Assembly: GCA_947564425.1 (NCBI GenBank)
Contig: CANOBU010000006.1
Span: 1-45,259, forward strand
DNA length: 45,259 nt
Direction: 5' to 3'
Source of the DNA: an uncultured Eggerthellaceae bacterium
Lineage (GTDB): Bacteria > Actinomycetota > Coriobacteriia > Coriobacteriales > Eggerthellaceae
Every line of letters starts with the position of its first letter. The first letter of the stretch is position 1. The translations under genes were made by a program, and so were the position numbers. Below are positions 1-45,259 of the stretch, piece by piece. A model generated the notes under the pieces. The model was not told where the DNA came from. It saw only the letters and a list, made by a program, of their open reading frames with translations, and did no database searches.

Positions 1-101
1 GTGTCAGAACTGGGAAATGAGTGTTTTGGAACGTCCCTTTTACTCATTAATTGTCTCGATGGCTTTCATTCCAGCACCCTTATCATACCGGGTGAACCCG
101 C

Positions 102-998
102 TCATTTTGCTGAAACCGCCCTTGGAAGATGCTTTCTCACCAGGTCTGCGAAAAGGTTTGCAGCAGGAGTCATCCAGTGCGTCTTGCGATGTCCCAGAAA
201 GAGAGGGAAGCTCTCGCTCTTGAATGCGCAGGGGACCTCGATCAGCTTGCCTTGCGAGAGCCCGCCGCTTACAGCGAAGGCGGGGAACACCGAAAATCCC
301 ATACCGAGCTCGACGAGCCTCCGGATGGCCTGGGAGCTCCAGAGCTCTATGGTTTCCTCAAGGACGCATCCCCCGTCGGCGAGATAGCGCTCGAAGGCGC
401 GGCGTATGGCGCTGTCGGGCTCGTCGATGATGAAGGGCACTGCGATACGCGAGCCCGCAACATCGAGGGCTGGAGCTTCGCCATGGGCTGAGACCACGAT
501 CGATACGCTGGTTCGCGCGACCTCCTCGATGGCGAAGTCCTCAGGCTGCCAGTCGAAGGCGTAGGAGATGCCGAGGTCGCACTCGCCGCTTCGGAGGTTA
601 TCAGACACCTGCAGGCAGGTGCGATCGCGCAGACAGAGCGTCACGGCCGGAGCGGCCTCGCGAAACTCTGCTATGATATCGTCCATCGCGAAGCAGATGA
701 CGGTCTCGGGGACATCGACTCGCAAGGTGCCGGTGAGGCTCTCTGCAAGCCCGTCGAGCGCGAGCAGCCTGTCCTCGGCGGCAATGAGGTCTGTGGCCAT
801 CTCCAGGGCCTCAAGACCCTTCTCGGTCAGAACCATCTTGCGCCCTATCCTCTCGAACAGCGCCACCCCGAGCTCCGCCTCCAGCTGCTTCATATGGACG
901 GTGATGGTCGACTGGGTGTAGCCGAGCCGCTCGGCCGCCTTCGCATAAGAGCCGCATTCGACCACCGCTTGGAACGATCTTACGAGACGGGTATCCAC
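102..998 (-). CDS. LysR-family transcriptional regulator
   Basis: A 298-residue protein of normal LysR length. Residues 1-60 form the winged helix-turn-helix, visible as SYAKAAERLGYTQSTITVHM followed by the linker region LEAELGVALFERIGRK. The remainder is the periplasmic-binding-protein-like effector domain. The start is GTG at 998, chosen because an AGGAG-type ribosome site lies about 7 bases upstream. The gene is divergent from the LysE-type exporter that begins at 1114. In the LysR family this arrangement usually means the regulator controls its neighbour and itself, so I infer it senses the exported amino acid or a related metabolite. The effector cannot be read from the sequence. Confidence 0.92.
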   Translation of the reverse strand: MDTRLVRSFQAVVECGSYAKAAERLGYTQSTITVHMKQLEAELGVALFERIGRKMVLTEKGLEALEMATDLIAAEDRLLALDGLAESLTGTLRVDVPETVICFAMDDIIAEFREAAPAVTLCLRDRTCLQVSDNLRSGECDLGISYAFDWQPEDFAIEEVARTSVSIVVSAHGEAPALDVAGSRIAVPFIIDEPDSAIRRAFERYLADGGCVLEETIELWSSQAIRRLVELGMGFSVFPAFAVSGGLSQGKLIEVPCAFKSESFPLFLGHRKTHWMTPAANLFADLVRKHLPRAVSAK

Positions 999-1016
999 AG
1001 CCCTCTCCTATTGCAT

Positions 1017-1060
1017 TTGATTTATCGAACATTATCTTAAGATACATTCATTATACAAAT
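1017..1060. promoter_or_regulatory. Divergent LysR/LysE control region with palindrome
   Basis: This is an unusually AT-rich stretch between the two divergent genes. The reverse strand has a perfect TATAAT box at 1055-1050, about 50 bases ahead of the LysR start, but no good -35. The perfect 12-bp palindrome TATCTTAAGATA lies at 1033-1044, just downstream of that -10, and would suit an autoregulatory operator. The exporter's own promoter is not clear. Confidence 0.45.
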
Positions 1061-1113
1061 GTCTATCCCTATTCCATACTCTGATTGTCCGCATCGGAGC
1101 AAAGGAGCTGAAG

Positions 1114-1725
1114 ATGGACAGTCTCATGGTTGCGACCCTCCCGCCATTCCTGGCCTACTGCCTCGTTCAAGGCATTACCCCTGGCCCGGCGAATCTGTGC
1201 TCGCTCTCGGCTACCATGCGTCAAGGGACCGCAGCGGCACTGCGGCAATGGGCGGGCTTGCTCATCGGCTTCATCATCGTCGCCCTGGCGAGCGTCGGCA
1301 TCGTCTGGGGCGCACAGGAATGGTTCGCACGGGTGCTTCCGGCACTCTCCATCCTCGGCGCGCTCTATGTGTCCTGGCTTGCATGGAAGACCATACGCCC
1401 GGATCATGATGGGGATGGCGGCACCGAGAGAAAGCCCACGGTGCTTTCAGGGATCTTCATCCAGTTGACCAACGTGAAAATCGTGCTCATGTGTCTGACG
1501 GCGCTTATCGCCTACGTGGTCCCACATACGCGAGAGGTCGGCACGCTTCTGCTCTTCGGGCTGCTCATGCCGCTTACGGGCCTCAGCTGCAATATGGCTT
1601 GGATCATGGCCGGATCCCGGCTGCGAGCTTGGTACGAACGCCATCGGCGGGGCGCCGACGCCGTCTTGGCAACGATGCTTTTGGCCTCCGCTCTTGGGAT
1701 GGTCGCTCCCCTCTTCCAGCGGTGA
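1114..1725 (+). CDS. LysE/RhtB-family amino-acid exporter
   Basis: A 203-residue inner-membrane protein with about six hydrophobic segments. It carries the family's N-terminal signature GITPGPANLCSLSATMRQG (residues about 20-38), followed by a glycine/alanine-rich second helix. The length matches the usual 195-215 residues. Members export amino acids or their derivatives by proton exchange, and the substrate cannot be assigned here. An AAAGGAG ribosome site lies about 6 bases before the ATG. The divergent LysR gene is its likely regulator, mirroring the known LysG/LysE arrangement. Confidence 0.9.
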   Translation: MDSLMVATLPPFLAYCLVQGITPGPANLCSLSATMRQGTAAALRQWAGLLIGFIIVALASVGIVWGAQEWFARVLPALSILGALYVSWLAWKTIRPDHDGDGGTERKPTVLSGIFIQLTNVKIVLMCLTALIAYVVPHTREVGTLLLFGLLMPLTGLSCNMAWIMAGSRLRAWYERHRRGADAVLATMLLASALGMVAPLFQR

Positions 1726-1986
1726 TCGCGCGATCAGCATTCGCGCTTCAGGAGAGGATTGCGCCGGGTTAATGGGCTCGGTGTATGCCTTCGCGAGCAT
1801 TTCGGGAATAGCCGGTCTAAAGGAAGAGTGCTGACCAGGTGTTTCTCGAAAGCCCGTTCGGCTGTCCGCCCTTGAAGCACACATAGAGGGGTGTAAGTCG
1901 ATGCAAGCGCCCTGCAAAGCGGATGTATGAGGGGCGTCCATGCATAACCCCTTCCCAGTCGATGCGGATGCGCGGACGCGAAGGGT
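1726..1986. other. Intergenic stretch with no recognised gene
   Basis: About 260 bases lie between the LysE stop and the hairpin that follows the next convergent gene. No convincing ORF with a ribosome site, RNA gene or repeat was seen. Confidence 0.5.
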
Positions 1987-2020
1987 TCGCGCGACAGGGG
2001 GCTGCCCCCCTGTCGCGCGA
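1987..2020 (-). terminator. Hairpin after the GIY-YIG/AlkD gene
   Basis: A perfect 15-bp GC-rich stem (1987-2001 with 2006-2020) has a 4-base loop and begins 4 bases past the stop codon of the reverse-strand gene. No U-tract follows on either strand, so it is a terminator or 3'-end-stabilising hairpin by position rather than a classical intrinsic terminator. Confidence 0.6.
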
Positions 2021-2023
2021 TAC

Positions 2024-3058
2024 CTAGCGCAGCGTACGCAGGCGGTCTTTCAGGGCGTCTGGGATGCGGAAGCTCTCGATGGCCTTCTGGATGGCCTTCC
2101 TGCGCGTCCATTCGTCCAGGAGGGCGTCATCGCCGGTGCGCTCGAAGTAGGGCATGCTGGCATCCTCCTGCCTCACCAGCGCCTCGGCGAAATACCAGGC
2201 GCGCATCATGTCCACGTAGTAGACATCGGCCTCGCTTGCGGGCCCATCGTACGTCGACGGCATGCGCGTCCCGGCCACGAGCGCAAGGAACTCGGGTTGG
2301 AAGAGGTCGTCCAGGTACAGCTGCATGAGCACCCCGATGCCGAAGCGGATCGTATAGCAGCGGGGCGATGACATCCACTCGCGCGCCTTCTGCAGCGTCC
2401 GTTCGGGCTGCGCGGCCAGCACCTTCACGGACAGCTGGTCGCAAGTAGCCCAATTGTCCACGAACGGCAGGAACCGGTCGAGCTCATCGATGGCCGTATC
2501 GTAGTCTCGCTCGAGGCCGATGACGAAGGCATGCACCTGGTTCTCGTCGAACAGCCGGTGCGGAAGTGCTCGCAGGAAGTCGGCCGCATCCCCGCGCTTG
2601 CGCAGCTGCCTGGCAATCTTGCGCAGGTCGGCCGTTCGGACCCCGGCGAACGTCTCTGGGCTCACCGTAGGCAAGAGCTTCGACTGGAAGGCTCGGTACT
2701 CCTCATCGATATTCTCGCAAATCGCCCGGTCAACGAATTCGAGGGCAGGCTCCTCATCGAAGCCGGCAAGCTCCGATGCCAGCGCTTCCCCGAGGGAGCT
2801 GTCGGCAGCCAGCCCGAGCACGCGTTCCTTCCGACTTCTCGGTAGCTGCTTGAAGCGGGCCTCGGCGCTCATGGCGCGCTCCTTGGAATAGAACCGGGCC
2901 TCCCCCAGGAGCTTCACCGGCAGGCGCGATTTCGTGTACTTGGCCCCCTTGCCCGCCTGGTGCGTTGCCACACGCCGGGCGACATCCGTGGCATAACCTG
3001 CGTAAAGGCTTCCATCCGCGCATTCCAGCACATACATATGATGCTCGAATTGCGGCAT
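2024..3058 (-). CDS. GIY-YIG nuclease-like domain fused to AlkD-like DNA glycosylase domain
   Basis: A 344-residue protein in two parts. Residues about 5-85 are a UPF0213-type GIY-YIG domain ([19 protein letters not shown], then GKGAKYT). Residues about 110-340 resemble the HEAT-like DNA alkylation repair family, with [19 protein letters not shown] and [10 protein letters not shown], the latter matching the AlkD region that holds the catalytic tryptophan and aspartate. The start is the ATG at 3058, which has a GGGAGG site about 11 bases upstream. The frame stays open further upstream, but that part is low-complexity and lacks protein-like sequence. I infer a role in DNA repair, with the nuclease-like part possibly cleaving near the excised base. 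Both domains are known, and their fusion is the unusual feature. Confidence 0.85.
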
Positions 3059-3323
3059 AGGTGCAGGGCCTCCCGGATCGCTCGTAACCGATGCCCCCAT
3101 TCTAACCCAGCAGACGGCGGCGGACGATCCCGCACCCGTCCTCCGGCACGGCCCCTGCGTATGGTGCGCACAGCCCGCACCCATGCAAGAGGCAGCGCCG
3201 CATTATTCGGGGATATGTCGGCAAGGATTCGCCTCGGTGCCAGTATGCGGAGCCCTGCATCGGCAGCAAGGGAAGGGACTATCCTTGCTTTGACGGAAAG
3301 GTCTCGGAGGGAAAGGGGTCCCC

Positions 3324-3749
3324 ATGGATATCCATGTGCTCTCGGCATACCAAACCACCGCCGAAGAGTTCTTCGGCAAGATACTCGGCTGGAAGGCCGA
3401 CTTGGTGCTGGACATCCGCCTGAGGAACACCAACCAGCTCGCGGGCTTCACCAAGCAGGAGGATCTGGAATACTTCACGCACGTCATAGCCCATGCCGAC
3501 TACGCCCACGATGTGGAGTACTCGCCCTCGAAGACGCTCTTGGACGACTACCTCGACCATGGCCTCCCCTACCAGGAGTACTTCGCACGCTATGCGGAGG
3601 AGATGGAAGAGCGCAAGGCGATTCCCGCCTTCTTCCAGAAGTACGGGAAGTACCGCTCCGTCGCCATCGTCGGCACGGCAACCAGCAAGCGGCGCTCGCA
3701 CGCCGAAGAGCTGCAGCGGCTCCTGGAGGCCGCCGAGAAGGAACGCTGA
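3324..3749 (+). CDS. DUF488 family protein
   Basis: A 141-residue soluble protein. The pattern of an N-terminal strand, then VLDIRLRNTNQLAGF, then LEYFTHVI, then YSPSKTLLDDY matches the DUF488 family, in which DVR-N-S...F...L is typical. The biochemical function of the family is not established. GGAAAGGGG lies before the ATG with suitable spacing. The gene is on its own strand, between the reverse-strand AlkD-like gene and the convergent smsB, and gives no operon clue. Confidence 0.8.
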   Translation: MDIHVLSAYQTTAEEFFGKILGWKADLVLDIRLRNTNQLAGFTKQEDLEYFTHVIAHADYAHDVEYSPSKTLLDDYLDHGLPYQEYFARYAEEMEERKAIPAFFQKYGKYRSVAIVGTATSKRRSHAEELQRLLEAAEKER

Positions 3750-3790
3750 CGCGCCTGAGACGATGAAGGCGGCCGCCCGGGCCCCCAGGG

Positions 3791-4726
3791 CTAGTTGAGG
3801 AAATCCTCCAGGATCTCCTCTTCGGCCTCCTCCTCCGTCAGGCCCAGCGTCATCAGCTTCACTATCTGGTCGCCGGCGATCTTGCCGATGGCGGCCTCGT
3901 GGATGAGCTGCGCATCCTCGCAGGCGGCCTCGATTCCGGGGATGGCCTTCACCTTCGCGTTGCCCATGATGATGGCATCGCACTGCACATGCCCGCGGCA
4001 GGCCGTGTTGCCGATGACCAGCGGGTTGAATATCTGCACCGAGTCGTCCTGCGCAACGGACCTGGATATCACCTGCACGCTGGAATCCTCGCCGTTCAGC
4101 TCCACCTTCATGTTCGATGTGGCGGTTTGCGCATCGTGCGTGAGCAGCTTCTCGGTCAGCACCAGCCTGGCCCCGGCGGCCAGCTCGGCATTGGTGTCGC
4201 GGATGGTCGACGTCACCCCGCGCAGCTGGATCATCTCCATCTCGCAGGAGGAGCCCTCCTCCATCACCACGTTGGTCACGGGGTTCAGGATGCGCTCCCC
4301 GGTGCCCTCTCCTTCGCCGTAGTGCCGCTCGATGTACTTCACATGGGAGTTCCTGCCGCAATAGAACGTATGGATGCCGTCGTGCTCGGCGGCCTTATGG
4401 CTCGAGTTATGGATACCGCAGCCGGCGATTATCTCGATGTCGCAGTCCTCCCCGATATAGAAGGTGTTGTACACGACATCCTTCAAGCCGGATTGCGTGA
4501 CGATAACCGGGATGAACACGGTCTCGCCCTTGGTGCCGGGGGCTATCTTGATATCGATCCCCGGGTAATCGGTCTTGGTGGCGATCTCGATGTTGGCGGA
4601 CGAATGCCGCTCCACCAGCTCGCCGTTCTTGCGGATGTTGAAGGCGCCCTTCGGCATGCCGTGGATATTCGTGAGGGCCGCGAGCAGCTCTTCGTCGATG
4701 GGTTCCAGTGTCTTCTTATCGGTCAT
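3791..4726 (-). CDS. smsB: SufB/SufD-like FeS cluster scaffold (SmsB type)
   Basis: A 311-residue protein of the SufBD family, about two thirds the length of classical SufB. It has the beta-helix core typical of the family and a conserved C-terminal block HEAAIGKIAGDQIVKLMTLG. It would form the scaffold on which FeS clusters are assembled, with the ATPase encoded just upstream. The start is the ATG at 4726, with GAAGGA about 9 bases upstream; an ORF extension to 4771 has no ribosome site. The stop lies 76 bases after smsC on the same strand, so the two are co-transcribed. No sufD, sufS or sufU follows. The short length and the two-gene layout fit the SMS (SUF-like minimal) arrangement. The symbol is given on that inference. 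Confidence 0.85.
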   Translation of the reverse strand: MTDKKTLEPIDEELLAALTNIHGMPKGAFNIRKNGELVERHSSANIEIATKTDYPGIDIKIAPGTKGETVFIPVIVTQSGLKDVVYNTFYIGEDCDIEIIAGCGIHNSSHKAAEHDGIHTFYCGRNSHVKYIERHYGEGEGTGERILNPVTNVVMEEGSSCEMEMIQLRGVTSTIRDTNAELAAGARLVLTEKLLTHDAQTATSNMKVELNGEDSSVQVISRSVAQDDSVQIFNPLVIGNTACRGHVQCDAIIMGNAKVKAIPGIEAACEDAQLIHEAAIGKIAGDQIVKLMTLGLTEEEAEEEILEDFLN

Positions 4727-4802
4727 TTCGATGGTCCTTCCCGTTGAAAGGGTCAGCCTGGATGGATGCACGGGCTTCAGCGCGGATCGCGCACCCGGCC
4801 CC

Positions 4803-5579
4803 TTAGCAGGTCGTGGGAATCTCGGTCAGATGCAGCTCGGTCGGCTCCGAGAGCTGACAGCCGGGCATGCCCTTGTCCATGAAGCCGAGGCGCGGCATGA
4901 TCTCGCCCGGGGCGCCGGTTTCGATTATCTTGCCATCGCGCAGCACGATGACCTCGTCGGCCAGCGAGATGATACGCTCCTGGTGCGAGATGATCACGAT
5001 GGACCTGCCGCCCTGGGCCTCGTGGATGTCGCGGAACGTATCCGTAAGGCGCTCGAAGCTCCACAGGTCGATACCGGCCTCGGGCTCGTCGTAGATGGCC
5101 AGCTTCGGGTCGCGGGCGAGGATCGTGGCAATCTCGATCCTCTTCACCTCGCCGCCCGAAAGGCTCTTGTCCACTTCGCGGGTGAGGTAGCTGGCCGAGC
5201 ACAGGCCCACCTTCGTCAGGTACTCGTTGCAGGCGAGCATGGGGAGCTTGCGACCGGCCGCGATATCGAGCAGCTTCTTCACGGTCATACCCTTGAAACG
5301 GGCGGGCTGCTGGAAGCCGTAGCCTATTCCCAGCTTCGCGCGCTCGGTGATGGAGGCATCGGTGATATCCTGCCCGTCGAACAGGATGGTCCCCGATGTG
5401 GGCTTCTCGATGCCCATGACCAGCTTGGCAAGCGTCGATTTCCCGCCGCCGTTCGGGCCGGTGATCACGATGAAGCGGTCATCCTCCACCGTAAGCGACA
5501 GCCCGTCGATGATGCGCTTCTTGCAGCTCGGATCCGATTCCAGCGGAACCTCGAAAACTATGTCTTTCAGTTCTAGCAC
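4803..5579 (-). CDS. smsC: SufC-like ABC ATPase (SmsC type)
   Basis: A 258-residue soluble ABC ATPase. Walker A is GPNGGGKS, the Q-loop region is YGFQQPARFKG, the signature is LSGGEVKR, and Walker B is LAIYDEPEAGID followed by the switch histidine in IISHQ. The YGFQQP form and DEPEAGID are typical of SufC rather than of transport ATPases. I chose the GTG at 5579 because GAAGGA lies 9 bases upstream; the ATG codons at 5621 and 5606 lack a ribosome site. It energises FeS assembly on the SmsB scaffold, which is encoded directly downstream. Confidence 0.88.
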   Translation of the reverse strand: MLELKDIVFEVPLESDPSCKKRIIDGLSLTVEDDRFIVITGPNGGGKSTLAKLVMGIEKPTSGTILFDGQDITDASITERAKLGIGYGFQQPARFKGMTVKKLLDIAAGRKLPMLACNEYLTKVGLCSASYLTREVDKSLSGGEVKRIEIATILARDPKLAIYDEPEAGIDLWSFERLTDTFRDIHEAQGGRSIVIISHQERIISLADEVIVLRDGKIIETGAPGEIMPRLGFMDKGMPGCQLSEPTELHLTEIPTTC

Positions 5580-5709
5580 GTCAACCTGTCCTTCTCGCAG
5601 TCGCATTATTTCCCTGGTCATGTTAGCACTTGTGAGGGAGGCGCTGAAGCCTCGGAGGCCATCTTTCCCCATACGGGCATGGGCGGTATCCGGACCGTTA
5701 CCGAATAGA

Positions 5710-5733
5710 CGGCATCAGTACCTGCTGATGCCG
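5710..5733 (-). terminator. Hairpin overlapping the MerR stop codon
   Basis: Nine-base arms CGGCATCAG (5710-5718) and CTGATGCCG (5725-5733) flank a 6-base loop and overlap the stop codon of the reverse-strand merR-type gene. A mild U-containing tail (TCTATTCGG) follows. It could limit transcription into smsC. Confidence 0.4.
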
Positions 5734-6167
5734 CAGCGCTCCTTGATCTCGCGGATCTTGGGCGGCATATCCTCGAGGGGCATGTTGTGGGGCACATCGG
5801 TCGAGCCGGCTTTGACGGCCTCATCGTAATACCAGCACTTGTAGGTTATGAAATCGAAGGTATCCTGCAGCTCCGCCAGCTCGCGCTCCACCGCATCCCG
5901 CCGCGCGTAGACGAGCTCCCGGCGCTCCTCGATGGTGGAATCGCCCTCCAGGTACAGGTCCACATAGTGCTTTATCTCCTTGATGGGCATACCGCTGCGC
6001 TTCAGCTTCTCGATGAAATGGAACCATTCCAGATCATCGTCGGTGAACATGCGCGTGCCGCCGCTCGACCGCTCCATATGGGGCAGCAGCCCCTCCTTGT
6101 CGTAGTAGCGCAGGGCCGAGGGCGCCACCCCCAGCTTCTTGGCAGCATCGCCTATGGTGTAGAGCAT
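5715..6167 (-). CDS. MerR-family transcriptional regulator
   Basis: A 150-residue regulator. It opens with the MerR DNA-binding domain (YTIGDAAKKLGVAPSALRYY, then DKEGLLPHMERSSGGTRMF) and continues into a coiled-coil dimerisation helix of about 40 residues. The effector region is short and has no metal-binding cysteine pair of the MerR or CueR type. The ATG at 6167 has AGGAAG 8 bases upstream. The promoter at 6203-6233 reads away from it and has the overlong 19-bp spacer that MerR proteins act on, so its target is very likely the divergent flavodoxin/DUF4405 operon, now decayed. The downstream smsCB genes could be read from the same transcript. Confidence 0.9.
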   Translation of the reverse strand: MLYTIGDAAKKLGVAPSALRYYDKEGLLPHMERSSGGTRMFTDDDLEWFHFIEKLKRSGMPIKEIKHYVDLYLEGDSTIEERRELVYARRDAVERELAELQDTFDFITYKCWYYDEAVKAGSTDVPHNMPLEDMPPKIREIKERCGISRY

Positions 6168-6202
6168 GATTCCACTTCCTTCAGAATTCGGATGATTTCC
6201 TC

Positions 6203-6233
6203 TTGACATGAAGTTAGCTTTAACTACTAGCAT
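6203..6233 (+). promoter_or_regulatory. MerR-type promoter with 19-bp spacer and dyad operator
   Basis: The -35 TTGACA (6203-6208) and -10 TAGCAT (6228-6233) are 19 bases apart, longer than the optimal 17 and characteristic of promoters activated by MerR proteins through DNA distortion. The spacer carries the dyad AGTTAGCTTTAACT, close to operators of the NmlR/AdhR branch. Larger arms TTGACATG and CATGTCAA flank it. The promoter points at the decayed flavodoxin gene. Confidence 0.72.
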
Positions 6234-6324
6234 GTCAAACGCGATTCAATCTTGTACCGACTTTAGCATGAAATCGCCGGTAGGAGAACGACCCGGCGGA
6301 AAAGGCGGAAAGGAGACAGGTTCC

Positions 6325-6512
6325 ATGGAAACCATCGACAGGAGGAGATTCGTGAAGATGGGCCTTATGACAGGGGCGACGGCATTGGCCTCGCTGGCCA
6401 TCGGCGGATGCGGGGCACCGCGTTCCTGGAGGGCGTAACGATCCCGGGCGACACCGTTGCCTCCCATATGGGCGAAGTGGATGCCTGGATCGACGGCCTG
6501 GAGCTCGAGTAG
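6325..6512 (+). pseudogene. Remnant of a TAT-exported flavodoxin lipoprotein
   Basis: Translation begins at the ATG at 6325, with AAGGAGA upstream, and gives a twin-arginine leader (DRRRFVKMGLMTG) with a lipobox-like GGCG. The frame then stops at 6438 after only 37 residues. In another frame, from about 6410 to the TAG at 6510-6512, the sequence reads FLEGVTIPGDT and VDAWIDGL, the typical C-terminal end of secreted flavodoxin-like proteins. The flavodoxin core of roughly 120 residues between them is missing. I read this as an internal deletion plus frame change. The family binds FMN for electron transfer. The assignment of the tail to flavodoxins is from motif memory and is moderately sure; that the gene is broken is clear. 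Confidence 0.7.
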
Positions 6513-7153
6513 TGAAGCGACGCACGGCGAGGCGGGTCGTCGATGGGCTGCTGGCCGGGGCCTTCCTCGTCCTGGCGGTATTGCCGGCCATCTACGGTCC
6601 GGTGCACGAATGAGCAGAAATCGCCGCTTTCGTCCTCGTCGCAGTGCACATTGCCCTGAACACGCGACGGATAGGCGCCTTGCTCACAAGGCATGATGCC
6701 ATGGCCTGCGTTAACCTGACTCTCGAACTGGCCCTGCTCTGCGGCGTCATCGCCCTGGCGGCCAGCTCCCTCGTGCTCTCCGAGCACGCCTTCGCGTGGC
6801 TGCCCGCCATCCCAGGGGCGGCCTGGGCGCGGCTGGTGCACCTGGCCGCCTCCTATTGGACCTTCGTTCTGGCCTTCCTGCATAGCGGCATGCATCTGCA
6901 GGAGGCCTTCGGCAAGCTGTCCTGCAACACCGCTGCAAAATGGGCGGGCCGGGCCCTGTTCGCCCTGGGCCTCTGCTACGGGGTATATTCCTTCGCGACG
7001 CTGGGCATCTGGTCGTACATGACGCTGCAGGCCCGTTTCGCCTTCATCGACCCGGATGCCGCCGCCACGGCACTCCAGTACGCCGCCATGGCCGCGGCCC
7101 TGGCCGGCTGCGGCCACTACCTCGCCTGCGGCCTCCGCAGACTCCGGAAATAA
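6512..7153 (+). pseudogene. DUF4405 membrane protein interrupted by an in-frame TGA
   Basis: A GTG at 6512 overlaps the flavodoxin stop codon by one base (TAGTG). The frame reads 33 residues with one membrane segment, then TGA at 6611-6613, then continues in the same frame for another 180 residues to 7153. The stop falls in HE*AEIAAFVLVAVHI, exactly where DUF4405 proteins have a conserved tryptophan (HEW). A single TGG-to-TGA change therefore explains it. The downstream part has further membrane helices and the expected histidines (HLAASYWTFVLAFLHSGMH), typical of this cytochrome-b-like family that probably partners the flavodoxin. A truncated product could start at the GTG at 6644, but it would lack the first helix. 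Confidence 0.78.
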
Positions 7154-7475
7154 AAGATGGCTATGTGCAACCGAGATACGGGAAATCGGCCGCAACCCGT
7201 TGGAGGCACATCCGGGAAGCAGCCGACGAAGCCGAACGGCCCCGCCCCTTCCCCGTTATCCCCCCGCTACGTCCTTGCCACGGTTATGCAACAGGGGAAA
7301 CCCGCTCTGCCGGCCGCACCCGCAGGTGCAGTAGCATAGGGTTGGAAAGGCAGAGGCGACCTTCCTGACAGCGCATCGGCGCCGATGACGACGGCACCAT
7401 GCCATCGGCCGCCTGCCGGCGCGCCGGGAAGCACCCGCGCCGCGATGGGCGGCTGTCTTGCGAAAGAGAGGCGAC
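7154..7475. other. Intergenic stretch, no convincing gene
   Basis: A 322-base gap follows the DUF4405 remnant. A 60-codon frame at 7157-7339 has no proper ribosome site and no recognisable sequence features. I see nothing else in the gap. Confidence 0.5.
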
Positions 7476-7754
7476 ATGAAGCTCATGCCCATAAAGCAGG
7501 CCCAGGCGAAGCTGTTCAATGCGGCTTCCGACAAGCGCCTACAGGAAATCGCCTTGCGCACCTTCAAGAAAGACCGGTCGGTGGCCCTGCAGCGCGAAGG
7601 CGACGGATGGGTGCTCATCGAGGAGGGGTTCGAGGCCCGGCGGACCGCGCTGCCCTTCGGGCCCGCGGGCAAGCGCCTGGTGAAGGAGGCCTTCAAACGG
7701 GAGTTCCCCCGCAGCACCCGGGCCTACGTCGAGGAGGTGCGCCGGGCGGGATGA
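7476..7754 (+). CDS. Hypothetical protein, possible antitoxin
   Basis: A 92-residue basic soluble protein that I do not recognise. The ATG at 7476 follows GAGAGG at close spacing; an in-frame upstream start at 7458 is less well placed. Its final codons overlap the next gene in an ATGA junction (7751-7754), so the two are translationally coupled. It is small, and the second gene resembles a RelE/HigB-type toxin. The position is that of an antitoxin, but no DNA-binding motif is obvious, so this role is inferred from context only. Confidence 0.7.
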   Translation: MKLMPIKQAQAKLFNAASDKRLQEIALRTFKKDRSVALQREGDGWVLIEEGFEARRTALPFGPAGKRLVKEAFKREFPRSTRAYVEEVRRAG

Positions 7755-8089
7755 CGCAAGCAGGCACCATGGCAATCGGTCCCTACGAGGTCGCATTCGA
7801 CAAGCGCGGATGCGAGGGGCTGCTGCGAAAGAACCCCGGCCTGGAACGGCATGCTACGCGCACGATCATAAGTCAACTCGAGAACAACCTGTTCAAATCG
7901 AAATTCGCCACCTCGGCGCGCTGGGAGGGGCTTCCCCTCTGGGAATGCCGCATCAACGCGGGGCCGGCCGGCCCGTTCCGCGCCGCCTTCGCCGTGAAGG
8001 GCCGCACCGCAACCGTCGTCTACCTGTCGCGCACGCTGCAGAAGAGGTCCTTCACCGCCGAGCTCGACCGCTTCCTGGGGCGCCGCTGA
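7751..8089 (+). CDS. RelE/HigB-like toxin candidate
   Basis: A 112-residue basic protein. The C-terminal half, LPLWECRINAGPAGPFRAAF followed by ATVVYLSRTLQKRSF, follows the beta-sheet pattern of the RelE/ParE superfamily, where L-W-E-x-R-I and R-A-x-F-A are typical. The ATG at 7751 overlaps the upstream stop (ATGA). Members are usually ribosome-dependent mRNA interferases or gyrase poisons held inactive by the partner protein. Catalytic residues cannot be fixed without alignment. The gene order (antitoxin-like first) is that of classical RelBE. Confidence in the fold is moderate, and in toxicity lower. Confidence 0.65.
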   Translation: MTQAGTMAIGPYEVAFDKRGCEGLLRKNPGLERHATRTIISQLENNLFKSKFATSARWEGLPLWECRINAGPAGPFRAAFAVKGRTATVVYLSRTLQKRSFTAELDRFLGRR

Positions 8090-8148
8090 CCTACCGAGGG
8101 TGACAGGAACCGTTCGCTTTCAGCGCATTCCTGAACGCCCCTGCTACC

Positions 8149-10398
8149 TTACCGGGAGCGCCGGTTGCGATAGGAAATCCAGGCGATTGCGACGGCCGCC
8201 AACACCACGATAGCGGCCAATGCCGCTGCCAGGATGCCCATCTGGTCGGATGTCTGGGGCGTTGCGGAGGTCCGGGGCGCCGGCTGTTGCGCATTATCGG
8301 TGGATGCCTGCACCTGCGATGCCGTCCCGCGGCCGCTCTGGGCGGTCGAGGCAGGATGGGTGGCGGAACCGGGAAGATCCGGTTTGTCCGCAGACCCGTG
8401 GGCGGCGGGCTGGTTCGGATTCGCAGGGTTCGTCGGGGTAGTCGGGGTCGTCGGAGCCACCGGGTTCACAGGGATGGCGGGTTTATCGGGCGTTTCGGGC
8501 GCCGGCGGCTGCTCGGCCGCCACCACGTAGCGGTTGCCCACGGCATCGGGCTCATGAAGGGCCAGGGCCTTGAACCCCGGGGCCGCATAGGCCGACACAT
8601 CGGTCGGGTAGATACCGCCCTCCAGCAGCACCCTGCCCTGGGCCTTCCCGGCAGGCGAAACCTCGAAGAACAAGTTGGGCGCGGGGTCGATGGTGCCGTC
8701 GGCGGCAAGGGCGTACACATCGCCCGTGCCGGTCACGGTCACCGTACCCCCATCGGCCGTGATGCCGCCGCCGGGGGCGAACTCCACATTGCAGCCGTTC
8801 AGATCCAACGTCACATCGAAGCCGGTCGGCTCCTTCAGCTTGCCGACGTTGCGGGCATCGGCCACCAGCGTGATCCTGTCGCCGTCCACGGCGGCTGCGA
8901 AGACGGCCGGCAGCGATGCATACAGCGTACCCCCCGTCGACTGGCGCTGGGCCACCCAGGCCTCGCCGTTGCCTTCCACCGTGAAGAGCGAGCTGTCGTT
9001 GTTGTAGGCGATGGCATCCTTCAGAGCCCCCTCCATGGCCGTCAGGGGCGTGGTTGACACGTTGTTGGCAACCCGGGCCCCTTCAGGCACCGAGGCCGGC
9101 AGCGACGAGGCGCCCTGATCCTGCAGGTTGCCCACGATGCCGCCGATGAACTGGACGCCCCTCAGGGCCGGGGCATCGTTCTGGTTCCCCGTCACCGTGC
9201 CCGCGCTGTACAGCACGCCGGCGATGCCGCCCACGCCGTAGCCCGTGGCGGCGTTCACAGCGCCGGTGTTCAGGTTGTCGGCCACGGGTATGGGGGCCGA
9301 CAGCGCATAGGCCGGTGCCGTGCCGTCATAGCGCACCCAACCCACGATGCCGCCGGTGCCGTAGGGCTTGGCGGCGGAGCTGTTGGTCACGGTGGCGGCA
9401 TTGGTGCAATGGGTGATGCCGCCGCGGTTCTTCAGCTCGCCGGCGATGCCGCCCACGGCGTAGCCGTTCCCGTTGACGGCGCCCTTGTTGGTGCAGCCCG
9501 ACACGAAGGCGCAGCACAGCCCCGCGATGCCGCCCGTATCGTTCACGCCGGTGATGATGCCGTTGTTCACGCAGTCCGCAATGGTCATGAGGGAGCCCTC
9601 GGGCGAGTAGTAGGCCGCCCCCACGATACCGCCCGCATTGCCAGAGCCGCCGGTCACGGTGACCTCGGCATCATTGGTGCAGCCGGCGATGGCACCGTGG
9701 GCCACCAGGCGCCCCACGATGCCCCCGGCGCCGCACTTCGCCGCTATAGAGCCGCCTACGGTCACACCTGATACGATGCCGCCGTCGCCCAGCAGCCCCA
9801 CGGCCCCGCCGGCCAGCTCGCTCTGGGGCGCTGCGATGGATACATCCGGCAGCACGAGATCCTTCACAGTGCCGCCCATGACGGCGCCGAACAGCCCCAG
9901 GGCGTAATCGGGGCCGTCGGCCGGGGCCGCCGCAGGGGCGATGACCAGCCCGGTCACCCTATGGCCGCCGCCGTCGAAGGTACCGGCGAAGGGGGTGCTG
10001 CCCCCCTTCACGCCGCTGCCGGATCGCACCGAGGCCCCGATGGGCGTCCAAGGGCTGCCGCCCAGGTCGATGTCGGCCGTCAGGGCGATGGCCTTGCCCG
10101 CATAGGAGCTGCCGGCATTCACCGCATCGCGGAAGGCCGCCAGCTGCGCCGCGGTGGCTATTGTGAAGGGGTCTTCTGCCGTGCCGCTGCCGCCGGCGAA
10201 GGGGCTCGCCTCGGCGCCGTCCGCTGCATCCGCCGTCTCGGCGGCCTGCAGGGCCGCGGTCCCATCATCCTGGGCGCTCCAGGCCAGAGCCGGGAAGCCC
10301 CACAGCACCACGCCCAGGAGCAAGGCCAGTGCCGCTGGAACGGCCGAGGCCGCCGCAGCAGCCCGGCCCGCTTTGCAGAATCCGTTCGAGCACAACAT
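8149..10398 (-). CDS. Large cell-surface protein with GLUG-like repeats and C-terminal anchor
   Basis: A 749-residue exported protein. It has a signal peptide (hydrophobic stretch at about residues 20-40), then a beta-helix-like region of glycine-rich units at about 60-440 in which GGIVG or GGIAG recurs after short loops with CTN motifs, as in GLUG-type repeats. A middle region of about 180 residues follows, then a Pro/Thr/Ala-rich spacer and a final membrane helix with the basic tail YRNRRSR. The ATG at 10398 is preceded by AAGGGG at 6-base spacing; the longer TTG-started frame to 10425 has no support. The C-terminus has the tripartite layout of a sortase substrate with TPQTS in place of LPXTG. 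Adhesin-type function is inferred from architecture only. Confidence 0.85.
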   Translation of the reverse strand: MLCSNGFCKAGRAAAAASAVPAALALLLGVVLWGFPALAWSAQDDGTAALQAAETADAADGAEASPFAGGSGTAEDPFTIATAAQLAAFRDAVNAGSSYAGKAIALTADIDLGGSPWTPIGASVRSGSGVKGGSTPFAGTFDGGGHRVTGLVIAPAAAPADGPDYALGLFGAVMGGTVKDLVLPDVSIAAPQSELAGGAVGLLGDGGIVSGVTVGGSIAAKCGAGGIVGRLVAHGAIAGCTNDAEVTVTGGSGNAGGIVGAAYYSPEGSLMTIADCVNNGIITGVNDTGGIAGLCCAFVSGCTNKGAVNGNGYAVGGIAGELKNRGGITHCTNAATVTNSSAAKPYGTGGIVGWVRYDGTAPAYALSAPIPVADNLNTGAVNAATGYGVGGIAGVLYSAGTVTGNQNDAPALRGVQFIGGIVGNLQDQGASSLPASVPEGARVANNVSTTPLTAMEGALKDAIAYNNDSSLFTVEGNGEAWVAQRQSTGGTLYASLPAVFAAAVDGDRITLVADARNVGKLKEPTGFDVTLDLNGCNVEFAPGGGITADGGTVTVTGTGDVYALAADGTIDPAPNLFFEVSPAGKAQGRVLLEGGIYPTDVSAYAAPGFKALALHEPDAVGNRYVVAAEQPPAPETPDKPAIPVNPVAPTTPTTPTNPANPNQPAAHGSADKPDLPGSATHPASTAQSGRGTASQVQASTDNAQQPAPRTSATPQTSDQMGILAAALAAIVVLAAVAIAWISYRNRRSR
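8152..8262 (-). other. Possible non-canonical sortase sorting signal
   Basis: These are the last 37 codons of the surface protein. TPQTS is followed by a hydrophobic helix and the tail RNRRSR. It resembles LPXTG with Leu to Thr and Gly to Ser changes. Whether a sortase recognises it is unknown. Confidence 0.4.
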
Positions 10399-10542
10399 GG
10401 CAGACCCCTTCCCTCGATGCTTCAACTTTAGCCTTCAAGGAATCGGGGGCGCCTGTACAGCCCCGGGTCGAAGGGTTCCCATTGCCGAAACGTAATGGTC
10501 CGGCGAACTGGGGCGCACCGGCCCCGCGGGCAGCTTGGGCCC

Positions 10543-10809
10543 TTAAGGGCGGAAGGCGCTTATGGGCTGCGGGGCGGGGCCGTGGGGGCCGATGTCCTTC
10601 TGTATCCAGGCGATGCTGTACCACCGGCCGAACTTGCTGCCGCAATGGCGCATCTCGTCCTCGCCCGGCGCCGTGCACTCGAAGGTCACCGCCGTCTCCT
10701 GAACGTAAGGGCGGTAGATCCCCGCAATCGCCTGCGCATCATCGGCGGTCGCCACACGGATGGCGACAGGCGCACCGACCGATGCATCTCCGTTTCCGAT
10801 CCCACCCAT
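10543..10809 (-). pseudogene. GNAT acetyltransferase remnant with internal deletion
   Basis: An 88-residue frame with a good start (ATG at 10809, AGGAGG 7 bases upstream). Residues 13-40 match the N-terminal strand-helix of phosphinothricin-type GNAT enzymes (IRVATADDAQAIAGIYRPYV). Residues about 55-88 match their C-terminal end (SKFGRWYSIAWIQKDIGPHG). The roughly 80 residues that carry the acetyl-CoA binding motif are missing, and the junction near EDEMRH/CGSKFG is in frame. The usual length is 165-175 residues. It could be expressed but cannot bind acetyl-CoA. I read it as an in-frame deletion of a formerly normal gene. Confidence 0.75.
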
Positions 10810-10925
10810 TGCGGCGCCTCCTGTCCAGCGAAAAACGATCAAGGGGAGATTGTAACGGAAAGGGGCGCCGTTGCCGCTATCATGCAAGAGAACGCAGGAT
10901 GTCCCCTTGAAGGCGGTGGGAGCCG

Positions 10926-11618
10926 TTGCTCGACCAGAAGATGCTCGCGGAATCATACGAGAAGCACGCCCCGAAGAAACCCCCGGCGAAGCCGAGGGTC
11001 GGACCCGTCGACAGGCTCGCCGAACCCGTATCCGACCTGCATCGGAGCGATGCCATTGCCTCATCGCGCATCTGCAGCCTGCAGACCGAGGGGCAGGACT
11101 TTCCCGATTTGGAGATGAAAGGATGCCTCGTGGCCGATTGCATCCTCTCCGCCTGCGATTTCTCATCGTCGCTGTTCGAGGATGTCCTTTTCGAAGGCTG
11201 TGACTTTTCCAATTCCTCCTTCGAGCTGGCAGGGTTTCGCCGCTGCGAATTCAGGAACTGCAAGCTGACAGGCTCCCTGTTCATCGAAGCGCTCCTCGAG
11301 AACGTCTGCCTGCAGGGATGCAATCTCTCCTTTGCCTCCATGGGCCGTTCCCGCTGGAAGGCCGTCAGCGCTGCCACCTGCGACTTTACGGGAAGCGACA
11401 TAGGGGATGCGGAGCTCTCGTCGGTGCGGCTCGATGATTGCAGGCTCAGCGGGGCGAACCTCTTCGGGACCAGCCTTCTGGGCATAGACATGACCACCTG
11501 CCTCATCGACGGCATCGTAACCTCGGATTCCATGGCCGAGGTCCGCGGCTGCAAGATGGATACCCACCAAGCCGCCGCCTTCGCCCGAAAACTCGGCATC
11601 CTCATCGCCGATGCATGA
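10926..11618 (+). CDS. Pentapeptide-repeat protein
   Basis: A 230-residue protein. From about residue 60 to 195 it shows the A(D/N)LXX five-residue periodicity (for example CDFSSSLFEDVLFEGCDFSN) that folds into a right-handed quadrilateral beta-helix. The length is close to Qnr and McbG-type proteins (about 215), which mimic DNA and protect gyrase, but the sequence alone does not prove that role. The start is TTG at 10926, with GTGGGA just upstream; the ATG at 10941 has no ribosome site. It is divergent from the GNAT remnant. A GyrI-like gene lies 248 bases downstream, so two gyrase-themed families are adjacent. This may be coincidence. Confidence 0.85.
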   Translation: MLDQKMLAESYEKHAPKKPPAKPRVGPVDRLAEPVSDLHRSDAIASSRICSLQTEGQDFPDLEMKGCLVADCILSACDFSSSLFEDVLFEGCDFSNSSFELAGFRRCEFRNCKLTGSLFIEALLENVCLQGCNLSFASMGRSRWKAVSAATCDFTGSDIGDAELSSVRLDDCRLSGANLFGTSLLGIDMTTCLIDGIVTSDSMAEVRGCKMDTHQAAAFARKLGILIADA

Positions 11619-11797
11619 CGGGGACGTGACAGGCATCTCGCGAACATCCTTCGACACCGCACGCCCTTCCCCATTGCTGGAATAGCTATCTTGCATAAAG
11701 GAAGCGTTGCGGAAGGGCACCTCCACGCGCGCGAAAAGGGCGCTTTCCCAGGAAAGGCCGTTGCCATCGATGCAACGGATCGTTGCCGGCGGAGGGT

Positions 11798-11848
11798 GGC
11801 GCAGGGGCGGTTTCGCTGCCATAATAGCTGCGAAACCGCCCCTGCGCC
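11798..11848. repeat. 19-bp perfect inverted repeat upstream of the GyrI-like gene
   Basis: Arms at 11798-11816 and 11830-11848 are perfect complements with a 13-base loop containing CATAAT. It ends 17 bases before the start codon at 11866 and has no U-tract. It could terminate the pentapeptide gene, act as an operator, or form a 5'-leader hairpin. Confidence 0.85.
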
Positions 11849-11865
11849 CTAAGATCGGAGAATCC

Positions 11866-12498
11866 ATGGCATTCGACTACAAGAGGGAATACAAGGACCT
11901 CTACCGCCCGGGGCGGAAGCCCGCACTGATCACGGTGCCTCCCATGAATTACGTCGCCGTGCGCGGGAAGGAGGACCCGAACGCCGAAGGCGGCAGCTAC
12001 CAGCAGGCGCTCCAAGTGCTCTACGGCATCTCGTTCACCATAAAGATGGCCCCGAGATCGGGGCATGCCATCGATGGCTACTTCGAATACACCGTGCCCC
12101 CGCTCGAGGGGTTCTGGAAGACCGCGGGCGACAGCCTGTTCGACCCCTCCCGGAAGGACCGGCTGGAATGGACCAGCTGCATCCGGCTGCCCGAATTCGC
12201 AACGGAGGATGTGCTGGAATGGGCGAAGGCCGAGGCTGCCCGCAAGAAGGGCGCGATCTTCGATGCCGCGGAATTCCTTGCCGTCGACGAGGGCCTCTGC
12301 GTCCAATGCATGCATCTGGGTCCCTACGACAGCGAACCTGCGACCATCGAGGCCATGGAATCCTTCGCCGATGAAGCCGGCTGCGCGTTCGATCACGGCC
12401 ACGGGCGCCTGCACCACGAGATCTACCTCTCGGACCCGCGCCGCACCGCCGCCGAGCGCCTGAAGACGGTGATCCGCATTCCCGTGGCACCCCGCTGA
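11866..12498 (+). CDS. GyrI-like small-molecule-binding domain protein
   Basis: A 210-residue protein that appears to be a stand-alone GyrI-like (SOUL/SBMC-type) domain, with an early VPPMNYVAVRGKEDPN segment typical of the family and an EIYLSDPRRT segment near the end. No DNA-binding domain is present. Some members bind hydrophobic cations or modulate gyrase, and others bind haem or drugs; this one cannot be placed further. The ATG at 11866 follows GGAG at close spacing. The 5' leader carries the long inverted repeat. Confidence 0.82.
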   Translation: MAFDYKREYKDLYRPGRKPALITVPPMNYVAVRGKEDPNAEGGSYQQALQVLYGISFTIKMAPRSGHAIDGYFEYTVPPLEGFWKTAGDSLFDPSRKDRLEWTSCIRLPEFATEDVLEWAKAEAARKKGAIFDAAEFLAVDEGLCVQCMHLGPYDSEPATIEAMESFADEAGCAFDHGHGRLHHEIYLSDPRRTAAERLKTVIRIPVAPR

Positions 12499-12599
12499 CC
12501 TGCCCCTGCCGGACGATTTCCGCCTCTCTCCCCCGGCGCCTGCGTGCGCTGCTGCGTGCTACGATAAGAGCAGACGAACCGACGGCGACGGGAGATACC

Positions 12600-13847
12600 A
12601 TGCTGATGAACGACTTCTTGGGCAACGAGGTTGGGAGGCTGGGGTTCGGCGCTATGCGCCTGCCCATCCTGGACGGCGATAGCGCGGCTATCGACCAGGG
12701 GCAGGTAGACGATATGGTCGATGCCGCCTTGGCCGCCGGCGTGAACTACTTCGATACCGCCTACCCCTATCACGGGGGCATGTCCGAGGTGGTCCTGGGC
12801 AGGTCCCTCGCCCGCTATCCGCGCGACAACTTCCTGCTTGCCACCAAGTACCCCGGCCACCAGATCGCCGATGCCTACGACCCGCAGGCCGTCTTCGAGG
12901 AGCAGCTGCAGAAATGCGGCGTGGAGCACTTCGACTTCTACCTGCTGCATAACGTCTACGAGGCCTCCATCGATGTGTACACCGATGCGCAATGGGGCAT
13001 CGCCGACTACTTCATCGAGCAGAAGCGCCGCGGGCGCATCCGCCACCTGGGCTTCTCGTGCCATGGGCGCCCGGAGACCCTGGCGGCCTTCCTCGACTAC
13101 GGTGCCCGCAAATACGCCGAGCTGCAGGCCCGCGACCCGGATACCGCCGCCCTCTTCGCCGGCGGCAGCATCATGGAATTCTGCCAGATCCAGCTGAACT
13201 ACCTCGACTGGACGCTGCAGGATGCCGCCGCCAAGACGGCCCTGCTGGAAGATGCCGGCATCCCCATCGTGGTCATGGAGCCCTTGCGCGGGGGCAAGCT
13301 GGCCTCCCTGCTCGAGCCGCCCCGGGCGCGCCTGGATGCGGCAGCCCCCGGGCGCACGGCAGCGGAGTGGTCGTTCCGCTGGCTTCTGGGCATCCCTTCT
13401 GTGAAGGTGATCCTGAGCGGCATGTCCGACCTGGCCCAGGTGCGGCAGAACTGCGCCATCTTCCAAAGCGCCGAACCCCTGCCCGCAGCCGAGGAGGGGC
13501 TGCTGATGGATGTCGCCGAATCCCTCAAGGGCGGCGTGCCCTGCACGGCCTGCCGCTACTGCACCGACAGCTGCCCCCAGGGCATCGACATCCCCTTGCT
13601 GCTGGCCTCCTACAACGACCTGCAGTTCGATACCAGCTTCACCGTATCGATGCAGATGGATGCGGTGCCCGAGGGGCAGCGGGCCCAGGACTGCATCGCC
13701 TGCGGCGCATGCACGCGCATGTGCCCCCAGGGCATCGCCATCCCCGAGGCGCTGGCCCAGCTGGCCGCCGACCTGGGCAAGATGCCCATATGGGCCGATG
13801 TCTGCCGCCAGCGCGCCGAAGCCGCCGCCAAACTGCGGGAGGGATAG
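12600..13847 (+). CDS. Aldo/keto reductase with C-terminal 4Fe-4S domain
   Basis: A 415-residue protein. Residues 1-290 form the (beta/alpha)8 barrel, with FGAMRLP, the catalytic aspartate and tyrosine in NYFDTAYPYHGG, the lysine in LLATKYP and the histidine in YLLHN. Residues about 305-385 hold two CxxCxxCxxxCP clusters (CTACRYCTDSCPQG and CIACGACTRMCPQG), so the enzyme is set up to take electrons from a ferredoxin partner. This two-part form is common in anaerobes. The carbonyl substrate is unknown. GGGAG precedes the ATG. It is convergent with pspA, 20 bases away. Confidence 0.93.
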   Translation: MLMNDFLGNEVGRLGFGAMRLPILDGDSAAIDQGQVDDMVDAALAAGVNYFDTAYPYHGGMSEVVLGRSLARYPRDNFLLATKYPGHQIADAYDPQAVFEEQLQKCGVEHFDFYLLHNVYEASIDVYTDAQWGIADYFIEQKRRGRIRHLGFSCHGRPETLAAFLDYGARKYAELQARDPDTAALFAGGSIMEFCQIQLNYLDWTLQDAAAKTALLEDAGIPIVVMEPLRGGKLASLLEPPRARLDAAAPGRTAAEWSFRWLLGIPSVKVILSGMSDLAQVRQNCAIFQSAEPLPAAEEGLLMDVAESLKGGVPCTACRYCTDSCPQGIDIPLLLASYNDLQFDTSFTVSMQMDAVPEGQRAQDCIACGACTRMCPQGIAIPEALAQLAADLGKMPIWADVCRQRAEAAAKLREG

Positions 13848-13867
13848 GCTTCGGCTGCGGGAATCCC

Positions 13868-14554
13868 CTATTCCATGCCCATCTCGGCCTTCAAGCGGGC
13901 CAGGTCGTCCTCCACGCTGGCGTCCACGCCCATAGACTCGTACTTTTTCTCGAGCTCCTCGGTCTCGCTCTTGGGTTGCTCGTTCAGCTGGCTCATGGCA
14001 TTGGCCCGATCCAGCATAGCATCGGTCTTCGCCTCCATGCGCTCGAAGGCGTCCATGGCCCCCTCGGCCCGGTCGGTGCCGGAGGTCATCTTGTTCACCT
14101 TCTCCTGGGTCTTGGCCACGGCGGCCTTGGCCTTGATGACCTCCTTGCGCTCCTGCAGGGTCTCGATGTCGCTGACCAGCTTGTCATGCATCTGGCGCAT
14201 CTTCGAGGCGTTCTCCGCTGCGGCGGCGTAGGCCGTCTGCAGACCCTCGTTCTTGCCCTCCAGCTCCTGCTTCTTCTTCAGGAACACGCGGGCGTCATCC
14301 TCGTTGCCGGCAGCCAGGGCCTTGCGGGCCAGTTCCTCGTATTTGTCGATCTGCACGGCGTTGTCGTCCACCAGTCGCTTGCAACGGGCCTCCTCGGCCA
14401 TCACGCCGGCCGTAGCCTCCTTCACCTCGGCCAGGCTCTCGGTGAGGTCGCGCATGTACTGCTCGATCATCTTCGAGGGGTCCTCCGCCTTATCCAGCAG
14501 ATCGTTGATATTGGCCTTGATGATGGTGGTGAAGCGGTCGATTATCCCTGCCAT
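13868..14554 (-). CDS. pspA: PspA/IM30-family membrane-stress protein
   Basis: A 228-residue coiled-coil protein with the family's N-terminal amphipathic helix (MAGIIDRFTTIIKANINDLL), KAEDPSKMIEQYMRDL and long heptad repeats. The family assembles ESCRT-III-like rods on the inner membrane and counters loss of the proton gradient. The ATG at 14554 has GGAG 6 bases upstream. It lies 100 bases behind the TPM-type gene on the same strand and is probably its operon partner. No PspF-type activator or pspBC genes are visible, so control is probably by the shared upstream promoter. Confidence 0.92.
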   Translation of the reverse strand: MAGIIDRFTTIIKANINDLLDKAEDPSKMIEQYMRDLTESLAEVKEATAGVMAEEARCKRLVDDNAVQIDKYEELARKALAAGNEDDARVFLKKKQELEGKNEGLQTAYAAAAENASKMRQMHDKLVSDIETLQERKEVIKAKAAVAKTQEKVNKMTSGTDRAEGAMDAFERMEAKTDAMLDRANAMSQLNEQPKSETEELEKKYESMGVDASVEDDLARLKAEMGME

Positions 14555-14653
14555 TGCTGTCTCCAATCTTTCCGGCCCGCGCCCTTTGCGCGTTGTGCCC
14601 TTGTACGGTAAGCGTTTCCATTGTGCCCCAAGCGGGCGCTGCGCCCGGCGGCA

Positions 14654-15874
14654 TCAGCGAGCGTTATCCGATTCGTCACCATTGTACTTGCGCTCCAGTT
14701 GCTCCAGCTGCTCGTCGCCGAACTTCTCGAAAGCCCCAGGCGAGCCGGGTGCACCGGGCTGCTGCGGAGCCCCGTCCTCCCCCTTCGCCGCTTCGCGGGA
14801 CTGCTCGTATTCCCGGGCAAGCTCCTCTACGGAGTGGTCCTCGAACTTCTCCAGCGGCGTGCTTAGGATCTCCTGCTGGCGTTTCTGCTCGCGTTCCCGG
14901 GCCTCGCGGCGGCGCTTCAGGGTGAAGTACACGACAAGGCCGATGGCTACGACGGCAACGGCCGCCGCCCCTGCGATATAGGCCGGCATCATGCGGTCGG
15001 CATCGGTGGTCATGATGCGCTCGGCCGTCTCGCGGTAGGTATTCGCGAATATCTCGGTCTCGGTCAAGTCCCAATCGTCGTAGTTGATGGACAGGTACTC
15101 GGCGAAAATATCCAGGGCCTCGGAATCCATGACCGACTTCGCCTGCGCGCCCACATAGTAGCCGGCGTTGAAGCGGCCCTTGCCATCGTCGCAGAAGGCC
15201 AGCACGAAATGGTCGCCGTCATCGTAGTGCTCCTGGTAATAGGCCGTGGCCTGCTGGGTGAGCGCATCGCGGCTCGTCACCTGGCCGTTGGGCACTATGA
15301 TCAGATACGGTACCACGCCGGTATCCAGGCAGAACTGGCGCATGGCCTGGTCGAGCTCGCCCGGGTCGCCGATCCAGCTGCCGTCATCATCCTGGAAATA
15401 GCCGGTATTCTGCACGGTGCCCAGCGGCAGGGGCGTGCGCTCCACCGTCGAGGACGTCCGCGTGCCGCCGGAGGCGCCTCCCATCACAGCCGACAGGACG
15501 GCTACCAGGATGACGGCGCAGATGATGACGATGATGACGGACAGGCATCCGCCGCCCGAGGATGGACCCTTCCCCGGGTGCTGCGGGCCCGGGCCATCGG
15601 GGCCCGGCCGCTGCGGGCCCGTCGGCGGAACCGAACCTCCCCCACCACGGGAATCCCCCAGCAAGCTGCCCAGGATCAATCCGCCGAGAAAGCCGTTGCC
15701 GCCTCCGCCGCCCGAATAGCCGCCGGGCATGGGGCCGCCGGAACGGCCGCCGCCGAAGCCGCCGCCAGACCAGCCGCTGCCCCCGGAGAATCCCCCGCCG
15801 ATGCCGCCGCCACCGCCGAAGCCGCCTCCGAAGCCGCCTCCGCCGAAACCGCCACCGCCGCCTGAACGTCCCAT
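14654..15874 (-). CDS. Gly-rich membrane protein with TPM-like domain
   Basis: A 406-residue protein. Residues 1-90 are a low-complexity Gly/Ser-rich stretch, followed by a Pro/Gly-rich part. A membrane helix lies at about 118-138 (SVIIVIICAVILVAVLSAVM). A domain of about 130 residues with DPGELDQAMRQFCLDTGVVP and DGDHFVLAFCDDGKGRFNAG resembles TPM (TLP18.3/Psb32/MOLO-1) domains. A second helix sits near 305-325, and the C-terminus is a charged tail. The ATG at 15874 is preceded by AAGGAAG. Downstream lies pspA. Some TPM proteins have acid phosphatase or membrane-stress roles; this one's activity is not known. The TPM assignment is moderately sure. Confidence 0.8.
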   Translation of the reverse strand: MGRSGGGGGFGGGGFGGGFGGGGGIGGGFSGGSGWSGGGFGGGRSGGPMPGGYSGGGGGNGFLGGLILGSLLGDSRGGGGSVPPTGPQRPGPDGPGPQHPGKGPSSGGGCLSVIIVIICAVILVAVLSAVMGGASGGTRTSSTVERTPLPLGTVQNTGYFQDDDGSWIGDPGELDQAMRQFCLDTGVVPYLIIVPNGQVTSRDALTQQATAYYQEHYDDGDHFVLAFCDDGKGRFNAGYYVGAQAKSVMDSEALDIFAEYLSINYDDWDLTETEIFANTYRETAERIMTTDADRMMPAYIAGAAAVAVVAIGLVVYFTLKRRREAREREQKRQQEILSTPLEKFEDHSVEELAREYEQSREAAKGEDGAPQQPGAPGSPGAFEKFGDEQLEQLERKYNGDESDNAR

Positions 15875-15950
15875 CGGGAGCTTCCTTTCCCTCGCCGCAT
15901 CCCCGGCCGGGCATGGGCCGCCCACGGCCAAGGAATCCGCTCTTTTCCCG

Positions 15951-15956
15951 ATTATA
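15951..15956 (-). promoter_or_regulatory. -10 box for the TPM-pspA operon
   Basis: A perfect TATAAT on the reverse strand lies about 77 bases before the TPM gene start. No good -35 is visible at 16-18 bases, so activation is likely. The inverted repeat at 15996-16031 would sit about 50-85 bases upstream of the start point. Confidence 0.5.
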
Positions 15957-15995
15957 CCCATAGGCCCGCTGCCAGACCCTCAAGGCAGGAAAGGT

Positions 15996-16031
15996 CCCGT
16001 CGTTTGTCATCGCACGGTGACAAACGACGGG
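15996..16031. repeat. 14-bp inverted repeat upstream of TPM-pspA
   Basis: CCCGTCGTTTGTCA (15996-16009) pairs perfectly with TGACAAACGACGGG (16018-16031) across an 8-base loop. Neither side has a U-tract. It lies just upstream of the -10 box and may be a regulator site. Confidence 0.7.
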
Positions 16032-16260
16032 GTTCTGCCAGGGGAATCCCGTTAGCTTCCCGAAAAAGGTCGCTCGATGGTCACAATCGCAAGTTTTTAG
16101 ACCTTATTCGGTCGAAACCAGTGCCCCCGGGACTACCCTCCAAAAGCTGACCTGGCCTTATGCTGAAGGCACCGCGAATAGAAGATGCCGCAGAAGGCCC
16201 AATCCCCTGAAAAGGCTCTAAAAAGTCGGGATAGTGACCAGAAAAACCCCAACGGCGCCC
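16032..16260. other. Non-coding part of a 460-base gap
   Basis: No gene is supported between the TPM operon and the XRE-type gene. The gap holds the inverted repeat and -10 box described separately. I see nothing recognisable in this remaining part. Confidence 0.5.
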
Positions 16261-16312
16261 TTGACGCATTCAAAATGCAATATATAATTGTCATGCAATA
16301 TATATTTTGCAT
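16261..16312 (+). promoter_or_regulatory. Promoter and repeated operator for the XRE-membrane pair
   Basis: TTGACG (16261-16266) and TATAAT (16283-16288) are 16 bases apart. The 12-base repeat ATGCAATATATA occurs at 16275-16286 and 16293-16304, followed by TTTTGCAT at 16305-16312 in inverted sense. The repeats overlap the -10 and the likely start point, as expected for autorepression by the encoded XRE protein. Confidence 0.75.
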
Positions 16313-16336
16313 CCATGGATAGCACAGGAGAACACG

Positions 16337-16537
16337 ATGGAAACCGGGAGGAACGAACGGCTGCGCAGCGCACGCCAACAAGCAGGGCTCTCGCAGCAGC
16401 AGCTTGCCGATGCGGTCGATGCGACGCGCCAGACCATCGGCCTCATCGAGGCAGGGCGCTACAATCCCAGCCTGAAGCTGTGCCTGGGTATCTGCAAAGC
16501 GCTGGGATGCACACTCGACGACCTTTTCTGGGAATAG
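16337..16537 (+). CDS. XRE-family HTH regulator
   Basis: A 66-residue protein that is almost wholly the Cro/cI-type HTH domain (RQQAGLSQQQLADAVDATRQ, then TIGLIEAGRYNPSL). This short form, ending in LDDLFWE, belongs to the YP-like stand-alone XRE repressors. The ATG at 16337 follows CAGGAG at 7-base spacing. The membrane protein gene starts 9 bases downstream. I infer that it represses the pair from the repeats at 16275-16312. Confidence 0.9.
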   Translation: METGRNERLRSARQQAGLSQQQLADAVDATRQTIGLIEAGRYNPSLKLCLGICKALGCTLDDLFWE

Positions 16538-16546
16538 GGGGCGATC

Positions 16547-17110
16547 ATGTACCTGACAAGGAAATGGAACGAGATCATGGGGCCGAAGGACGAGCGGCTC
16601 GAGGCCGAGGACAGCCGCATAGCGCGTATAGCCGCCTGCATCCTGATCGTCGGCTCGGTTATCAGCATGTATTATGGGATCATGCTGGACCAGGTGGCAG
16701 CCACCACCGACCATCCCATCCTCACGCCGCTCGGCCAGAACCTCGTACCCGTGCAGCTGCCGCTCACGCTTACCATCCTGGCTGCCGGTATCGTCAGCAT
16801 CGCGTTGCAGACACGGGCCGGGTATTTCTCGACCCACAAGCGCTTCGCCGAGGTCGACCGCATCCCCTGGGACTTCGCCTGCCTGTTCGCGGTTGCCTGC
16901 GGCGCCGTCGTGGGGCTGCTCACCTGCGCCATGCGCATCCTGGCCGAGGTGCAGATAGTAGGGCTCGACCAGGTGGCATGGTTCGGCGATATCGCCATGG
17001 GCATCGTGTTCTTCATCATGGGCTTCGCCCTGGGCCTCTTCTTCATAGCCCTGAGCATCAACGATGTCATCAAGCAGCGCCGCCGCCTCGAACAGGAGCT
17101 CGAAGGCTAG
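16547..17110 (+). CDS. Four-helix membrane protein of unknown function
   Basis: A 187-residue protein with a charged N-terminus (to about residue 28) and four hydrophobic segments near residues 30-48, 70-95, 108-128 and 145-170, then a charged tail KQRRRLEQELEG. I do not recognise a family with certainty; small HTH plus multi-helix membrane pairs like this are common in Firmicutes and Actinobacteria. It starts 9 bases after the XRE gene and probably shares its promoter. Neither its ligand nor its transport activity can be deduced. Confidence 0.8.
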   Translation: MYLTRKWNEIMGPKDERLEAEDSRIARIAACILIVGSVISMYYGIMLDQVAATTDHPILTPLGQNLVPVQLPLTLTILAAGIVSIALQTRAGYFSTHKRFAEVDRIPWDFACLFAVACGAVVGLLTCAMRILAEVQIVGLDQVAWFGDIAMGIVFFIMGFALGLFFIALSINDVIKQRRRLEQELEG

Positions 17111-17133
17111 AGGCAGCGGCTGGGGACGCTCAG

Positions 17134-17919
17134 CTAGGCTCCCTGATAGGCCTCGATGGCCCTTACCAGGAACTCTGTGGCGCCCTCGCCGGCGGCATCA
17201 TCGTAATAGGCGATGAACCGCGGGTCGGCCAGGTACCCGCGCACGAGGCCCAGGTACGCATCCTTCCCGTAGCCCTCGCCCCAGTGCACGGCTATCCAGC
17301 GCTCGTGCATGCGCGCCAGCTCGCGGGCCTCTGCACCGGCCGCATCGCCTGCCGCCAAAGCCAGGCGCAGCTGCACCTTTATCGATTCCTCCAACAGCTC
17401 CTTTGCATCCCACTCGTCCTTGGAAAGCGCCATCATGCGCGCATTGGCCTCCTCGATAGCCTCCTCGCCGTAGCGCTCGCGCGCCTCGCGGCCGTACGTC
17501 TGCTCGAAATCCTCGAGCCCCTGCTTCTTCAGCTCCTCGAATGCATCTTGCGTATCCATACCCTTGATCCTTTCTATGGCCTCCAATGCCGCCGCAGTCC
17601 GCTCTATGGCGGCCTGCAGGGAATCGCCCTGCCTGCGCAGGGATCGGAGGTGCTCTTGCAAAGCACCGTGCACATCGGCCTCCGGATCGCCGATGAGCCG
17701 GCAGATGGTCGCAAGGGGCAGCCCGCAGGCGCGCATGGCCGCGATCTGGGCCAGGCGCCTCTCATCCGCACGCGAGTACAGGCGATAGCCCGCCGGCGTG
17801 CGCCGGGGCGACAGCAGGCCCACCTCCTCGTAATAGCGAAGCGTGCGGGCGCTCATGCCGGACAGGGCAGCCAGTTGCCCGATGGTCTTGCCGTCTTCAT
17901 GCGAACAGGCGCTTCCCAT
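17134..17919 (-). CDS. MerR-family regulator with TipAS domain
   Basis: A 261-residue protein. Residues 12-80 form the MerR winged helix (IGQLAALSGMSARTLRYYEE), followed by a coiled coil. Residues about 125-255 match the TipAS effector domain, an all-helical fold (YGREARERYGEEAIEEANAR, ending near AIEAYQ). TipAS domains bind thiopeptide-like or other drugs and change promoter activation. An AGGTGAG site precedes the ATG at 17919. It stands alone between the membrane protein and the large inverted repeat. Its target is not evident. Confidence 0.9.
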   Translation of the reverse strand: MGSACSHEDGKTIGQLAALSGMSARTLRYYEEVGLLSPRRTPAGYRLYSRADERRLAQIAAMRACGLPLATICRLIGDPEADVHGALQEHLRSLRRQGDSLQAAIERTAAALEAIERIKGMDTQDAFEELKKQGLEDFEQTYGREARERYGEEAIEEANARMMALSKDEWDAKELLEESIKVQLRLALAAGDAAGAEARELARMHERWIAVHWGEGYGKDAYLGLVRGYLADPRFIAYYDDAAGEGATEFLVRAIEAYQGA

Positions 17920-17997
17920 TGCTCACCTCCGATAGCCCCAGTATGAACCCTCACGCAACGGAAAGGTCAAGGGCGACGAATGCCGGATATCCTACAG

Positions 17998-18100
17998 CCT
18001 GGAGGGGTGGCGGCAGCGGGCGGCCGGCCATGCCCGCAGGGATTCGGCGAAGTAAATCCCGAAGGGCATGGCCGGCCGGCTGCTGCCGCCACCTCTCCGG
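17998..18100. repeat. Long inverted repeat with nested hairpin
   Basis: Arms at 17998-18035 and 18064-18100 are complementary over about 37 bases with three mismatches and one bulge. A smaller GGGATT/AATCCC hairpin (18039-18044 and 18055-18060) lies inside the loop. It sits between the stop of the reverse-strand gene at 18122 and the start of the MerR gene. By position it could end transcription of the former. Confidence 0.85.
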
Positions 18101-18121
18101 GCTGTCACTGCACAAACCCTC

Positions 18122-18448
18122 TTACCCCTCGCAGGCCTCATAAAGGGCCAGGGCCGCCTTGCAGGCCTGAACCTGGCCCGAGTAGATCTTGATGTAGTGA
18201 TGGTCGTCGTACCAATCGAAGGTATAGCAAGCCTCCTCGGCCTCGACGAGCTCCTCCAAACGGGGCAGCTCGTCCTTCAGCCGGGCATACACCGATGCGG
18301 CACCCTCGCCGGCCAGCAGGCGCTTGCGCACATCCTCCAGGTAATCCCGGGCAGCGCGGTCCCATGCATCGAACCCCGGCACGCCCCCATCGGCGGCATC
18401 CACATCGTATTCCGCTATCTTCGCAGCGATAGCCTCGCAGAAATCCAT
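18122..18448 (-). CDS. Hypothetical protein, 108 residues
   Basis: A small acidic protein with helical pattern and no membrane segment or known motif (MDFCEAIAAKIAEYD at the N-terminus). The ATG at 18448 follows GGGAGG at a suitable distance. I do not recognise the family. It is followed by the long inverted repeat and lies back-to-back with the diguanylate cyclase, with which it shares a 178-base intergenic region. Confidence 0.75.
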   Translation of the reverse strand: MDFCEAIAAKIAEYDVDAADGGVPGFDAWDRAARDYLEDVRKRLLAGEGAASVYARLKDELPRLEELVEAEEACYTFDWYDDHHYIKIYSGQVQACKAALALYEACEG

Positions 18449-18626
18449 GGCAGTTCCTCCCAGTCCCGTATCGCTTCCAGTATCGCAGGAAATCGGCGGC
18501 ATGGGGACTGCGGGGCGCAAATCCGGCAGTTATATAAGCAATCGACTTATGAAATACGAACATATCCCGTGCCGAAGGGGCGAAGCAGGGATAGAATGTC
18601 AGTGCAGACATGGTTAGGGGACTGAT

Positions 18627-19973
18627 ATGACGACATTCCACCGCATCACCGCAGGAAAGCTCGGATCCCATGACGGATGCGCCATCGAGGACGAGGTATC
18701 GCAGGAATTCCTGGACCGCATACCCGGCGGCCTGTTCCGCTACCGCGCCGATGATGTGGGCACCATCGACTATGTCAGCCGCGACGTGCTGGCCATGTTC
18801 AACTGCGCTACCTACGATGAGTTCTGCACCATCACCGGCAACATCTTCCCGGGCATGGTGCACCCCGACGATCGCCAACGCGTGATAGACGAGATAACCG
18901 AGCAGATACGCGTGGGCGACACCGATGCGGTCACCTACCGCCTGAACCGCCCTGATGGCCGGGAGCTCTGGGTCGACGACCGCGGGCGCTACGTGGTGGA
19001 CGAAGACGGCACTGCCTGGTTCTACGTCACCATCATCGATATCACCGAGAAGATGGAGTACCAGCGGCAGCTCGAGCGCTCCGAGGAGCGGGTGGCCATG
19101 CTCACGATGCTCTCGGGCGATGTCGTGTTCGATATTTCCTGCCAAGAGCAGACCGGCGACCTGTTCGGCGATTTCGCAGCCCGCTTCAACCGCGAGCCCC
19201 GCTCCTGCGACCTCATCTTGAAGAAGCGCTGCAGCAGGGAATGCGACATCGACCTGACCGCCCACGATGCCGAGGGGCTGCAGGAGGTCATAGAGCAGGG
19301 CGATTTCATCGATATGGAAACCTCGCTGCCCGACGACCAGGGCAATCCCATCTGGTGCCGCTACCAATCCTTCGTCCTGTTCGATGGCGAAGGGCAGCCC
19401 ACGCGCCACGTCGGCCGGCTGCTGGATACCCACGAGATGGTCATGCGCGAAGCCAACCTGCGGCGCATGGCCGAGCTGGACGGCCTTACCGGCATCTTCA
19501 ACCGCAAGGCGGCCATGGCGCGCATCGAACAGGCGCTCGCGGGCGGCGAATGCGCGACCGGATGCAGCCTGTTCCTCATCGATGCCGATGATTTCAAGCA
19601 GGTGAACGACGGTTTCGGCCACCCCGAGGGCGACCGCGTGCTGCAGGAGATAGCCCGCTTCCTGTGCCGGAAGATGCGCAAGGACGACATCGTCGCGCGC
19701 ATCGGCGGCGACGAATTCGCCATATTCGCCCCCGGCCTGGGCCCCGGCCCGGCCCTCGATCGCGTGCTGGCCCAGCTGTCGGGCGGCCTCTACGGCCCGG
19801 GCGAGCGGCCGGCCGATATGCCCGAGGGCCTGAACCCCTCCATAACCATAGGCGCCGCCGGCTGCACCCGTTATCCCGTCACCTTCGACGAGCTGTACCA
19901 GGTGGCCGACGAGGCCCTGTACGTGGCCAAGCGCGCCGGCAAGTCGCGCGCCACCCTGCGCCGCCTCGACTGA
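18627..19973 (+). CDS. PAS-domain diguanylate cyclase
   Basis: A 448-residue soluble protein. A PAS fold covers about residues 25-140 (HPDDRQRVIDEI is typical of its C-terminal part), and a second PAS-like region is likely at 150-280. Residues about 300-448 are the cyclase domain. The active-site GGDEF is intact at 360-364, and RKDD at 351-354 matches the RxxD inhibitory I-site at the correct five-residue distance. It should therefore make c-di-GMP and be feedback-inhibited. There is no membrane segment, so the input is probably cytosolic. Confidence 0.95.
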   Translation: MTTFHRITAGKLGSHDGCAIEDEVSQEFLDRIPGGLFRYRADDVGTIDYVSRDVLAMFNCATYDEFCTITGNIFPGMVHPDDRQRVIDEITEQIRVGDTDAVTYRLNRPDGRELWVDDRGRYVVDEDGTAWFYVTIIDITEKMEYQRQLERSEERVAMLTMLSGDVVFDISCQEQTGDLFGDFAARFNREPRSCDLILKKRCSRECDIDLTAHDAEGLQEVIEQGDFIDMETSLPDDQGNPIWCRYQSFVLFDGEGQPTRHVGRLLDTHEMVMREANLRRMAELDGLTGIFNRKAAMARIEQALAGGECATGCSLFLIDADDFKQVNDGFGHPEGDRVLQEIARFLCRKMRKDDIVARIGGDEFAIFAPGLGPGPALDRVLAQLSGGLYGPGERPADMPEGLNPSITIGAAGCTRYPVTFDELYQVADEALYVAKRAGKSRATLRRLD

Positions 19974-20018
19974 GCCCGCACCAGCGCATCGTGCCCCGCT
20001 CCCACTGCCCGCTTGCGA

Positions 20019-20047
20019 TTGCGCAGCGGCATCAGAGTACCTATAAT
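20019..20047 (+). promoter_or_regulatory. Promoter of the second LysR gene
   Basis: TTGCGC (20019-20024) and a perfect TATAAT (20042-20047) are 17 bases apart, and the box lies 40 bases ahead of the ATG at 20088. Confidence 0.6.
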
Positions 20048-20087
20048 CCGAATAAGCTGCCAAGAACGCCGATTAGGAAACGATATC

Positions 20088-20984
20088 ATGCATATCAACC
20101 AGATACGGCATTTCCTCGATATCGCTGAAACCCATTCGATCAACCAATCCGCCGCCAACCTCTTCATCTCGCCGCAAGGGCTCAGCCGCAGCATCTCGCA
20201 ACTCGAGAAGGAAACGGGCCTGACCCTCTTCCGGCGAACGAGCAAAGGAATGGCGCTTTCGGGCGATGGCAAGCGGTTCCTGCCCCACGCCCGGAAGATA
20301 TGGGATGCCTATGAAGAGTACCTGCGGGCTGTAACACTGCTCTCTATAGAGTCCGCTCAACGCAAAGACGATATCGTGAACCTGCGCATGCCCGCCTTGT
20401 TCACCGTGACGGACGCACTCCCCCTGTTGCTTCAACGCATCCATGAGGAGTTCCCGCATATCAGGATCGAAGCCTCGGAAACCAATTCGCTCGACTTGAT
20501 CGATTATGCGCACCAACTGCCCGATGAAGCGCTCGAGACCACGATTATGGTGGCCACCGTGCCCGACTATCGCATGGGCGAGTACCTGGCGGACGAGCGC
20601 TTCGTGGCAACCGAGCTCTGCAGCATGCCCATAGTGGCCCGCGTCGCCGCATCGCATCCCCTCGCCTCAAAGAAGAGTATCAGCCGCGCAGAGCTTGCCC
20701 GCGAGCGCATCCTATGCTTCAACGACCCCATGGCCGAGGAGATAGCCTGCAGGCTGCTGGCCGAATACGGAGGTCCCGATTTCGCATATAAAGGCAGTGC
20801 CGGCAATCTTCTGGACAGGTTCCCCGAAGCGGTCATGGTATCGGTGGGATCCGCCTGCACCCCCACTGCCATCAGCGTGCCCATCCAGAACACCATCCGC
20901 GTGCACCTGGTTGCCATAACCGCGGACCCCCGACCCCCCTACATCGAACGCATCGTGGAATGCATCGGCGGCATCCTGGGATGA
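20088..20984 (+). CDS. LysR-family regulator of the Mo oxidoreductase operon
   Basis: A 298-residue protein. Its N-terminal helix-turn-helix, HSINQSAANLFISPQGLSRS followed by LEKETGLTLFRR, is a normal LysR domain, and the effector-binding domain is complete. The ATG at 20088 has AGGA 9 bases upstream. The oxidoreductase operon follows in the same direction 130 bases downstream, and the gap holds a LysR-type ATC-N11-GAT dyad. I infer that it controls that operon in response to its substrate. The inducer is unknown. Confidence 0.92.
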   Translation: MHINQIRHFLDIAETHSINQSAANLFISPQGLSRSISQLEKETGLTLFRRTSKGMALSGDGKRFLPHARKIWDAYEEYLRAVTLLSIESAQRKDDIVNLRMPALFTVTDALPLLLQRIHEEFPHIRIEASETNSLDLIDYAHQLPDEALETTIMVATVPDYRMGEYLADERFVATELCSMPIVARVAASHPLASKKSISRAELARERILCFNDPMAEEIACRLLAEYGGPDFAYKGSAGNLLDRFPEAVMVSVGSACTPTAISVPIQNTIRVHLVAITADPRPPYIERIVECIGGILG

Positions 20985-20996
20985 CGTCCCCGCATA

Positions 20997-21019
20997 CCTA
21001 TCAACTCCGTGTTGATAGG
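20997..21019. promoter_or_regulatory. LysR-type dyad ahead of the Mo operon
   Basis: CCTATCAAC (20997-21005) and GTTGATAGG (21011-21019) are perfect arms around TCCGT. They contain ATC-N11-GAT, the classical LysR box shape. The position about 100 bases before the operon suits an operator; a short terminator for the LysR gene is the alternative. A TTGATA that could serve as a -35 is within it, but no good -10 follows. Confidence 0.5.
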
Positions 21020-21114
21020 CTGTAGAACCACCACTTATTCCCAACCTCACCTCCCCTTCCTATGCTGAAGGCAGAGGCGCTCTGCGCGCGTAATCTGAAG
21101 AGAAGGAGAGGAAT

Positions 21115-23798
21115 ATGGGAACGGTCTCAGAAGGGCTGAGCAGGCGCGGTTTCCTCAAGGGGTCGGCAGCCATAGCGGCAGCCGCGGCCTTGGGTGCCGG
21201 AGTCTCGCTCGACAGCGGCCCCTCCCTGGCCATGGCTGCGGAAGAGCCGGATGACGGGAAATGGGTCAAGACGTTCTGCGGAACCTGCATTTTCACCAAC
21301 TGCGGCATGGAGGTGAAGGTGGTCAACGGCGTGGCAGTGGAGATCCGCGGGAACATGGACCATCCTGCCAACCAGGGAACCATGTGCCCCCGGGGCGCTG
21401 CCCAGCTGATGAACCTCTACGACCCCTACCGCTGCAAGGTGCCGGTGAAGCGCACCAACCCCGAGAAAGGCCTCGACGTGGATCCCCAGTGGCAGGAGAT
21501 ATCGATGGAGGAGGCGAAGGAGACCATCTTCCACAAGATGGAGGAATGCTTCGCCAAGGACCCGCGCCGCCATATGTTCATGTACGGCTTCGGCGACACG
21601 CTGCACGAGGGCCCCTTCCAGAAGCTCTACACCGCCATCATGGGTACGCCCAACTACGCCATGTCCTGCGGTCCGCTCTGCGAGGTGCACCATGCGCCCC
21701 AACTGTTCAACAATACCTTCATCGACCGCGTGGATGTGGGCCATTGCAACTACCTCATCGCCCTCGGACGCAACATGGGCGGCACCGCGGCCTTCGCCTC
21801 CGGTCCCTCCCGCGCCATGGCCGATGCCTGGCAGCGCGGGATGAAGACAGTGGTGGTAGACCCCCACTGCAACACCGAGGCATCCCACGGTGAATGGCTG
21901 CCCATCCGCCCCGGCGGCGATATGGCCTTCTGCATGGCCATGATCAACGTGCTGCTGCACGAGCTCGAAATCTATGACGAGCCGTACCTGCTTGAGCGCA
22001 CGAACCTGCCCTACCTCATCCAGGATGACCAGGATTACTACCGCAACCCTGCAACCGGCAAGCCCATGATGTGGGACGCTGGTGCCGGTGCGGCGAAGGA
22101 CTACGACGACACCTTCCAGAGCATCGCCCTGCAGGGCTCCTATACCGTGGATGGCACGCCCGTCGAGACCGCCTTCGAGAAGCTGAAGGCGGCGGTTGCC
22201 GATGCCACGCCCGAATGGGCCGAGGGGAAATGCGGCATTGCAGCCGAGGATATCCGCCGCGTAACCGCCGAATTCGCCAAGGCTGCCCAGATCGGCTCCA
22301 CCATCGTGCTCGACGGCGTGGAGCTGCCCTACCGGCCCGTGTGCCTGGCGGCCGGCCGCGGCTCGGCGAATACCATGCAGGGCCAGCGCACCTATATCGT
22401 GGCCGATACGGTGAACATGCTGGTGGGTGCCTTGGGCGTGCCGGGCTCGCTCATCCACGTGGAACATCCCAAATTCGAGGTCGAGGACGGCGTGATCCTG
22501 CCGGAGAAGCTGAGCACCTACCTCGAGAAATACGTGCCGGCTTCACCATCCCCTTCAACGACATGACGGGCAAGCAGTTCTCGGCCCTCGCACGCTTCCC
22601 GGTGCTCACCACCGCCATGGGCGCCATCGTCGACCCCGAGAAGTATTACGTCGACTACGATATCGACGTGCTGTTCCCCATCGGCTCGAACGGATTCATG
22701 GCCGATACCGACCGCGATATGTTCATACAGGCCTACAAGAAGGTGCCGTTCATATTCACGACCGGCCTGCTGATGGACGAATGCTCGCTGTTCTGCGATG
22801 TCATACTGCCCGAGCACTCGTCGCTCGAACGCCAGCAGATCCACCCCATCGAGGAGATCATGACCGCCGGCCTGGATTCCCTGCGCGTAGGTGGCGTGAA
22901 CTACAAGGAGAGCCCCGTCGAGCACGTCTACAACACGGTGCAGTTCGAGGAATTCGTCATGGAGCTCGCCTACCGCCTGAAGAAGGGCCCCGCCATGAAT
23001 ATGGCCGTATCCGGATTCTTCGGCCTCATGGGAACACCCTACCAGCTCGACCCCACTAAGGAATACACCTACGCCGAGGTCCTCGATCGCTATCTGAAAG
23101 CCACGACGAAGGATGATGCGAAGGGCATCGACTGGTTCCGCGAGAACGGCTTCTGGACTTTCGAGCGTCCTATCGAAGATTGCTACGACTACTGCATTCA
23201 GGGAGCCGGGCGCCTGCCCGTATACGACCACCGCGACCTCATGGTAGGCCGTCACCTCAAGGCCAATTGCGAGAAATGGGGCGTCGAGCAGCCCGGTTGG
23301 GAAGGCAGGATGGATGAGGTGTACGCCGAATACACCCCGGTTCCCGAATGGCACGAGAATACCCTCACGGAATCCACCGCCGACGGCTACGACATGTACT
23401 GCGTGAACTGGAAGATTTCGCCACGCATCCTGGGTCTGGGCGGAGCCGACGATAACGTTTGGCTGCGCGAAGTGGTCGAGAACCACGAGTTCGACGACCT
23501 GAACATCCAGATCAACCCCATCGCCGCCGAGGCACGCGGACTGAAGAACGGCGACAAGGTCGTAGTGGAATCGCAGTTCGGCGAAACCGCAGAAGGCACC
23601 ATCAAGGTAACCGGCCTCATCCGCGAGGACTGCCTCGGCTTCCCGGCCCAGGGCGGCCACGTGTCCCCGTACCTGAACCCCGCATCCCTGCGCGGCACCA
23701 CCTACAACCAGCTGCTCACCGCAAAAGATGGCAACTACTTCACCGTCAGCGGGTCCATCTCCATCTCGTCCCGCGTCAAGATAAGGAAGGCGGAATAG
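21115..23798 (+). pseudogene. DMSO-reductase-family molybdopterin oxidoreductase, frameshifted
   Basis: The catalytic subunit of a periplasmic Mo enzyme, about 894 residues if read across a frameshift. It has a twin-arginine leader (SRRGFLKGSAAIAAAAA), then an FeS motif C55-x2-C58-x4-C63-x27-C91. A likely Mo-ligand cysteine is Cys189 in SCGPLCEVHH. The first frame (from 21115) ends at 22566, but homologous sequence stops near 22540. From there the protein continues in another frame (FTIPFNDMTGKQFS) to 23798, including the C-terminal cap that binds the pterin. A single missing G in VPG explains it. There is no slippery run, so programmed frameshifting is unlikely; a sequencing error is possible. 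The substrate could be a sulfur or nitrogen oxide, catechol or other reducible compound. Confidence 0.88.
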
Positions 23799-23801
23799 CT
23801 C

Positions 23802-24407
23802 ATGCGTTACGGTATGATTATAGATTTGGAGCGCTGCAACGGCTGCAATGCCTGCACGGTAGCCTGCAAGCAGAAGAACTCCACGCCGCGCCAGACGTTC
23901 TGGTGCAAGGTGACCACCACAGAGGAGGGCGAGTATCCCAAGGCATACCGCAAGCATATGCCCACGCTGTGCAACCATTGCGAGAACGCGGTATGCGAGA
24001 AGGTATGCCCCACCGGCGCCACCTACAAGCGCAAAGACGGCATCGTCATGGTCGATGAGGAGAAATGCATCGGCTGCCGCTACTGCATATCGGCCTGCCC
24101 CTACGAGGTGCGCACCTTCAACTTCGGCGGGGACGGCGGCTACTTCCCCGAGATAAGCGAAGCCAATCCCTACGAGGAGGCCCGCCAGGGCAAGTTCAAG
24201 GCGGGAACCGTGACGAAATGCATCTTCTGCGCCGACCGCATCGATGAGGGGAACATCAGCACCGCCTGCTCCCAGGCCTGCCCCACCCATGCGCGCATCT
24301 TCGGTGACATGGATTCCCCCGAGATGCAGCAGAAGCTCGTCGGCGGCGCCTACGTGATGCGCCCCGACCAGCGCACGCAACCGAATGTCTATTACCTTCC
24401 CCGTTAA
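23802..24407 (+). CDS. Four-cluster ferredoxin-like electron-transfer subunit (DmsB type)
   Basis: A 201-residue protein holding sixteen cysteines in four 4Fe-4S motifs. The first is C12-x2-C15-x2-C18-x3-C22, followed by CNHCENAVCEKVCP, CIGCRYCISACP and a C-terminal pair CIFC...CSQACP. It passes electrons from the NrfD-type membrane subunit to the molybdopterin subunit. It starts 3 bases after the upstream stop codon and 9 bases before the next gene, so all three are coupled. It appears intact despite the frameshift in the catalytic gene. Confidence 0.95.
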   Translation: MRYGMIIDLERCNGCNACTVACKQKNSTPRQTFWCKVTTTEEGEYPKAYRKHMPTLCNHCENAVCEKVCPTGATYKRKDGIVMVDEEKCIGCRYCISACPYEVRTFNFGGDGGYFPEISEANPYEEARQGKFKAGTVTKCIFCADRIDEGNISTACSQACPTHARIFGDMDSPEMQQKLVGGAYVMRPDQRTQPNVYYLPR

Positions 24408-24416
24408 GGAGTCAAT

Positions 24417-25481
24417 ATGTCTGCTGAATCCACCAAACAGAACAGGGCGCCCTTCATCGCGAGCGCCGTGGTCGTATGCATCGGCCTGGCGGCCTGGATC
24501 GTTCAGATGGTCCAGGGCCTGCAGGTGACCTCTTTGAGCAATGTGTATATCTGGGGCTTCTCCGTAGCGGTCTTCTATGCCATGATGGCATGTGCCGCGG
24601 GCCTCATGGCTCTCTGCGGGTTCTCGGAATTCAAGGGATCGGTCATGGATGCCTCCGAGCGGAAGCTCGCCATGGCGCTGGCAGCCCCCACCATGGCGGC
24701 TGCCGGCATCCTGATCATCCTCGACCTCGGCAATCCCGGGGCGTTCCTGAACCTCATCACCTCCCTCAACCTGACCTCCTTCACGGTGCTCGACTTCTGG
24801 GCGGTCCTGCTCAGCATCATCGTGGGCATCGTGTACCTCTCCATGCTGGCCAAGGGCACCTCGAACAAGACCATCGGCGCTATCGCCATGGTCGTGTCGG
24901 TCCTCGTCATTGCCGTCGAGGGCATTATGATGGCCAACAACACCTCCCACAGCCTCTGGGCCTCGGGCATGAGCGTCACCTCGTTTCTGGTAGCCGCATT
25001 CACCGGCGGCACGGCCCTGCTGGCCGCCATCGCGCCGCGGCACAGGAACCTTTTCATCGCCGGCCTCATCGCCATGGCCGCCGTGGTACTGGCCGAAACC
25101 CTGACGGGGCTCATCTCCGGCACCGACCTGGCGCGCAACCTGATGCTCGCTATCGTCGCCGGCCCCTATGCCCCCTATTTCTGGATAGGCATCATCGTGG
25201 GAATCGCCATCCCCCTGTACCTCGCCGCCAAGGGCAAGAACCTCATCGCGGCGGCAGTCTGCACTGTAGCGGGCATCATCTGCGAGAAGCTATGGTTCAT
25301 CCTCGCCGGCGAGGCCGAGGTGGGTCTGGCCTACCACCATATCGGCCCTGATGCCGAGTTTTACTCGACGATGCTCTACATTCCCAGCGCAGTCGAGCTG
25401 TGCATCACGGCTGGGTCGATCGCCCTGGCCGTATTGGCCTTCCTTGTCATCCGCGACAAGGTGCTGGCGAAATCCGAATAG
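24417..25481 (+). CDS. NrfD/DmsC-like quinol-oxidising membrane subunit
   Basis: A 354-residue polytopic membrane protein with eight or nine hydrophobic segments, which fits NrfD-family anchors. It would oxidise menaquinol and feed electrons to the ferredoxin-like subunit. The gene follows the FeS gene by 9 bases with a ribosome site AAGGAG. No haem-ligand pattern is evident, as expected for NrfD. A GC-rich hairpin lies between it and the TorD gene. Confidence 0.9.
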   Translation: MSAESTKQNRAPFIASAVVVCIGLAAWIVQMVQGLQVTSLSNVYIWGFSVAVFYAMMACAAGLMALCGFSEFKGSVMDASERKLAMALAAPTMAAAGILIILDLGNPGAFLNLITSLNLTSFTVLDFWAVLLSIIVGIVYLSMLAKGTSNKTIGAIAMVVSVLVIAVEGIMMANNTSHSLWASGMSVTSFLVAAFTGGTALLAAIAPRHRNLFIAGLIAMAAVVLAETLTGLISGTDLARNLMLAIVAGPYAPYFWIGIIVGIAIPLYLAAKGKNLIAAAVCTVAGIICEKLWFILAGEAEVGLAYHHIGPDAEFYSTMLYIPSAVELCITAGSIALAVLAFLVIRDKVLAKSE

Positions 25482-25491
25482 GCCCTCTCCT

Positions 25492-25521
25492 GGGGCGGCC
25501 GCCGCAAAGGGCGGCCGCCCC
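25492..25521 (+). terminator. GC-rich hairpin between NrfD and TorD genes
   Basis: A perfect 12-bp stem (25492-25503 with 25510-25521) and a 6-base loop begin 11 bases past the NrfD stop. No U-tract follows, so it may protect or partly terminate the upstream message, reducing chaperone output. Confidence 0.55.
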
Positions 25522-25547
25522 CCTTCCCTCTTACGAAGGAGCCACCT

Positions 25548-26171
25548 ATGAGCGAACCATCCACCGACAGCCCCATGTACGGGAGCCTCGCAGACACGCT
25601 GCAGACGCTCTCGCGCATAATCAGCAACGTACCCGATGCCGACTGGGTGCCCTCCCTGGTCGAAACCGTGCAATCGCTCGATGCCTCTGCCCCTGGATGT
25701 GCCCGTATGAAGGGCTTCCTCGTCCAGCACGGGGACGATTCCCTCGACAGCCTGGTGCAATGCCTGGCCGTGGACTGGACCCTCGCCTTCCGCGGCATGA
25801 GCCCCGGACGGGGACCCAAGCCCCCCTATGCCGGCGCCTGGATGTCCGATGACGGCACCGGGGTCGAGCTCATGCTGGCGATAAACTCATGCTATGTGGC
25901 AGAGGGCCTCGGCTCCAGCGGAAACCACCTGAACCGCTACGACTACCTGGGCGTCCAGCTGGAATTCCTAGCGCACCTCTTCCGGAAGGCCGCTGCCGCC
26001 GAGGACGCGGGGGCTCAGGAGGCCTCATTGGAATCGGCCGGGAGCTTCCGAGACCGTTTCATCCTTCCATGGCTTGCAAGCTATCGCCAGCAGGTCGAGG
26101 AGCGCTGCCGCACAGATTTCTGGAAAGGGTATCTGGAACTCGTAGAAGCGGTCCTCGATGATATCCCCTGA
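25548..26171 (+). CDS. TorD/DmsD-like molybdoenzyme chaperone
   Basis: A 207-residue all-helical protein. Its last-gene position and its length match TorD-family chaperones that bind the twin-arginine leader and hold the apo-enzyme until the cofactor is inserted. The conserved region near RYDYLGVQLEFLAHLFRKAA (residues about 128-147) is the family's usual central helix. AAGGAG precedes the ATG. It should serve the enzyme encoded at 21115. Confidence 0.85.
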   Translation: MSEPSTDSPMYGSLADTLQTLSRIISNVPDADWVPSLVETVQSLDASAPGCARMKGFLVQHGDDSLDSLVQCLAVDWTLAFRGMSPGRGPKPPYAGAWMSDDGTGVELMLAINSCYVAEGLGSSGNHLNRYDYLGVQLEFLAHLFRKAAAAEDAGAQEASLESAGSFRDRFILPWLASYRQQVEERCRTDFWKGYLELVEAVLDDIP

Positions 26172-26183
26172 ATTTCCCCGACT

Positions 26184-26248
26184 GCACACACCGTGCCTTT
26201 TCAGGTCATTTCCCCCTTAGATGCGGCACGAAACCGAAGGGTGTGTGC
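26184..26248 (+). repeat. Long-loop inverted repeat after the TorD gene
   Basis: GCACACACC (26184-26192) pairs with GGTGTGTGC (26240-26248), with a second short GTGCC/GGCAC pairing inside. It lies 13 bases past the stop. It may be the operon's end, but it has no U-tract. Confidence 0.35.
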
Positions 26249-26280
26249 GAATGCTGTGCCTGCTGCGCTCCCCGAGCACA

Positions 26281-26310
26281 GCAGAAGGGGCCCCGGGAGG
26301 CCCCTTCTGC
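26281..26310 (-). terminator. Hairpin after the baeRF-type gene
   Basis: GCAGAAGGGGCC (26281-26292) pairs perfectly with GGCCCCTTCTGC (26299-26310), loop of 6, about 30 bases beyond the reverse-strand stop. There is no U-tract. Confidence 0.6.
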
Positions 26311-26338
26311 ATGCTCCTCTGCTCGCCGCCCGCAGCCG

Positions 26339-27571
26339 CTAGTTCCTGAAGATCGCGGCCACGCCGGTATCGCTCGGCATGGCATCGGCCGCCAGCACCG
26401 CGATGTCGGCATCCTGGGCGATGGCGGCCCGGGCGAAGGCATCGGCTATGTCGCCGGCCGCCGGGTCCAGCTCGTCGGCATCAACCGGATTGCGCGAACC
26501 ATCGAAGGCCACGGCCCCCGTCTGGCCGTCGAAGCTGCCGGGAATGCCCTTGCCCTCTTCCAGGAACAGGGTGTCCACCATGCGCTCGGCCAGCATCAGG
26601 CCGATCTTGTCGGGGTCGTCCGAAGCGGTGCCCTTCGATGCCTGGTAGCCGTAGCGCTCCTTCAGCTCGCCCAGCTGGCCGGCACGGCGCTCCTGCATGA
26701 TGGCCACGGCGCCGTCGCGCAGCTCCGTGCCGCTCAGGTTGCGGGCATCCTTCATGATCCCCTCGGGTATCAGCTGGGGGAAGGTGCAGATCTCGCGGAA
26801 CAGGTGGTCGTGCTCCGGAGCCGTCACCAGGATCACCGGCGCATCGTCGCCGCGCACCAGGGTGTCGTTCATCGCCTTGTTCACATAGCGGAAGAACTTC
26901 TCGGCCTCTTCCTGCTTCACATCGTTGCGGGACTTATGGCCATGGTAGGGCGGCTCGTGGTCCTCCAGGCTGTAATAATCCAGCGCTGTGGTCTCGCCGT
27001 CGAACTCGGGATAGGTCTCGGCGAAGTAATCCTTCACGCTCTTCGGCAGCGGCACATAGCTCACGCCGTTGTAGTCGCCGGTCAGCAGCGCGAAGAAATC
27101 AGCATTCAACAGCAGCAGCTTGTAGTCCATCACGTTGGCCAGATTGCGGATGAGCGGCTTCAGATAGTACTCGTCGCCCGCCACGACCACCGGTTTCGGC
27201 GCGAAGGTCAGGTTCACCACATAGGCATTCTCGTTGCTTATGAGGAAGGCCAACCCGGCACTGGCGTCGATCCACAGCGGCAGGTCCTCATGGGCCAGGA
27301 TGTAATCGAGGCGCTCGATCAAAGGCGCGATCTGGCTCTCTTCATAGGATTCCGCCAAACGGCGCCGGGCCTCGGCCGCCAGGTCCTTGAACTCGATGCG
27401 GTCCCACTCGTCGCGGCGCCCTTCGCGCTGGGTCCGATGGATGGGAACGTAGATCGACACCACTGGCTTGGTTTTCGGCACGAGGAAATCTTTCAGGTCG
27501 TACCATGTGCCCACATGGATGCTCTCGTCGAGTTCCCGCTGGCGCTCTTGCCTTATAACTGGTTTATACAT
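26339..27571 (-). CDS. baeRF-type (bacterial eRF1-like) protein
   Basis: A 410-residue protein. The C-terminal third ends in the MPSDTGVAAIFRN block typical of eRF1/Pelota-like domains, and the VDTLFLEEG block earlier in that domain also fits. The N-terminal half has VVSIYVPIHRTQREGRRDEW, as in the bacterial eRF1-like families. There is no GGQ motif, so it is not a normal release factor. Members are proposed to act on stalled ribosomes or in stress, but function is not settled. AAGGGGG lies before the ATG at 27571. It follows bfr by 54 bases on the same strand, so the two are probably co-transcribed. Confidence 0.85.
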   Translation of the reverse strand: MYKPVIRQERQRELDESIHVGTWYDLKDFLVPKTKPVVSIYVPIHRTQREGRRDEWDRIEFKDLAAEARRRLAESYEESQIAPLIERLDYILAHEDLPLWIDASAGLAFLISNENAYVVNLTFAPKPVVVAGDEYYLKPLIRNLANVMDYKLLLLNADFFALLTGDYNGVSYVPLPKSVKDYFAETYPEFDGETTALDYYSLEDHEPPYHGHKSRNDVKQEEAEKFFRYVNKAMNDTLVRGDDAPVILVTAPEHDHLFREICTFPQLIPEGIMKDARNLSGTELRDGAVAIMQERRAGQLGELKERYGYQASKGTASDDPDKIGLMLAERMVDTLFLEEGKGIPGSFDGQTGAVAFDGSRNPVDADELDPAAGDIADAFARAAIAQDADIAVLAADAMPSDTGVAAIFRN

Positions 27572-27625
27572 GATGGACCCCCTTAGCGCATCCCCGATAC
27601 TGCCGCTGCCGTGCTGTTCGCCGTG

Positions 27626-28099
27626 CTATTCTTCCGGCTTCTGGGTGGAAAGGAAGATCTGGATGCCCATCTGCTCGATCTGATCCTGCAGGTTCTCCAG
27701 CTCGTCCACATGGTTGTCCTCGTCGCGCAGGATGTCCTCGAGGATGCTCTTCGTGGCATTGTCCCCCACCTTCACCGCCAGGGCGATGGCGTCGTTGTAA
27801 TCCTTGACCGTCTGCAGCTCCATGCCGTGGTCGTTGTCGACCTGCTCGGACACGCTGGCGCCGATGGTCATGGCATTCAGGTTGGATACGATGGGCTTGC
27901 CGTCCAGGAACAGGATGCGCTCCATCAGCTTCTCGGCATGGTGCATCTCGGTCTTGGCGCGGCCCTCGAAATCCTCATGCAGCTTCCCGTAACCCCAGTC
28001 CTCGCACATCTCGGCATGCAGCATATATTGGTTGATGGCGGTGAGCTCGCCGGCCAACAGGTAGTTCAGCTTATCGATGAGTTCCTTGTTCCCCTTCAT
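27626..28099 (-). CDS. bfr: Bacterioferritin
   Basis: A 157-residue four-helix protein of standard length. Ferroxidase ligands Glu18, Glu51 and His54 are present, and the later ligands fit ILRDEDNHVDEL. Met52, the haem ligand shared between subunits, is conserved in EMHHAEKL, so it is a haem-type bacterioferritin rather than a plain ferritin. The ATG at 28099 has AAAGGA upstream; a longer frame to 28333 is not supported. It stores iron and detoxifies peroxide. A baeRF gene follows in the same direction. Confidence 0.94.
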   Translation of the reverse strand: MKGNKELIDKLNYLLAGELTAINQYMLHAEMCEDWGYGKLHEDFEGRAKTEMHHAEKLMERILFLDGKPIVSNLNAMTIGASVSEQVDNDHGMELQTVKDYNDAIALAVKVGDNATKSILEDILRDEDNHVDELENLQDQIEQMGIQIFLSTQKPEE

Positions 28100-28195
28100 G
28101 GCAGATCCTTTCTCTTCCATTCGCAACCGTCTGGGAAAGGTCGCATCCGGCGCCCTCCCCTGCCCTCTGGCATAATCCAATTCTAGGGTTGAAGG

Positions 28196-28224
28196 AAAAC
28201 CCCCCGGCATTGCCGGGAGGTTTG
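28196..28224 (-). terminator. Intrinsic terminator after the TRAP permease gene
   Basis: An 11-bp stem with one mismatch (28197-28208 with 28212-28223) has a 3-base loop. On the reverse strand it is followed by TTTTCC. It separates the TRAP operon from bfr. Confidence 0.75.
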
Positions 28225-28271
28225 TTACCGTCCTGCCATTGCGCCGCAACCGAGCGGCAAACGGGAATCGG

Positions 28272-30542
28272 CTAGGCCGCCGCAGGCCGCGGGCCGCCGT
28301 GGACCTTATGACGCGACCAGAACCATTGGGCAACGACCACAGCCGCGATTATCGCCACGCCGATAAGGTCCGAGAACGTGCCCGGATCCATCATCAGCAG
28401 GCCGCCGCCCACCAGCAGCAGGCGGAACAGCGGGTTTATCTTCGAGAACAGGTTGCCGTTCAGGGCCGCCGATATGCCGAAGAGCCCCACCAGCGAGGTG
28501 CAGATCACCTGCACCAGCTGCCACCAGGCGAAGGAGCCCTCCAGTATCATCACCGGGTTGAAGGCCAGGATGTAGGGCACGATGAAGGCCGCGATGGCCA
28601 GCTTGGCGGCATTCACGCCCGTCTTCATGGGGTTCGACCGCGCGATGGCGCTGCCGGCATAGGCTGCCAGGGCCACCGGCGGCGTGATATCCGCCACGAT
28701 GCCGAAGTAGAACACGAAGAAATGGGCCGCGATGGGGTCGATGCCCATGGCTATGAGGATGGGCGCCGTGGTGGATGCCATGATGCAGTAGTTGGCCGTG
28801 GTAGGCACGCCCATGCCCAGCACGATGCAGGTGAGCATGGTCAGCACCAGGCCCACGATGACGGCATCGCCCGCAGCGGTCACGATCACGTTCACCAGGG
28901 TGGAGGCCAGGCCCGTCACCGTGATGCAGCCGGCAATCATGCCGGCCATGGCGCAGGCCACGGCCACGGCCACGCAGCTCTTGGCGCCGGCCTGCAGCGA
29001 CTCGTAGGCCGCCGCCAGGGCCACCTTCGTCACGTTGACGAACACCTGCCCCATGGTCTCGCCCTCTTTGCGCTCGCGCAGCTCCGTCAGGAAGAAGTTG
29101 ATGTAGCCGATGACGAAGGCACCCAGGATGGACAGCGCAGCGGATACGGCCATGGTGCGCGCACCGCTGGCCACCAGCCACACCAGCAGCACCAGCGGGA
29201 TGATCAGATAGCAGTTCTTCAGCAGATAGGAGGCCTTGGGCAGCTCGTTGCGCGGGATGCCCTTCAGCCCCAGCTTCTTGGCCTCCAGGTGCACGGTGAT
29301 GAAGATGCCCGCGAAGTACAGCAGGGCCGGTATGATGGCCTTGGCCGCCACCTCGATGTAGGGGATGCCCATGTACTCGGCCATAAGGAACGCCGCCGCG
29401 CCCATGATGGGGGGCATGATCTGGCCGCCCGTGGACGAGGCCGCCTCCACCGCACCGGCGAACTCCGGCTTATAGCCCGTCTTCTTCATCATGGGGATGG
29501 TCACCGAGCCGGTGGTCACCGTGTTGCCCACCGACGAGCCCGACACCATGCCGCACAGGGCCGACGAGATCACGGCCACCTTGGCCGCGCCGCCCGATGA
29601 CCAGCCCGCCAACCTATTGGCCAGCGAGATGAAGAAGGCCGCGATGCCGGTGCGCTCCAGGAACGCGCCGAATATGATGAACAGCACGATATAGGTATAG
29701 CAGACGTTCACCGGCGTGCCGATGAGGCCGTCGGTGGTGTAGAACAGCGTGAACACCACCTGGCGCAGGGCCAGGAACGGCGTGAGGCCGTGGTCGAACT
29801 GCCACCAGAACGCATACACGATGAGGGCGAACACCACCACGATGATGGGGAGCCCCACGCAGCGGCGGCAGAGCTCGGCCACCACCAGGATGCCGATGAC
29901 GCCCACGGCGATCTGCAGGGGCTGCAGCCGCTGGCCCATATGGATCACATCGAGCGCATTGAAGGCGAAATAGAAGAAGCAGGCCGCACCCACCGCCATG
30001 ATGGCGATGTCGTACCAGGGGATGTAGTTCACGCGCACCCTGCCCTTGCGGGCCGGGTACATGAGATAGCCGATCACCACGATGAGCCCCACGAACAAGG
30101 TGAGCTTCGTCTGGGGCAATGCGGTCGAGAACAGCGTCATCCAGATGCAGTAGACAGAGAAGGCTGCCATGAGAACCGAGATGACCACCTTGGGAATGCC
30201 CTCCCAGATGCGCGTGTTCGACTCGCGGTCGTACTTGCGCATGATCTCGTCCACCTCGGCAGCGGAATCGCCCGCATCACGCAGCTCCTCTTTGGCTACG
30301 GCAGCCTCGCCGGTGCCCCGCGAGCTGTCCTCCAGCATAGAGCCCAGCGTCTCGCCGTCGGCCTCGGCCGCCATGGTGGCCGCCGCATCGGCTGCCTCGA
30401 TGGCCTCCCGAGCCCCGGGCGCCGCCTCGGCCGCATCGGCCACATCGAGGGAAGCCGCCACATCGGCGCCATCGGCTGGCTCTGCCACCAGGGAATACTC
30501 GCCTGAATCCTTCGTTCCGTATTTCTTCTTGAACAGTCCCAC
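28272..30542 (-). CDS. Fused TRAP transporter permease (4TM/12TM)
   Basis: A protein of 756 residues from the GTG at 30542, which has GGAG 7 bases upstream; the ATG at 30560 has no ribosome site. Residues 1 to about 105 are an acidic, alanine-rich, probably cytosolic extension. The rest is a fused small and large TRAP permease with many membrane segments and conserved glycine-rich runs such as SSALCGMVSGSSVGNTVTTG and GGQIMPPIMGAAAF. It imports an organic acid using a sodium gradient. The TAXI-type binding protein is encoded upstream on the same strand. The ligand is not known. The long N-terminal extension is unusual for the family. Confidence 0.93.
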   Translation of the reverse strand: MGLFKKKYGTKDSGEYSLVAEPADGADVAASLDVADAAEAAPGAREAIEAADAAATMAAEADGETLGSMLEDSSRGTGEAAVAKEELRDAGDSAAEVDEIMRKYDRESNTRIWEGIPKVVISVLMAAFSVYCIWMTLFSTALPQTKLTLFVGLIVVIGYLMYPARKGRVRVNYIPWYDIAIMAVGAACFFYFAFNALDVIHMGQRLQPLQIAVGVIGILVVAELCRRCVGLPIIVVVFALIVYAFWWQFDHGLTPFLALRQVVFTLFYTTDGLIGTPVNVCYTYIVLFIIFGAFLERTGIAAFFISLANRLAGWSSGGAAKVAVISSALCGMVSGSSVGNTVTTGSVTIPMMKKTGYKPEFAGAVEAASSTGGQIMPPIMGAAAFLMAEYMGIPYIEVAAKAIIPALLYFAGIFITVHLEAKKLGLKGIPRNELPKASYLLKNCYLIIPLVLLVWLVASGARTMAVSAALSILGAFVIGYINFFLTELRERKEGETMGQVFVNVTKVALAAAYESLQAGAKSCVAVAVACAMAGMIAGCITVTGLASTLVNVIVTAAGDAVIVGLVLTMLTCIVLGMGVPTTANYCIMASTTAPILIAMGIDPIAAHFFVFYFGIVADITPPVALAAYAGSAIARSNPMKTGVNAAKLAIAAFIVPYILAFNPVMILEGSFAWWQLVQVICTSLVGLFGISAALNGNLFSKINPLFRLLLVGGGLLMMDPGTFSDLIGVAIIAAVVVAQWFWSRHKVHGGPRPAAA

Positions 30543-30562
30543 GTCCTTACTCCGCTCCATCG

Positions 30563-30599
30563 AGAAGTCGCAATGGAGGCATCCCCCATTGCGACTTCT
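30563..30599 (-). terminator. Attenuator-like hairpin between TAXI and TRAP genes
   Basis: A perfect 14-bp stem (30563-30576 with 30586-30599) with a 9-base loop lies between the binding-protein and permease genes. It may stabilise the upstream message or reduce readthrough, giving more binding protein than permease. Confidence 0.6.
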
Positions 30600-30676
30600 G
30601 CTTTACGCACTATGTCGGTTCCGCACCGCCGGGCCCGGCGCAGGGCGCAGGCCCGAGCAGTCGCGATCCGCCGTTA

Positions 30677-31705
30677 TTACTGCTCGTCGAAGTACTTGGC
30701 CGCACCGGGGTGATAGGGCACCGTGGTGACGGAGGCAGCCTTCTCCTTGGAAAGCTCGCTGTACTTGGCATGGGCGGCAGCGGCCGTCTCGTCATCGGCG
30801 CTGGCGAAGATGTCCGCGACGAAGTTGTACACGTCGTCCTCGGGCACGTCGTTGGCAGCCAGGATGACGGCGCTCACGGCCACGGTCATGGTGTCGGTGT
30901 CAACACCGGCATAGGTGCCGGCCGGGATGACGGCCTCCACGTAGTAGGGGCTCTCGGCGATCAGGGCATCGATGTGCTCCTGGTCAAGCGACACCAGGTA
31001 GGCCTGCTGCGACGTGGACAGGTCGGTGATAGCCGTGGTGGGCGCACCGGCCACGATGAAGGCGGCGTCGATCTGGTCGTTCTTCAGGGCATCGGCGGAA
31101 TCGGCGAAGCTCTGGTAGGTCGGGGTGATGTCCTGCTCGGTGATGCCGTAGGCACCCAGGATATCGATGGCGTTGAAGTACACGCCGGAGTTCGGGGCGC
31201 CGATGGAGACGCGCTTGCCGGCCAGGTCGGCCACGGTCTTGATCTCGGGGTTGCAGGTCACGATCTGCACCTGCTCGTCGTACAGGGCGGCCACGGTGGA
31301 GAAGTTCGTGATGGGCTGGCCCTCGAACAGATTGGTGCCGTCATAGGCGTAGGCCATCACGTCGGACTGGCAGAAGGCCAGCTCGGCCAGGCCGTCGGCC
31401 AGCGACTCCACGTTGGCCTTGGAGCCGTCGCTGGTCAGGGCCACGATATCCACGCCGGCGTTGTTGGTGGCATGGTTGGCCAGCACCTGGCCGAAGCCGT
31501 AGTAGGTGCCGGACTGGCCGCCGGTGACGAAGCGCAGCTCGGAGCTGCTGGCGGCAGCCGTAGACGATGCGCTCTCGGAAGCGGCGGCGGACGAAGCCGC
31601 AGCGCTGCTGCTGGCGGAGTTGCCCGAAGAGCAGCCGACCAGAGCGAAGCTCAGGGCCAGCGCGGCAACGATGCCGATAAAGCTTTTCCTCGTAAGACTC
31701 TTCAT
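30677..31705 (-). CDS. TAXI-family TRAP solute-binding lipoprotein
   Basis: A 342-residue exported lipoprotein. The signal peptide ends in the lipobox LVGC (Cys25), then a Ser/Ala-rich linker runs to about residue 55. The mature domain opens with LRFVTGGQSGTYYGFGQVLA, typical of TAXI binding proteins, and includes KRVSIGAPNSGVYFNAIDIL. It captures the substrate for the permease encoded downstream. The substrate of this group is often glutamate or another dicarboxylate, but that cannot be set here. Confidence 0.93.
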   Translation of the reverse strand: MKSLTRKSFIGIVAALALSFALVGCSSGNSASSSAAASSAAASESASSTAAASSSELRFVTGGQSGTYYGFGQVLANHATNNAGVDIVALTSDGSKANVESLADGLAELAFCQSDVMAYAYDGTNLFEGQPITNFSTVAALYDEQVQIVTCNPEIKTVADLAGKRVSIGAPNSGVYFNAIDILGAYGITEQDITPTYQSFADSADALKNDQIDAAFIVAGAPTTAITDLSTSQQAYLVSLDQEHIDALIAESPYYVEAVIPAGTYAGVDTDTMTVAVSAVILAANDVPEDDVYNFVADIFASADDETAAAAHAKYSELSKEKAASVTTVPYHPGAAKYFDEQ

Positions 31706-31797
31706 AGAACGATCTTCCTTTCCCTCCTGCGGCCGAACGGCCTGCTACCTTCCAACCATGCCATCCGGTCTGCATTCCTTCGACATGAGATTTCCGT

Positions 31798-31826
31798 ATT
31801 ATAGCCCGTACTTCAGCGGACTAAAG
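31798..31826 (-). promoter_or_regulatory. Promoter for the TAXI-TRAP operon
   Basis: A perfect TATAAT on the reverse strand (31803-31798) lies about 93 bases before the TAXI start. A weak CTTTAG or TTTAGT is near the right distance for a -35. Confidence 0.5.
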
Positions 31827-31895
31827 CAGAAATCGCCCGCAGGGCCCCAATCCCTCCGGTTTTTTCGCCCAGCGGCTATGCGGCGGCGCCGGCGC

Positions 31896-32654
31896 CTACT
31901 TGGCTTTCCCCTGGTTAGCCACCTTGTTTATCTTCGCCTCGATGACGGCCGGGTCGCCCAGGTACTCCTTCGACAGCACGTTCATATCCTTGTCGAAGGT
32001 GTACACCAGCGGCACCCCCGTGGGGATGTTCAGCGATACGATCTCGTCCTCGCCCAGGCCGTCGAACTGCTTCACCAGCGAGCGCAGGGAGTTGCCATGG
32101 GCGGCGATGAGCACCCGCTTGCCCGCCTTCATCTGGGGCAGGATCTCCTCCTGGAAATAGGGCCAGGTGCGGGCGATGTTGTCCTTCAGGCACTCGGCAT
32201 AGGGCACATCGGCCGGGTCCAGGCCGCGGTAGGCGGCGCAGCCGTGGGCGTCGCGTTCGTCGCCCGGCTCCAGCGCGGGGGGGCGCGTGTCGAAGCTGCG
32301 GCGCCATATCCTCACCTGGTCCTCGCCGTACTTCGCCGCCGTCTCGGACTTGTTCAGCCCCTGCAGGGCGCCGTAATGGCGCTCGTTCAGGCGCCATGAT
32401 TTCACCACCGGCAGCCAGGCGCGGTCCAGGCCGTCCAGGACGATCTGCAGCGTATGGATGGCGCGCTTCAGATAGCTGGTGTAGCACAGGTCGAAATCGT
32501 AGCCGGCCTCCTTCAGGGCCGCCGCGCCCTCCCGGGCCTCCTGGCGCCCGGCATCGGAGAGGTCCACATCGGCCCAGCCGGTGAACAGGTTCTGCTTGTT
32601 CCATTCGCTCTCGCCATGGCGGATAAGCACCAGGGTCATCGTATCTTCTGCCAT
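31896..32654 (-). CDS. gpmA: 2,3-bisphosphoglycerate-dependent phosphoglycerate mutase
   Basis: A 252-residue enzyme of glycolysis that interconverts 3- and 2-phosphoglycerate. The catalytic block [10 protein letters not shown] holds the phosphorylated histidine, and the second histidine lies in [21 protein letters not shown] and [17 protein letters not shown] are typical of the cofactor-dependent type. The length is normal. AAGGAG precedes the ATG at 32654. Confidence 0.97.
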
Positions 32655-32790
32655 CGGGCACTCCTTCCCGTCGCGTGTGCAACATCCCTATGATACTTCA
32701 ACGCACCGATGCAAGGCGCCGGGAGCCCGCACCGCTCGCGGCGCTAATGGCACCGCTGGGATATTTCCAGCCCCGGCAGGCTGGCGGCCA

Positions 32791-32819
32791 TTCAAAATCA
32801 AGGGCGCATTTTCAATGAT
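32791..32819 (+). promoter_or_regulatory. Possible promoter for the glycine riboswitch transcript
   Basis: TTCAAA (32791-32796) and AATGAT (32814-32819) are 17 bases apart. Each matches consensus at four of six bases. The predicted start, near 32826, is just ahead of the aptamer. Confidence 0.35.
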
Positions 32820-32855
32820 GCTTTCGGAATGCCGCGGCAGACCGGAAGCGGAGAA

Positions 32856-32940
32856 AACTCTGGAGAACTCTTAAGTGAGTGCCGAAGGTGCAAGGCACGG
32901 CCCCGGCCGAGCCGAATCTCTCAGGCAAACGGACAGAGGT
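32856..32940 (+). ncRNA. Glycine riboswitch, single aptamer
   Basis: The conserved glycine aptamer core is visible: GGAGAACTC near the 5' side, GCCGAAGGTGCAA at 32881-32893, and TCTCAGGCAAACGGACAGAG at 32919-32938. CTCTG (32858-32862) closes with CAGAG (32934-32938). A second aptamer does not follow; the rest is a leader of about 77 bases to the GTG at 33018. TTTTCCCC (32971-32978) can pair with the GGGGAAA (33009-33015) that covers the ribosome site. A small hairpin CTCGC/GCGAG is inside. The platform therefore seems to act on translation. Whether glycine turns the gene on or off is not clear from sequence. Confidence 0.88.
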
Positions 32941-33017
32941 TGCATGCCCGACCATGCTCGCCGTGCACTGTTTTCCCCAGGGTCTTCTCGCCGATGCGAG
33001 GATTGAGAGGGGAAACC

Positions 33018-34556
33018 GTGGAAGAGATACTGCTCGGCATCGTCACCACCATCAACAACTACCTGTCGAACTACGTGCTCATCATATTGCTGCTGGGCAT
33101 GGGCGTGTGGTTCACCGTGCGCACCAAGGGCATCCAGTTCCGCTGCTTCGGCGAGGGCTGGCGGCGCATATTCGGTGACTTCAGCTTCCGCGGGGGCAAG
33201 CAGGGCGGCGGCATGACGTCGTTCCAGGCCCTGGCCACCGCCATCGCCGCCCAGGTGGGCACCGGCAACATCGTGGGCGCCTGCGGGGCCATCATCGTCG
33301 GCGGCCCCGGGGCCATCTTCTGGATGTGGATCATCGCGCTTCTGGGCATGGCCACCAACTACGCCGAGGCGGTCATGGCGCAGAAGACGCGCGTGGTCGA
33401 CGCCGACGGCTCGGTCCACGGCGGCCCCGTCTACTATATAACCTCCGTGTTCAAGGGCGCGGGCGGCAAGTTCCTGGCCGGCTTCTTCGCCGTGGCCATA
33501 ATCCTGGCCCTGGGCTTCATGGGCTGCATGGTGCAGTCGAACTCCATCGCCGAGACCATGAACAACGCCTTCGGCATCCCCACATGGGCTATCGGCATCG
33601 TGATCGTGGTGCTCGCCGGCTTCGTGTTCGTGGGCGGCGTGTCGCGCTTGGCGGCGGTCACCGAGAAGATCGTGCCCATCATGGCGCTGCTGTACGTGCT
33701 CGGCTCGATCGTGCTGCTCATCATGAACGCGCCGGCCATCCCGGCCACCTTCGCGCTCATCTTCGAGTGCGCCTTCAACCCCGAGGCCACGGTCGGCGGC
33801 GCGACGTTCGGCATCATCGCGGCCATCAGCCAGGGCGCGAAGCGCGGCCTGTTCAGCAACGAGGCCGGCATGGGCTCCACCCCGCACGCGCATGCGCTCG
33901 CCGAGGTGAAGAATCCGCACGAGCAGGGCACCGTCGCTATGATCGGCGTGTTCGTCGACACCATCGTCGTGGTCACCATGACGGCGCTGGTGGTGCTGTC
34001 CAGCATGTATGTGGGCGACGGCGCGCTGGCCACGGGCGACTACGCGGCGCTCACCGCTGACTCCATCACCAAGACCAACATCGCGCAGCTGGCGTTCGGC
34101 GCATCCTTCGGCTCGGACATCGGCGCCTGGTTCGTGGCCATCTGCCTGCTGTTCTTCGCCTTCTCCACCATCCTGTCCTGGAACCTGTTCGCCAAGCTGA
34201 ACGTGGAATGGCTCTTCGGCAAGAAGGGCGTGCTGCCCTTCACCGTGATCGCCCTCGTCTTCATCTTCATGGGCTCGCTGCTGTCGAACGACCTCGTATG
34301 GGAGCTGGCTGACATGTTCAACCAGCTGATGGTCATCCCCAACGCCATCGCGCTGTTCGCCCTCAGCGGCGCCGTGCTGGCCATCGCCAATGCCAAGCAC
34401 GACAAGAAGGCGCTCGACGTGCACGAGGAGCACGCGCAGGAGAAGGCCTGGGCCCAGGCCGAGCGCGCCGCCGAGCGCGGGCTGCAGCAGGCCGAGGACT
34501 CCGCCACCGCCGATATCCTGGAGGAGCGCGGGGATTTCCCCTCTGTTAAGAAATAG
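33018..34556 (+). CDS. Sodium/alanine (or glycine) symporter, AGCS family, copy 1
   Basis: A 512-residue membrane transporter. Family signatures include GTGNIVGACGAIIVGGPGAI and KRGLFSNEAGMGSTPHAHAL. It is expected to import alanine, glycine or similar amino acids with sodium. The GTG at 33018 has GAGAGGGG upstream, which the riboswitch leader can mask. The glycine aptamer makes glycine the likely regulatory ligand and a plausible substrate. An unrelated long C-terminal charged tail is shared with copy 2. Codons for residues about 22-128 are identical to copy 2. Confidence 0.95.
   Translation: MEEILLGIVTTINNYLSNYVLIILLLGMGVWFTVRTKGIQFRCFGEGWRRIFGDFSFRGGKQGGGMTSFQALATAIAAQVGTGNIVGACGAIIVGGPGAIFWMWIIALLGMATNYAEAVMAQKTRVVDADGSVHGGPVYYITSVFKGAGGKFLAGFFAVAIILALGFMGCMVQSNSIAETMNNAFGIPTWAIGIVIVVLAGFVFVGGVSRLAAVTEKIVPIMALLYVLGSIVLLIMNAPAIPATFALIFECAFNPEATVGGATFGIIAAISQGAKRGLFSNEAGMGSTPHAHALAEVKNPHEQGTVAMIGVFVDTIVVVTMTALVVLSSMYVGDGALATGDYAALTADSITKTNIAQLAFGASFGSDIGAWFVAICLLFFAFSTILSWNLFAKLNVEWLFGKKGVLPFTVIALVFIFMGSLLSNDLVWELADMFNQLMVIPNAIALFALSGAVLAIANAKHDKKALDVHEEHAQEKAWAQAERAAERGLQQAEDSATADILEERGDFPSVKK
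33082..33400 (+). repeat. 319-bp tract identical to copy 2 of the symporter
   Basis: This tract matches 34699-35017 without a single difference, offset 1617. Flanking sequence diverges at once, including at synonymous positions. Explained best by gene conversion after duplication. Confidence 0.95.
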
Positions 34557-34634
34557 CCGCGCGGGAAGGCGGCAGCGGTATCATGCAGGAACCGGAGGCG
34601 CCGCGACCCCCGGCAGGAAGGAAAGGAAACCGCC

Positions 34635-36323
34635 GTGGAAGAAGCATTGCTCGGCATCGTGACGACCATCAACAGCTACCTTTCGAACTACGTGCTGCTC
34701 ATATTGCTGCTGGGCATGGGCGTGTGGTTCACCGTGCGCACCAAGGGCATCCAGTTCCGCTGCTTCGGCGAGGGCTGGCGGCGCATATTCGGTGACTTCA
34801 GCTTCCGCGGGGGCAAGCAGGGCGGCGGCATGACGTCGTTCCAGGCCCTGGCCACCGCCATCGCCGCCCAGGTGGGCACCGGCAACATCGTGGGCGCCTG
34901 CGGGGCCATCATCGTCGGCGGCCCCGGGGCCATCTTCTGGATGTGGATCATCGCGCTTCTGGGCATGGCCACCAACTACGCCGAGGCGGTCATGGCGCAG
35001 AAGACGCGCGTGGTCGATGAGGACGGCTCGGTCCATGGCGGCCCGGCTTACTATATAACCACCGCCTTCAAGGGCACCGGGGGCAAGTTCCTGGCCGGCT
35101 TCTTCGCCGTGGCCGTCATCATCGCCCTGGGCTTCATCGGGCCCATGGTGCAATCGAACTCCATCGCCTCCACCATGAACACCGCCTTCGGCCTGGAACC
35201 CTGGATGGTAGGCGTCATCATAGCCGTCCTGGCCGGCTTCGTGTTCATCGGCAACGTGCACCGGCTGGCCTCCATCACCGAGAAGCTCGTGCCCGTCATG
35301 GCCGTGCTGTACGTCGCGGGCTCGCTGGTGGTGCTCGTCATGAACTGGCAGAACATCCCCGGGGCCTTCGGCCTCATCTTCACCTGCGCGTTCAACCCCC
35401 AGGCAGGCCTGGGCGGCGCATTCTTCGGCATGGTGGCCGCGATCACCTGGGGCGCCAAGCGCGGCCTGTTCAGCAACGAGGCCGGCATGGGGTCGACCCC
35501 CCACGCTCATGCGCTGGCCGAGGTGCGCGACCCCCACGAGCAGGGCGTGGTGGCCATGATCGGCGTGTTCATCGATACGCTCATCGTGGTCACCATGACG
35601 GCCCTGGTGGTCATATCCACGCTGTATGTGGGCGACGGCCCCCTGGCGGAAGCCTACGAGAACGCCGGGCGCTACCCGACCGCCGCGGCCTTCGTGCAGG
35701 CCGAGGGCGACAAGATAGCCGACGGCCTGACCCTGCAGGACGGCAAGCTGGTGGACGCCAAGGGCGCCGCCGTGCTCACCGACGACGACATGAGCGACCC
35801 GGGTGCGCTGGCAGCCGCCATCGGCATCGATAACGGCAACATGGCCCAGATAGCCTTCAGCCACTTCTTCACCACGGGCGGCGGCAATGTATTCGTGGCC
35901 ATCTGCCTGCTGTTCTTCGCGTTCTCGACCATATTGTCGTGGAACCTGTTCGCCAAGCTGAACTGGGAATACCTCTTCGGGAAGAAAACCATCCTGGTAT
36001 TCGCCTGCATCTGCACCTTCTTCGTGTTCCTGGGCGCCGTGCTGAAGATCGGCCTGGTATGGGAGCTGCAGGATATGTTCAACCAGCTGATGGTGCTGCC
36101 CAACGCCATCGCGCTGTTCGCCCTGACGGGATCCATCCTGGCCATCGCCAACGCCAAGCACGACAAGAAGGCGCTCGACGTGCACGAGGAGCATGCGCAG
36201 GAGAAGGCCTGGGCGCAGGCCGAGCGCGATGCCGAGGCCGCCCTGCGTCAGGCCGAGGACGCTGCCACAGCCGATATCCTGGAGCAGCGCGGGGACTACA
36301 TCGGGGACAAGAAGGGCGAATAG
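34635..36323 (+). CDS. Sodium/alanine (or glycine) symporter, AGCS family, copy 2
   Basis: A 562-residue tandem paralogue of the gene upstream. It begins at the GTG at 34635, with AAGGAAAGG before it, 78 bases after copy 1, so it is probably on the same riboswitch-controlled message. It keeps the AGCS signatures but carries extra sequence at residues about 338-415, between two late helices, absent from copy 1 and rich in Asp, Ala and Gly. This extra loop is probably extracytoplasmic. Its C-terminal tail (KHDKKALDVHEEHA) is near-identical to copy 1. Substrates of the two may differ. A strong terminator follows. Confidence 0.94.
   Translation: MEEALLGIVTTINSYLSNYVLLILLLGMGVWFTVRTKGIQFRCFGEGWRRIFGDFSFRGGKQGGGMTSFQALATAIAAQVGTGNIVGACGAIIVGGPGAIFWMWIIALLGMATNYAEAVMAQKTRVVDEDGSVHGGPAYYITTAFKGTGGKFLAGFFAVAVIIALGFIGPMVQSNSIASTMNTAFGLEPWMVGVIIAVLAGFVFIGNVHRLASITEKLVPVMAVLYVAGSLVVLVMNWQNIPGAFGLIFTCAFNPQAGLGGAFFGMVAAITWGAKRGLFSNEAGMGSTPHAHALAEVRDPHEQGVVAMIGVFIDTLIVVTMTALVVISTLYVGDGPLAEAYENAGRYPTAAAFVQAEGDKIADGLTLQDGKLVDAKGAAVLTDDDMSDPGALAAAIGIDNGNMAQIAFSHFFTTGGGNVFVAICLLFFAFSTILSWNLFAKLNWEYLFGKKTILVFACICTFFVFLGAVLKIGLVWELQDMFNQLMVLPNAIALFALTGSILAIANAKHDKKALDVHEEHAQEKAWAQAERDAEAALRQAEDAATADILEQRGDYIGDKKGE
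34699..35017 (+). repeat. 319-bp tract identical to copy 1 of the symporter
   Basis: Second arm of the identical direct repeat (see 33082-33400). Tandem direct repeats of this length could also recombine to delete one copy. Confidence 0.95.
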
Positions 36324-36350
36324 CCGCCCGTCCGCTAGACGCACGAGGGA

Positions 36351-36377
36351 AAAGGGCGCCGCAACGGCGCCCTTTTT
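36351..36377 (+). terminator. Intrinsic terminator after the symporter pair
   Basis: AAAGGGCGCCG pairs with CGGCGCCCTTT across the loop CAA and is followed by a run of Ts. This is the clearest intrinsic terminator in the window. It lies 27 bases after the symporter stop and only about 18 bases before the cydD start. Confidence 0.92.
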
Positions 36378-36394
36378 CTGGTACTGTACTGGCT

Positions 36395-38062
36395 ATGCTG
36401 GATAGGAACCTGCTGACATTGCCCGGGATGAAGGCGGTGCTGGCCGCCCTGTGCGCCGCCGATCTGCTGACGGCGCTGCTCACCTGCGGCCAAGCCCTGA
36501 CCCTGGGCTTCGGCATCGCCGCCCTGTGGGCCGGTGAGACGCTGGGCTCCCAACTGCCCCTGATCGGCGCATTCCTCGGCTGCTTCGCGGCACGGCAGGT
36601 CATCGGCTGCCTGCGCGATGGCGCCCTGGACCGGTATTCCGTCAAGGCAGCCGCCCGGATGCGCGGGCAGCTGCTCGAGCGCACCTTCCTGCAGCGGCCC
36701 CTGCTGCCGCAGCAGGCCGGCAGCGCCGCCGTGGTGCAGGCGGCCGCCGAGGGCATCGGAAGCATAGGCGCCTACATCCGCATGATGCCGCCGAAGCTCT
36801 GCGGGCTGGCGGCCCTGGCCGTGCCCCTGCTGGCAGCCGAGTTCGCCCTGGATTGGATTAGCGGCATCATACTGCTGGCCACCGCCCCGGTCATCTTCTA
36901 CTTCATGCAGCTTCTGGGGCGGCAGGCCCGCGACCGGGCCGAGGCCCGCTACACCACGTATCGCAGGCTATCCAACCGCTTCGCCGATACCCTGCGCGGG
37001 CTGCCCGTGCTCGCCGCCTTCCGCTGCGCCGACCGCGAGGATGCCCGGGTGTTCGAAAGCGCCGAGGAGCTGCGGCGCGCCTCCATGGGCACCATCGCCA
37101 CGGCAACCCTCTCGGGCGCCCTGCTGGACCTCACCGCCACCCTGGGCGTGGCGGCCGTGGCCATGATGCTCGCCTTCCGCCTGATGGACGGCTCCGTGCC
37201 GCTTGCCATCGGGCTTGCGGCCCTTATGCTGGCACCCGAGTTCTATATGCCCCTGCGCACCTACGCCGCCGATTTCCACGCCTCCCTGAATGCCAAGCAG
37301 GCCCTCGCCGCCCTGCGGGAGCTGTTGGACGGCCCTGTGACCGTGCCGGCGGCAGAGGATGCCCCCCTGCCCTGGGGCCCCGACAGCGCCGTGGAGGCCG
37401 TCGGCATCGGCTACGCCTACGCCGGTGCCCAAGGCGCCCCGGCACTGAAGGATGTATCGTTCCGCTTGGCAGCCGGGCAGCGCCTTGCCGTCATCGGGCC
37501 CAGCGGCGCCGGCAAATCCACCCTGGCCGACCTCATGGCCGGCTTCGCGCAGCCCAGCGCCGGATGCTTCCGCATCGATGGGCGCACCGTAGCGGCCCTG
37601 GATGCCCCCTCCTGGACCGGCCGGGTGCACTACATACCCCAGGACCCCTTCATATTCCGCGGGAGCCTGCGCGACAACGTCGCCCTGTACAGCCCCGGCG
37701 CATCGGACGATGCCGTTATGGATGCGCTGGCCGCCGTGGGGTTGGACACCCTGGCCGAAGAGCTGCCCGAGGGCATATACTCTCCCATCGGCGACGGGGG
37801 CCGGGGGCTGTCGGGAGGGCAGGCCCAGCGCATCGCGCTCGCGCGCATCTGCCTCGACCCGCGCCCCATCCTGGTATTCGACGAGCCCACCGCCCATCTG
37901 GACATCGAGACCGAGCTCGAGCTGAAGGGGCGCATCCTGCCGCTCATGGAGGGCCGCACCGTCATCTTCGCCACCCATCGCCTGCACTGGCTCGATTCCA
38001 TGGATGCCGTGCTGAGGCTCGAGGGCGGGCGCGCGGTGCCGGGGGAAGGGGTCGTCCGATGA
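36395..38062 (+). CDS. cydD: CydD-like ABC exporter subunit
   Basis: A 555-residue half-transporter. An N-terminal membrane domain of about 320 residues has six helices. The nucleotide-binding domain follows, with Walker A GPSGAGKS, the signature LSGGQAQR and Walker B ILVFDEPTAHLD. With CydC it forms the exporter of cysteine and glutathione to the periplasm needed for cytochrome bd assembly. The ATG at 36395 has no ribosome site, since the terminator lies just before it; a later start is possible. Its stop codon overlaps cydC by 4 bases. No cydAB genes are in the window. Confidence 0.85.
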   Translation: MLDRNLLTLPGMKAVLAALCAADLLTALLTCGQALTLGFGIAALWAGETLGSQLPLIGAFLGCFAARQVIGCLRDGALDRYSVKAAARMRGQLLERTFLQRPLLPQQAGSAAVVQAAAEGIGSIGAYIRMMPPKLCGLAALAVPLLAAEFALDWISGIILLATAPVIFYFMQLLGRQARDRAEARYTTYRRLSNRFADTLRGLPVLAAFRCADREDARVFESAEELRRASMGTIATATLSGALLDLTATLGVAAVAMMLAFRLMDGSVPLAIGLAALMLAPEFYMPLRTYAADFHASLNAKQALAALRELLDGPVTVPAAEDAPLPWGPDSAVEAVGIGYAYAGAQGAPALKDVSFRLAAGQRLAVIGPSGAGKSTLADLMAGFAQPSAGCFRIDGRTVAALDAPSWTGRVHYIPQDPFIFRGSLRDNVALYSPGASDDAVMDALAAVGLDTLAEELPEGIYSPIGDGGRGLSGGQAQRIALARICLDPRPILVFDEPTAHLDIETELELKGRILPLMEGRTVIFATHRLHWLDSMDAVLRLEGGRAVPGEGVVR

Positions 38063-39879
38063 GACGCCTGCTGCCCCCTTGGCTGCGCTCGCTGGCCGGG
38101 CGCTTCAGCCGCCAGATTGCCCTGGCGCTGCTGCTGGGCCTGGCCGCCTACGGCTGCGCCGCCCTGCTGATGTTCGCCGCCGGCTTCCTCATATCGAAGA
38201 CGGCCGACCCCGCCACCACGCTCTTCATGGTGATGACGCCCGTGGCCTGCGTGCAGCTCTTCGGCCTGGGGCGCCCCCTCGCGCGCTACTTCGAGCGCCT
38301 GGTCAGCCACGATTGGGTGATGAAGGTGACATCGCTTCTGCAGCTGAGGCTGTTCCGGGCAGCCCGGCGCCTGCAGGCTGCGGGCCGGGGCGGCAGCCCC
38401 CTGGGGACGTACCTCGCGGTGCTCACCGACGACATCGGGCATTTGCAGGACCTCTTCCTGCGCGTGGTGTTCCCGGCCGCCATGGCGCTTCTGCTGTACG
38501 CCGGCGCCTGCCTGCTGTGCGGCTGGTTCTCGGCCGCCCTGCTGCTGCTCATGCTGCTGTGCGGCGCCGCCTGCGTGTTCCTGCTGCCCTACCTGGCCCT
38601 TGCCATCACGCGGGACCCCATCGCGAAGGAGCACCGCCAGCGGGCAGACGGGTATGCGCAGCTGACCGACGACGTGCTGGGCATAGCCGACTACCAGCTG
38701 GCCGGGCGCGCAGCCGAGGTCTGCAGCCGCCACCGCGCCGCTGCGGAGCGGTTGGATGCGCTGGGTGCGCGCATACGGCACCGGGTGCGCCTGGTGCAGC
38801 TCGCATCGGTCCTGGCCATGGGCGCCATCTGCGCCGCCATGCTGGCATGGTGCGGAAGCGCCTGGGGCGGCGGCCCCGAAGCCGATTTCATAGCCGCATT
38901 CACCCTGGGCTTCTTCCCCCTGGCGGAGGTGCTCATGCTGCTTCCCGCCAGCGTTTCCGAGGCTGTGGGCCATAAGCAGGCCATCGCCAGCCTGGATGCC
39001 TTTTTCGGGGAGACCGCCGGCGCCCCCCCTGCCCGCCCGCAGGCGGCCGAACCGGCGCCCGATGGGCAACCGCCCCGGGCGGCTGCGCCCCCGGGCATAG
39101 CCGTGGAAGTCCGCGACCTGCGCTTCGCCTATCCCGGCGCGAAGGCCGCGGCCCTGCAGGGCATCTCGCTTTCCATCGAGGCCGGCGCCAAGGTGGCCGT
39201 CCTGGGCCGCAGCGGCTCGGGCAAGAGCACCCTGCTTTCGGCCATAGGGGGCACCATCGCACCCGACAGCGGCAGCGTGGCGCTGGGGCCCGCAGAACCG
39301 GCAGCCGACGGCAGCGGGAACAGCCCGCAGCCGGCCCCGGCCATGCTCGACCAGAGGCCCTACCTCTTCGACCGCACGCTGCGCCAGAACCTCGCCCTGG
39401 GATGCGCCCATGCCGCAGACGACGCCATGATGGGGGCTCTGGAAGCCGTGGGCCTCGGTGCCAAGGCCGCTTCGCTGGCGCAGGGCCTCGATACCCCGAT
39501 CGGCGAGACGGGCACCGGCTTCTCGGGCGGGGAGGCCCATCGGGTGGCCCTGGCCCGGGTGCTTCTGGCCCGCTGCCCCCTGGTGCTGCTGGACGAGCCG
39601 TTCAACGCGCTGGATCCGGAAACGGAGGAAGCCCTCATCGACACGCTGCTGCGCTGCTTCGCCGACGATACGCTCATCGTGGCCACCCACCATCTGGCGC
39701 GCATCGACCTGTTCGACCGCGTGATCCTGATCGAGGACGGCCGGGTGGCCCTGGACGGCACGCCGGCGCAGCTGCGGCGGGATTCGGCCCATTTCCGCCG
39801 GCTGCTCGCCTTCGACGGCGCCGAGGATGCCGTGGCAGGGGACGCGGACTACAGCAGCTCCTCCAAGGTCTCGGTATAG
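38059..39879 (+). CDS. cydC: CydC-like ABC exporter subunit
   Basis: A 606-residue half-transporter. Its membrane domain covers about residues 1-310, then comes a Pro/Ala-rich linker at 325-350 and an ATPase domain with Walker A GRSGSGKS, signature FSGGEAHR and Walker B LVLLDEPFNALD. The ATG overlaps the cydD stop (ATGA). It should heterodimerise with CydD. Its C-terminal end overlaps the convergent HAD gene by 31 bases. Confidence 0.9.
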   Translation: MRRLLPPWLRSLAGRFSRQIALALLLGLAAYGCAALLMFAAGFLISKTADPATTLFMVMTPVACVQLFGLGRPLARYFERLVSHDWVMKVTSLLQLRLFRAARRLQAAGRGGSPLGTYLAVLTDDIGHLQDLFLRVVFPAAMALLLYAGACLLCGWFSAALLLLMLLCGAACVFLLPYLALAITRDPIAKEHRQRADGYAQLTDDVLGIADYQLAGRAAEVCSRHRAAAERLDALGARIRHRVRLVQLASVLAMGAICAAMLAWCGSAWGGGPEADFIAAFTLGFFPLAEVLMLLPASVSEAVGHKQAIASLDAFFGETAGAPPARPQAAEPAPDGQPPRAAAPPGIAVEVRDLRFAYPGAKAAALQGISLSIEAGAKVAVLGRSGSGKSTLLSAIGGTIAPDSGSVALGPAEPAADGSGNSPQPAPAMLDQRPYLFDRTLRQNLALGCAHAADDAMMGALEAVGLGAKAASLAQGLDTPIGETGTGFSGGEAHRVALARVLLARCPLVLLDEPFNALDPETEEALIDTLLRCFADDTLIVATHHLARIDLFDRVILIEDGRVALDGTPAQLRRDSAHFRRLLAFDGAEDAVAGDADYSSSSKVSV

Positions 39880-40496
39880 GCTGTGGCCGCCCGCTGCAGC
39901 TCGCGGCGCCGCCCCTCGGAGCATCCGTTGCCCACGCCCAGGGTCTGCAGCCCGAAATCCCCCATGGCCCGCAGGGCATAGGGGGCATCGTCGACGGCCC
40001 ATACGCAGCCGGGCTCGCAGCCCAGCACCTCGCAGGCCAGCGCGTAGATGCCCGGCTCCTGCTTCGAGATACCGCAATCCTCGGTGCTTATGAGGGCCTT
40101 GAAGCAATCGGCGATGCCGGCGCGGGACAGCCCGGCCTGCAGATAGCGCACGGGGCTCGATGACACCACGACGCAGGGTACGCCGGCGGCATGGAGCGCC
40201 CGCACCAGGGCGACGGCCCCCGGCAGCGGATCGGCCTCATCCCGGTAATAGGGCATCAGCATGCCGTCCAGGTGGTCCAGGATGGCCTGGGGGCTCTCGG
40301 CGGCCCCGAACTCCTCATGCAGGATGCGCGCGGCCTCCTCGATGGGCGCCGCGTGGATCCTGTCCTCCTGATCGGGGGTCAAAGGACCGGCGGCCTCGAA
40401 GAGCATCTGCTCGGCGCGCGTCCAGGCATCCATGGAATCCAGCAGCGTGCCGTCGCAATCGAATATGAATCCGCAGGCTTCGGAAAAATCGGGCAT
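39849..40496 (-). CDS. HAD-superfamily phosphatase
   Basis: A 215-residue enzyme. Motif I FDCDGTLLDS carries the nucleophilic aspartate, motif II is VVSSSP, and motif III lysine and motif IV acidic residues follow in ISKQEPGIYALA and WAVDDAPYAL. The helical cap between residues 20 and 85 places it with the beta-phosphoglucomutase-like group. Its substrate is unknown. An AGGAGGGC site precedes the ATG at 40496. It overlaps the end of cydC by 31 bases on the other strand and is divergent from carB. Confidence 0.9.
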   Translation of the reverse strand: MPDFSEACGFIFDCDGTLLDSMDAWTRAEQMLFEAAGPLTPDQEDRIHAAPIEEAARILHEEFGAAESPQAILDHLDGMLMPYYRDEADPLPGAVALVRALHAAGVPCVVVSSSPVRYLQAGLSRAGIADCFKALISTEDCGISKQEPGIYALACEVLGCEPGCVWAVDDAPYALRAMGDFGLQTLGVGNGCSEGRRRELQRAATAYTETLEELL

Positions 40497-40591
40497 GTCG
40501 CCCTCCTTTCAGCATTACGCACAGGATAAAGGGGCGCACCTGTTTTACAATGGGCTGCGGAAAAAAACTACGGACGAAGGAGCGGGACGCC

Positions 40592-43825
<3,234 letters not shown>

Positions 43826-43850
43826 GGCTGCGGCGAAACGGAGAACCGTC

Positions 43851-43874
43851 GATGGGCGGGCGCACCCGTCCATC
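43851..43874 (+). terminator. Hairpin after carB
   Basis: A 10-bp stem (43851-43860 with 43865-43874), including one G-T pair, with loop CGCA lies between carB and the next gene. No U-tract follows. Confidence 0.5.
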
Positions 43875-43893
43875 GCGCCCAAGAAGGAGCATC

Positions 43894-45165
43894 ATGGCTA
43901 ACCTGGCCCTTATGCGGGCATTGAAAGAGCACGAGCAGGTGGGAAGGGCCTATATCACCTCCCTGCAGGAGCATGGCCTGGCCTTCGCCGAGGCAGGGGC
44001 CGACGATGCCGCCATCGCGCCGTTGCGGGAGTCGTTACGGCGAGCCGGCGCACGGTTCCTGAACGCCGGCGCTTCCATCCTGTACGGCTGGCAGTCGAAG
44101 GCCTGCGTGGAATGCACCGGCACCGGCGGCTCCGAGACCTTCAGCACCACCTTCAAATGCCACCGCGATTGCTATTTCTGCTTCAACTACAACGTAGCGG
44201 ACTACGAGCGCTTCGTGCGCGAGGATTGCCCGTGGGAAGAGGGACTGGCGGCCTCGAAGGAGCAGTTCGACGGCTTGGCCGCCATAGGCCTTACCGGCGG
44301 CGAGCCTTTGCTGGTGCTCGATCAGAGCCTGGAGTTCCTGCGCCGGGCGCGAAGCGAATACCCGCAAGCGCATCTGCGCATGTATACCTCCGGCGACCTG
44401 CTGACCGAAGAGGCCGCCGTGCAGCTGCGCGATGCGGGCCTGGACGAGATCCGCTTCAGCGTGAAGCAGGACGACCCTGCCGACCGCCAGCAGCAGGTGC
44501 TCGATGCCATGGCCCTGGCCCGGCGCTGCATCCCCAGCGTGATGGTGGAGATGCCCGTGATACCCGGGACGCGCGAGCGCATGCTGGAGCTGATGGATGC
44601 CTGGGCGCGCATCGGCATCGATGGCGTGAACTTCCTGGAATTCTGCTTCCCCTTCAATAACTGGGAGGAATACGAGGCGCGGGGCTTCGAGATACGCAAC
44701 CCACCCTTCGACGTGATGTACGATTACGGCTACTCCGGCGGCCTGCCCGTGGCCGGCAGCGAGTCGTTGGCCTTGGAGCTCATGCTGCACGGGATCGAAG
44801 CCGGCGTGTCCTACGGCATGCACTACTGCAGCCTGGACAACAAGCACCGCAGCGAGATGCGCCAGCGCAACGAGCGCGGCGCCGGACTGCATCCCTGCTA
44901 CAGCTTCGACGAGGGGGATTTCTTCCTGAAATGCGGGAAGGTGTTCGGCCGCGACATCGACCCAGCCTTCGACGCCCTGCGCGAGGCGGGCTGCGAGAGC
45001 TTCCTGGACCTGCCGGAAGAGGAATCGCTGTGCTTCCCCCTGGCCTACCTGGATGCCCTGGAGGGCGCGGGCGTGGAGCCTGCGGTCTCGTTCAACGTGC
45101 TGCAGCAGGACGAAGCGGGCCTGGCCCTCCAGGAAGTGGACCTGCGCCTGGCGGATCGGGGCTAG
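43894..45165 (+). CDS. Radical SAM protein of unknown function
   Basis: A 423-residue protein. Its radical SAM motif is C89-x3-C93-x2-C96 in CHRDCYFCFN, followed by LTGGEPLL for SAM binding. An additional pair C71-x2-C74 (KACVECTGTGG) lies before it. A C-terminal region has more cysteines (MHYCSLDNKHRSEM, LHPCYSFDEGDFFLKCG, AGCESF), which could bind further FeS clusters. AGGAG precedes the ATG. It follows carB in the same direction by 68 bases. No peptide precursor or partner gene is visible within the window. I do not recognise the subfamily or substrate. Confidence 0.88.
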   Translation: MANLALMRALKEHEQVGRAYITSLQEHGLAFAEAGADDAAIAPLRESLRRAGARFLNAGASILYGWQSKACVECTGTGGSETFSTTFKCHRDCYFCFNYNVADYERFVREDCPWEEGLAASKEQFDGLAAIGLTGGEPLLVLDQSLEFLRRARSEYPQAHLRMYTSGDLLTEEAAVQLRDAGLDEIRFSVKQDDPADRQQQVLDAMALARRCIPSVMVEMPVIPGTRERMLELMDAWARIGIDGVNFLEFCFPFNNWEEYEARGFEIRNPPFDVMYDYGYSGGLPVAGSESLALELMLHGIEAGVSYGMHYCSLDNKHRSEMRQRNERGAGLHPCYSFDEGDFFLKCGKVFGRDIDPAFDALREAGCESFLDLPEEESLCFPLAYLDALEGAGVEPAVSFNVLQQDEAGLALQEVDLRLADRG

Positions 45166-45218
45166 CGGACCGCTGCAAGGCCGGGGCGGCCTCCAGTCGC
45201 TCGAACAGTCCTGCTTTG

Positions 45219-45243
45219 GCGGAAAGCCCACTGGGCTTTCCGC
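45219..45243 (+). terminator. Hairpin after the radical SAM gene
   Basis: GCGGAAAGCCCA (45219-45230) pairs with TGGGCTTTCCGC (45232-45243), so about 10 pairs with a small loop remain. It lies 53 bases past the stop. No clear U-tract. Confidence 0.55.
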
Positions 45244-45259
45244 GTCGTGCGGAACTCGC

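Follow-up and report, generated by a model that had tools for sequence, protein, structure and literature searches.

Introduction

Concerted evolution and gene conversion of prokaryotic paralogues are already known (PMC6053082); in the described cases, paralogues of one genome are closer to each other, silent sites included, than to their orthologues. The locus reported here shares this likeness, but differs in that two patches are seen, a short recent one and an older one, between genes of different lineages and in one species. The recurrence over many lineages that marks the published cases does not apply. The pair is therefore a new instance of a known process, clear but ordinary gene conversion. 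In a limited literature search we found no paper on ectopic conversion combined with horizontal transfer of bacterial paralogues. A second point of reference is Streptococcus pyogenes, in which a glycine riboswitch controls a sodium:alanine symporter gene and the downstream gene is co-regulated (PMC5829553). Here, too, a glycine riboswitch stands ahead of a symporter gene and its neighbour, but there is a single aptamer match, two AGCS genes lie downstream, and their regulation is a prediction. Finally, the sodium/alanine symporter AgcS (PDB 6cse/6csf) belongs to the same family and can be aligned across nearly the whole transporter; the 6cse alignment breaks at the Y-lineage insertion region of copy 2 described below.

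What explains a long identical stretch in two otherwise diverged neighbours? The original prediction was recent gene conversion, and the run test, the silent-site test, tree incongruence and AU tests all uphold it: the tract very probably results from recent one-way conversion inside a single genome, with copy 1 as donor and copy 2 as recipient. The pair thus offers a clean directional example in which an apparently incoming gene rewrites part of a native paralogue.

Results

Two neighbouring AGCS genes of separate lineages

The window is a 45,259-bp stretch of a single MAG of a gut bacterium (1.67 Mb in 116 contigs, 86% complete), the one genome for its species. It contains two co-directional neighbours:

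33018-34556, + strand: copy 1, AGCS symporter of 512 aa in the X lineage, its GTG start set from homologues
34635-36323, + strand: copy 2, AGCS symporter (TIGR00835), Y-lineage core according to the core tree, 562 aa

Both belong to TIGR00835, with 426.2 bits for copy 1 and 419.5 bits for copy 2 (curated cut-off 272.65). With the tract left out, the copies differ by a dN of 0.21 and a dS of 0.44. Partial, more distant AGCS genes lie at contig ends of the MAG (L230, at the start of G000:C12; L231, on G000:C81) and are perhaps two parts of one gene.

The X lineage is made up of genes present in single copy in Adlercreutzia and in related genera of the Eggerthellaceae, and the best matches of copy 1 are Adlercreutzia-type orthologues, at up to ~89% amino acid identity. 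The Y lineage comprises genes from the genus to which the window belongs, mostly in ruminant gut MAGs, and copy 2 is ~72% identical to them; copy 2 is a deep Y branch whose unconverted 5' sequence is without a close reference. In the core tree (copy-2 codons 181-480), copy 1 sits among the X genes, whereas copy 2 clusters with Y genes of its own genus at a support of 100; a simple recent tandem duplication is rejected on this ground. The copies represent two separate lineages that came to adjoin, and the identity of paralogues is a poor guide to the age of a duplication.

How did an X gene come to lie beside a Y gene? One Y gene adjoins gpmA in several members of the genus, as in the window, and copy 2 is therefore taken as the resident gene. 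A strong X-lineage match besides copy 1 was found in none of the 15 genus genomes searched, and in the TRAP/TAXI/gpmA region upstream of copy 1 the genes find their matches in the genus rather than in Adlercreutzia. Copy 1 is thus probably a horizontal acquisition, most likely from an Adlercreutzia-like relative, and the X-like leader with the riboswitch would have come along; vertical retention followed by losses elsewhere is a less probable alternative. Among 138 family genomes, an adjacent X-Y pair was seen in no other. The genes at 28272-31705, named like the other neighbours by reading only, appear to encode a fused TRAP transporter membrane subunit and a TAXI-type binding protein and adjoin gpmA, a neighbourhood common to genus members. 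A genome of another genus (G128:C132:13000-22000, L218) holds another, independent tandem of two X-like AGCS genes, between which no identical block was found (39-91% in a 25-codon profile).

An identical tract of 319 bp

33082-33400, + strand: donor copy of the tract, in copy 1; exact identity, X-type by tree and AU test
34699-35017, + strand: recipient copy of the tract, an X-type patch in a Y-type gene by diagnostic sites and AU test

Over these 319 bp, codons 22-128, the copies show zero differences, and the sequence is present in the whole MAG at these two places only. Identity at every base, synonymous sites included, had been claimed from the outset, and the match is indeed exact: dS is 0 inside the tract, or 0.013 if codon 128 is counted, the third base of which lies just outside. 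Mismatches directly abut the tract on the left, where 8 of 60 bases differ (first 20 codons), and on the right, where identity is ~85% over codons 129-180 and mostly 68-85% beyond (25- to 30-codon windows). The further claim that the surroundings differ freely does not hold for the 3' ends of the genes, which are again 77-94% identical.

The longest identical run between the copies spans 186 polymorphic sites. When polymorphic sites were shuffled in 20000 trials, the maximum was 53 and the observed run was matched in 0/20000, which excludes chance. As is characteristic of ectopic conversion, the identity includes silent sites and extends further than the overall divergence predicts.

Copy 2 is a mosaic

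In the tract tree both copies are nested in X with a support of 100. AU tests reject a placement of the copy-2 tract with Y (p=0.0008), of both tracts with Y (p=0.009), and of the copy-2 core with X (p=0.016). Read 5' to 3', the diagnostic residues of copy 2 are X, X, Y, Y, then nearly all X across the tract; residues 168-413 are Y with a few unassignable, followed by a mixed part and by X at the end. Seven fixed X/Y residue differences lie within 22-128 (at 22, 26, 28, 31, 67, 93 and 120); residue 22 of copy 2, at the left tract edge, is Y-type and the other six are X-type. The tract of copy 2 hence goes with the donor lineage and its core with its own, the phylogenetic incongruence expected of ectopic gene conversion. 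Single-gene trees of such transporters mislead where a gene is a mosaic.

The ends of the genes carry a second trace of exchange:

36105-36305, + strand: 3' terminal part of copy 2; X-type, with 30-codon windows matching copy 1 at 77-94%
34344-34540, + strand: matching 3' end of copy 1, from the alignment with 36105-36305

Within 36105-36323, which covers the final ~70 codons of the gene, diagnostic sites number 12 X and 0 Y, and the tail of copy 2 is common to copy 1 and absent from Y genes. The first 13 codons of copy 2 and its ribosome-binding region lean to X as well. Being X-type but diverged, the 3' end of copy 2 likely stems from an older exchange; together with the X-leaning start, the diverged shared 3' ends make at least one such earlier event likely.

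We propose that an X-lineage copy 1 with its X-like riboswitch leader arrived, presumably by horizontal transfer, beside a resident Y-lineage copy 2. One or more earlier events would have made the 3' end of copy 2 X-type, and possibly its first codons too. More recently, codons 22-128 of copy 2, a stretch of 319 bp, were very probably overwritten by copy-1 sequence; the route may have been RecA-type homologous recombination between the direct copies. A more far-reaching scenario, in which the acquired gene replaces the ends of its resident paralogue over and over, with core and insertion kept, so that a selected hybrid arises under one glycine riboswitch, strikes us as rather unlikely.

Source and direction of the transfer

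Could the patch stem from another cell of the same population through recombination, allelic or xenologous, instead of from copy 1 on the same chromosome? Formally this yields the same sequence, and proximity alone separates the two readings. Among outside X genes, however, the closest one found reaches only ~91% identity in the tract, against 100% for the neighbouring copy, and we consider such a source improbable.

Somewhat less probable still is an assembly artefact, with the tract collapsed or put in the wrong place. The genome is a MAG, a 319-bp exact repeat is longer than the usual short-read k-mers, and a tract that had already been converted may have lost its few remaining differences by collapse. 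Bubble merging by assemblers needs about 95% identity, though, and a genuine tract of Y type should match copy 1 at only ~75-81%, too distant to be merged. In addition, the diverged shared 3' ends show that both genes exchanged sequence earlier; the co-residence of the pair in one genome for some time that follows from this older exchange argues against assembly error. That the copy-2 tract descends from X does not hinge on any few collapsed differences.

Identity by itself is symmetric, and conversion could in principle have run from copy 2 to copy 1. At the diagnostic nucleotide sites of the copy-2 tract, however, 21 are X, 3 Y and 1 other, and by tree and AU test the shared tract belongs to the lineage of copy 1; the opposite direction is accordingly disfavoured and very improbable. 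Copy 1 is X-type in tract and core and copy 2 is mosaic, the pattern of a non-reciprocal transfer. Since an X-type tract lies within a Y-type gene, transfer ran from copy 1 to copy 2.

Silent sites exclude nucleotide constraint

Does the segment simply tolerate little change? The protein is well conserved here (66/107 tract residues are invariant across X and Y lineages), but the third base varies among relatives in 99/106 tract codons. At codons whose residue is conserved, the copies differ silently in 0/70 in the tract versus 42/183 outside (Fisher p=6e-7). We compared this with twelve control pairs, including five unlinked Y paralogue pairs, each within a single related genome. The drop in silent differences was absent from 12/12, with rates inside versus outside the tract of, for example, 28% vs 26% and 41% vs 42%. 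The comparison of silent divergence with orthologous pairs that the original prediction had called for thus comes out in its favour, and equal identity in unlinked orthologues, which would have pointed to constraint, did not occur. No comparable identical tract was found in the same-genome Y pairs, and among all pairs other than copy 1 and copy 2 the longest identical run measures 287 bp, in a comparison of two sister species of Adlercreutzia, followed by 122. With silent changes about equally common on both sides of the tract borders in all controls, strong nucleotide-level constraint is ruled out as the cause, its probability being negligible.

The insertion and the sodium/substrate motif

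35655-35822, + strand: Y-specific insertion region, copy-2 residues 341-396, present in same-genus Y genes and missing from X

The insert of copy 2 had been put at 75 residues; in our alignment, 48 residues within 341-396 are absent from copy 1. Nor are the insert and the later helices of copy 2 in the course of diverging, as had been proposed: both are old Y-lineage features common to other species of the genus. The idea that conversion keeps sodium-site function uniform finds no support either. The sodium/substrate motif region (AAQVGTGNIVGACGAI) is mostly invariant and has one consensus in X and Y even without conversion, and the fixed X/Y differences within the tract fall outside it. The transferred patch held no fixed lineage difference in the known motif, and so far carries little functional weight.

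A glycine riboswitch and a predicted operon

32850-32946, + strand: glycine riboswitch aptamer (RF00504, cmscan), X-type leader, ~70 bp upstream of copy 1
34557-34634, + strand: intergenic gap of 78 bp, without riboswitch and without a + strand terminator-like site
36354-36377, + strand: perfect hairpin GGGCGCCG-CAA-CGGCGCCC followed by TTTTT, read from the sequence, likely terminator of a two-gene unit

The aptamer belongs to RF00504 with a cmscan score of 61.2 bits against a gathering threshold of 32, and the leader of copy 1 is 66.7-73.9% identical to X leaders versus 59-65% to Y leaders. Since the 78-bp gap is without a terminator-like site and the hairpin with its T run follows copy 2, the pair is probably one transcript, a putative single operon under one glycine riboswitch. 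The hairpin was not among the sites listed by a consensus terminator scan. Glycine or alanine would be the substrate, judging from family and riboswitch.

We found no second riboswitch upstream of copy 2. X-type and Y-type relatives have one riboswitch apiece; that of copy 2 was lost or never present. In the tandem pair of X-like genes in G128, a separate glycine riboswitch precedes each gene.
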